NCBI GenBank assembly: GCA_913051825.1
Contig: CAJXCR010000008.1
Coordinates: 1-42,026 of the forward strand
Direction of reading: 5' to 3'
DNA length: 42,026 nt
Source: an uncultured Halieaceae bacterium
GTDB taxonomy: Bacteria; Pseudomonadota; Gammaproteobacteria; Pseudomonadales; Halieaceae
The stretch's first letter is position 1; the number at the start of each line of letters is the position of its first letter. The notes under the pieces are model-generated. The model searched no databases and was not told where the DNA came from. It was given only the letters and a program-made list of their open reading frames with translations. A program made the position numbers and the translations under genes. Positions 1 to 42,026 of the stretch are shown here, one piece after another.

Positions 1-594
1 ACCTGTCTCGGGATGCGTCTTTATTAATGGATGTCTTTGAGTGTCATATGCTAACTGAGACGATTTTATTGACATACTCCTATCAGAGCTCCTGTCAGAA
101 TCTCCGTACATTCCGTCGGGTGCATACGCCAACTTAGCTGAATGCACCGCGAAACGCCCCTCAATCTGATGAAAAAGATCCTTTGGCATCTCTGATAGCG
201 CATATATTTGATCCGCGAAGAGCGTATCCCCTCCTACAGGCGGTATATCGATTCCATATAGGCATGTGCCCGCGGGAGGCTTTGCCTGAAAACTCCAATC
301 TGTATGCCAATTTTCTGCGAATAGTGGACTCTTCTCAGTTGCTTTTCTTTGTATCGCTAGAATATTTCGTCTCCCTTCGATTGGTTCGATAAAGGGATCC
401 TCACCGAATGGGCCAAGAGCAAGCGAAAACTTTAAAAGTTGATCATGATCAAGAACCTGTTCAGGAAAAAAGATCACATGATATTCCAACCATGCATCTC
501 TTATTAGAGAAATAGCTTCGTTGCTTAGTGGCCTAGATAGATCTATTTCAGTAATAGCTGCACCTAGGGTTTTCCCAGAGGGTTTTATTATCAT
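1..594 (-). CDS. TauD/TfdA-family Fe(II)/2-oxoglutarate dioxygenase, N-terminal part (cut by left edge)
   Basis: The minus strand is open for 198 codons from an ATG at 594 to the first base of the window, so the gene continues outside it. Family enzymes hydroxylate small acids or sulfonates (taurine, 2,4-D and others), using Fe(II), O2 and 2-oxoglutarate in the cytoplasm. The visible product begins MIIKPSGKTLGAAITEIDLS, the usual first strand of the family. It carries the metal-binding His-x-Asp in NWHTDWSF (H97, D99) and reaches RHPLIKTHPETG, typical of the middle of TauD. The distal His and the 2-oxoglutarate-binding Arg lie beyond the edge. An in-frame stop lies upstream, with no other start between it and 594. 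It is divergent from prc. The substrate cannot be told from this fragment. Confidence 0.88.
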   Translation of the reverse strand, partial: MIIKPSGKTLGAAITEIDLSRPLSNEAISLIRDAWLEYHVIFFPEQVLDHDQLLKFSLALGPFGEDPFIEPIEGRRNILAIQRKATEKSPLFAENWHTDWSFQAKPPAGTCLYGIDIPPVGGDTLFADQIYALSEMPKDLFHQIEGRFAVHSAKLAYAPDGMYGDSDRSSDRSMSIKSSQLAYDTQRHPLIKTHPETG

Positions 595-748
595 CGACTT
601 TGCGCCACCATAGGAAGATAGCCTTAAAGGCTAATTTTCATTGTCTTTATTTAGCAGTTTACGTCATTATTTACAATATCTCCGTAGTTTGACCTAATGC
701 AAACCGAGGTAGACTAGGATTAGTTGCACTCCTTTGAGCAGAACCACC

Positions 749-2878
749 ATGGCGGGATCAATAATCAATAAAAACTTTAGAAAAAAATCAGCCGTAATCG
801 GCCTGATATTATTCTTTTTCGCTCCAAATTACTCTCTAGGGGAAAATTTAGCCTTTAGTGATTCGCAAAAATCAGCATACAAGGAACTTATTGATAACCT
901 TGAAAAAAGACACTACTCTAAAGCACCCTATAATCAGCAGCTTGCCGCGCTACATTTAACTCGATACTTCGAAAAGTTAGATCCTGGCAAGCTTTACTTT
1001 AGTAAATCCGATATTGACAAGTTTTCTTCAAATGCTGAGAGGCATGCTAATAAGCGTAATATCCTCGACACCTCACAGAGCATCGAAATATTTAATACGT
1101 TTAAAGCGCGTGCAAATAAAAGAATTGGTAATATGCTTGAAGCACTACCCCGCTACATTTCCGAGATGGATTATACCGTTGATGAGTATTTAAACACTGA
1201 TCTTGAGTCCCGCGAATGGGCTAACACTAATGAAGCTTTAAGTGATAATTGGCGTAAACATATTAAAAATCAGGTGCTTAGTTTAACTTTGACAGATAAG
1301 AATTTTAGCGACACGGTCGACCTGTTGAGAAAGCGATATGAAAGACAATTAAAAACGATAGAACAATACAATTCAATGGATGTCTTCGGTTTGTATGTTA
1401 ATTCTCTTACAGAATTGTACGATCCACATACAAAATATATGTCTCCCAGGAGTTCTGAAAATTTCAATATCAATATGAGCCTGTCTTTAGAGGGAATAGG
1501 CGCACTGCTCATGCAGGAGGACGAATATACTAAAGTACAAAGACTGATCTCAGCTGGACCAGCGGAAAAACAGGGGGAGCTTAAGCCATCGGATAGAATT
1601 GTAGGCGTAGGGCAAGATCAAAAAGGACCTATCGATGATGTAATCGGCTGGCGATTAGATGATGTCGTGGAACTTATTCGCGGACCTAAGGGGACTACAG
1701 TCCGTCTAGAAGTAATACCCGCGAACAAAAGTGCTGACTCAAGAAAAACTATATCAATAGTGCGTAATAAAGTGAAACTTGAAGAGCAATCAGCCCGGAG
1801 TTCGATCATTAAGATTAAGTCAGATGAAAAAGAAATAAAAATAGGAGTAATAGAACTACCTACTTTTTATATCGACTTTGAAGGTTTGCGTTCCGGAGAT
1901 CCAAACTACAAAAGCACCACACGCGATGTCGAAAAGCTTTTATTGGAGTTACGAGATGAACAAATAGCAGGCCTTGTCATTGACCTTCGTGACAATGGAG
2001 GAGGATCTCTTCAAGAAGCAAATGACCTGACTGGATTATTTATAGAATATGGCCCAACAGTTCAAATAAAGCACTCGTCAAAAAGAATTTGGCGTGACGG
2101 GAAGCGTAAAAAAGGCCCTTACTATAATGGGCCGTTATTAGTAATGATCAACCGTCTAAGCGCTTCTGCGTCTGAAATTTTCTCTGGAGCTGTCCAAGAT
2201 TATGGAAGAGGCATCATTGTAGGAGAACGCTCTTTCGGGAAAGGCACCGTTCAGACATTAATTCCCCTATCTTCTGGGCAGCTAAAGATAACCGAGAGCA
2301 AATTCTATAGGATTTCGGGTGCGAGTACGCAAAATAGAGGCGTCGTCCCAGATGTTGCTTTTCCATCTGTTTATAATCCAGAAGACATTGGTGAAAGCGC
2401 ACTTGATTATGCTCTGGAGTGGGACCAAATAAGCCCTGTAAGACACCGAGTCTATGGTGACTTTTCTGAAATTGTTCCTTATATAAATTCTAGGTCTCTA
2501 GAAAGAAGAAAGATAAATCCAGATTTCATCTCTCTTAAAGAAAGGGTCATCTTTTCAAACCAGAATAGAGCTAATACAGAAGTATCCTTAAATGAAGTTG
2601 ATCGAAAAACAAGAAGGTTAGACAGAGAAGCCCGTGCTCTTGAAATAGAAAATAACCGACGTCGACAAAAAGGCTTAGAAAAAATAGATAATATAAACCA
2701 GCTAGATCAGAACGAGGACACTGAAAATTCTCTGGACGATGACGCAGGTGTGGATTTTTTCCTTCAGGAAGCCGGAAATATTCTGGCAGACCTGATCCAT
2801 TTTTCAAGCAACAAAATGGAAAAGAGTACATCATCTGAATTAGCATTAAAAAACGGGCCTACTGCGCAAAAGCCTTAA
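749..2878 (+). CDS. prc: Carboxy-terminal (tail-specific) processing protease Prc
   Basis: Periplasmic S41 serine protease that trims or degrades proteins by their C-termini; in E. coli it processes FtsI and regulates murein hydrolases. About 709 residues from the ATG at 749, slightly longer than E. coli Prc (682). A basic N-terminus and hydrophobic stretch (residues about 11-30) form a signal peptide. A PDZ domain sits around residues 235-325 and the S41 domain follows. The Ser-Lys dyad is S473 in RLSASASEIFSGA and K498 in SFGKGTVQ, 25 residues apart as in the family. The C-terminal tail-specific region, rich in charged residues, is present. An in-frame TTG at 734 would add five residues; neither start has a strong Shine-Dalgarno, and I prefer the ATG. 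The gene stands alone, converging on serS. Confidence 0.95.
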   Translation: MAGSIINKNFRKKSAVIGLILFFFAPNYSLGENLAFSDSQKSAYKELIDNLEKRHYSKAPYNQQLAALHLTRYFEKLDPGKLYFSKSDIDKFSSNAERHANKRNILDTSQSIEIFNTFKARANKRIGNMLEALPRYISEMDYTVDEYLNTDLESREWANTNEALSDNWRKHIKNQVLSLTLTDKNFSDTVDLLRKRYERQLKTIEQYNSMDVFGLYVNSLTELYDPHTKYMSPRSSENFNINMSLSLEGIGALLMQEDEYTKVQRLISAGPAEKQGELKPSDRIVGVGQDQKGPIDDVIGWRLDDVVELIRGPKGTTVRLEVIPANKSADSRKTISIVRNKVKLEEQSARSSIIKIKSDEKEIKIGVIELPTFYIDFEGLRSGDPNYKSTTRDVEKLLLELRDEQIAGLVIDLRDNGGGSLQEANDLTGLFIEYGPTVQIKHSSKRIWRDGKRKKGPYYNGPLLVMINRLSASASEIFSGAVQDYGRGIIVGERSFGKGTVQTLIPLSSGQLKITESKFYRISGASTQNRGVVPDVAFPSVYNPEDIGESALDYALEWDQISPVRHRVYGDFSEIVPYINSRSLERRKINPDFISLKERVIFSNQNRANTEVSLNEVDRKTRRLDREARALEIENNRRRQKGLEKIDNINQLDQNEDTENSLDDDAGVDFFLQEAGNILADLIHFSSNKMEKSTSSELALKNGPTAQKP

Positions 2879-2993
2879 CATAGAATCATAAACAGTATGA
2901 AAAAATAAATTTCTAGACGCCTCAGAAATTACAATTGTTAAAGCCGACAATACGTTTTCTTCTATTAAATAGACTAGCAGAAAGGGTAATTTT

Positions 2994-4295
2994 TTAACTT
3001 TTTGTCAATGTGTCAATGCCTCTCATATAGGGCTGTAATGCTCTAGGAATTGCGATTGAACCATTTTTTTTCTGGCCATTCTCTAGCAACGCTACCAAGG
3101 TTCTACCAACTGCTAAAGCTGACCCATTTAGAGTATGAATTAGCTCGACCTCTCCATTCTCCGGATTACGCCATCTCGCTCGCATCCTCCGTGCTTGAAA
3201 GTCTCCAAATAGAGAACAGCTGGAGATTTCTCTATATGCCTGCTGCGCTGGCAGCCAAACCTCTAGATCATAAGTTTTTTGGGAAGAAAATCCCATATCC
3301 CCGCCACATAATAGAACCTTTCTATATGGCAGCTCGAGGGCCTGGAGAATAGATTCCGCATGAGACGTCAATTCCTCGAGTGCGCCTTCTCCTCTAAACG
3401 CCGGGACTAGCTGGACTAATTCAACCTTATCAAATTGGTGCTGCCTGATCATTCCTCGAGTATCGCGGCCATAGCTACCGGCTTCACTTCTAAAGCAAGG
3501 GGTATGACAAACATATCTGATCCCGTTATTAACAAAGTCGCCTGCCTCAAAAATTCTATCTCTTGCCACATTAGTAACCGGTACTTCAGCAGTAGGTATA
3601 AGGTAAAAGTTTTGGTCACCTTCAATTTTGAACAAATCTTCTTCAAACTTTGGAAGATTACCTGTGCCATACAATGAGTCAGAATTTACCAAATAGGGAA
3701 CATATATTTCTTGATACCCAAAATCTGAAATATGCTTGTCCAACATGAATTGAATTAGCGCGCGATGCAATCTAGCCAAGCCATCATATAAAACTGAAAA
3801 TCTTGATCCTGCAATCTTGCTTGCCATCTCGGAATCGTAATCGCCAAGACCTTCTCCCAGAGCAACATGATCTAATATCTCAAAATCAAAAGTCTTTGGT
3901 TCACCCCATCGATAAATCTCCACATTATCTTCTTCAGAAGATCCTTTGGGGACCGAATCATCCGGCAGATTAGGTATCTCCAAAATAAATTTATCGATTT
4001 CCGATTGGATCAACGAAGATTCGGTATTAGCCTCTTCTAAACTGCTTTCTAATTTTTGCAAATTATCAGCGACTTCTGCTTTGGCATCATCTACGGAATA
4101 CCCCTCCTTGATCAACTGACCAACTTTTCCAGATATCACCTTTCGCTCGGCCTGAAGACTCTGACTTCTAACAACAGCTGCTTTTCTTTTTGAATCAAGA
4201 CTAGAGAAGGTTTCAGTATCAAAAACCACTCCCCTTTTTAAAAGCCTATCAACCACAAGCGCTGGGTTACTTCTTATTTCTTTGATATCTAACAT
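2994..4295 (-). CDS. serS: Seryl-tRNA synthetase
   Basis: Charges tRNA-Ser (and tRNA-Sec where present) with serine in the cytoplasm. The 433-residue length matches bacterial SerRS (E. coli 430). The N-terminal tRNA-binding coiled-coil arm covers about residues 1-110 and is rich in Lys, Glu and Leu. The class II core follows, with motif 2 around [20 protein letters not shown] and motif 3 in [19 protein letters not shown]. The start [11 protein letters not shown] is the canonical SerRS N-terminus. It lies 116 bp downstream of rarA in the order ftsK-lolA-rarA-serS, the same as in E. coli, so it may be cotranscribed or have its own promoter in that gap. Nothing unusual in the catalytic motifs. 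Confidence 0.97.
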
Positions 4296-4411
4296 TTATT
4301 TGTCACAAGATTTCTTGATCTGCTTAAATTAGGCTGGAAAGATTCGAGATCGGTTCCAGCGAATTAGAAATTGAATTGTACTCGATCAAAAGCTGAGGTG
4401 ATACTGTGGTC

Positions 4412-5803
4412 TCATGGATAACGCTTCTGTAAACTTCTCTGATCTCTAAGCCTAAGTTCCTTCAGCTTCTCTTTTATGTCCGATTCAATGCCATTATCAG
4501 TTGGCTCATAAAACAGAGAATCCTTTAAGATTTCTGGAAAGTAAGATTCTCCAGCAGAATAACTCCCCTCTTCATCATGACTATATCTATACTCTAAACC
4601 GTGATTGAGTTCTGCCATTAAATTAGTTGTGGGATTCCTTAAGTGGATTGGAACTTCAAGGCTATTACTATTTTGAACGGTTGATCTAGCGTTATTAAAC
4701 GCTTTATAAACAGCATTACTCTTTGGTGCGCAAGATAGATAGACAATAGCTTGTGCAATAGCTAATTCTCCCTCAGGACTACCGAGGCGCTCTTGAACTT
4801 GCCAAGAGTTCAAAGCAATACTTAATGCTTGCGGATCTGCATTACCAATGTCTTCCGATGCCATTCGGACTACTCTCCTTGCAATATATATTGGGTCGCA
4901 ACCCCCGTCTATTAGACGGCAAAACCAATATAGAGCGGCATCCGGAGCACTACCTCTGACAGACTTGTGCAGTGCACTAATAAAATCGTAAAAATAATCA
5001 CCCTTTTTATCAAAACGACGTACGCTAGCCTGAAATATCTGCGCGAATAACTTGTCAGATAGTTCTTGCTTATCTTTAGATTCATTTTCTAGCGCTTCTA
5101 AAATGAGTTCTAGAACATTCAATCCTTTCCTAGCGTCACCATCTGAATTTATTGCAACTTTCTCTAATTGCTCATCCGAAAAATATATACTTGAGCGGTT
5201 TGCTAAGTTCAAAGCTTCCTTAAATAGTCGAATCAGAGTTTCGGTTGATAGCGCCTCTAATTTATAAACGCTACATCTAGAAAGAAGCGCATTATTTATT
5301 TCAAATGAAGGATTCTCTGTCGTTGCTCCGATAAAGATAATTGTTCCATTTTCGATATGTGGAAGAAAACTATCTTGTTGATTCTTATTAAAACGATGAA
5401 CTTCATCTACAAAAACTAGTGTTTTCTTTCCTACCTTGATGTTATTTTTTCCGGATTCAATTGCCTGTCTAATATCCGCCATGCCAGCCATGACTGCTGA
5501 AAGCTCAATGAGTGATGCTTTAGCCTCATTAGCGGCTATTCTAGCCAAAGTGGTCTTTCCTACGCCTGGAGGACCCCATAGGATCATCGAGTGGATATCG
5601 CCAGAATCAATAGAAAGTCTCAATGGCATTTGTTCGCCAATTAAATGATCTTGTCCAAAAAAAGCTTGCAGACTGTGCGGCCGAACTTCAGCGGCAAATG
5701 GAATTGTACTGATGGAATCAGCTGACTTTGAGAATTCTGATATCTGCTCGTCAGGATGACGCGTATCAAACAATTCCTGATTAGGGGAGTTAGAAGTTTC
5801 CAT
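4412..5803 (-). CDS. rarA: Replication-associated recombination protein RarA (MgsA), AAA+ ATPase
   Basis: AAA+ ATPase related to clamp-loader subunits and RuvB; acts at stalled replication forks and binds SSB and single-strand/double-strand DNA junctions. The Walker A motif GPPGVGKTT and Walker B LVFVDEVHRFNK are clear, followed by sensor 1 FIGATTENPSFEIN and the C-terminal tetramerisation region (DAALYWFCRLIDGGCDPIYI, ALNSWQVQERLG). I chose ATG 5803 (METSNSPNQ..., 463 residues, close to E. coli RarA at 447). It has a GGAA sequence about 10 bases upstream and overlaps lolA by only 14 bases. An upstream ATG at 5833 would overlap lolA by 44 bases and add ten non-conserved residues. Neighbouring lolA and serS keep the conserved gammaproteobacterial order. 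Confidence 0.95.
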   Translation of the reverse strand: METSNSPNQELFDTRHPDEQISEFSKSADSISTIPFAAEVRPHSLQAFFGQDHLIGEQMPLRLSIDSGDIHSMILWGPPGVGKTTLARIAANEAKASLIELSAVMAGMADIRQAIESGKNNIKVGKKTLVFVDEVHRFNKNQQDSFLPHIENGTIIFIGATTENPSFEINNALLSRCSVYKLEALSTETLIRLFKEALNLANRSSIYFSDEQLEKVAINSDGDARKGLNVLELILEALENESKDKQELSDKLFAQIFQASVRRFDKKGDYFYDFISALHKSVRGSAPDAALYWFCRLIDGGCDPIYIARRVVRMASEDIGNADPQALSIALNSWQVQERLGSPEGELAIAQAIVYLSCAPKSNAVYKAFNNARSTVQNSNSLEVPIHLRNPTTNLMAELNHGLEYRYSHDEEGSYSAGESYFPEILKDSLFYEPTDNGIESDIKEKLKELRLRDQRSLQKRYP

Positions 5804-6416
5804 CGTACAGAAGTTCCGCGTTTTCTGATGCATTTACAACAAAATCTTGCGCTGTAAGTGATGGGTTATATCGAAGGTGTGAAAGCTCTATTTTCTGCTC
5901 TTGACCTAGCCGATCAATTATTTCAATTTGAGACAATTCATGTTTGGTAAAATACAGACGAACCATCTTAAAGTTAGAATTTGGACTCCGGGGAGTTAGG
6001 TGATAATAACCCGTAGTAGGTGAAACGATAGAATATTCGTTTTTTATAGAAGTCGAATCGCCTAGTAAAACCTGCAGTGAAGCCATTTGATCGGAAATCT
6101 TTCGTCGAGCCACCGTCTCTAAGTCTTTATCATAATGCCAGATAAATTCCGCATCACTTAGCACCAGTTGATCATCCGGTGCAATTTGATGCCACCTGAA
6201 ATAACTAGGCTTGAGACACCTAAAATCTCCAGTAGATTCTAGCGAAAATCCGTCATAAGCACTTAATTGCGTTTGTCTGAAAGTGCCAGAAAGAGAGGTA
6301 AAGCTATCCAACCAAGAGAAGAGAACATCGAACTGCTCTTCATCAGAATTTGCCGCAGACAAATTGTGAAAAAAAGAAAAGGCAATGAATAGTAAAAACA
6401 ATCTTTTATTTAACAT
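5790..6416 (-). CDS. lolA: Outer-membrane lipoprotein carrier protein LolA
   Basis: Periplasmic chaperone that takes lipoproteins from the LolCDE transporter and delivers them to LolB at the outer membrane. 208 residues, as usual for LolA precursors. The N-terminus [21 protein letters not shown] is a clear Sec signal peptide with an Ala-x-Ala-like cleavage region. The mature part has the LolA pattern: LDSFTSLSGTFRQTQL, then a Phe-Arg-Trp strand (SYFRWH), then WHYDKDLETVARR. Its ATG overlaps the ftsK stop codon by one base (TAATG), and its 3' end overlaps rarA, indicating translational coupling within a ftsK-lolA-rarA operon. Confidence 0.93.
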   Translation of the reverse strand: MLNKRLFLLFIAFSFFHNLSAANSDEEQFDVLFSWLDSFTSLSGTFRQTQLSAYDGFSLESTGDFRCLKPSYFRWHQIAPDDQLVLSDAEFIWHYDKDLETVARRKISDQMASLQVLLGDSTSIKNEYSIVSPTTGYYHLTPRSPNSNFKMVRLYFTKHELSQIEIIDRLGQEQKIELSHLRYNPSLTAQDFVVNASENAELLYDGNF

Positions 6417-8728
6417 TAACTACTCACAGGAGGTGGTGCAATAACTTCACGCTGGCCGTTAGATGCCATTTCTGTTACCACACCAGCCTTCTCCATAGAT
6501 TCTATTAACCGGGCTGCTCGATTGTATCCAATACGAAGTTTGCGCTGCACACTAGAGATAGAGGCTCGTCTACTCTTAGTTACATAACTGACGGCTTCAT
6601 CATATAGAGGATCCAATTCATGGTCCTTCGAGTTCGTCTCTGATTGAATTTCATTAGGCATAACGGCAACATTTCGACCTTCATCGATAAGATCAGAAAT
6701 ATAAGCTGGATCTCCTCGATTTTTCCAATCAGCCGCCACTCTGTGGACTTCGTCATCAGAGCAAAAGGCACCATGAACCCTTGTTGGCACTCCAGATCCT
6801 GGAGGAAGAAATAGCATATCACCATGCCCCAACAATTGCTCGGCACCTCCTTGATCAAGTATGGTTCTAGAATCCACCTTAGAACTCACTTGAAATGCAA
6901 TTCTGGTTGGTATATTGGCCTTTATGAGCCCAGTGATAACATCTACAGATGGTCTCTGTGTGGCTAAGATAAGGTGTATTCCGGCGGCTCGAGCCTTCTG
7001 CGCGATCCTCGCAATTAGTTGCTCAACTTTCTTACCCACAATCATCATCATATCAGCGAATTCATCAATAACGACTACAATGGCTGGAAGTTCCTCTAGA
7101 TTGGGTGCGTCTATATTATTTTCCGATAAAGAACTATCATCAGGATTCCACAAAGGGTCAGGTATGCCACTTCCTTTATTATTAGCATCGGAAATCTTCT
7201 TGTTGTAACCAGAAAGATTTCGCACTCCCAACGAAGCCATTAATTTATATCTTCTCTCCATCTCTGCAACACACCATCGAAGGCCATTTGCCGCATCCTT
7301 CATATCGGTAATGACTGGTGTAAGTAAATGAGGTATTCCATCATAAACAGAAAGTTCTAACATTTTAGGATCCACTAAAATCAGTCTCACGTCACTTGGA
7401 GATGCCTTATATAATAGGCTCATTAACATGCAATTCACGCCTACTGACTTCCCTGACCCAGTCGTCCCAGCTACTAGCAAATGCGGCATCTTCGCAAGAT
7501 CTGCAACTACAGGCTGGCCTGAAATATCATGGCCAAGAGCTAAACTCAAAGGTGATTTCGATTTGTCGAATGCTTTGGATGATAAGACTTCTTTAAAATT
7601 TACAATCTCCCGATGTTCATTTGGAATCTCAATGCCAACTGCGCTTTTTCCCGGTATCACTTCAACTACACGAACAGAAATTACTGAAAGTGATCGTGCA
7701 AGATCCTTCGCTAAATTTGAGATTCTAGAAACCTTTACTCCTGCTGCGGGTTGAATTTCAAAACGCGTAATTACGGGGCCTGGATAAACTGACGTGACCT
7801 CTGCACTAACTCCAAAATCAGAAAGCTTTAATTCAAGAAGTTTGGATAAACCCTGTAAGGCTTCAGCTGAATAACCTTTATCAAGATCTTTAGATGCATC
7901 ATCAAGCAACTGTAAGGCCGGAAGCTCTCCTGAAACGGGGGTCTGAAACAATTTTTGCTGGCGCTCTTTTTCAGCACGATCACTTTTCTCTTTCTCTTTT
8001 TTTGGTAGTTTTATGCGACGAGGTTTTCGTTTATTTTCTCTTTCTACATGCTTTGCAATTTCAACTTTTCTAGCTCTCGCTTGGCGATTTCGAATTTGTT
8101 TGGATTCAATGTTCTTCATCAAAATGAGCATAGAGGACACCAGAAGCTCATAAGCTTTAATTGTTTTCTCTCCCACTTGATCAATAACGCTTAGCCAACT
8201 TAAATCGCTTAATATGGTAAACCCAAAAAGCAACGTCCCCACTAGAAGTAAGCGACCTCCTGCAACATTAAACGCTTCAAGAGCTGCACTCCCGGAGATA
8301 ATCCCAACAATTCCACCCGCGCCCTGAGGCATCGAGGCGACGTCAAAAACATTCATCGACAAAAGCGAAGCACCAGCTATTATTACTAAAATCAAGCCCA
8401 AAGTGCGTATAGAAAGATTTAATGCAGAAAAATCTCCCCTTATCTGCGGCATGAGCAAGAGACGAAAAAACCTGTAAATAAGAAGTACAGGAAAAAAATA
8501 AGCCATATATCCAACTAAAGAGAACAAGATATCTGAGATCCAGGCACCCGCTATACCACCCAGATTATAGATATGGGAGCCAGATCCCGTAGTAGACCAA
8601 CCTGGATCGGAAGAGTTATGACTTACCAAGGAGAGAATAATGTAGGCATTTATCGCTCCTATCGAGATAAACGCTGCCTCCTTTAAGCGATTAATAAGCA
8701 CATTATAAGTTTCAGCTCTATTAGGCAT
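6416..8728 (-). CDS. ftsK: DNA translocase FtsK
   Basis: Septum-anchored DNA pump that clears and aligns chromosome termini, activates XerCD at dif and supports division. The 770-residue protein is far shorter than E. coli FtsK (1329) because the linker is short. Residues about 20-200 hold four to five membrane segments. Residues about 205-260 are a highly basic, charged linker. The alpha/beta motor follows, with Walker [11 protein letters not shown] (421-430), Walker [15 protein letters not shown] and [20 protein letters not shown]. The C-terminal gamma winged helix (about 700-765, [20 protein letters not shown]) should read KOPS sequences. The compact architecture resembles SpoIIIE and Pseudomonas FtsK. 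It heads the operon with lolA and is divergent from trxB; the lrp gene found there in E. coli is absent. Confidence 0.96.
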
Positions 8729-8761
8729 GCAAATTATTCTCTCAAATAATAACTAAAATTG

Positions 8762-8782
8762 ATTATCTTTATTAAAGATAAT
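8762..8782. promoter_or_regulatory. Perfect 9-bp inverted repeat between ftsK and trxB (possible operator)
   Basis: ATTATCTTT and AAAGATAAT are perfect inverted arms separated by ATT. The repeat sits 34 bases before the ftsK start, inside a 214-base AT-rich divergent region that holds no gene. It could bind a dimeric regulator or form a hairpin in the ftsK leader. No T-run follows it, so it is not a typical terminator. The regulator is unknown. Confidence 0.4.
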
Positions 8783-8909
8783 TGGATTAAGATTATATCT
8801 GTTAAATCAAAAGTTTACTTTTAATTTTAATGTCCGTTTGTTTATTTATAATAAAATCAATCAGGTTTTATCAAAGCAACACTTTATTAATCTATCCTTA
8901 ATGCTCTAA

Positions 8910-9893
<984 letters not shown>

Positions 9894-9932
9894 CTAGACC
9901 ACTTATCTCTTAAATAAGATAACTATTTACTA

Positions 9933-10649
9933 ATGGATAGGCTTACGATACTGAGTAAAGATAAGGCGCACTTCCCACCTACTCACCAAGCATTAATCGA
10001 ACCGAACGGACTCTTAGCAGCCGGAGGAGATCTAACTCCCGAAAGACTGCTAAATGCCTATAAATTAGGTATTTTCCCGTGGTACGAGTCGCCTAATCCT
10101 ATATTATGGTGGACACCAAATCCGAGATCAGTATTGTTTTTAAACGAGTTGCACATTTCACGATCAATGCGCAAAGTTCTTAAAAGAAGGGAATATAGAG
10201 TTTTTTTTGACAAAGATTTCTCAAATGTCGTAGAGCAGTGCGCATTAACGAGAAAAGCTGATGGTGGGACTTGGCTAAATGGGGAGATGCAACAAGCATA
10301 TATCGATCTGCACCATAGTGGTATCGCACATTCCGTATCAATTTACGACCTAAATGGGAGTCTACAAGGAGGATTATATGGGATAGCGTTAGGCAAAATA
10401 TTTTTTGGAGAATCCATGTTTACGATCAAGCCAAATATGTCAAAAGTTGCTCTTATCGAGCTCGTAAACATTTTAACTATTAATAAATTTCAATTGATTG
10501 ATTGCCAGATTGAGACAAATCATCTAACTTCTCTTGGCGCTAGATCTATAAGCAGAATGGATTTTGAGACACTACTTAGAACTTTTATTTCTGATGAGGT
10601 TACAGAAGCTTCCATAGATTTTGAAAATGGTCCGAGCGCTCTAAATTGA
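9933..10649 (+). CDS. aat: Leucyl/phenylalanyl-tRNA--protein transferase
   Basis: Transfers Leu or Phe from charged tRNA to proteins with N-terminal Lys or Arg, creating primary N-degrons recognised by ClpS. 238 residues (E. coli 234). Recognisable blocks: FPPTHQALIEPNGLLAAGGD, GIFPWYESPNPILWWTPNPR, ELHISRSMRKVLKRR, GGLYGIALGKIFFGESMF and LIDCQIETNHLTSLGARSIS. Its TGA stop overlaps the TTG start of bpt (TTGA), so the two are translationally coupled. Placement next to bpt and infA, opposite clpA-clpS, puts the N-degron enzymes together. Confidence 0.96.
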   Translation: MDRLTILSKDKAHFPPTHQALIEPNGLLAAGGDLTPERLLNAYKLGIFPWYESPNPILWWTPNPRSVLFLNELHISRSMRKVLKRREYRVFFDKDFSNVVEQCALTRKADGGTWLNGEMQQAYIDLHHSGIAHSVSIYDLNGSLQGGLYGIALGKIFFGESMFTIKPNMSKVALIELVNILTINKFQLIDCQIETNHLTSLGARSISRMDFETLLRTFISDEVTEASIDFENGPSALN

Positions 10650-11347
10650 CTTCAAAACTTAAGGATCTGAAAGTATATACTACTTACCCGCATACCTGCA
10701 GCTACCTGCCTAACAAAGAAGCTACCACCTTATTTGTAGATCCCAGACAAAACATCGATGTTGCTTTATATACTAGTCTTTCCTTGGTGGGATTCAGACG
10801 GAGTGGAAACCATCTATACAGGCCTCACTGCACTAGGTGCAACGAATGCATACCGGCAAGAATTGTAGTGAACGATTTTTTGCCAAACAGGAGCCAACGA
10901 AGAACAATTAAACGAAATCAAGATATTCATATTGAATTATGTGACAGCATTCTAAGCCAAGATGCTTACAACTTATATTCAAAATATATAACACTTAGGC
11001 ACGCTGATGGAGATATGTATCCACCCACTAGAGAACAATATGAATCATTTTTAAATAACGCGCTCACGTGCACAGAATATTATAAATTCAAATATAAAGA
11101 AAAACTTTTAGCCATTTCAGTTATCGACGTTTTAAATGATGGAATATCCGCAATCTATACTTTCTTTGATCCAGATATCGAGGATAGGAGTTTAGGAAGC
11201 TATTCAATTTTATGGCAAGTAGAATATGCAAAAGCACTATCCTTAAATTACGTTTATCTTGGATACTGGATTAAAGATTGCCAAAAAATGTCATACAAAT
11301 CGCTATTTAAACCGCTTCAACTTTACAAAAAAGGCGATTGGCATTAA
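10646..11347 (+). CDS. bpt: Aspartate/glutamate leucyltransferase (bacterial ATE homologue)
   Basis: Bpt moves Leu from Leu-tRNA onto proteins with N-terminal Asp or Glu; it belongs to the fold of eukaryotic arginyl-tRNA transferase but transfers leucine. 233 residues, close to known Bpt (about 235). The N-terminal Cys region is seen in PHTCSYLPNKEATTLFVDP and in the CTRCNECIPARI cluster; the C-terminal acyltransferase part includes YTFFDPDIEDRSLGSYSILW and YLGYWIKDCQKMSYK. The start is a TTG overlapping the aat stop; no in-frame ATG occurs before the middle of the protein, and alignment of the N-terminal Cys motif requires this start. E. coli lacks this gene, whereas Pseudomonas and Vibrio have it beside aat. 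Confidence 0.93.
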   Translation: MTSKLKDLKVYTTYPHTCSYLPNKEATTLFVDPRQNIDVALYTSLSLVGFRRSGNHLYRPHCTRCNECIPARIVVNDFLPNRSQRRTIKRNQDIHIELCDSILSQDAYNLYSKYITLRHADGDMYPPTREQYESFLNNALTCTEYYKFKYKEKLLAISVIDVLNDGISAIYTFFDPDIEDRSLGSYSILWQVEYAKALSLNYVYLGYWIKDCQKMSYKSLFKPLQLYKKGDWH

Positions 11348-11425
11348 TCAACGTATCTAGTTCGCTAGCACCGAGAGTAAAATTCCGGCAAAATGCCGGC
11401 TGTTTTTATAAGGAATGACAATTTC

Positions 11426-11644
11426 ATGCCAAAAGAAGATCAGATTGAAATGGAAGGTGAAGTTATCGACACGCTACCCAATACTACGTTTCGAGTGAAA
11501 CTGGAAAATGGACATGTAGTTACAGCTCACATTTCCGGTAAGATGCGAAAAAATTATATCCGGATACTAACTGGTGACAGTGTGCGGGTAGAATTAACTC
11601 CCTATGACCTATCTAAGGGAAGAATTACATATAGAGAACGTTGA
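11426..11644 (+). CDS. infA: Translation initiation factor IF-1
   Basis: Small OB-fold protein that binds the ribosomal A site during initiation. From the ATG at 11426 the product is 72 residues, exactly the E. coli length, and nearly identical over [20 protein letters not shown] and [12 protein letters not shown] strong AAGGAA sits at about 11410-11415, giving the right spacing to this ATG; an in-frame ATG at 11393 would add 11 residues absent from IF-1. It follows bpt by 78 bases and converges on clpA. Confidence 0.98.
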
Positions 11645-11648
11645 TTCC

Positions 11649-11670
11649 AAAGCTAGTGAAAACTAACTTT
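11649..11670. terminator. GAAA-capped hairpin between convergent infA and clpA
   Basis: Arms AAAGCTAGT and ACTAACTTT pair at eight of nine positions around a GAAA loop. The hairpin begins five bases after the infA stop and contains the clpA TAG stop (11663-11665) in its right arm. There is no long T-run on either side, so any termination would be weak. A bidirectional transcript-end structure is the simplest reading. Confidence 0.4.
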
Positions 11671-13933
11671 CAATAAGCTCAGGTTCCGTCTCCTTAACAG
11701 AAATCACTAGAGAATCTTCATCTTTGCTAAGGCGCACTGCAGCACTACCACCCCGCTTTGAAAGCTCCCCAAACAAAATTAACTCGGCCAGTGGTTTCTT
11801 AATGTGTTCTTGGATTACCCTTTCCATAGGTCGAGCGCCCATATTTTTGTCATACCCTTTATCAACAAGCCAGTGTCTGGCGTCTAAGTCCACGTCCAGC
11901 ATTACTCGTTTTTCATCTAATTGCCCCTGAAGTTCGGTTAAAAATTTATCGACTACTGTTAAAATCACATCTTCGGATAGAGGTTGAAACTGAACAATGT
12001 CATCCAACCGATTCCTAAATTCCGGAGTAAAGATACGATTTATTGCCTCTAAACCATCTGTACTATGATCTTGATTAGTAAAACCGATCGACCTGCGACT
12101 AATGCTTTCAGCTCCTGCATTCGTAGTCATAACCAAGATAACGTTGCGAAAGTCTGCTTTTCGACCATTGTTATCGGTTAAGGTTCCATGATCCATAACT
12201 TGAAGAAGCAAATTAAAAACTTCCGGGTGAGCCTTCTCCACTTCATCTAGCAATACTACAGAGTGTGGATTTTTAGTTACAGAATCTGTCAACAATCCTC
12301 CTTGATCAAAGCCGACATATCCTGGCGGAGCTCCAATAAGCCTAGAAACTGTATGTCGCTCCATGTACTCAGACATATCGAACCGAACAAGCTCCAAGCC
12401 AAGCAAAAGCGCTAATTGCCGAGTAACCTCGGTTTTACCAACACCCGTTGGTCCCGCTAATAAAAATGCACCGATGGGTTTATCTATAGATCGAAGCCCC
12501 GCTCGCGCCAACTTAATTGAAGCTGCCAGACTTGATATAGCTTTATCTTGTCCAAAAACTACTAGTTGTAAGTTTTTTTCCAGTTTTTCAAGTATCGTTT
12601 TATCATCTGAACTAACCGTTTTAGGTGGTATGCGCGCAATTTTAGATATTGTGGCTTCAATGTCGCCAACTCCAATGACCTTCTTACGCTTTGATGCTGA
12701 CTGCAATTGCTGGTATGCGCCAGCTTCATCAATAACATCAATCGCCTTATCCGGCAAAAATCTATCTGTTATATACCTTGCAGACAATTCTGTTGCCGTC
12801 CGAAGAGCTCTGTCTGTATAACGAAGTTTATGATGCTCTTCGAAACGACTCTTCAGTCCTTTCAATATCTTATAAGCATCATCAATACTAGGCTCAAGTA
12901 CATCAATCTTTTGAAAACGTCGGCTCAAGGCCTTATCTTTATCGAAAATGCCGCGATACTCCTGAAAGGTTGTGGAACCGATACATTTCATGCTTCCAGA
13001 AGTAAGCAGAGGCTTAAGCAAATTACTTGCGTCCATCACGCCCCCAGAAGCTGCGCCGGCACCGATAATAGTATGAATTTCATCGATAAAAAGAATCGCA
13101 CCCTTTTCAGTCTTTAGTTGAGAAATTAAGCTTTTAAACCGCTTTTCAAAATCGCCTCTATATTTTGTCCCAGCAAGTAGCGCACCTAGGTCCAAAGAAT
13201 ATACTACTGATTCCTTTAAAACATCTGGCACATCCCCATCAACAATTAACTTCGCCAAACCTTCCGCTATAGCCGTTTTCCCGACCCCTGATTCGCCGAC
13301 TAATAAAGGATTATTTTTTCTTCTCCTCCCTAAAACTTGTGCCACCCTTTCCACTTCTGTAAGACGTCCAATTAGAGGGTCTATTGATCCATCCTTTGCT
13401 TGCTGATTAAGGTTCGCCGCATAAGTCTCCAGCGGTGTCGACTCTGATGGCTGATCTCCATTATCGGGATTTTCAGTGGTCGATTCCTCACTTTCTTCTT
13501 CAAACTTCGAAATTCCATGAGTAATGAAGTTCACTACATCTAGCCTAGAAACATTTTGTGTCTTTAAAAAGAAAACAGCTTGGCTTTCCTGCTCAGAAAA
13601 AATGGCTACCAAAACATTAGCACCGGTAACTTCATTCTTACCAGAGGACTGAACATGAAACACCGCTCTTTGTAAAACTCTTTGAAATCCTAATGTTGGT
13701 TGAGTTTCAATTTCATCTTCGGGTGAGATAAGCGGTGTCGTAGAATCTATAAATTCGATTAGGTCTGCCCTCAGGCCGCCAATATCAACATTACATGCTT
13801 TGAGCACTCTAATCGCGTCATTGTTATCCAATAGTGCAATGAGTAGATGCTCTACTGTCATGAATTCGTGACGCTTTACTTTCGCGCTACGAAATGCCTC
13901 GTTTATCGTTTGCTCCAATTCCTTACTCAGCAT
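11663..13933 (-). CDS. clpA: ATP-dependent Clp protease ATP-binding subunit ClpA
   Basis: Hexameric AAA+ unfoldase that feeds substrates, including ClpS-delivered N-degron proteins, to ClpP. 756 residues (E. coli 758). The N-domain (1-145) docks ClpS. Two AAA+ modules follow: D1 with GESGVGKTA and AILFIDEIHTIIGAG, D2 with GPTGVGKTE and SVVLLDEVEKAHPEVF. The ClpP-docking loop is IGF (RRSIGFTNQ), where E. coli has IGL. A good Shine-Dalgarno (AGGAG) lies in the 17-base gap after clpS. clpP is not in this window. Cotranscribed with clpS. Confidence 0.97.
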   Translation of the reverse strand: MLSKELEQTINEAFRSAKVKRHEFMTVEHLLIALLDNNDAIRVLKACNVDIGGLRADLIEFIDSTTPLISPEDEIETQPTLGFQRVLQRAVFHVQSSGKNEVTGANVLVAIFSEQESQAVFFLKTQNVSRLDVVNFITHGISKFEEESEESTTENPDNGDQPSESTPLETYAANLNQQAKDGSIDPLIGRLTEVERVAQVLGRRRKNNPLLVGESGVGKTAIAEGLAKLIVDGDVPDVLKESVVYSLDLGALLAGTKYRGDFEKRFKSLISQLKTEKGAILFIDEIHTIIGAGAASGGVMDASNLLKPLLTSGSMKCIGSTTFQEYRGIFDKDKALSRRFQKIDVLEPSIDDAYKILKGLKSRFEEHHKLRYTDRALRTATELSARYITDRFLPDKAIDVIDEAGAYQQLQSASKRKKVIGVGDIEATISKIARIPPKTVSSDDKTILEKLEKNLQLVVFGQDKAISSLAASIKLARAGLRSIDKPIGAFLLAGPTGVGKTEVTRQLALLLGLELVRFDMSEYMERHTVSRLIGAPPGYVGFDQGGLLTDSVTKNPHSVVLLDEVEKAHPEVFNLLLQVMDHGTLTDNNGRKADFRNVILVMTTNAGAESISRRSIGFTNQDHSTDGLEAINRIFTPEFRNRLDDIVQFQPLSEDVILTVVDKFLTELQGQLDEKRVMLDVDLDARHWLVDKGYDKNMGARPMERVIQEHIKKPLAELILFGELSKRGGSAAVRLSKDEDSLVISVKETEPELIES

Positions 13934-13950
13934 TAATAATCTCCTACAGA

Positions 13951-14295
13951 CTATTCCTGTTCTGCAGTTTCAACTTGACATAATAAAGGATGTTCATAGC
14001 TTCGTGCATATTCATTTACTTGCGTAGATTTAGTCTCAGCCACGTCCCTAGTGTATATTCCACAGACACCCTTCCCTTTTGTATGCACCATTAGCATAAC
14101 TTGCGTTGCCTTCTCACGATTCATTAGGAAAAATATTTCTAAAACTTCTATAACGAATTCCATGGGAGTGTAATCATCATTGAGCAAGACGACCTTAAAC
14201 AAAGGCGGCTTTTTTACCTTGGGCTTGACCTCCTCAAGGACTAACCCCCCTGAAGAATCTTGTTGCCCATCGCTGGAGCTAGTAAGCCTAGTCAT
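13951..14295 (-). CDS. clpS: ClpA adaptor ClpS
   Basis: Adaptor that recognises N-terminal Leu, Phe, Trp or Tyr and hands the protein to ClpA. 114 residues (E. coli 106). A flexible N-terminal extension (to about residue 28) precedes the core [20 protein letters not shown]. That core holds the paired Asp residues and the Met gate of the N-degron pocket; [17 protein letters not shown] follows, with the conserved His. First gene of the clpS-clpA pair; it starts 46 bases downstream of the end of icd on the same strand. Confidence 0.96.
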
Positions 14296-14341
14296 AGTGA
14301 TTTACTAATGATCTCTTCCATTGATGCCATATATCCTGAAT

Positions 14342-15595
14342 TCACATTGCCTGAATAATACAATTCCCAAATTCGGAACATGAAACAAGTGAAGCATCTT
14401 CCATCAAGCGTTCAAAATCATAGGTCACTGTCCCATTTTGTATGGCTCCATTCATTCCTTTAATGATTAGATCCGCCGCCTCATTCCAACCTAAATGGCG
14501 GAGCATCATTTCGGCAGATAGAATTAGTGAACCTGGATTGACCTTATCTAAACCTGCGTATTTTGGCGCCGTTCCATGCGTTGCTTCAAATAAAGCAATC
14601 GAATCAGATAAATTTGCACCTGGTGCAATTCCAATTCCTCCAACTTGAGCAGCAAGTGCGTCTGAAAGATAGTCACCATTTAAATTTAGCGTTGCGACCA
14701 CACTGTATTCCTTGGGACGTGTCAGAACCTGCTGAAGCATGGCGTCTGCGATGACATCTTTAATTATGATATCTCTACCAGTATTGGGGTTTTTAAGAGA
14801 GACCCAAGGTCCTCCATCAAGCAATTCTCCTCCAAATTCTTCAATTGCAAGTTCATATCCCCAATCTCGAAAAGCTCCTTCAGTAAATTTCATTATATTA
14901 CCCTTGTGAACCAAAGTTACCGAAGGTAAATCTTGCTCTATAGCATACTGTATCGCTTTTCTAACAAGCCTTTTAGTTCCTTCAACTGACACTGGTTTAA
15001 TTCCAATACCAACATTTTGCGGAAATCTTATTTTTGTAGCGCCCATTTCACTAACTATAAAATCTACTACCTTTTTTGCTTCTTCTGACCCAGCCTGATA
15101 TTCAATACCGGCATAAATATCTTCAGAATTCTCGCGAAAAATAACCATGTCACAGGAGCCAGGATCTTTAACTGGTGACGGAACACCATCAAACCAACGA
15201 ACGGGTCGCAGACAAGTGTAGAGGTCAAGTTCTTGTCGCAAAGCCACATTTAGAGATCGGAATCCACCTCCGACCGGAGTGGTAAGAGGACCTTTTATTG
15301 CGACAGAGAATTCTCGGATAGCATCGAGTGTCTCCGCGGGGAACCACTCTCCATCGTATAATTCTGCAGCTTTTTCACCAGTAAAAATCTCCATCCACGA
15401 TATTTTTCGGCTTACCCCATAAGCTTTTTCTACAGCAGCGTTGACAACGTTAATCATTACTGGGGAGATATCTACGCCAATTCCATCTCCTTCAATATAA
15501 GGAATTATAGGTTGATCGGGCACACTTAAACTGTGGTCGTCGTTAACTACTATTTTTTCGCCAATATCCGGCACTTTAATGTGCTCATACCCCAT
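14342..15595 (-). CDS. icd: NADP-dependent isocitrate dehydrogenase
   Basis: TCA-cycle enzyme making 2-oxoglutarate, CO2 and NADPH from isocitrate. 417 residues, matching E. coli Icd (416), the homodimeric type. The substrate loop [14 protein letters not shown] holds the Ser that IDH kinase/phosphatase phosphorylates in enterics. [17 protein letters not shown] and [20 protein letters not shown] follow the family, as does [19 protein letters not shown]. The NADP-specific Lys-Tyr pattern is likely in [18 protein letters not shown]. It precedes clpS and is divergent from rluE, with a 141-base promoter region between. Confidence 0.97.
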
Positions 15596-15736
15596 GATTT
15601 ACTCCATATATTTGGAAAGTTTATATTCAATTAAAGATGCATATGATACAACTTTGAATGACAATTCTATCAATTTTTTTTGAGGTCTGCCCCCTCAACC
15701 AATAGACAATTTGACAAAAAGAATTAATTAATTTTT

Positions 15737-16297
15737 ATGCACAAGATTATTTTGTTCAATAAACCTTTTCGAGTTCTAAGTCAGTTCACCGACCGATCTG
15801 CTGAGATCCCTCGTCAAACTATCGCGGATTTCATTGATCATCGAGGTTATAGAGTGGCGGGAAGACTAGACTACGATTCGGAAGGCCTCTTAATCCTAAC
15901 GAAAGACGGAATGCTTATCCAACGAATAACTAATCCAAAAAATAAACTTTGGAAAACATATCTAGTCCAGGTTGAGGGGAAAATATCTCGGGACGCCTTA
16001 GCTAACCTTCAGATTGGTGTTCTTTTAAATGATGGATATACTCGCCCCGCTATAGTCAAAGCGATTCCACCACCAGGCATCTGGGAACGCAAGCCAGCAG
16101 TACGATACAGGAGATCAATTCCAGATAGCTGGATACGCATGTCGATTCAAGAAGGCCGAAATCGACAAATACGTCGCATGACTGCTGCTGTCGGATTCCC
16201 TACTCTAAGATTAGTCAGAACTAAAATTGGTGAAATTGAACTAGGTAACTTATCTCCTGGCGAATTTTGCTTTATTTCCATTTCACCTTCCCTCTAA
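15737..16297 (+). CDS. rluE: 23S rRNA pseudouridine synthase RluE
   Basis: Makes pseudouridine at position 2457 of 23S rRNA in E. coli. 186 residues, the compact RsuA/RluE form without an S4 domain. The catalytic Asp is D45 in AGRLDYDSEGLLILT. Other family blocks are IILFNKPFRVLSQFT at the start and RMSIQEGRNRQIRRMTAAVG near the C-terminus. It heads the plus-strand series rluE-nudJ-mnmA-hflD-purB, the same order as in E. coli, and is divergent from icd, again as in E. coli. Confidence 0.93.
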   Translation: MHKIILFNKPFRVLSQFTDRSAEIPRQTIADFIDHRGYRVAGRLDYDSEGLLILTKDGMLIQRITNPKNKLWKTYLVQVEGKISRDALANLQIGVLLNDGYTRPAIVKAIPPPGIWERKPAVRYRRSIPDSWIRMSIQEGRNRQIRRMTAAVGFPTLRLVRTKIGEIELGNLSPGEFCFISISPSL

Positions 16298-16334
16298 GTA
16301 AACTTAATACACTTTTTTTATAGAGAACAAGCTT

Positions 16335-16775
16335 ATGTCTTGGTCACCGGCGATTACTGCAGCAACAGTTATCTTTGATAATGATTGCTATCTATTAGTG
16401 AAAGAAATAGATAAGCAAAGAAAGATTCCAGTGTTTAATCAGCCCGCCGGCCATCTTGAGCCAGGAGAAACTATTTTAGAAGCGGCGATTAGAGAAACAC
16501 TTGAAGAGACAAGGTGGAAAGTCTCAATAATCGGACTCCTAGGAATTGCTTTTGTTCATAATTCCATGGGAAAAACCTATCTTCGTCACACTTTTCTAGC
16601 GGATCCAATTGAGCTTGATAAAACTGCTGAACTAGATTCTGATATTCTTTCAACTCACTGGCTTCGTCTTGAGGAGATCGTGACCTTGTCTGATCAGCTT
16701 AGAGCACCCATAGTGTTGGAGGCGATCAAATGGCATCGGTCTGGGGTAATCTACCCTGTAGATCTCTTCAAATAA
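16335..16775 (+). CDS. nudJ: Nudix phosphatase NudJ
   Basis: Nudix hydrolase; the E. coli enzyme acts on HMP pyrophosphate (a thiamine intermediate) and on nucleoside di- and triphosphates. 146 residues (E. coli 153). The Nudix box reads G-HLEPG-E-TILEAAI-RE-TL-EE-T at about residues 39-60, with all metal-binding Glu residues. The start MSWSPAITAATVIFDND fits the family. Located between rluE and mnmA as in E. coli, which supports the NudJ name over a generic Nudix call. Confidence 0.9.
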   Translation: MSWSPAITAATVIFDNDCYLLVKEIDKQRKIPVFNQPAGHLEPGETILEAAIRETLEETRWKVSIIGLLGIAFVHNSMGKTYLRHTFLADPIELDKTAELDSDILSTHWLRLEEIVTLSDQLRAPIVLEAIKWHRSGVIYPVDLFK

Positions 16776-16858
16776 TATTCTAAGTATTAGAGCCACTTTG
16801 GCTAGTGAACTAAAAATTATAATGCCCTTTTATTGTGATCTTTAATGATAAATTCATC

Positions 16859-17959
16859 ATGAAACAGAAATCTGTTAGAAAAATCATCGTTGGAATGTCC
16901 GGAGGAGTGGACTCTTCAGTAGCGGCACTATTACTTCAGCAAGAAGGTTATGAGGTAGAAGGGCTTTTTATGAAAAATTGGGATGAAGATGATGGAACTG
17001 AATACTGTACCGCAATGGAAGATTTATCAGACGCAGAATCAGTCGCCGAAAAATTGGGAATCAAGTTACACACAGCGAACTTTGCTTCGGAATATTGGGA
17101 TAATGTATTTGAGTATTTTCTCAGTGAATATAGTTCCGGTCGAACACCAAATCCAGACATAATATGCAATAGAGAAATAAAGTTTAGAGCATTTCTCGAT
17201 TACGCTGTTGAACTAGGGGCTGATTCAATCGCTACTGGCCATTATGCCCGTATAGGAAGTCAATCTGGCAAAGCTACTCTAATGACAGGACTAGATACAT
17301 CTAAAGATCAAAGCTATTTTTTGTATATGGTCGGGCACAAAGAATTAGAGAAAAGTCTTTTCCCCTTAGGATCCATTTCCAAGCAAGAAGTAAGGTCTAT
17401 TGCGAAGAAAGCTTCCCTTAGAACTCATGATAAAAAGGATTCTACTGGCATATGCTTTATAGGTGAGAGAAAATTTAAAGACTTTCTGCAAACATATCTT
17501 CCAGCTAATCCTGGTGAAATCAGATCAAAAGATGGTCGTTATTTAGGGATGCACGAGGGACTAATGTATTACACCATTGGTCAGAGAAAGGGACTTGGTG
17601 TTGGTGGTTTACAAAAATCTGAAGAATCACCATGGTATGTTGCAGAAAAAGATCTTTCTAAAAACACTTTGATTGTTGTTCAAAATAATAAGCACCCTGC
17701 TTTATATTCTTCGGCACTTCGGCTACAGGATTGCTTTTGGATATCCGGAAAAACTCCAAAACTACCCTTGGTATGTAATGCAAGAATTCGTTATAGGCAA
17801 CCTAACCAGACTTGTGAAATTATAAAGCTAAATAATTATTTTAAAGTAAGTTTCTCCGATCCTCAAAGAGCAATCACGCCTGGTCAATCGGTAGTTTTCT
17901 ATAAAAAAGAACAATGCATAGGCGGAGGAATAATACAAGGCATCGACGAGAAAAAATGA
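16859..17959 (+). CDS. mnmA: tRNA-specific 2-thiouridylase MnmA
   Basis: Transfers sulfur to U34 of tRNA for Lys, Glu and Gln (s2U), using ATP and persulfide from the IscS/TusE relay. From the ATG at 16859 it has 366 residues (E. coli 368). The PP-loop is [11 protein letters not shown] (residues 12-22). The catalytic cysteines are C103 ([12 protein letters not shown]) and C199 ([13 protein letters not shown]), matching C102 and C199 of E. coli. An in-frame GTG at 16835 would add eight residues and is not needed. The stop TGA overlaps the hflD ATG (ATGA), so the two are coupled. Confidence 0.97.
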
Positions 17960-18591
17960 CAACTGAAGCTTTTAGAAATCAATGCATCGCTATGGCTGCA
18001 ATAATCCAAGCAGCTCATATAGCAGATGAAATAGCCGTCACCGGCCAATATTCCGAAAAGCATATGAAAGCATCTGCAAATTCTATTTTTTCCCTCGACA
18101 CCTCAAATCTAACCGAAATATATCCAGATCTTTCAGAGCTTAAATTAGGCTTACAAAACCTCATTAGCATTTTTAATGATGGAAATACCTATACAAAGTC
18201 GCGCGTTGTTCGTTACACATTCGCTATAATCCAACTGCAATTAATATTAGAGAAAGACTCAATTATGCTAATGCAAATCCACGAGAAACTTCGGATCGAT
18301 GATGAACCAGCGATAGATGTTGCAGAAAACCTCTTTAATCGTTGTTTTCGAGCAGCAGAGATTTATTCGACCACACTTAGCAAACTACGTTTCAAGATAT
18401 ACATCAGTGGTGATAGAGACTTCATCGGGAAAAATAATAATGAAAAAATAATCCGAGCCATGCTTCTTGCTGGTGTGCGAGCCGCATTTCTTTGGCATCA
18501 ATTTGGGGGACGGCGTTGGAAACTTTTTTTTCAGCGGCGAAAGATGGTTGAAGTTGCGAGGAACCTATCGAAAAACCAAGCCCTAGTGTAA
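17956..18591 (+). CDS. hflD: High-frequency-lysogenization protein HflD homologue
   Basis: Peripheral inner-membrane helical protein. In E. coli it sits between mnmA and purB and affects lambda lysogeny through CII; its cellular role is not settled. 211 residues from ATG 17956 (E. coli 213). The protein is mostly helical, with the family features [19 protein letters not shown] at the N-terminus and [20 protein letters not shown] near the C-terminus. The ATGA overlap with the mnmA stop fixes the start; an in-frame ATG at 17914 inside mnmA would add 14 unconserved residues. Confidence 0.93.
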
Positions 18592-18622
18592 AATTAAACA
18601 ACTGTATTTTTAGAGATACCAA

Positions 18623-19993
18623 ATGGATCTTACGACACTCACTGCTATCTCCCCCATTGATGGTCGCTATAGAAACAAATCTGTCGGCCTCACCAATAGT
18701 TTTAGTGAGCTTGCTCTCATAAAATATCGGCTCATTGTTGAAGTACGATGGTTTCAGCATCTCTCCAATGTAAAGGAATTAGAAGAACTTCCTTGCTTGA
18801 AGGAAAGCGATCACAATTTTCTAAATACTCTCATTGAAACTTTTTCGGAGCAGAATGGTGCTGAAGTTAAGGCTATCGAACTGGAAACAAATCACGACGT
18901 CAAGGCGGTAGAATACTATCTCAAGAAAAAGATATCAGACATTGCAACTCTCTCACCGTTTAGTGAATTCATCCATTTTGCATGCACGTCCGAAGACATT
19001 AATAACTTAGCATATGCTCTTATGTTAAAAGACGGAATCTCTCAAGTGATCGAACCAAATCTAGATAAGTTAATTGATATATTGACTAAGCTTGCGACTT
19101 CATTAGCAGAGGTTTCAATGTTATCTAGAACACATGGACAAGCGGCAAGTCCTACTACGATGGGGAAAGAAATTGCTAATACAGTAGCTAGACTTAAAAA
19201 ATCAAGTAGCGCTCTTTCCAAGGTTGAATACTTTGGAAAGATGAATGGTGCCGTAGGGAATTATAACGCTCATCTCGTCGCTTATCCTGATTTAGACTGG
19301 CAGAAGATCACAGAGGAATTTATTACGTCCCTGGGATTAAATAAAAATACTTATACAACTCAAATAGAGCCGCATGATTATATGGCAGAACTCTTTCATC
19401 TTATTAGTCGAACAAATACTATTTTAATAGACTTCTGTAGAGATATCTGGGAATACATTTCTCTTGGTTATTTTAAGCAAATTACTATTGCCGGTGAGGT
19501 AGGCTCCTCAACCATGCCGCACAAGGTAAATCCGATTGATTTCGAAAACTCAGAGGGAAATCTTGGACTTGCAAACGCTATTTTAAACTACCTCTCAGGT
19601 AAACTGCCAATTAGTCGTATGCAGCGTGACTTAACTGATAGCACTACTCTGAGGAATGTTGGAGTTGGCTTAGCATATACATTGATCGCTTTAGAATCCC
19701 TTTTTAAGGGACTAGCAAAGCTAGAAATTAATGAGACTATCCTCGACCGAGATTTAAATGAAAACTGGGAGGTTCTAGCGGAGCCGATTCAGACTGTAAT
19801 GCGAAAACATGGACTTGATGACTCATACGAACGTCTGAAGTCATTTACTAGAGGTAAATCTATTTCAAAAGAAACTCTACAAGATTTTATAAAAAGTCTT
19901 GAACTCCCGGATGAAGCAAAATCGCAATTGTTAAAATTAACTCCCAAAAACTATATTGGTAACGCAGATTTACAGGCGAACGATTTACGCTAA
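18623..19993 (+). CDS. purB: Adenylosuccinate lyase
   Basis: Acts twice in purine synthesis, releasing fumarate from SAICAR and from adenylosuccinate. 456 residues, exactly the E. coli length. The fumarate-lyase signature is GEVGSSTMPHKVNPIDFENS, with the catalytic Ser of the mobile loop. The other active-site His regions are seen in HFACTSEDINNLAYAL and RTHGQAASPTTMGKE. The start MDLTTLTAISPIDGRY is canonical. The gap to hflD is 31 bases; roxA begins 18 bases after its stop. Confidence 0.97.
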   Translation: MDLTTLTAISPIDGRYRNKSVGLTNSFSELALIKYRLIVEVRWFQHLSNVKELEELPCLKESDHNFLNTLIETFSEQNGAEVKAIELETNHDVKAVEYYLKKKISDIATLSPFSEFIHFACTSEDINNLAYALMLKDGISQVIEPNLDKLIDILTKLATSLAEVSMLSRTHGQAASPTTMGKEIANTVARLKKSSSALSKVEYFGKMNGAVGNYNAHLVAYPDLDWQKITEEFITSLGLNKNTYTTQIEPHDYMAELFHLISRTNTILIDFCRDIWEYISLGYFKQITIAGEVGSSTMPHKVNPIDFENSEGNLGLANAILNYLSGKLPISRMQRDLTDSTTLRNVGVGLAYTLIALESLFKGLAKLEINETILDRDLNENWEVLAEPIQTVMRKHGLDDSYERLKSFTRGKSISKETLQDFIKSLELPDEAKSQLLKLTPKNYIGNADLQANDLR

Positions 19994-19997
19994 GTAC

Positions 19998-20014
19998 GGG
20001 AGAACTTCTAAATT
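19998..20014 (+). promoter_or_regulatory. Shine-Dalgarno GGGAG and rare ATT start of roxA
   Basis: GGGAG at 19998-20002 is followed by a nine-base spacer, and ATT at 20012 is the first codon after an in-frame TAA. No ATG, GTG or TTG exists in this frame for the next 300 bases. ATT initiation is documented in bacteria for infC and pcnB of E. coli and usually implies low or regulated translation. Confidence 0.55.
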
Positions 20015-21121
20015 ATCACAACTGTTGAAAGTCTTGATGCAGACGAGTTTTTATCTTGTTTCTGGCAGCAAAAACCTCTGCTAATCAAAAACATCTCCAG
20101 CCGTTATATTCCATCTATTGAATCGACAAAACTGCTGTCTCTTGCAAAGAAATCGGATATAGACTCTAGAGTAATACGAAACCTAGATAATAGCTGGGGT
20201 CTATCTAGAGGGCCTTTCAGGGACCTAGACTTCATCGACACATCCGATTGGACTCTACTAATTAATAACATTGAGGCACATAACCATAAAGTTAATCAGC
20301 TTCGCGAACTGGTGAATTTCATCCCATCGTGGCGCCTGGACGACATAATGGTTAGTTATGCAACGCCTGGGGGCGGAGTCGGCCCCCATTTCGATCTTTA
20401 CGATGTTTTTCTGGTTCAAGCCAAGGGTTATCGATCCTGGAAGATTGGACAAGATTGCGATGCCGGTACGCAGTTACGAGAAAACTCAGATTTACGACTG
20501 CTTTCTAACTTCGAGACTTCCGAAGAGATTATTACCGGCCCAAAAGATGTTTTATATCTACCACCCTCAAAAGCTCATTGGGGTGTCGCACAAACCGAAA
20601 GCATCACTTATTCAATTGGATTTAGAGCACCTAGGCTGAACGACATGATTGCTTATTGGACAGATGAGAGGCTTGAAGAATTGTCAGCAGACGAGCTATA
20701 TACAGACAAATCTATGAAATCTGCTCAGCGCCCTGGAGAAATAAGAAGCGATGACTTAAGGATGGCTAAAGAACAAATTTTGGAAAAGCTTATACAATCA
20801 GATGATTCTAATCATTGGTTTGGTGACTTGATAACTCAGTCCTCGATAGATCTGGCAGAATCTGATTTGCGTCTAGCACCTGACTGGACTTGCGTGCACA
20901 TAGTAAATAATTCTAACTTGGCTTGGTATGAAGACTTTAATCAGGTCCATCTATATGCAAATGGACACCATTCCACTTATTCATCTGACATTAGGGATAT
21001 GATTGTAGTACTTTGCGATAAGAGAGAAATTAAAAGATCTCAGCTTCCGACAGTAAGCCTTGAACAATCGATTGATTGCATAGAATTTCTTATCGAGATG
21101 GGCGCAGCCTATACAGAGTAA
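20012..21121 (+). CDS. roxA: Ribosomal oxygenase RoxA (YcfD), 50S L16 arginine hydroxylase; apparent ATT start
   Basis: JmjC-type Fe(II)/2-oxoglutarate oxygenase that hydroxylates an Arg of ribosomal protein L16. From an ATT at 20012 the product is 369 residues (E. coli 373). The metal-binding His-x-Asp is H126-F-D128 in GGGVGPHFDLYDVFLVQ, matching H125/D127 of E. coli, and the later His is in PPSKAHWGVAQ. The first canonical in-frame start is a GTG at 20312, which would delete 100 conserved residues, including SLDADEFLSCFWQQKPLL and WGLSRGPF. An in-frame TAA (20009-20011) lies directly before the ATT, and a GGGAG (19998-20002) lies nine bases upstream. ATT therefore gives the right length and spacing, unless a sequence error hides an upstream start. 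The gene converges on meaB. Confidence 0.88.
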   Translation: MITTVESLDADEFLSCFWQQKPLLIKNISSRYIPSIESTKLLSLAKKSDIDSRVIRNLDNSWGLSRGPFRDLDFIDTSDWTLLINNIEAHNHKVNQLRELVNFIPSWRLDDIMVSYATPGGGVGPHFDLYDVFLVQAKGYRSWKIGQDCDAGTQLRENSDLRLLSNFETSEEIITGPKDVLYLPPSKAHWGVAQTESITYSIGFRAPRLNDMIAYWTDERLEELSADELYTDKSMKSAQRPGEIRSDDLRMAKEQILEKLIQSDDSNHWFGDLITQSSIDLAESDLRLAPDWTCVHIVNNSNLAWYEDFNQVHLYANGHHSTYSSDIRDMIVVLCDKREIKRSQLPTVSLEQSIDCIEFLIEMGAAYTE

Positions 21122-21174
21122 TTAAAACCCTTGTCCAATGAGAAATTTTTTAAAAAAGGAACAATCCACAATAA

Positions 21175-22143
21175 TTATAACTCATCTAGAGCTTGAACAA
21201 CTTGCGTAGCGGCGGCATAAGGAGTTATCTCCAGTTTTTTTACACTAGTTTCCAGCTCTAAAAGAAGACTCTTTATTTTCGAATTAGAATTAAGCCGCCC
21301 AATCAGAGCTTCTTCGATTAATGCATTCATCCAATTAATATTTTGCTTATTTCTACGTTTTCGTAAGTCGCCACTAGCTTTTACTAAATCAAAATACTCA
21401 CCTATCATTGCCCAGACTTGAATTACGTCTTTTTCATTGAAGGACGAACATGTTAATACCGGCGTACTCCAATATTCGGACTGATTAAGGAGGCTTAACG
21501 CGCTAACAAGCTGCTGCTTTGAAACGCCTGCAGATTGAACAGTATCACCGTCGCATTTATTCACAACCATCCCGTCAGCAAGTTCGAGGATGCCCTTTTT
21601 CAAACCTTGAAGCTCGTCCCCTGCCCCAGGAAGAATCATGACTAAAAAGAAATCAACCATTTTTGAGACAAGATATTCTGACTGCCCGACCCCGACAGTC
21701 TCGATCAAAACAACATCGTAGCCAGCTGCCTCGCACAGCAATATAGTCTCTCTAGTCTTTTGTGCTACACCACCTAATGAGCCAGAAGTTGGAGAAGGTC
21801 TAATAAATGCATTCTCTTCTCGTGATAGCATTTCCATGCGAGTTTTATCGCCAAGGATTGATCCTCCTGTTACAGGGGAGCTTGGATCGACCGCAAGGAC
21901 AGCGACCTTGAAGCCGCTGTTTATAAGATAAAGTCCTAGGCATTCTATGAATGTTGATTTTCCGACGCCAGGGACTCCAGTTATGCCGACCCTAAGGCTC
22001 TTTCCGCTATGCACGAGCGCTTCATCAACAAGTACTCTGGACTGTTCCTTATGCTCGTCGAGACTACTTTCAAGTAGAGTTATAGCTTTCGCTAATGTTC
22101 TCTTATTGCCTGATCGAATCGATGTCATACGCTCTGATTCCAC
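21175..22143 (-). CDS. meaB: Methylmalonyl-CoA mutase chaperone GTPase MeaB (ArgK/MMAA family)
   Basis: G3E-family GTPase that guards B12 loading and protects methylmalonyl-CoA mutase from inactivation. 322 residues from the GTG at 22143; an ATG at 22128 is an alternative with a better GGAA spacing. The P-loop GVPGVGKS is at residues 56-63. Further G-motifs are VLAVDPSSPVTGGSILGDKTRM, DVVLIETVGVGQSE and VVNKCDGD. It lies 11 bases after mcm and ends the pccB-pccA-mcm-meaB operon, which confirms its partner. Confidence 0.95.
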   Translation of the reverse strand: MESERMTSIRSGNKRTLAKAITLLESSLDEHKEQSRVLVDEALVHSGKSLRVGITGVPGVGKSTFIECLGLYLINSGFKVAVLAVDPSSPVTGGSILGDKTRMEMLSREENAFIRPSPTSGSLGGVAQKTRETILLCEAAGYDVVLIETVGVGQSEYLVSKMVDFFLVMILPGAGDELQGLKKGILELADGMVVNKCDGDTVQSAGVSKQQLVSALSLLNQSEYWSTPVLTCSSFNEKDVIQVWAMIGEYFDLVKASGDLRKRRNKQNINWMNALIEEALIGRLNSNSKIKSLLLELETSVKKLEITPYAAATQVVQALDEL

Positions 22144-22154
22144 AGCAATATACT

Positions 22155-24314
22155 TTAGGATGAATTAACGCCAGTCACTATTTCTAACACTTCCGCTGCT
22201 GCCTTTGGTATTGGGGTTCCTGGTCCAAATATACACTTAACCCCATAATCAAGCAGCTGTTGATAATCCTGCTTGGGAATAACTCCTCCAACGATTACAA
22301 CTACTTCCTCAGCATCAAGTGATTTTAGCTCTTTAATTAGCTCAGGCACTAAAGACTTATGGCTACCTGCTAAGGAAGACACACCAACTATATGGACATC
22401 ATTCTCAATAGCTTGTCTTGCAACCTCCTCTGGCGTCGAAAACATTGGGGAAAGATCAACATCAAAGCCAACATCCGCAAAGGCAGTTGCAACCACTTTT
22501 GCTCCTCGATCATGCCCATCCTGACCCATTTTGCAGACTAGAATACGAGGACGTCTGCCTTCTCTATCAATGAACCCTTCTATAATTTTTTTAATTTCCA
22601 TCCAATCTTGATCGCCCTGATATGCTTCCCCATAAACTCCCGTGACAGTTTGTGTTTGAGCCCTATAGCGACCAAATACATTTTCCATTGCATCTGAAAC
22701 CTCACCAATTGTCGCTCTAAGCCGCATCGCCTCAATGGTCAGCTCTAGTAAATTTCCCTCTCCAGATTCTGCGCAAGCGGTTAGTTTATTTAACACATCA
22801 TCAAGCGCTTTCTGATTTCTAGTTGCCTTTATCTCTTTTAATCTGTTTATCTGAGATTCCCTGACCTGTTCATTGTCAATCTCGAGGACCTCTACTTCAT
22901 CTTCTTCTGTGCTAATATATTTATTTACACCTACTATAACTTCATCTCCGCGATCTATGCGAGCCTGCTTCTTAGCAGCAGCCTCTTCTATTCTAAGTTT
23001 GGGAAGACCTGTCTCTATCGCCTTTGCCATTCCTCCGGCTGATTCTATTTCCTCCATTAATTCGAGGGCCTTATTGGCAATTTGTTGAGTAAGTGACTCC
23101 ATCATATAAGAGCCTCCCCATGGGTCTACGACCTCAGTAATTGCTGTCTCTTCTTGAATAATTAATTGCGTGTTCCTAGCTATCCTGGCCGCAAATTCAG
23201 ATGGCAAGGCTATCGCCTCATCTAGTGCATTAGTGTGTAGCGACTGTGTACCGCCAAAAACTGCTGCCATTGCCTCTATAGTTGTTCTTACAACATTGTT
23301 ATAAGGATCTTGCTCTGATAATGACCACCCGGAAGTCTGACAATGCGTTCTTAGTATCGCGCTCTTCGGATTATTAGGCTGAAATTCTTCGACAATATTA
23401 TTCCACAACATCCGTGCGGCTCTCATTTTGGCGATTTCCATATAAAAATTCATACCAATTCCCCAGAAAAAAGATAAGCGGGGTGCAAAATCATCAATAG
23501 AAAGCCCGGCTTTCAGAGCGGTACGAATATATTCCTTTCCATCTGCTAGGGTATATGCCAGTTCCAAGGCAGAATCAGCGCCGGCTTCTTGCATATGATA
23601 TCCAGAGATAGAAATTGTATTGAACCGAGGCATTTCCCGAGAACAATACGTAATAATGTCGCCTATAATGCGCATACTTGGCTCAGGCGGATATATATAT
23701 GTATTTCGAACCATGAACTCCTTCAAAATGTCATTTTGAATCGTTCCAGAGAGATTTTCCTGAGGTACCCCTTGCTCTTCCGCAGCAACAATATAACCAG
23801 CAAGCACCGGTAACACAGCTCCATTCATCGTCATGGATACGGAAATCTTATCCAAGGGTATCTCATCAAATAAAATCTTCATGTCTTCTACAGAATCAAT
23901 AGCAACACCAGCCTTTCCTACATCTCCAGATACTCTCGGATGATCAGAGTCATATCCACGATGGGTCGCCAGATCAAAAGCGACACTTACACCTTGGCCA
24001 CCTCCAGAAAGTGTCTTTTTATAAAACGCATTAGAGGCTTCTGCGGTAGAAAATCCTGCGTACTGACGGATTGTCCATGGCCTGCCAGCATACATGGTTG
24101 CTTGTGTGCCTCGAATATAAGGCGGGAGTCCTGGCATAGAATCACGAAAGGAGAGATCTTCAACATCGCTCTGCGTGTAAAGGGGTTTAACTAGAATACC
24201 TTCGCCACTCTCCGTGACAAGCTCGTCAACGCTTCTCCCTTTCATCTGGACCTTGGCCAGTTCCTTCCAGTCATCTAGCGAAGGAGGTTTACTTTTATCT
24301 TTAGGACTTTCCAT
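22155..24314 (-). CDS. scpA: Methylmalonyl-CoA mutase, single-chain
   Basis: Adenosylcobalamin enzyme that interconverts (R)-methylmalonyl-CoA and succinyl-CoA. 719 residues (E. coli ScpA/Sbm 714), so the catalytic and B12 domains are on one chain. The TIM barrel holds Y85 (IRQYAGFS), Q193 ([10 protein letters not shown]), R203 ([10 protein letters not shown]) and H240 (SGYHMQEAG). The Tyr and Arg pair marks methylmalonyl rather than isobutyryl substrates. The B12 domain has the base-off DxHxxG motif with H601 ([11 protein letters not shown]), then [12 protein letters not shown] and [11 protein letters not shown]. It is third in the operon, 27 bases after pccA and 11 before meaB. Confidence 0.97.
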
Positions 24315-24341
24315 TTAGTGATTCCTCGATTCTATAAAAAA

Positions 24342-27155
24342 CTAAAAATACTTTAGCAGTTTTTTAGTAAATACAGCCTGAGAGGATGCTATATCTTTAA
24401 TGGATTTTGACTCTGCTATAAAATCAGGTTTGATTCTAAATAAGCGTTGCCCCTGACTAACTATGACTCCATCTTGCTCAATAAGAACTTCTTCTACGGT
24501 ACCAGAAAAACTAGCATAAACTTTATTGAACATTTTCATGACTTCGATTATGTACAAAGGATCTCCTTCTTCAAAATGATCTCCTGATTTCAAAAAAGGT
24601 GCATGATCTGGTGATTCTCGCCTATAAAACATTCCACCTGTTTGGGCAAGAAGCTCATTAGAACTCTCCATCGGAGGTGGTTCTAAAAATTTACTCATCT
24701 TCTCTTGATGTTTTTTATCCATTAATTTTTTGGGAATAGATATCTTTAGGTTGGAAGAGACACTGAGTTTTCCAAAACCAGCCATCTCCCCCACGGCAAT
24801 CAAGACACCAAGAATTTCGGATCCAGTCTGAAAACCTTTATTTGCTGATTGAATGTCTCGCCAAAGTCGCTCGGATTGGATCGTTTTCGGTCTTGTATTT
24901 GCTGAAAGCTTTGATTTGAATTCTATCCAACAGGGAGAACCTAATTTCACATTTAGCTTCTCGTAAAAAGATTTTGCCTCTACCAATAACTCATAATCTT
25001 CGCGCCAAATTCGTTCCGCAGCAGCCCCCTGCGTAGAATAATCCATGGCTAAGAAATGATAGGTTCGATAAATGAGATCGATAGGATTTTCATTCAAGGA
25101 TATATGGCCATCAATAAGAGTATAGCTATCTCGGTTTAAACTGAGCCAGCCACTCAATAGATGAGGATCAGACAGCAATAGCGCAATAGGCCTCAATAAA
25201 AGTGATTTCTTTACACTAAGAATCTCGGTTAACTCAGGAACATTACTATCATCCTCCTCATCCAATAATTTCTTCTGGATGAGGTTCCAGGCAAATTCAA
25301 GATCAATTTGACTCGCAATTTCTTTTAGCTGACCAACCAAAGCTAAATATGGTGCTACGAACTCTGTAGTAGGTTGCGCATTGACATTTTGACTCATTAA
25401 CCAATTAATAAGGCCGTAGTGAAAATGCAAGTTAGTCGATAGATTTTCTCCCCTCAGCCGCGTCTTACGAAATATCTCAGAGATGTTCTCAAACGCCTCT
25501 CTCCTTGAACTTCCTACTGACAACAAAAGAGCGATGTTAGAGTCGTAAGCACCAGCTAAGTGATACTTCATAAACATTCCTGTATCGGGATTGTTTAAAC
25601 TAATACCCTGATCATCTCTTATTTCCCCATCCAAGGGATCTGACCAATACTCTACGACTCCTCCAGCATGAGGTTTGAGTGCTGCATTAGTTGCATTAAG
25701 ACGCGCCTCTACACTAGCCGGATAGCGCGGAACTCTTTCCGGACTTGGAAGAGCCTTGCCGTGGGCTGCCAGCAGCACCATTAATTCTACTAAAGAATTA
25801 CAGACAAAATAATCTTTAGGATTAGAGGGATTAATAAACTTAAGGCCGTAGCATAACTCACTAACTCGATGCTCTACCTGGATTCGAGTATTCATCTCCA
25901 TAAAAAAATGGTCGCTGTTGGATACTATGCACTCAAAAGTAGATACTGAGTCAAGCCCTACCGCAGAACCGAATCGAGCAGCTTCCTCTTCCATTTGTCT
26001 AAGTGAATTTAATTCAGACTGAATCAATCGTGCTTCTCTCGCCAAACCTCTAGTTTTTAATTCCTCTATTTCTCTAATTAATGTTTCATCGGTCACTGAA
26101 AGTTCTAGAAGCTTTTGTTCATGCATCTGAATTGAGCAGTCACGGCCGCCTAAAGTCACACACCAATCACCATTTCCAATAACTTGGATTTCCTGGTGGC
26201 GTGTTGCTTTGACATTAAGCTCAACAATAATATTCTTATTATCTCCTACCCCTGTAGCCTTTACCTCCTGAAGAATCTCTGTTACCAACTCACGTGCTTT
26301 GGTCGCATCTGAAGAACTGACAATTCGTTGACCTTTTCCACCGCCACCCCCAATGGCCTTTAGGCGAATATCATACCCAGGATGCTTCTTAGATAAGCTC
26401 CCGATACAAGCACTGATGGCCTCACTTAATTCATCAATAGAATAAAGATCTACGCCTTTTTCATAAGACGCCGAAAGAACAATTTCAGCCAACTCCTCTA
26501 GTTTTGTTTCGGTATCTTCAAATATCTTCCGATCAATGTTCAGTTTATTTTTATCAGAAACCTCTAACAAAGCTTTAGTATTTGAATGCTTTTTTAGTAG
26601 CGCTAGAGCTGCCGCGTTATCAATGCCTGGAGTCACTGATACCCCGACTTTTAATGCGGTTCGTTTCGCCTCATCCTTAAACCCAGCCTGCTGAATAACA
26701 TTTGAGCTAGGACCAATTACGATTAGGTTTGCCTTCTCCATGGCGCTAACCATGTCAGCATCCTCGGCCATAAATCCATAGCCAGAGAATAATGCATTGT
26801 AATCATGCTCTTTTGTTATACAGATTATCTGCTCAATGCGTTCTAGTCTTTCTGACTTGGTCAGACCTGTATAATCTTTGACACGATGAACTCGCGAAAA
26901 ATCTTTCAACATTCTGAGCTCAGGAGCGAGAGCGTTACGATAAGTTATAGAATCTTTTTCTGAAATAAGAATGCCAAAGTGCTCGATACCCATTTCAGAA
27001 AATATATCAATTGCCTCCTTTCTGATCGGGCCTCGACATATAATCAGCGGTCGAATGTGCTCACATTGAAACTGCCCCACCCATTGACTTTTCGCCTTTC
27101 CAAGTCTTCTGTCTTCGTGTACAAGCTGATTACTGATGTATGATTTTCTAGACAC
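24342..27155 (-). CDS. pccA: Acyl-CoA (propionyl-CoA) carboxylase alpha subunit: biotin carboxylase plus biotin carrier, atypical long form
   Basis: Carboxylates its own biotin with ATP and bicarbonate and passes CO2 to the beta subunit. It has 937 residues, against about 660-700 in usual PccA. The biotin carboxylase domain runs from about 35 to 600, with SGYGFMAEDADM, the Gly-rich loop G269-G275 and the catalytic stretch FMEMNTRIQVEH (E420, N422, R424, Q426, E428), all intact. Residues about 178-262 contain some 60 extra residues between VTPGID and IRLKAIGGGG. A long helical middle (600-820) precedes the biotinyl domain with EVMKM (biotin Lys K874), and 28 residues follow that domain. PccA-like function is inferred from pccB, mcm and meaB in the same operon; another short acyl-CoA is possible. 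Confidence 0.85.
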   Translation of the reverse strand: MSRKSYISNQLVHEDRRLGKAKSQWVGQFQCEHIRPLIICRGPIRKEAIDIFSEMGIEHFGILISEKDSITYRNALAPELRMLKDFSRVHRVKDYTGLTKSERLERIEQIICITKEHDYNALFSGYGFMAEDADMVSAMEKANLIVIGPSSNVIQQAGFKDEAKRTALKVGVSVTPGIDNAAALALLKKHSNTKALLEVSDKNKLNIDRKIFEDTETKLEELAEIVLSASYEKGVDLYSIDELSEAISACIGSLSKKHPGYDIRLKAIGGGGGKGQRIVSSSDATKARELVTEILQEVKATGVGDNKNIIVELNVKATRHQEIQVIGNGDWCVTLGGRDCSIQMHEQKLLELSVTDETLIREIEELKTRGLAREARLIQSELNSLRQMEEEAARFGSAVGLDSVSTFECIVSNSDHFFMEMNTRIQVEHRVSELCYGLKFINPSNPKDYFVCNSLVELMVLLAAHGKALPSPERVPRYPASVEARLNATNAALKPHAGGVVEYWSDPLDGEIRDDQGISLNNPDTGMFMKYHLAGAYDSNIALLLSVGSSRREAFENISEIFRKTRLRGENLSTNLHFHYGLINWLMSQNVNAQPTTEFVAPYLALVGQLKEIASQIDLEFAWNLIQKKLLDEEDDSNVPELTEILSVKKSLLLRPIALLLSDPHLLSGWLSLNRDSYTLIDGHISLNENPIDLIYRTYHFLAMDYSTQGAAAERIWREDYELLVEAKSFYEKLNVKLGSPCWIEFKSKLSANTRPKTIQSERLWRDIQSANKGFQTGSEILGVLIAVGEMAGFGKLSVSSNLKISIPKKLMDKKHQEKMSKFLEPPPMESSNELLAQTGGMFYRRESPDHAPFLKSGDHFEEGDPLYIIEVMKMFNKVYASFSGTVEEVLIEQDGVIVSQGQRLFRIKPDFIAESKSIKDIASSQAVFTKKLLKYF

Positions 27156-27186
27156 AGATGCCCCTATTAAAAAAACACATGATTAT

Positions 27187-28902
27187 CTAATGAAATTCTC
27201 GTTGAACCGACTGCATTGGACTCGGTTGATACTTCCTCAGATAAAACTCCATATGAACACCTAACACTTGCCTAAGCTCTGAAGGCATAGCGATCTGTGA
27301 AACTGAACCTAAGCTTAAAGCTTCCTTAGGATTCATTAATTCTCGCTCATATCTTTGTGCTAATTCCTTTTCTTCTTGCTTTACCCAGTTAGACACAAGA
27401 TCCTGAGCGATAGATTTCGCCTCAATTTGAGAAGAGCCTTTCTTTTTTAGTTTTTTAATTTCAGCCTGAACCTTAGCGTCCGCAGAAAGTTTAATGGCCC
27501 TCAGCTCTTCTTTGTAAACATACTCTACACCAGCTGGGCCCATAACCGCGACTCTAGTGGTTGGCAATGCAACTACAAAATCAGCACCAGTAGGATAGTT
27601 ATTATATGAAGCATATGCGCCTCCAAAAGCATTTCTCACCAATACTAAGAAGCGTGGAGTACGAAGGTCTACTATCGCATCGAGCATTGCCCTCCCCGCC
27701 TGAACTATTCCTCTGCTCTCCTGATCTCTACCCGGCAAAAAGCCCGTTGTATCTTCTAGAAAAATAATAGGAACATTATATAAATTACAAAAACGAATAA
27801 ATCGCGCGTTCTTGTATGCGGCATCGATATCGATCTGACCAGAAGAAACTGCTGAATTATTGGCCACAAAACCAATAACGTTGCCTCCCATACGCCCTAG
27901 AGCCGTTACCGTATTACGCGCACGAGAAGGCTGGATCTCAACGAAGTCACCATGATCACAAAGCTGTTGGATAATGATGTGGATATCAATTGGGGTATTA
28001 AATCCCGTTGGGGAATTAAAAGCATTCCGCAGTAAAATGTCGATATCTTTAGTATCTCTATCAATTGGATCAGATGTAGCATGACGAGGAGCCATCACCG
28101 AATTATTATCTGGTAGGTATCTTAACAATTCCCGGACTTTTCTTAAGGCTGCGATTTCATCTTCCACGACAAAATCAGTAACTCCACTTTGACTATGCAC
28201 GTCTGGCCCACCTAAATCATCTGCTGAAACCTCTTCCCCTAAAACTGAACGAACAACATTTGGTCCAGTTAAGCCGAAGAATGTATCCTTCGGCTGAATT
28301 AAAAAGCTTCCCTGACGAGGCAAATAGGATCCTCCTCCAGCATTAAAACCAAACATGCACATAATGCTTGGAACCACACCGCTTAATTTCCTTAGCGCAG
28401 TAAAAGCTTCTGCATACCCATCGAGACCTCCTACTCCAGCAGGTATATACGCTCCGGCAGAGTCATTCAAACCCACCAACGGAATCTTTGTTTTACCAGC
28501 TAGCTGAAATAACTTCGCTAACTTGCGGCCATTAGTCGCATCCATAGAGCCGGCTCGAACTGTAAAATCATGCCCATAAATAGCTACATCTCTATTCTCA
28601 ATTTGAATTAAAGCAGTTACCAAAGAGGCGCCATCTAAATTAGGACCCCAATTCTGAAAAAGTACTGTCGGTTTGGTGTCAGAAAGAAACTCAATCCTTT
28701 CCCAAACCGTCATTCTGCCTTTCAAATGCTGCCGTTGTATATTTTTACTCCCAGCAGCCATCATAGGGATTCGAGAAATCTCATTTCCTGATTTTGTTAC
28801 CGCTCCATACCGATCTTCGCTGTCAATATCTCGCTTGTTGCTGGAACCTTTAGCAAGAGGGTTTTTTAAGCTTGGAGTAATGATTTTTATTGCTTTTTTC
28901 AT
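27187..28902 (-). CDS. pccB: Acyl-CoA (propionyl-CoA) carboxylase beta subunit, carboxyltransferase
   Basis: Transfers the carboxyl group from biotin to propionyl-CoA, giving methylmalonyl-CoA. 571 residues, slightly longer than typical PccB (about 510-540). Two crotonase-fold halves are seen: the N-half with [37 protein letters not shown] and [18 protein letters not shown], and the C-half with [20 protein letters not shown] and [20 protein letters not shown] basic N-terminal extension of about 35 residues precedes the family core. First gene of the operon, 31 bases before pccA. A 245-base divergent region separates it from pabB and should carry its promoter. Substrate choice rests on the downstream mutase. 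Confidence 0.9.
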
Positions 28903-29147
28903 TTATAACCTAAGATCAGAGTAAGGAAAAATATGAAAGATGTAATATACTTGACGTGCACTTAAGATGCATCTGAAACTCAAAAAGACAGCGACCATAT
29001 CATTCAAAAAAAACGGCGTGCTACCCTAATCCGCAACCTAGCAAAAGTCAATTTAACCATAACCTTAAAAACCCGAGATGATTACAAATGCAGAGAAGAT
29101 ACGCTAGTAAAATCAGTAATTCTTTAGCCATGATTCTTTAAACTATT
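28903..29147. other. Divergent intergenic region between pccB and pabB
   Basis: These 245 bases hold no convincing gene on either strand. They must contain the promoters of the propionyl-CoA operon (minus) and pabB (plus). Around 28956-28974 three six-base palindromes follow one another: GTGCAC, CTTAAG and ATGCAT. This cluster lies about 55-75 bases before pccB, where an operator could sit, but no regulator gene is nearby and I recognise no known consensus. Confidence 0.35.
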
Positions 29148-30536
29148 ATGAAAAAATTAAGAATAACCTTGGAGCCGTTAAACTATTCCACCGATTCACT
29201 CTCGCTATTTGAAAGTATTAAAGATTTACCCAAGGCTGCGCTTTTGGACAGTTGTCACTCGGAAGCTGGCTTGGGAAGATATGACATTCTAACTGCATCA
29301 CCGTTGAAGCTGGATCTACCAACTGTGCCTAGTAACGCGTCCGAAAAAGAACTAATTGCTTACTTCGATACGCTAAATCAAATTGCAAACGAAGAAATTG
29401 GAATTAGTGATGAAAATTGTAATGATCAACCTTTTGTAGGAGGGCTGCTAGGATTTTTAGACTATGATCTAGGGCTTCCAATCAACAAAGTCTCGAAACA
29501 TCCAAAAACATCAAATCCTAAAACAACAAGTGCTCATATAGCCGGATATTCTTGGGCAGTAATCCAGGATCACAAAAAAAAGACATGCGTGTTAGCATCA
29601 CTGCCTAGTCTAGAAAAAAGAACACGAGTGGATATATTAAATCGCTTAAAAGCCCACTCGACTAAGTCCAGAAAAGATAGTTTCAGATTGCTTACTCCGT
29701 TCAAGAGCAACATGAATTCAAGTGAATATCATGATGCATTTTTGAAAATCAAAAAATACATCTTAGAAGGTGATTGCTATCAAATTAATCTGGCAATGCA
29801 GTTCAAAGGCAGTTACGAGGGAGATCCCTGGGAAGCATATAAGAAGTTGCGCGCAATAAGCGCATCACCCTATTCGGCGTACATTCAAGAATCCCCAGAC
29901 ACGGGATTACTTTGTCTTTCACCTGAAAGATTTCTATCATTTAACAAAGGTAGAGTTAAAACTTCTCCGATAAAAGGAACGAGGCCAAGGAAACCAGATC
30001 CAAGTGAGGACGACATCCAGCGGATGGAATTGTTGCACTCTGAAAAAGACCGAGCAGAAAATCTGATGATTGTAGATTTGCTTAGAAACGACCTTGGAAA
30101 GGTCTGCATTCCTGGAAGCATAAATGCAGAGAGCTTGCTTGAAGTAAAAAGCTATTCGACCATTCACCACTTAGTGAGCACTATATCTGGAAGACTTCAA
30201 GAGGACAAAAATATCTTCGATTTAATATATGGCTGCTTCCCTGGTGGCTCTATCACAGGAGCACCAAAAAGACGAGCAATGGAAATAATCAATGAGCTTG
30301 AGCCAGATTCTCGCTCTGCATACTGCGGAAGCGTAGTGTATTTCAGTGCTAATGGCAGAATGGATAGTAATATCGCTATTAGGACCTTGAAATACAGCAA
30401 AGGCAAAATAGCATGCTGGGGCGGAGGTGGAATAGTTGCAGACTCAATTTGGAAAGAGGAGTATCAGGAGATTTACCACAAAATCGGACCATTTCTTAAA
30501 GGACTTAATGAATCATTCAGCAGCTCCGATCTCTGA
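29148..30536 (+). CDS. pabB: Aminodeoxychorismate synthase component I
   Basis: Makes 4-amino-4-deoxychorismate from chorismate and ammonia (from PabA), the first step to p-aminobenzoate and folate. 462 residues. The chorismate-binding domain fills the C-terminal two thirds: GDCYQINLAMQF, LSPERFL, then KTSPIKGTRPRKPDP. The Lys in PIKGT is the PabB nucleophile, where TrpE has Ala, which distinguishes it from anthranilate synthase. DRAENLMIVDLLRNDLGKVC and FPGGSITGAPKRRAMEII complete the site. No PabA domain is fused and no pabA is in the window. Its last 24 bases overlap the convergent thrH. Confidence 0.95.
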   Translation: MKKLRITLEPLNYSTDSLSLFESIKDLPKAALLDSCHSEAGLGRYDILTASPLKLDLPTVPSNASEKELIAYFDTLNQIANEEIGISDENCNDQPFVGGLLGFLDYDLGLPINKVSKHPKTSNPKTTSAHIAGYSWAVIQDHKKKTCVLASLPSLEKRTRVDILNRLKAHSTKSRKDSFRLLTPFKSNMNSSEYHDAFLKIKKYILEGDCYQINLAMQFKGSYEGDPWEAYKKLRAISASPYSAYIQESPDTGLLCLSPERFLSFNKGRVKTSPIKGTRPRKPDPSEDDIQRMELLHSEKDRAENLMIVDLLRNDLGKVCIPGSINAESLLEVKSYSTIHHLVSTISGRLQEDKNIFDLIYGCFPGGSITGAPKRRAMEIINELEPDSRSAYCGSVVYFSANGRMDSNIAIRTLKYSKGKIACWGGGGIVADSIWKEEYQEIYHKIGPFLKGLNESFSSSDL

Positions 30537-31133
30537 GTCAACTCGAATAATATTTTCCCTAAGTTCGTCAAAACCATCTACCGACTGAAAACCTGGATAT
30601 TGATTCTTTATAACATCAGGTGCATTTATAAAAAAACCATAATCAGCGGCGCTTAACATTCCAATGTCATTGTGCGAATCTCCCGCTGCCAGGACCTTAA
30701 AATTCATAGCTTGAAATCCCTCTACGGCCTTTCTCTTTGCATTTTGTTGCCTCAATTCATAGTTATTAATGAATCCTTCTTCATTAATATTTAGGGTATG
30801 ACAAAGAATTGTTGGGAAATCTAGTTGAGCCATCAAAGGTGCAGAAAACTCATAAAAAGTATCAGATAATATTACCAACTGAAAACGTTCACGAATCCAC
30901 GCCAATAAGTTTTTGGCTCCAGGGAATGGCTCTAAAGTAGAGATCACAGACTGGATGTGATCAATAGTAAAAGAATTCTCCTTTAATATTTTGAGCCTTT
31001 TGGACATTAGCTCATCGTAATCTGAAATATCTCTGGTAGTCATTCGAAGTTCTTCAATACCTGTAGATTCAGCGAATGCAATCCAAATTTCAGGCACTAA
31101 AACACCCTCCAGATCTAAACAAACTACTCTCAT
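30513..31133 (-). CDS. thrH: Phosphoserine phosphatase / homoserine phosphotransferase ThrH
   Basis: HAD-fold enzyme that dephosphorylates phosphoserine and, in Pseudomonas, can pass the phosphate to homoserine. 206 residues (P. aeruginosa ThrH 205). HAD motif I is CLDLEGVLVPEIWIAFAE with nucleophile D7, motif II is VVILSDTFYEFS with close equivalence to P. aeruginosa (LVILSDTFYEFS here), and the metal Asp residues are in AAGDSHNDIGMLS. A GAGGAAG Shine-Dalgarno precedes the ATG. It is last in a minus-strand run behind the nucleotidase, 42 bases away, and overlaps the pabB end tail to tail. SerB is the alternative, but the length and DLEGVLVPEIW start are ThrH-specific. Confidence 0.94.
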   Translation of the reverse strand: MRVVCLDLEGVLVPEIWIAFAESTGIEELRMTTRDISDYDELMSKRLKILKENSFTIDHIQSVISTLEPFPGAKNLLAWIRERFQLVILSDTFYEFSAPLMAQLDFPTILCHTLNINEEGFINNYELRQQNAKRKAVEGFQAMNFKVLAAGDSHNDIGMLSAADYGFFINAPDVIKNQYPGFQSVDGFDELRENIIRVDSEIGAAE

Positions 31134-31175
31134 ATCACTTCTTCCTCTTCATGAAATAGGCCATAACTTAACCTT

Positions 31176-32078
31176 TTACCGATTTGCAATTCCGTAGGGC
31201 ACGTGCCCTGTCGCAATATGCTCACTCGCAGAATCACAATGACTTTGTTGGTCATCAAAAAAGACGTCCGCCCCGTAAGCTTTTAAAAAGGCTGCCTTGT
31301 CCAAACCCCCAAGAAAAATAGATTCGTCTATACGAATATCCCAAGCTCTCAACGTACGAATAACACGTTCGTGAGCAGGTGCTGCGCGAGCAGTCACAAG
31401 AGCTGTTCGAATTGGAGAAACAGAGGACGTAGAAGAATATTTTTGTATCTGATGAAGTGCAGAAAGAAATGGTTTAAATGGACCGCCACTTAAAGGAGTT
31501 TTTGCTGACGCTTTTTCACTGGCAGAGAATGCTTCAAGCCCTCGTTTTTTATATACTTTCTCAGCTTCATCAGAGAATATTACCGCATCACCATCAAAAG
31601 CAAATCTTACCTGTCCACTCCCCTCTTCCCTAGAAGTCGAAGACACTAACGTGGCTGCTGCCACACCATTATCAAGAGCGTTCTTAACATCGCTTGCATC
31701 ATTGGATAAAAACAAATGACAGCCAAAAGCACTAATGTATTTCCAGGGATTATCTCCACCGCAAAAAGCAGCCCTAGAAACCGCAAGCCCATAATGCTCG
31801 ACCGAATTGAAGACTCTTAATCCCGTATCTGCACTATTTCTCGACAACAGTACGATCTCTATGACCGCTTCATCCGTGAAATTTTCATTGAGATTAAGCA
31901 GCTTCTTAACGAGCGGAAATGCTTCACCAGGAGATAAAGGCTCGTCTTCTCTCTCTATTTGATATTTTGAATAAGCCTCAAGACCTTTCTCTTCATAAAC
32001 CTGGTGACTCTCTCCAAGATCAAACAGCGCTCGTGAGGAAGTTCCGATGACTAACTTACTTGGATAATTAAATGACAT
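31176..32078 (-). CDS. Cytosolic 5'-nucleotidase of the cN-I (PF06189) family
   Basis: Likely dephosphorylates nucleoside 5'-monophosphates such as AMP. 300 residues. It follows vertebrate NT5C1 (cN-I) closely in several places: IGTSSRALFDLGESHQVYEE at the start, LSPGEAFPLVKKLLNLNE, NSVEHYGLAVSRAAFCGGDNP, VRFAFDGDAVIFSDEAE (a HAD-like Asp pair) and IRTALVTARAAPAHERVIRT. HIFFDDQ of the family appears as VFFDDQQSHCDS. It sits between dcyD and thrH on the minus strand with 42-44 base gaps, suggesting cotranscription. Substrate preference is inferred from the family. Confidence 0.88.
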   Translation of the reverse strand: MSFNYPSKLVIGTSSRALFDLGESHQVYEEKGLEAYSKYQIEREDEPLSPGEAFPLVKKLLNLNENFTDEAVIEIVLLSRNSADTGLRVFNSVEHYGLAVSRAAFCGGDNPWKYISAFGCHLFLSNDASDVKNALDNGVAAATLVSSTSREEGSGQVRFAFDGDAVIFSDEAEKVYKKRGLEAFSASEKASAKTPLSGGPFKPFLSALHQIQKYSSTSSVSPIRTALVTARAAPAHERVIRTLRAWDIRIDESIFLGGLDKAAFLKAYGADVFFDDQQSHCDSASEHIATGHVPYGIANR

Positions 32079-32122
32079 CGATCCAAATCACATTCATACG
32101 AAGAGGAAGCTCTAGTAGAATA

Positions 32123-33112
32123 CTAGGCACGGATACCCTCGTTACTGGCAAATAATCCAAATATACCGCCCGTATGGACAAAAATGATATCCTTGGCTTC
32201 AGAAAAAGTTCCTTTGGCTATTTCTGCGATCATACCGTGAAATGCCTTCCCTGTATAAACTGGATCTAGAATTATACCTTCAAGAGAAGCGAGTTCGGAG
32301 ATAAGCTCATAAATAATCGAACCTGCCTTTCCATATCCCTCACCGACATATCCATCAAGAACTCTTGCCTCTAACTTTATATTATCAAAACCCGAAGATC
32401 GGGACTTTAAGTCATTAAAATCCCTCTTGATTTTTCTAATAAAGTAATCAGCGTTATCAGATACATTTACTCCCCAGATCAATGCGGGAAGATCACAGAT
32501 TTCAGCACCAATAGACAAACCAGCCTGAGTGCCTCCTGAGCCAGTTGCGCATATTACATGTGATTCCGTTATATTCTCTCTTTTGAGGTCTTGCGAAATT
32601 TCTTGTGCCGCGGCTATATAACCCCAGATACCCAAACCATCACTTCCACCCGTCGGAATTATTAATGCCTTTGAGCCTTTCGCGGCATAATGCTCTTGCC
32701 ATTCTAAAAGAATTGAATTTAAATTTTTTTTATATTCTGATTTACCGTAATGACTTATTTCTGCACCAGATAATTTATCAAGAAAAAAATTACCCTTGTT
32801 TGATTCATCAGGTGGCCCAGCCAAAATTAAATGGACGGCCAGGCCTAATTGCGCGCCCACAAAGGCGGTAGCTCTGCAATGATTACTTTGAACTGCACCA
32901 CATGTCAAAAGCGTATCGAAGCCATTATCTATCGCGTGAGCAGCAATGAACTCAAGTTTTCTAACCTTATTACCAGTAAGGAGACATCCGGTCAGATCGT
33001 CACGCTTTATCCAAAGCCTGTGACCTTTACCCCAACGTTTCTCTGCTCGATAAAGACGATGCAATGGAGTCGGTAACTGCCCCAAAGAAAGTCTTCTTGG
33101 AAACGTCGTCAC
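32123..33112 (-). CDS. dcyD: D-cysteine desulfhydrase / ACC-deaminase-family PLP enzyme
   Basis: Pyridoxal-phosphate enzyme that likely breaks D-cysteine (or related D-amino acids) into pyruvate, H2S and ammonia. 329 residues from the GTG at 33112; a TTG at 33115, touching the yajC stop, is equally possible. The Schiff-base Lys is K49 in LLTGNKVRKLEF, the substrate loop is TCGAVQSNHCRATA, and the phosphate cradle is CATGSGGTQAG. HTGGIFGLFA closes the protein as in DcyD. The order PTPLHRL...LWIKRDDLTG is typical. ACC deaminase is the main alternative, and the sequence alone does not exclude it. It follows yajC with almost no gap. Confidence 0.87.
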   Translation of the reverse strand: MTTFPRRLSLGQLPTPLHRLYRAEKRWGKGHRLWIKRDDLTGCLLTGNKVRKLEFIAAHAIDNGFDTLLTCGAVQSNHCRATAFVGAQLGLAVHLILAGPPDESNKGNFFLDKLSGAEISHYGKSEYKKNLNSILLEWQEHYAAKGSKALIIPTGGSDGLGIWGYIAAAQEISQDLKRENITESHVICATGSGGTQAGLSIGAEICDLPALIWGVNVSDNADYFIRKIKRDFNDLKSRSSGFDNIKLEARVLDGYVGEGYGKAGSIIYELISELASLEGIILDPVYTGKAFHGMIAEIAKGTFSEAKDIIFVHTGGIFGLFASNEGIRA

Positions 33113-33115
33113 CAA

Positions 33116-33454
33116 TTAAGTCTCTATAGATTTCAAAGTGCCTTTTGGAAGGACCGCATGGATATGGAAACGCTGAAATTTTAAGTCGACGTTGTTGGAT
33201 ACATTTAAAACGATATAGTTATCATTCAATCCTACGACTTTTCCGAGAATTCCAGAATTAGTAATTACTTCATCCCCTTTACCCAAGCTAGCGACTAGTT
33301 CAGCATGCTCCTTCTGTCGTTTCCGCTGAGGCCTGATAGCAATAAAATAAATTATCGCTATCGTGCCAAAAATAAAAATAAGGTTGAAAAGTGGGCTCAC
33401 AGTCGCAGGAGGTGTGGCGTTTTGTGCATAAGCACTTTGTACAAAAAAACTCAT
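33116..33454 (-). CDS. yajC: Sec translocon accessory protein YajC
   Basis: Small inner-membrane protein associated with SecDF. 112 residues (E. coli 110). A single membrane helix (about residues 20-40, LFNLIFIFGTIAIIYFI) is followed by the hallmark AIRPQRKRQKEHAELVASL and the cytoplasmic SH3-like part GDEVITNSGILGKVVGLND. The N-terminus also looks like a weak signal (SFFVQSAYAQ). Usually yajC lies between tgt and secD; here it lies between xthA and dcyD, with no secD or secF in the window. Confidence 0.94.
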   Translation of the reverse strand: MSFFVQSAYAQNATPPATVSPLFNLIFIFGTIAIIYFIAIRPQRKRQKEHAELVASLGKGDEVITNSGILGKVVGLNDNYIVLNVSNNVDLKFQRFHIHAVLPKGTLKSIET

Positions 33455-33510
33455 CTGATGTTCTCCATTATTTTCTTACATTCACTACATGTTCTAATCG
33501 ATTTTATAGC

Positions 33511-34293
33511 TTAATCTGATATCTTCAGATCGAATTCCATTATCTGCGGGGCATGATCAGAAAATCTCTCTTCTTTATAAATATCCGCACCCACGACCGA
33601 ATTAACAAGTCCAGGTGTTATAACTTGATAATCCAGTCTCCATCCAACATTCTTAGCCCAAGCCTGACCCCGATTAGACCACCAGGTATATTGATCTGGA
33701 TCCTTGTTAACAAGTCGAAAAGAATCTTTATATCCGACCTCATTATATAATGTATCAAGCCAAGCTCTTTCCTCAGGTAAAAAGCCGGAGTGCTTTCGGT
33801 TTGCGCGCCAATTCCTTAGATCGATTTCTTTGTGGCAGATATTCCAATCAGCACAAATTATAAACTCGCGTCGCTTCCTTCGAAGAGCTTTCAAATGCTC
33901 CATAAAGTGATCCATAAACTTGTACTTTTTTTGAAGCGCGGCATCACCACTAGAACCGGATGGCATGTACAATGATATTATGCTCATATTCTTGAAGTCA
34001 GCCTGTATATAACGCCCTTCAGAATCAAGCGGATCCCAGCCTAATCGATCAATGAAACGGATTGGTTTTACCTTACTGAAGATCGCCGTCCCACTATATC
34101 CGCGCTTTTCAGCGTCATTATATCGACAATAATAACCCTCAGGCTGGAAGGCGGGATCGGTCAACTGGTCAATATGGGCTTTGGTTTCCTGTATGCAAAC
34201 GACATCTGCATTACTACTAGATAACCAATTAAAGAAACCTTTGCGATGAGCAGCCCTTATCCCATTGGTATTACAAGTGATGACGCGCAACAT
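33511..34293 (-). CDS. xthA: Exodeoxyribonuclease III / AP endonuclease, Crc-like subgroup but catalytically intact
   Basis: Mg-dependent enzyme that cuts at abasic sites and trims 3' ends in base-excision repair. 260 residues (E. coli XthA 268). All catalytic positions are present: NTNGIR, E36 in CIQETKA, Y109 in SLYMPSG, D149 and N151 in ICADWNICH, and D246-H247 in RFSDHAP. Several blocks resemble Pseudomonas Crc (DPAFQPEGYY, QADFKNMSI, KYKFMDHFMEHL, RRKRREFI), but Crc has lost those catalytic residues, so repair activity is expected here. First of the minus-strand run xthA-yajC-dcyD, 56 bases before yajC; divergent from the acyl-CoA ligase. Confidence 0.92.
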   Translation of the reverse strand: MLRVITCNTNGIRAAHRKGFFNWLSSSNADVVCIQETKAHIDQLTDPAFQPEGYYCRYNDAEKRGYSGTAIFSKVKPIRFIDRLGWDPLDSEGRYIQADFKNMSIISLYMPSGSSGDAALQKKYKFMDHFMEHLKALRRKRREFIICADWNICHKEIDLRNWRANRKHSGFLPEERAWLDTLYNEVGYKDSFRLVNKDPDQYTWWSNRGQAWAKNVGWRLDYQVITPGLVNSVVGADIYKEERFSDHAPQIMEFDLKISD

Positions 34294-34377
34294 AATTACC
34301 TACTCAAAATAAGCGTTCCATATCTAACATTAATTCTTTATTTGATAAGATAGACTAACCTCAATATCATGACCATT

Positions 34378-34405
34378 TTGACATCCATTATATTACAATT
34401 ATTAC
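34378..34405 (+). promoter_or_regulatory. Candidate sigma-70 promoter for the acyl-CoA ligase
   Basis: TTGACA (34378-34383) is a perfect -35 box, followed 16 bases later by TATTAC (34400-34405), four of six matches to TATAAT. It would start transcription about 20 bases before the GTG at 34431, leaving a very short leader. Read by eye only. Confidence 0.35.
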
Positions 34406-34430
34406 AAGATCAACTAATGACTTTGAACTC

Positions 34431-36146
34431 GTGACCGACGTCTCAGACATATTGAGTAAGCTAAGTGCTGCTCAAACGCAATTAATATCCCCAGGTAGTC
34501 CATTTGAAATTCAGGAGATTGAACTTCAAGAGAATGTAACTCTTCGACATTACCCCAATGCCCCTACCCATTTGAGGGAAGCGTTAAATGCTGGAAGAAA
34601 ATACGGGGAAAGTATCTTCATCACTTACGGAGATGAAGTTATTACGTTTAACGAATTTTTTGATCAAGTAGATCGTCTTAGTCATTATTTAATTCAAGAA
34701 TGCAGAATACAGCCCGCCGATCGTATCGCGATAGCAATGCGAAATTATCCTGAATGGATGATTGCGTTCACCGCTGCGGTTTCCATCGGAGCTATCGTCG
34801 TTCCTCTTAATAGCTGGGGAAAAAAATATGAACTTGAATACAGCCTAAGAGATTCATCATCAAAATTACTATTTTGTGACGAAGAAAGATTTAATCAGCT
34901 TGATGAATCTCTAGAGGATTTGCCGCTAAAGGCAATTCTGGTTCGAGCAACACAAAGAACAGAGAATCCAAAGGTGGTGGATTACTCTACCACTCAAAAA
35001 TCCTTGGGGAATTTATCTGAAGTAACGATAGAACCCTTTGATGATGTGCTAATAATGTATACATCAGGAACTACTGGCAAACCAAAGGGTGCGGTCTCCA
35101 CCAATTTCGCGCTAACCCAAGCCTTGTATAACTTCGAAATGCACGCGGCAATGTCTGCAATGGCAAATCAAGATCTTATAGCAAAAATGATGGAAAACGG
35201 ATTTCCGCCAAGTACACTTTTGGCTGTTCCCTTATTTCATGTATCAGGTTGCCACAGTGTCTTTATGTTAAACCTTCGAGGCGGCAGAAAAATAAGCATG
35301 ATGTATAAATGGGATCCTGAAGTGGCGTTAAACATAATTGAGAGAGAAAGAATCACAACCTTTACGGGCGCCCCTATTATGTCCATCCATCTTTTATCTC
35401 ATCCAAACTGGAAAGATACTGATACTTCAAGTCTATTCGCACTCGGCGTCGGAGGTGCCGCATGCCCATCAGGATTGGCAAAACTCGTATATGAAAAAAT
35501 AGACAATGTATATGCGGGCACGGGCTATGGCTTGACTGAAACAAATGCTACCTGCTCTAACTTCACCGGTGAAGCGTTTCGTTTGAGACCTGACGCCTCT
35601 GGAACAGTCTCACCCGTGGTCGATATCAAGACAGTTGACGATGAGGGTAAAACATTACCTGCAGGAGAAACTGGCGAAATCTGTATAAGAAGCCCGACCA
35701 ACGCGCGCGCATACTGGAATCTAACCAAAGAAAGTGAGGAAACTTTTCAAGATTTTTGGGTATCAACTGGCGATTTGGGTTTTGTCGATCAAGAGGAACT
35801 AGTTAATATCGTTGGTAGAATTAAAGATGTGATAATCCGTGGCGGAGAAAATATTTATCCCGCGGAAATCGAAGCCGTCCTTTCAAATTATCCTGGCGTC
35901 GAAGAAGCTTCCGTTTACGGGTTACAGGATAATGTCTGGGGAGAAATTGTTGGAGCCACCGTATTTGGAATTAACTTAAACGAAGAAGCAATAAAAAATT
36001 ATGTGGCTTCGCAATTAGCAGCCTTTAAGGTGCCCAAACATATCTTTATAAGTGACACTCCACTAGAAAGAAACGCTGCTGGGAAGTTACTAGCCAAAAA
36101 AATAAAGGAAAAATCAAAATACTATCAAAACGACGCATCTAACTAA
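34431..36146 (+). CDS. AMP-dependent acyl-CoA synthetase/ligase
   Basis: Activates a carboxylic acid to an acyl-adenylate and then to its CoA thioester. 571 residues from a GTG; no in-frame ATG lies upstream, and no clear Shine-Dalgarno is seen. The ATP-binding A3 loop is IMYTSGTTGKPKGA (209-221), the adenine-binding block is YGLTETNATCS, the hinge region is VSTGDLGFVDQE followed by GRIKDVIIRGGENIYPAEIE, and the catalytic Lys is K552 (NAAGKLLAKK). The N-terminal 35 residues are unlike standard FadD. The substrate (fatty, aromatic or steroid-type acid) is unknown. It converges on the SnoaL-like and amidohydrolase-like genes, which may act on the same compound. Confidence 0.9.
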   Translation: MTDVSDILSKLSAAQTQLISPGSPFEIQEIELQENVTLRHYPNAPTHLREALNAGRKYGESIFITYGDEVITFNEFFDQVDRLSHYLIQECRIQPADRIAIAMRNYPEWMIAFTAAVSIGAIVVPLNSWGKKYELEYSLRDSSSKLLFCDEERFNQLDESLEDLPLKAILVRATQRTENPKVVDYSTTQKSLGNLSEVTIEPFDDVLIMYTSGTTGKPKGAVSTNFALTQALYNFEMHAAMSAMANQDLIAKMMENGFPPSTLLAVPLFHVSGCHSVFMLNLRGGRKISMMYKWDPEVALNIIERERITTFTGAPIMSIHLLSHPNWKDTDTSSLFALGVGGAACPSGLAKLVYEKIDNVYAGTGYGLTETNATCSNFTGEAFRLRPDASGTVSPVVDIKTVDDEGKTLPAGETGEICIRSPTNARAYWNLTKESEETFQDFWVSTGDLGFVDQEELVNIVGRIKDVIIRGGENIYPAEIEAVLSNYPGVEEASVYGLQDNVWGEIVGATVFGINLNEEAIKNYVASQLAAFKVPKHIFISDTPLERNAAGKLLAKKIKEKSKYYQNDASN

Positions 36147-36163
36147 TCAACCTGCACCAGTGG

Positions 36164-36625
36164 TCAGTTAGCCCCCAGGGAGATAAAGTCAGGCAGATTA
36201 AAAGCCCAACTGCTCTCTTCAACTCTCTTAGATATACGCCAACCTGATCGCGTGCGCGTATAATTATCGACATACCAAAGCCCCAGAAAGAAGACTTGAG
36301 ATTCATCTTCCGCCACGCTGACCTCCATTGGATTAAAGCACATTATGCGTCCACTAGCGCTATCGCCGCTAATAGATATTTGAATGTTCGCATTTAAATG
36401 CTGGTATCTAGGAAATAGAGACTCTTCAAGGGCAGACTTCAAAAACGTTATCGTAGATTCAACATCACCCGATGCTCCGCCCATCGCGGTATAATCAATG
36501 AACGCATCATCAGTAAAAATCTCCGAGCGAAGTAAATCAAAATTACGTTGATCGATAATATCAGAATATCGAAAAACCAAATCCTGAATCTCAAAACGAT
36601 CTGATATTTCCTGCTGACTAAGCAT
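36164..36625 (-). CDS. SnoaL-like (NTF2-fold) protein
   Basis: 153 residues with the SnoaL_4 (PF13577) pattern. It starts LSQQEISDRFEIQDLVFRYSDIIDQRNFDLL, continues with FTDDAFIDYTAMGG, and has the family C-terminal strands GLWYVDNYTRTRSGWRISKRVEE. Members of this fold are cyclases, dehydratases, isomerases or non-catalytic ligand binders, often next to degradation genes for ring compounds. It follows the amidohydrolase-like gene with nine bases between them, so they are probably cotranscribed. A specific reaction cannot be assigned. Confidence 0.8.
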   Translation of the reverse strand: MLSQQEISDRFEIQDLVFRYSDIIDQRNFDLLRSEIFTDDAFIDYTAMGGASGDVESTITFLKSALEESLFPRYQHLNANIQISISGDSASGRIMCFNPMEVSVAEDESQVFFLGLWYVDNYTRTRSGWRISKRVEESSWAFNLPDFISLGAN

Positions 36626-36634
36626 TCGAAGAAC

Positions 36635-37516
36635 CTAGCTCTGGTTTGAATCTAATTTAAAAACACGGACAGCGTTATCTCGAAGGAACTTAGGCCAGGT
36701 TTCGTCTCTAAAAGGAACATTAGGCATTTCGCTAAATATCCGGTCCAGGGAAAGGCCCATAGGAAAATATCCAGCATACATTATCTGATTACTTCCTCTT
36801 GTATTAGCAAACTCGACAATGTCCTTCGGATAATGCTTAGGTGCGAATGCGCTCGTCATATAGTGAAGATTTGGATATTTAAGCATCAACTTACAAGCTA
36901 ACTCAGTCCATGGCTCACAACCGTGACGGGTGACTATTTTCAGCTCAGGAAAGAACCACAAAACCTCATCCAATAATTCTACTTTTTGCGGCATAAATGG
37001 GACACGAGGGCCTGGCACCCCCATGCAAGGACAAAAGGGAATATCCAGCTCAATTAATTTAGCGTAGATCGGATACCATTTTTTATCATTGACCGGGACG
37101 GGTGGGGATATCATCGCAGGAGAAGCGGTAACAGCTTTGATATCAAACTCAACCTTTAAAGATTCAATCCGTCTTACTTCCTCCATCCCGAAATTTGGAT
37201 TTGCCTCATAGCAAGCAAAAAATCTATCCGGATATTTTTTGATAGCCTCTTCTTGAATTCCAGCATGCCTACCGACTCCCAACATAGCTCTATCAATATT
37301 ATGTTTATCCATTTGCATTAACGTATATGAAATATAGTCATCTGTATCAGGAGAATCAGGAATATCTTTAAACATATATTGAGCTGGCATCTTAAAGACG
37401 TCATGGCTCTCTCTATCCATTAACATGGGTTTTATCCATTCGTAGAAATGAGAGTTATCTGATCCTGGTATTGCAAGCATTAGATCAATAATGCCAATAT
37501 CTTTAGGCATAGCCAT
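36635..37516 (-). CDS. Amidohydrolase_2 (PF04909)-fold protein lacking most metal ligands
   Basis: 293-residue TIM-barrel protein of the ACMSD/amidohydrolase_2 type, recognised by the family order: IIDLML at the start, ANPNFGMEEVRRIESL, an IPF...GVPGPR strand, KIVTRHGCEPW, and a C-terminal PKFLRDNAVRVFKLD. The metal site looks degenerate. The N-terminal His-x-His is Met13 and Ala15, the barrel His is Cys164 (PCMGVPG), and the late Asp is Tyr250 (MYAGYFP); only H198 remains. It may be a metal-free enzyme, a binding protein or a new variant. It is upstream of the SnoaL-like gene, 9 bases apart, and 40 bases after bcp. Confidence 0.8.
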   Translation of the reverse strand: MAMPKDIGIIDLMLAIPGSDNSHFYEWIKPMLMDRESHDVFKMPAQYMFKDIPDSPDTDDYISYTLMQMDKHNIDRAMLGVGRHAGIQEEAIKKYPDRFFACYEANPNFGMEEVRRIESLKVEFDIKAVTASPAMISPPVPVNDKKWYPIYAKLIELDIPFCPCMGVPGPRVPFMPQKVELLDEVLWFFPELKIVTRHGCEPWTELACKLMLKYPNLHYMTSAFAPKHYPKDIVEFANTRGSNQIMYAGYFPMGLSLDRIFSEMPNVPFRDETWPKFLRDNAVRVFKLDSNQS

Positions 37517-37556
37517 AGAACATCATCCAAATAATTAAATTTTTAAAATATTGTCT

Positions 37557-38033
37557 TTAAGCATCTAATTCTTGCAACAAAGATTTAATGTCTTCGTGAT
37601 GAGTTTTAGTTTTCACCTTCGACATAACATGCTTCAAACGACCGTCTGTTCCAATAATAAAAGTGGTTCTAAGAATACCCATGTATTCTCGTCCCATGAA
37701 TTTTTTCAACCCCCAGACTCCGTACTTTTCTGCTACTGCATGATCTTCATCAGACAACAACGTAAATTTTAGTTTTTCTTTATCGTCGAACCTAGCAAGT
37801 CTTTCTGGCGAGTCGGGACTAACAGCCAGAACCACTACTTTATTTTTCTTAATCCATTGTCGGCTATCTCTAATTCCTGCTGCCTGAACGGTGCAACCAG
37901 GAGTCATCGCCTTGGGATAAAAGTATAAAACAACCGCTTTATTATCTCGATATTCAGATAACTTAACTGACTTTCCCATCTGATCTGGTAGCTTAAAATC
38001 GGGGGCCAGATTGCCAATCTTCGGAAACGACAT
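37557..38033 (-). CDS. bcp: Bcp/PrxQ-type thiol peroxidase lacking the usual resolving cysteine
   Basis: Thioredoxin-dependent peroxiredoxin that reduces H2O2 and organic hydroperoxides. 158 residues (E. coli Bcp 156). The peroxidatic Cys is C47 in KAMTPGCTVQAAGIRDS. In E. coli Bcp the resolving Cys lies five residues later; here that position is Ala52, so the protein probably works as a 1-Cys or alternative 2-Cys type. Other family features (LAPDFKLPDQMGKSVKLSEY, VVLYFYPK, GVWGLKKFMGREYMGILRTTFII) are intact. Upstream of the amidohydrolase-like gene on the same strand. Confidence 0.92.
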   Translation of the reverse strand: MSFPKIGNLAPDFKLPDQMGKSVKLSEYRDNKAVVLYFYPKAMTPGCTVQAAGIRDSRQWIKKNKVVVLAVSPDSPERLARFDDKEKLKFTLLSDEDHAVAEKYGVWGLKKFMGREYMGILRTTFIIGTDGRLKHVMSKVKTKTHHEDIKSLLQELDA

Positions 38034-38105
38034 GCCTATACTCCTCTATAACATTAACTAAAGGTCATACTCCTAATAATAAACAGCTAGCCAAGTTAGC
38101 GTGGC

Positions 38106-38645
38106 CTACCAACTCCGCTCTATTTCGCTCATTCTAACGGGAAAGTGATTGTTTTTCTTATCTTCAAAGAATTCCTCGATTGTCTGCTTTACTACTGGGA
38201 AAGCTATTTCATCCCAAGGAATTTCTGAATTTTCATAAAGTCTCGTCTCATAACTTTCTGGACCGGGTTCAAATTTACCTTCCCGTATCTGGCAAAGGAA
38301 AAAAATATAAAGCTGGTTAATATATGGAACGTCATAAAGACGATATAGCTGAATTTCTTCAGCAGCTATCCTAGCTTCTTCCCAAGTTTCCCTAGCAGCA
38401 CCGTCCGCCGCCGTTTCTCCATTTTCCAAAAAGCCCGCTGGTAATGTCCATAAATTTATCCGTGGCTCAATAGCTCGCTTACACAGGAGTAGTTTGCCAT
38501 CATAAGTTGGAACACATCCCACGATCACACGAGGATTTGTATAGTGAATGTGATCGCAGACAGTGCAGATCGCACGCTGACGATTATCACCTTCGGGTAT
38601 AGAAAGACGAGTAGGCGAGCCGCACTTTGAACAAAATTTTATCAT
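38106..38645 (-). CDS. Nudix hydrolase with N-terminal zinc ribbon
   Basis: 179 residues. A zinc ribbon opens the protein (C5, C8, C27, C30: FCSKCG and ICTVCD), as in NADH pyrophosphatase-related Nudix enzymes. The Nudix box follows at about residues 73-95: GFLENGETAADGAARETWEE, with all Glu residues. It probably hydrolyses a nucleotide sugar, dinucleotide or ADP-ribose-like substrate; it is shorter than NudC and has no N-terminal NudC domain. It lies between the flavin reductase and bcp, same strand. Confidence 0.88.
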   Translation of the reverse strand: MIKFCSKCGSPTRLSIPEGDNRQRAICTVCDHIHYTNPRVIVGCVPTYDGKLLLCKRAIEPRINLWTLPAGFLENGETAADGAARETWEEARIAAEEIQLYRLYDVPYINQLYIFFLCQIREGKFEPGPESYETRLYENSEIPWDEIAFPVVKQTIEEFFEDKKNNHFPVRMSEIERSW

Positions 38646-38669
38646 CCAATAAATTTTACCTGAAAAAGC

Positions 38670-39158
38670 CTAGGGAGAGTAATCAAGGCTAACGTATGAA
38701 CCTCCGTGAAACAACAACGGACGTCCGGGCAGATCACAGAAATAAATCTCATTAACTTTTCCAAGGACAATGGTGTGATCTCCACAAGAAATCGTTCGAT
38801 CGGTTACACAGACATATTGGACTAGAGCATCCTTAATCAGAGGCACCTGAGATCTATCTTGGTCCATATGCTTCAGTGCGAGATCGTTTTTCCCTTCTTG
38901 AGAATAGATATTCGATAAATCAACCTGGGATTCACTTAAGACATTGATCGAAAATTGATCGCAAGCTTGATAGGCATGACTTATCGAAAGCTGATTCTGG
39001 ACACACCACAAAATCATCGGTGGCTCCAAAGAAACTGACGAAAAAGAATTGACTGTTATTGCTATAGGTGACCCATCTTTATATGTGGCTACCAAGCATA
39101 CGCCAGTAGCAAAGCTACCAAATGCTCTCCGAAGAGTTTTATGATCCAAGCTATTCAT
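38670..39158 (-). CDS. Flavin reductase-like FMN-binding protein
   Basis: 162-residue split-barrel FMN protein (PF01613), the type that makes reduced flavin for two-component monooxygenases. Family features: LRRAFGSFATGVCLVATYKDG at the start, AITVNSFSSVSLEPPMILWCVQN, FSINVLSESQVDLSN, and DHTIVLGKVNEIYFCDLPGRPLLFHGGSY. Length and order match HpaC/RutF-like reductases. It lies 24 bases before the Nudix gene and 47 bases after moaE. The LLM oxidoreductase 1.5 kb away is a possible partner if that enzyme uses FMN. Confidence 0.9.
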   Translation of the reverse strand: MNSLDHKTLRRAFGSFATGVCLVATYKDGSPIAITVNSFSSVSLEPPMILWCVQNQLSISHAYQACDQFSINVLSESQVDLSNIYSQEGKNDLALKHMDQDRSQVPLIKDALVQYVCVTDRTISCGDHTIVLGKVNEIYFCDLPGRPLLFHGGSYVSLDYSP

Positions 39159-39205
39159 AAAATTCTAGGCATAATATAAAAATTAGATTCACATAAAACA
39201 TTTAT

Positions 39206-39673
39206 CTAGCTGGCATCCCACCTCGCGATGCGATCTCCATCCGAAGCAAGGGAATCTATCCATCGGACACCTTCCTCAGTCTCCTCCTTCTTCCAAAATG
39301 GTGCTTTAGTTTTCAAGTAATCCATAACAAATTCGCAACAGTTAAAAGCGTCGCCACGATGGGTAGCGGCAGACCCGACCCAGACGATAGGATCTCGCGG
39401 CAGCAGTAATCCCACTCTATGCACCACGCAGGTGGATTCAATATCCCAACGATCTAAGGCTTCCTTTATGATTCCCTTGATGGATTTCTCAGTCATTCCT
39501 GGGTAGTGCTCAAGAAATAAAGACTTGAGGGGAATGCCTTTAGCATCGGTCGCTCTTACATAACCAGTAAATGTAACGAGCCCACCAGTCCTATTTGTTT
39601 CGTCAAATAGGGTAGACTGCAGAGATCCTGGTTCAAATCGCTCCTCCTGCAATCTCACTATCATAGAAGACAT
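39206..39673 (-). CDS. moaE: Molybdopterin synthase catalytic subunit MoaE
   Basis: Large subunit of molybdopterin synthase; adds two sulfurs from MoaD thiocarboxylate to precursor Z (cPMP). 155 residues (E. coli 150). GGLVTFTGYVR, LFLEHYPGMTE, VVHRVGLLLPRDPIVWVG, HRGDAFNCCEFVMDYLKTKA and FWKKE (catalytic lysines) are all present. Five bases after moaD, last gene of a moaC-moaD-moaE run. Confidence 0.96.
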   Translation of the reverse strand: MSSMIVRLQEERFEPGSLQSTLFDETNRTGGLVTFTGYVRATDAKGIPLKSLFLEHYPGMTEKSIKGIIKEALDRWDIESTCVVHRVGLLLPRDPIVWVGSAATHRGDAFNCCEFVMDYLKTKAPFWKKEETEEGVRWIDSLASDGDRIARWDAS

Positions 39674-39678
39674 AGGGA

Positions 39679-39933
39679 CTATCCACCCGTCATTGGAGGA
39701 AAAAAGGCCAATTCGTCACCATCTTGGATAGCTGTGTCAGCAGAGACCACGACCTGATTTACGCTAATAACTATGTTGGATTGATTTAACGCTTCTTCCC
39801 AGATCGGGCCATAGGATTTAGACAGATGAATCCTCACCTTATCCACAGTAGCCAATTCAGATAGGTCGCTAATATCAATAGAACTAGCATTAAGAGTCTC
39901 ACGCAACCTACCGAAAAAAAATACTTTAATCAT
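39679..39933 (-). CDS. moaD: Molybdopterin synthase sulfur-carrier subunit MoaD
   Basis: Ubiquitin-fold sulfur carrier, activated by MoeB at its C-terminal glycine. 84 residues (E. coli 81). It ends FFPPMTGG, the required Gly-Gly, and has the family strands IKVFFFGRLRETL and QDGDELAFFPP. Its ATG directly follows the moaC stop (TAGATG), so the two are translationally coupled. Confidence 0.95.
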   Translation of the reverse strand: MIKVFFFGRLRETLNASSIDISDLSELATVDKVRIHLSKSYGPIWEEALNQSNIVISVNQVVVSADTAIQDGDELAFFPPMTGG

Positions 39934-40413
39934 CTATGCACTATTTATCCAACTACCACTTTTCCCGCCATGCTTTTCAAGCAAACGTAGATGCTCAATA
40001 GAAATTTCACGATCGACCCCCTTACACATATCATAGATCGTCAAAGCCGCGATTGAAGCGGCAGTCATTGCCTCCATTTCCACCCCTGTCTTTGCTGATA
40101 AAGAGCACGTCGCGGTGACTTGTACCCCTGGCAATTCAAAATCTATAACAAAATCTACCGAAATCTTTTCAAGCAGCAGAGGATGACATAGAGGGATAAG
40201 TTCCGAGCATCTCTTAGCTGCTTGTATTCCAGCTATACGCGCAACTGACAATACATCGCCTTTCTTGTGCGATCCATCTTCAATTAATGTCAGCGTCTCC
40301 TTTCTCATGACTACAGATACCGCAGCTATAGCTCGACGAGAAGTTTTGGCCTTACTCCCGACATCGACCATAGTCGCTGCGCCAGATTTGTCTAAATGAC
40401 TCAATTTCTTCAT
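39934..40413 (-). CDS. moaC: Cyclic pyranopterin monophosphate synthase MoaC
   Basis: Converts the MoaA product (3',8-cH2GTP) to cPMP, the second step of molybdenum cofactor synthesis. 159 residues (E. coli 161). LIPLCHPLLLEKISVDF and KTGVEMEAMTAASIAALTIYDMCKG hold the active-site residues; VDVGSKAKTSRRAIA is the N-terminal block. First gene of the moaC-moaD-moaE run; moaA, moaB, mog and moeA are not in the window. It is divergent from the LLM gene. Confidence 0.97.
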   Translation of the reverse strand: MKKLSHLDKSGAATMVDVGSKAKTSRRAIAAVSVVMRKETLTLIEDGSHKKGDVLSVARIAGIQAAKRCSELIPLCHPLLLEKISVDFVIDFELPGVQVTATCSLSAKTGVEMEAMTAASIAALTIYDMCKGVDREISIEHLRLLEKHGGKSGSWINSA

Positions 40414-40539
40414 ATTGACTGACCAAAAACCTATTCGTTCAAAATACTTGTTGTAAGGGAAGAAGCTATTTATAACATGTTATTCGCCATTTATAATGCT
40501 TAGACATGATATAAAGCTACGCCTTACTAGTAGCAAAAC

Positions 40540-40572
40540 GCCTTTAATATAAAAGCTTTCGGTTATAAAGGC
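40540..40572. promoter_or_regulatory. Inverted repeat upstream of the LLM gene
   Basis: GCCTTTA (40540-40546) and TAAAGGC (40566-40572) are perfect inverted arms around 19 bases. A second pair, GCTAC (40516-40520) and GTAGC (40530-40534), lies just upstream. Both sit in the 209-base divergent region between moaC and the LLM gene, which holds no gene. Operator or leader hairpin are both possible. I could not fit the known Moco riboswitch here. Confidence 0.35.
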
Positions 40573-40622
40573 ATAAGTTTATTGCATGATAATCTTTAGT
40601 ATTAAAGTTCTGGAGCACAAAC

Positions 40623-41636
40623 ATGACAGATTTATCACTTGGCTTACACTTAGGTTACTGGGGTGCGCTACCTCAACCCAATTTAGTAGAACTTACTCAG
40701 GAAGCTGAATCACTTGGTTATGACTCTGTTTGGGTAGCAGAATCGTGGGGTAACGATTGCTTTACGCCTTTGGCATGGCTTGGCGCCAACACCTCTCGAA
40801 TTCGCTTGGGTACCGGTATTGCTCAACTCTCTGCGCGCACCCCCGCATCTTGCGCAATGGCCACATTAGCTTTAGATCATCTGTCTGAGGGAAGAATGAT
40901 ATTGGGTTTAGGAGTTTCTGGGCCACAAGTAGTCGAGGGATGGTATGGACAGCCATACACCAAACCAATAACGAGGACGCGAGAATACGTAGACATAATC
41001 CGTAAGATTTTAGCCAGAAAAGAACCTGTCACTAGTGACGGAGAATTTTATCCCTTGCCGTATTCAGGAACCGGAAGCTGGGGCATGGGGAAATCACTCA
41101 AATCTATCGTTCATCCCTTACGTTCAGACGTGCCGATCTTTATAGGCGCAGAAGGCCCCAAGAATGTTACTCAGACAGCTCGAATCGCTGACGGATGGCT
41201 ACCTTTGTACTACTCTCCTTATAGACCTGAGGTATATTCTGACCAATTGATTGATGCAAAACCTGGATTCGAGATTTCAGCAACAGTGTTAGCCAACGTG
41301 GATGATGATTTGAGCAGAGCACTTTATCCGGTCAAGGCAATGTTAGGCTTCTATATTGGAGGAATGGGATCTAAAGATAAGAATTTTCATCGTGATCTCA
41401 TGGCCCGTATGGGTTATCCAAATGAAGCAGAGGAAATCCAAGAATTATTCTTTGCGGGAAAAAAAGACCAAGCAATAGAGGTCGTTCCAGACAAGTTTGC
41501 TGATGAAATCTCACTCTGTGGGCCAGTAGACAGGATTAAAGAGAAACTTTCTGACTGGAAAAAGTCTCCCGTCACTTCTTTACTAATTAATGGAGATGCA
41601 AATCTACTTCGGCAAATGGCAGAGTTAGCCCTATAA
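40623..41636 (+). CDS. LLM-class (F420-dependent type) flavin oxidoreductase
   Basis: 337-residue luciferase-like TIM barrel. The N-terminus LGLHLGYWGALPQPNLVELTQEA followed by YDSVWVAESWGNDCFTPLAW is typical of F420-dependent members such as the Rv3520c group. RLGTGIAQLSARTPASCAM, LSEGRMILGLGVSGPQVVEGWYG and VPIFIGAEGPKNVTQTARIADGWLP follow the same family. A good Shine-Dalgarno (GGAG, 40612-40615) precedes the ATG by seven bases. Cofactor could be F420 or FMN; no fbi genes are in the window. The substrate is unknown. It is divergent from moaCDE, with an inverted repeat in the shared region. Confidence 0.88.
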   Translation: MTDLSLGLHLGYWGALPQPNLVELTQEAESLGYDSVWVAESWGNDCFTPLAWLGANTSRIRLGTGIAQLSARTPASCAMATLALDHLSEGRMILGLGVSGPQVVEGWYGQPYTKPITRTREYVDIIRKILARKEPVTSDGEFYPLPYSGTGSWGMGKSLKSIVHPLRSDVPIFIGAEGPKNVTQTARIADGWLPLYYSPYRPEVYSDQLIDAKPGFEISATVLANVDDDLSRALYPVKAMLGFYIGGMGSKDKNFHRDLMARMGYPNEAEEIQELFFAGKKDQAIEVVPDKFADEISLCGPVDRIKEKLSDWKKSPVTSLLINGDANLLRQMAELAL

Positions 41637-41680
41637 ATTGTCTAGCATTCCTCTTATTTCATATAGACAGCGACCGATAT

Positions 41681-41696
41681 ACGGTACCGGTGCCGT
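41681..41696. terminator. 16-base imperfect palindrome after the LLM gene
   Basis: ACGGTACC and GGTGCCGT pair at seven of eight positions with no loop bases, 45 bases after the LLM stop. As RNA it would need to open the centre to make a loop. No T-run follows. It may be a weak terminator or an operator for the gene at the right edge. A second small repeat, CTAAAA/TTTTAG, lies at 41707-41727. Confidence 0.25.
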
Positions 41697-41827
41697 CAAT
41701 TTCGCTCTAAAAGAAGCCGCGTTTTAGGCAATACTTGAATACTTTGATATGGCCTATCAACCAAACACTTTGCATCCGCTGCTGTATTTGATAACCTTTC
41801 CGGCCACTAGAATTTTGAGATATCACA

Positions 41828-42026
41828 ATGGGTATCGAGATTAATGGATCTGGGCCGGCTGGGTATGCGTCCACTCCAGTAACGAATATTAACAATCAAG
41901 TTTCGCAAACCAAGAAGGCCGAGGCTGAGGATCCGCTTAATGCCATGGTGGACTCCTATACCCCTAGCGAGCCAAAAGAAGACGATCTTGGGCTTTACAG
42001 CAAGAAAGGTCAATTGTACGGCGGAG
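41828..42026 (+). CDS. Unrecognised hydrophilic protein, N-terminal part (cut by right edge)
   Basis: From the ATG at 41828 the frame stays open for 66 codons to the end of the window. It starts MGIEINGSGPAGYASTPVTN and continues with a Lys/Glu/Asp-rich, low-hydrophobicity stretch, with no signal peptide or membrane segment. Base composition is visibly more GC-rich than most neighbours, and the upstream Shine-Dalgarno is poor (TTGAGA). The first 66 residues look disordered, as in some secreted, flagellar or regulatory proteins, but I recognise no family. An overlapping minus-strand frame here is less convincing. Confidence 0.5.
   Translation, partial: MGIEINGSGPAGYASTPVTNINNQVSQTKKAEAEDPLNAMVDSYTPSEPKEDDLGLYSKKGQLYGG

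Follow-up and report, generated by a model that had tools for sequence, protein, structure and literature searches.

In the genus of this bacterium, roxA is probably translated from an AUU codon at 20012..20014 (possibly from the neighbouring AUC at 20015..20017), to give a functional ribosomal oxygenase at its full length of 369 residues. The enzyme would be held at a low dose, its weak start being partly compensated by a fairly strong Shine–Dalgarno sequence. The gene lies at 20012..21121 of the window (the whole stretch of 42,026 nucleotides that was analysed), on the plus strand like all features given here. Its frame is open from stop to stop over 369 codons plus stop, with a 5′ end that reads TAA-ATT-ATC-ACA-ACT-GTT. 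Scanning of the frame 20012-21121 revealed no ATG, GTG or TTG before codon 101, which is a GTG (20312..20314), and a listing of open reading frames with canonical starts gives 20312-21121 for the gene. No upstream in-frame start can be used, because an in-frame TAA (20009..20011) directly precedes the ATT. This TAA ends no gene; the gene directly upstream, purB (adenylosuccinate lyase, NCBIfam PRK09285.1/purB, 18623..19993), already stops at the TAA at 19991-19993. The sequence GGGAG (19998..20002) lies nine bases before the ATT. The original prediction, that roxA starts at ATT with 100 codons ahead of the first canonical start, a stop directly before it and GGGAG nine bases upstream, is thus correct in its anatomy.

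The product matches the Pfam family JmjC_2 (PF08007) over residues 97-211, with an E value of 2.4e-32 and 111.6 bits against a cut-off of 22; searching NCBIfam at E 0.001 gave no family for it. Residues 8-285 align with residues 7-285 of the chain in 4ccl, a structure of the L16 arginine hydroxylase of E. coli, and E. coli RoxA/YcfD (4ccl, 4lit, 4nub) belongs to the same family along this stretch and has the HxD...H motif in common with it. In an alignment of six RoxA proteins the metal-binding residues of that motif (H126, D128 and H189) do not vary, and they are aligned with those of 4ccl. With both domain and motif present, the roxA product is, on its sequence, a RoxA/YcfD-type ribosomal oxygenase. 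Its presumed substrate is also in place: L16 of the source genome retains an arginine in the context VRQGKGKG, which we take to be the RoxA target arginine. Among the first 100 residues, 24 are invariant in the six family proteins, which argues that this part belongs to the RoxA protein. Reading from the ATT had been proposed to put the conserved Phe-Leu...Trp-Gln block within one residue of its E. coli position, and the 4ccl alignment bears this out: residue 1 of E. coli RoxA coincides with the ATC, and the ATT is one residue earlier.

The genus is represented by three genomes: the source genome (G000), G001 and G002. A scan of contigs for relatives found one, the G002 contig (public record CABYJX010000005.1, AG-333-E20). 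There, roxA has 65% protein identity to that of the source, the same open frame of 369 codons and the same TAA-ATT-ATC arrangement, with a 79% identical purB orthologue directly upstream. A block of 32 bases, 20007..20038, is identical in the two species and covers the stop, the ATT, the ATC and nine codons. G001, which is 70% complete, gave no match to roxA or to purB, so that conservation of the AUU-type start is conservation between two species. Searching 390 genomes of the order for the start block, with up to three mismatches, returned the source genome only, G002 not being among the genomes drawn.

Initiation at ATT 20012 agrees with the sequence of both species, with the conserved N-terminus and with the Shine–Dalgarno spacing, but so does initiation at the neighbouring ATC, and the predicted start is supported as one of two adjacent codons. 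A start at ATC 20015, the second codon, would leave the biology the same, with a rare near-cognate start, and we give it a fairly small chance. It is as conserved in G002 as the ATT and, as noted, it takes the E. coli residue 1 place exactly. It lies, however, 12 bases after the Shine–Dalgarno sequence (11 in G002), compared with nine (eight in G002) for the ATT, and is therefore farther from the usual optimum, to which the spacing of the ATT is nearer.

Other explanations of the missing canonical start fare far worse. Translation could begin in the +1 frame, at TTG 20025, TTG 20034 or ATG 20037, and shift back by one base into the roxA frame near CAAAAAC (20069-20075). Both species have a +1 frame that crosses the start block without a stop and ends at one shared position (20082-20084), and the surroundings of CAAAAAC form a run of 21 identical bases between the species. 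Such a start would, however, lose F13, L14, W18 and Q19, zero-frame residues invariant in the six proteins; the Shine–Dalgarno sequence is more than 20 bases from TTG 20025, the conserved run is accounted for by the WQQKP motif, and CAAAAAC is a poor slip site for frameshifting. We regard this route as highly improbable. It is also very unlikely that a short form initiated at the internal GTG 20312 is the sole product, or that roxA is decaying. This codon is the first canonical start in the source and is GTG in the congener too, and the two proteins are less alike over codons 10-100; starting there, however, would remove the 24 invariant residues, no Shine–Dalgarno-like sequence precedes it, the full frame is open in both species, and the first canonical start is not shared, being codon 101 in the source and codon 41 in G002. 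We rejected GTG 20312 as the main start. Finally, the source assembly is fragmented (160 contigs), but loss of an ATG or of an upstream in-frame start through an assembly or sequencing error is very improbable, because the same stop-ATT-ATC recurs within the 32 identical bases of a second genome, whose RoxA has 65% identity. The indel that the original prediction had named as a possible artefact is very unlikely on the evidence of the congener, and the weak AUU start looks like the outcome of selection rather than of sequencing error.

We then compared roxA with other genes of the same two species. Orthologue pairs were drawn from samples of the source genome (442,026 bases) and of G002 (452,769 bases); 108 reciprocal pairs were found, of which 12 were dropped as overlapping, leaving 96. 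Of the 96, roxA alone lacked a canonical start in both genomes over the 20 codons that follow the aligned start. Within 10 codons, three of the 96 pairs, roxA included, had no canonical start in both genomes; in the other two, canonical starts follow after 13-17 codons, and the alignments appear to begin ahead of the gene.

The comparison of identical runs across the start codon covered 82 pairs besides roxA, since 13 of the 96 lacked a shared start column. The 32-base run is not special by itself, being reached or exceeded in 13 of these 82, and is remarkable only when protein identity is taken into account: runs of at least 32 bases occurred in none of the 13 pairs below 70% identity, where the longest was 11, in 2/23 at 70-80%, in 2/27 at 80-90% and in 9/19 above 90%. 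roxA has all of its first nine codons identical between the two species, as have seven of the 82 other pairs. Within the coding part of roxA the start block also gives the longest identical run (27 bases, followed by 21, 20, 17 and 17), and synonymous codon identity in the remainder of the gene is 54%, against about 56% in the sample. By this comparison, the roxA start region is far better conserved than the divergence of its own gene would lead one to expect, though highly conserved genes show this too. The second of these runs lies at 20059-20079 (TTTCTGGCAGCAAAAACCTCT) and codes for FWQQKPL; in both species the +1 frame passes through it without a stop and continues up to 20084.

The conservation is not unusual upstream of the start, where 12 of 20 bases are identical and 54 of the 82 pairs do as well. 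Between the two species, codons 10-100 differ at 32 first, 19 second and 38 third positions, a weak lean to the third, with 50 of 91 residues agreeing; beyond codon 100 the corresponding differences are 63, 40 and 135, and 182 of 269 residues agree. Folding of the roxA start against 200 shuffles revealed nothing special in RNA structure (z 1.14 in the source, with 182/200 shuffles folding at least as well, and z −0.95 in the congener, with 36/200). A short hairpin over codons 1-9, predicted in both species, had no support beyond chance and was discarded.

We next looked at the start of roxA in relatives. A match to roxA is present in 119 of 140 genomes of the family, and we inspected the 5′ ends of 110 of them (G009, G015, G024, G041, G076, G081, G082, G085 and G089 were left out), taking as a canonical start any ATG, GTG or TTG that lies in frame from aligned residue −25 to +12. 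Such a codon is present in 108 of the 110, the two without being the source genome and G002. In 52 of the 108 there is no ATG in the region and the canonical codon is GTG (41) or TTG (11), counts that serve as indications, since a codon present in the region is not necessarily the codon used. The purB gene of the same family loci has ATG in 27 of 27 (a 28th locus did not reach the purB start), unlike the adjoining roxA, which often has only GTG or TTG near its start. Outside the family, 36 of 113 sampled genomes of the class have a roxA match, and all 29 of the 36 that were inspected have a canonical start (25 ATG, 4 GTG). The original prediction had named relatives with an ATG at the same place, or further upstream in frame, as evidence against an ATT start; the congener keeps the ATT, whereas all those examined outside the genus have a canonical start nearby. 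Because of these in-frame canonical starts near the same place, we read the AUU start as derived in this genus and as no general property of roxA. The lean of family roxA towards weak starts is what would be expected if the start codon kept the output of the gene low, AUU being the extreme case.

How such a start might work can be sketched from these comparisons. Initiation of roxA would have been weakened in this lineage by a change from GUG, UUG or AUG to AUU. GGGAG, five bases past the purB stop, would place the ribosome, either through fresh binding of a 30S subunit or through re-initiation once purB has been translated. The canonical anti-Shine–Dalgarno GGATCACCTCCTT is found in the source genome, and the duplex of GGGAG with the 16S 3′ end has −7.4 kcal/mol, a value equalled or exceeded in 10 of 80 other sampled genes; the roxA duplex of G002 has −5.7 kcal/mol. 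This fairly strong Shine–Dalgarno sequence would partly offset the weak codon, and the RoxA level would still be low, because AUU initiates poorly. That AUU is the codon used, that its purpose is low dosage and that the level of IF3 tunes initiation are the conjectural steps of this scheme. The accessible text of a review (PMC4295552) reports that in E. coli excess YcfD inhibits colony formation and that YcfD loss slows growth in poor medium. If the harm of an excess applies here as well, a low dose would be favoured.

A sensitivity of the roxA start to IF3 or to the initiation state, which the original prediction put forward as a regulatory link, would follow by analogy from the biology of AUU in other genes. 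The accessible part of one paper describes infC as one of only two E. coli genes that start at AUU, the basis of IF3 self-control (PMC9410913). In 18 family relatives outside the genus that we inspected (two further family matches were left out), the infC start place reads ATT-AAG in 16, ATC in one and ATT-ATC in one. In G000 and G001, the Shine–Dalgarno sequence before the usual ATT is gone and AGGAG-AATT-ATG is found four codons downstream; G002 gave no infC match. By inspection, this suggests that infC of this genus may have exchanged AUU for AUG and so lost AUU-based IF3 self-control. Such a shift would not be unique to the genus, because canonical codons near the infC start are also found in other members of the order (e.g. 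G140, G145, G147 and G151). If both readings are right, infC having moved to AUG and roxA having taken AUU, AUU control would have passed from one gene to the other, and IF3 would set the level of RoxA and no longer its own; we consider this unlikely. Altered IF3 as a cause of relaxed start choice was considered and rejected, as at positions at least 80% uniform the protein of the source genome has just conservative differences from 29 others; its C-terminal part looks ordinary, with conservative changes elsewhere.

The product of E. coli pcnB is harmful in excess. The gene itself reportedly has an AUU start as well (Binns and Masters 2002). The likeness to roxA would be that AUU limits an enzyme harmful in excess; gene and lineage are different, and the roxA case is drawn from sequence. 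In pcnB of G001 and G002, the codons from the upstream stop to the conserved VI-RDQH block include TTG and ATC but no ATG or GTG. The infC start (AUU or AUA) resembles that of roxA as a rare near-cognate codon behind a Shine–Dalgarno sequence; it too is conserved within a lineage, and infC, like roxA, is a gene connected with translation. Unlike infC, roxA has no direct feedback loop, because RoxA is not an initiation factor. In Staphylococcus aureus, cvfC1 (AUU) and ccpN (AUA) have non-canonical starts that are conserved between species, with a strong Shine–Dalgarno sequence offsetting the weak codon, and these starts were shown by ribosome profiling and reporters, according to the accessible text of that study (PMC13009471). 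As far as that text describes them, roxA resembles both genes in its conserved non-canonical start and compensating Shine–Dalgarno sequence, and differs in that its start is predicted from sequence comparison and in that its Shine–Dalgarno sequence is good, not extended. Our literature search, which covered few subscription journals, found no paper on the start codon of roxA/ycfD. Conserved AUU starts are already known (infC, pcnB, cvfC1), and roxA would be a further example as far as that search reaches. In class members outside the family, roxA has a canonical start in every case examined, and AUU is found in this genus only.

To our knowledge, very few natural AUU starts have been proven. 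Gene finders limited to ATG, GTG and TTG would shorten the roxA product by 100 residues or overlook where it begins. That the gene of a ribosome-modifying enzyme has a conserved AUU, and that roxA across the family leans to GUG and UUG, suggests that the dose of RoxA may be held down at initiation.
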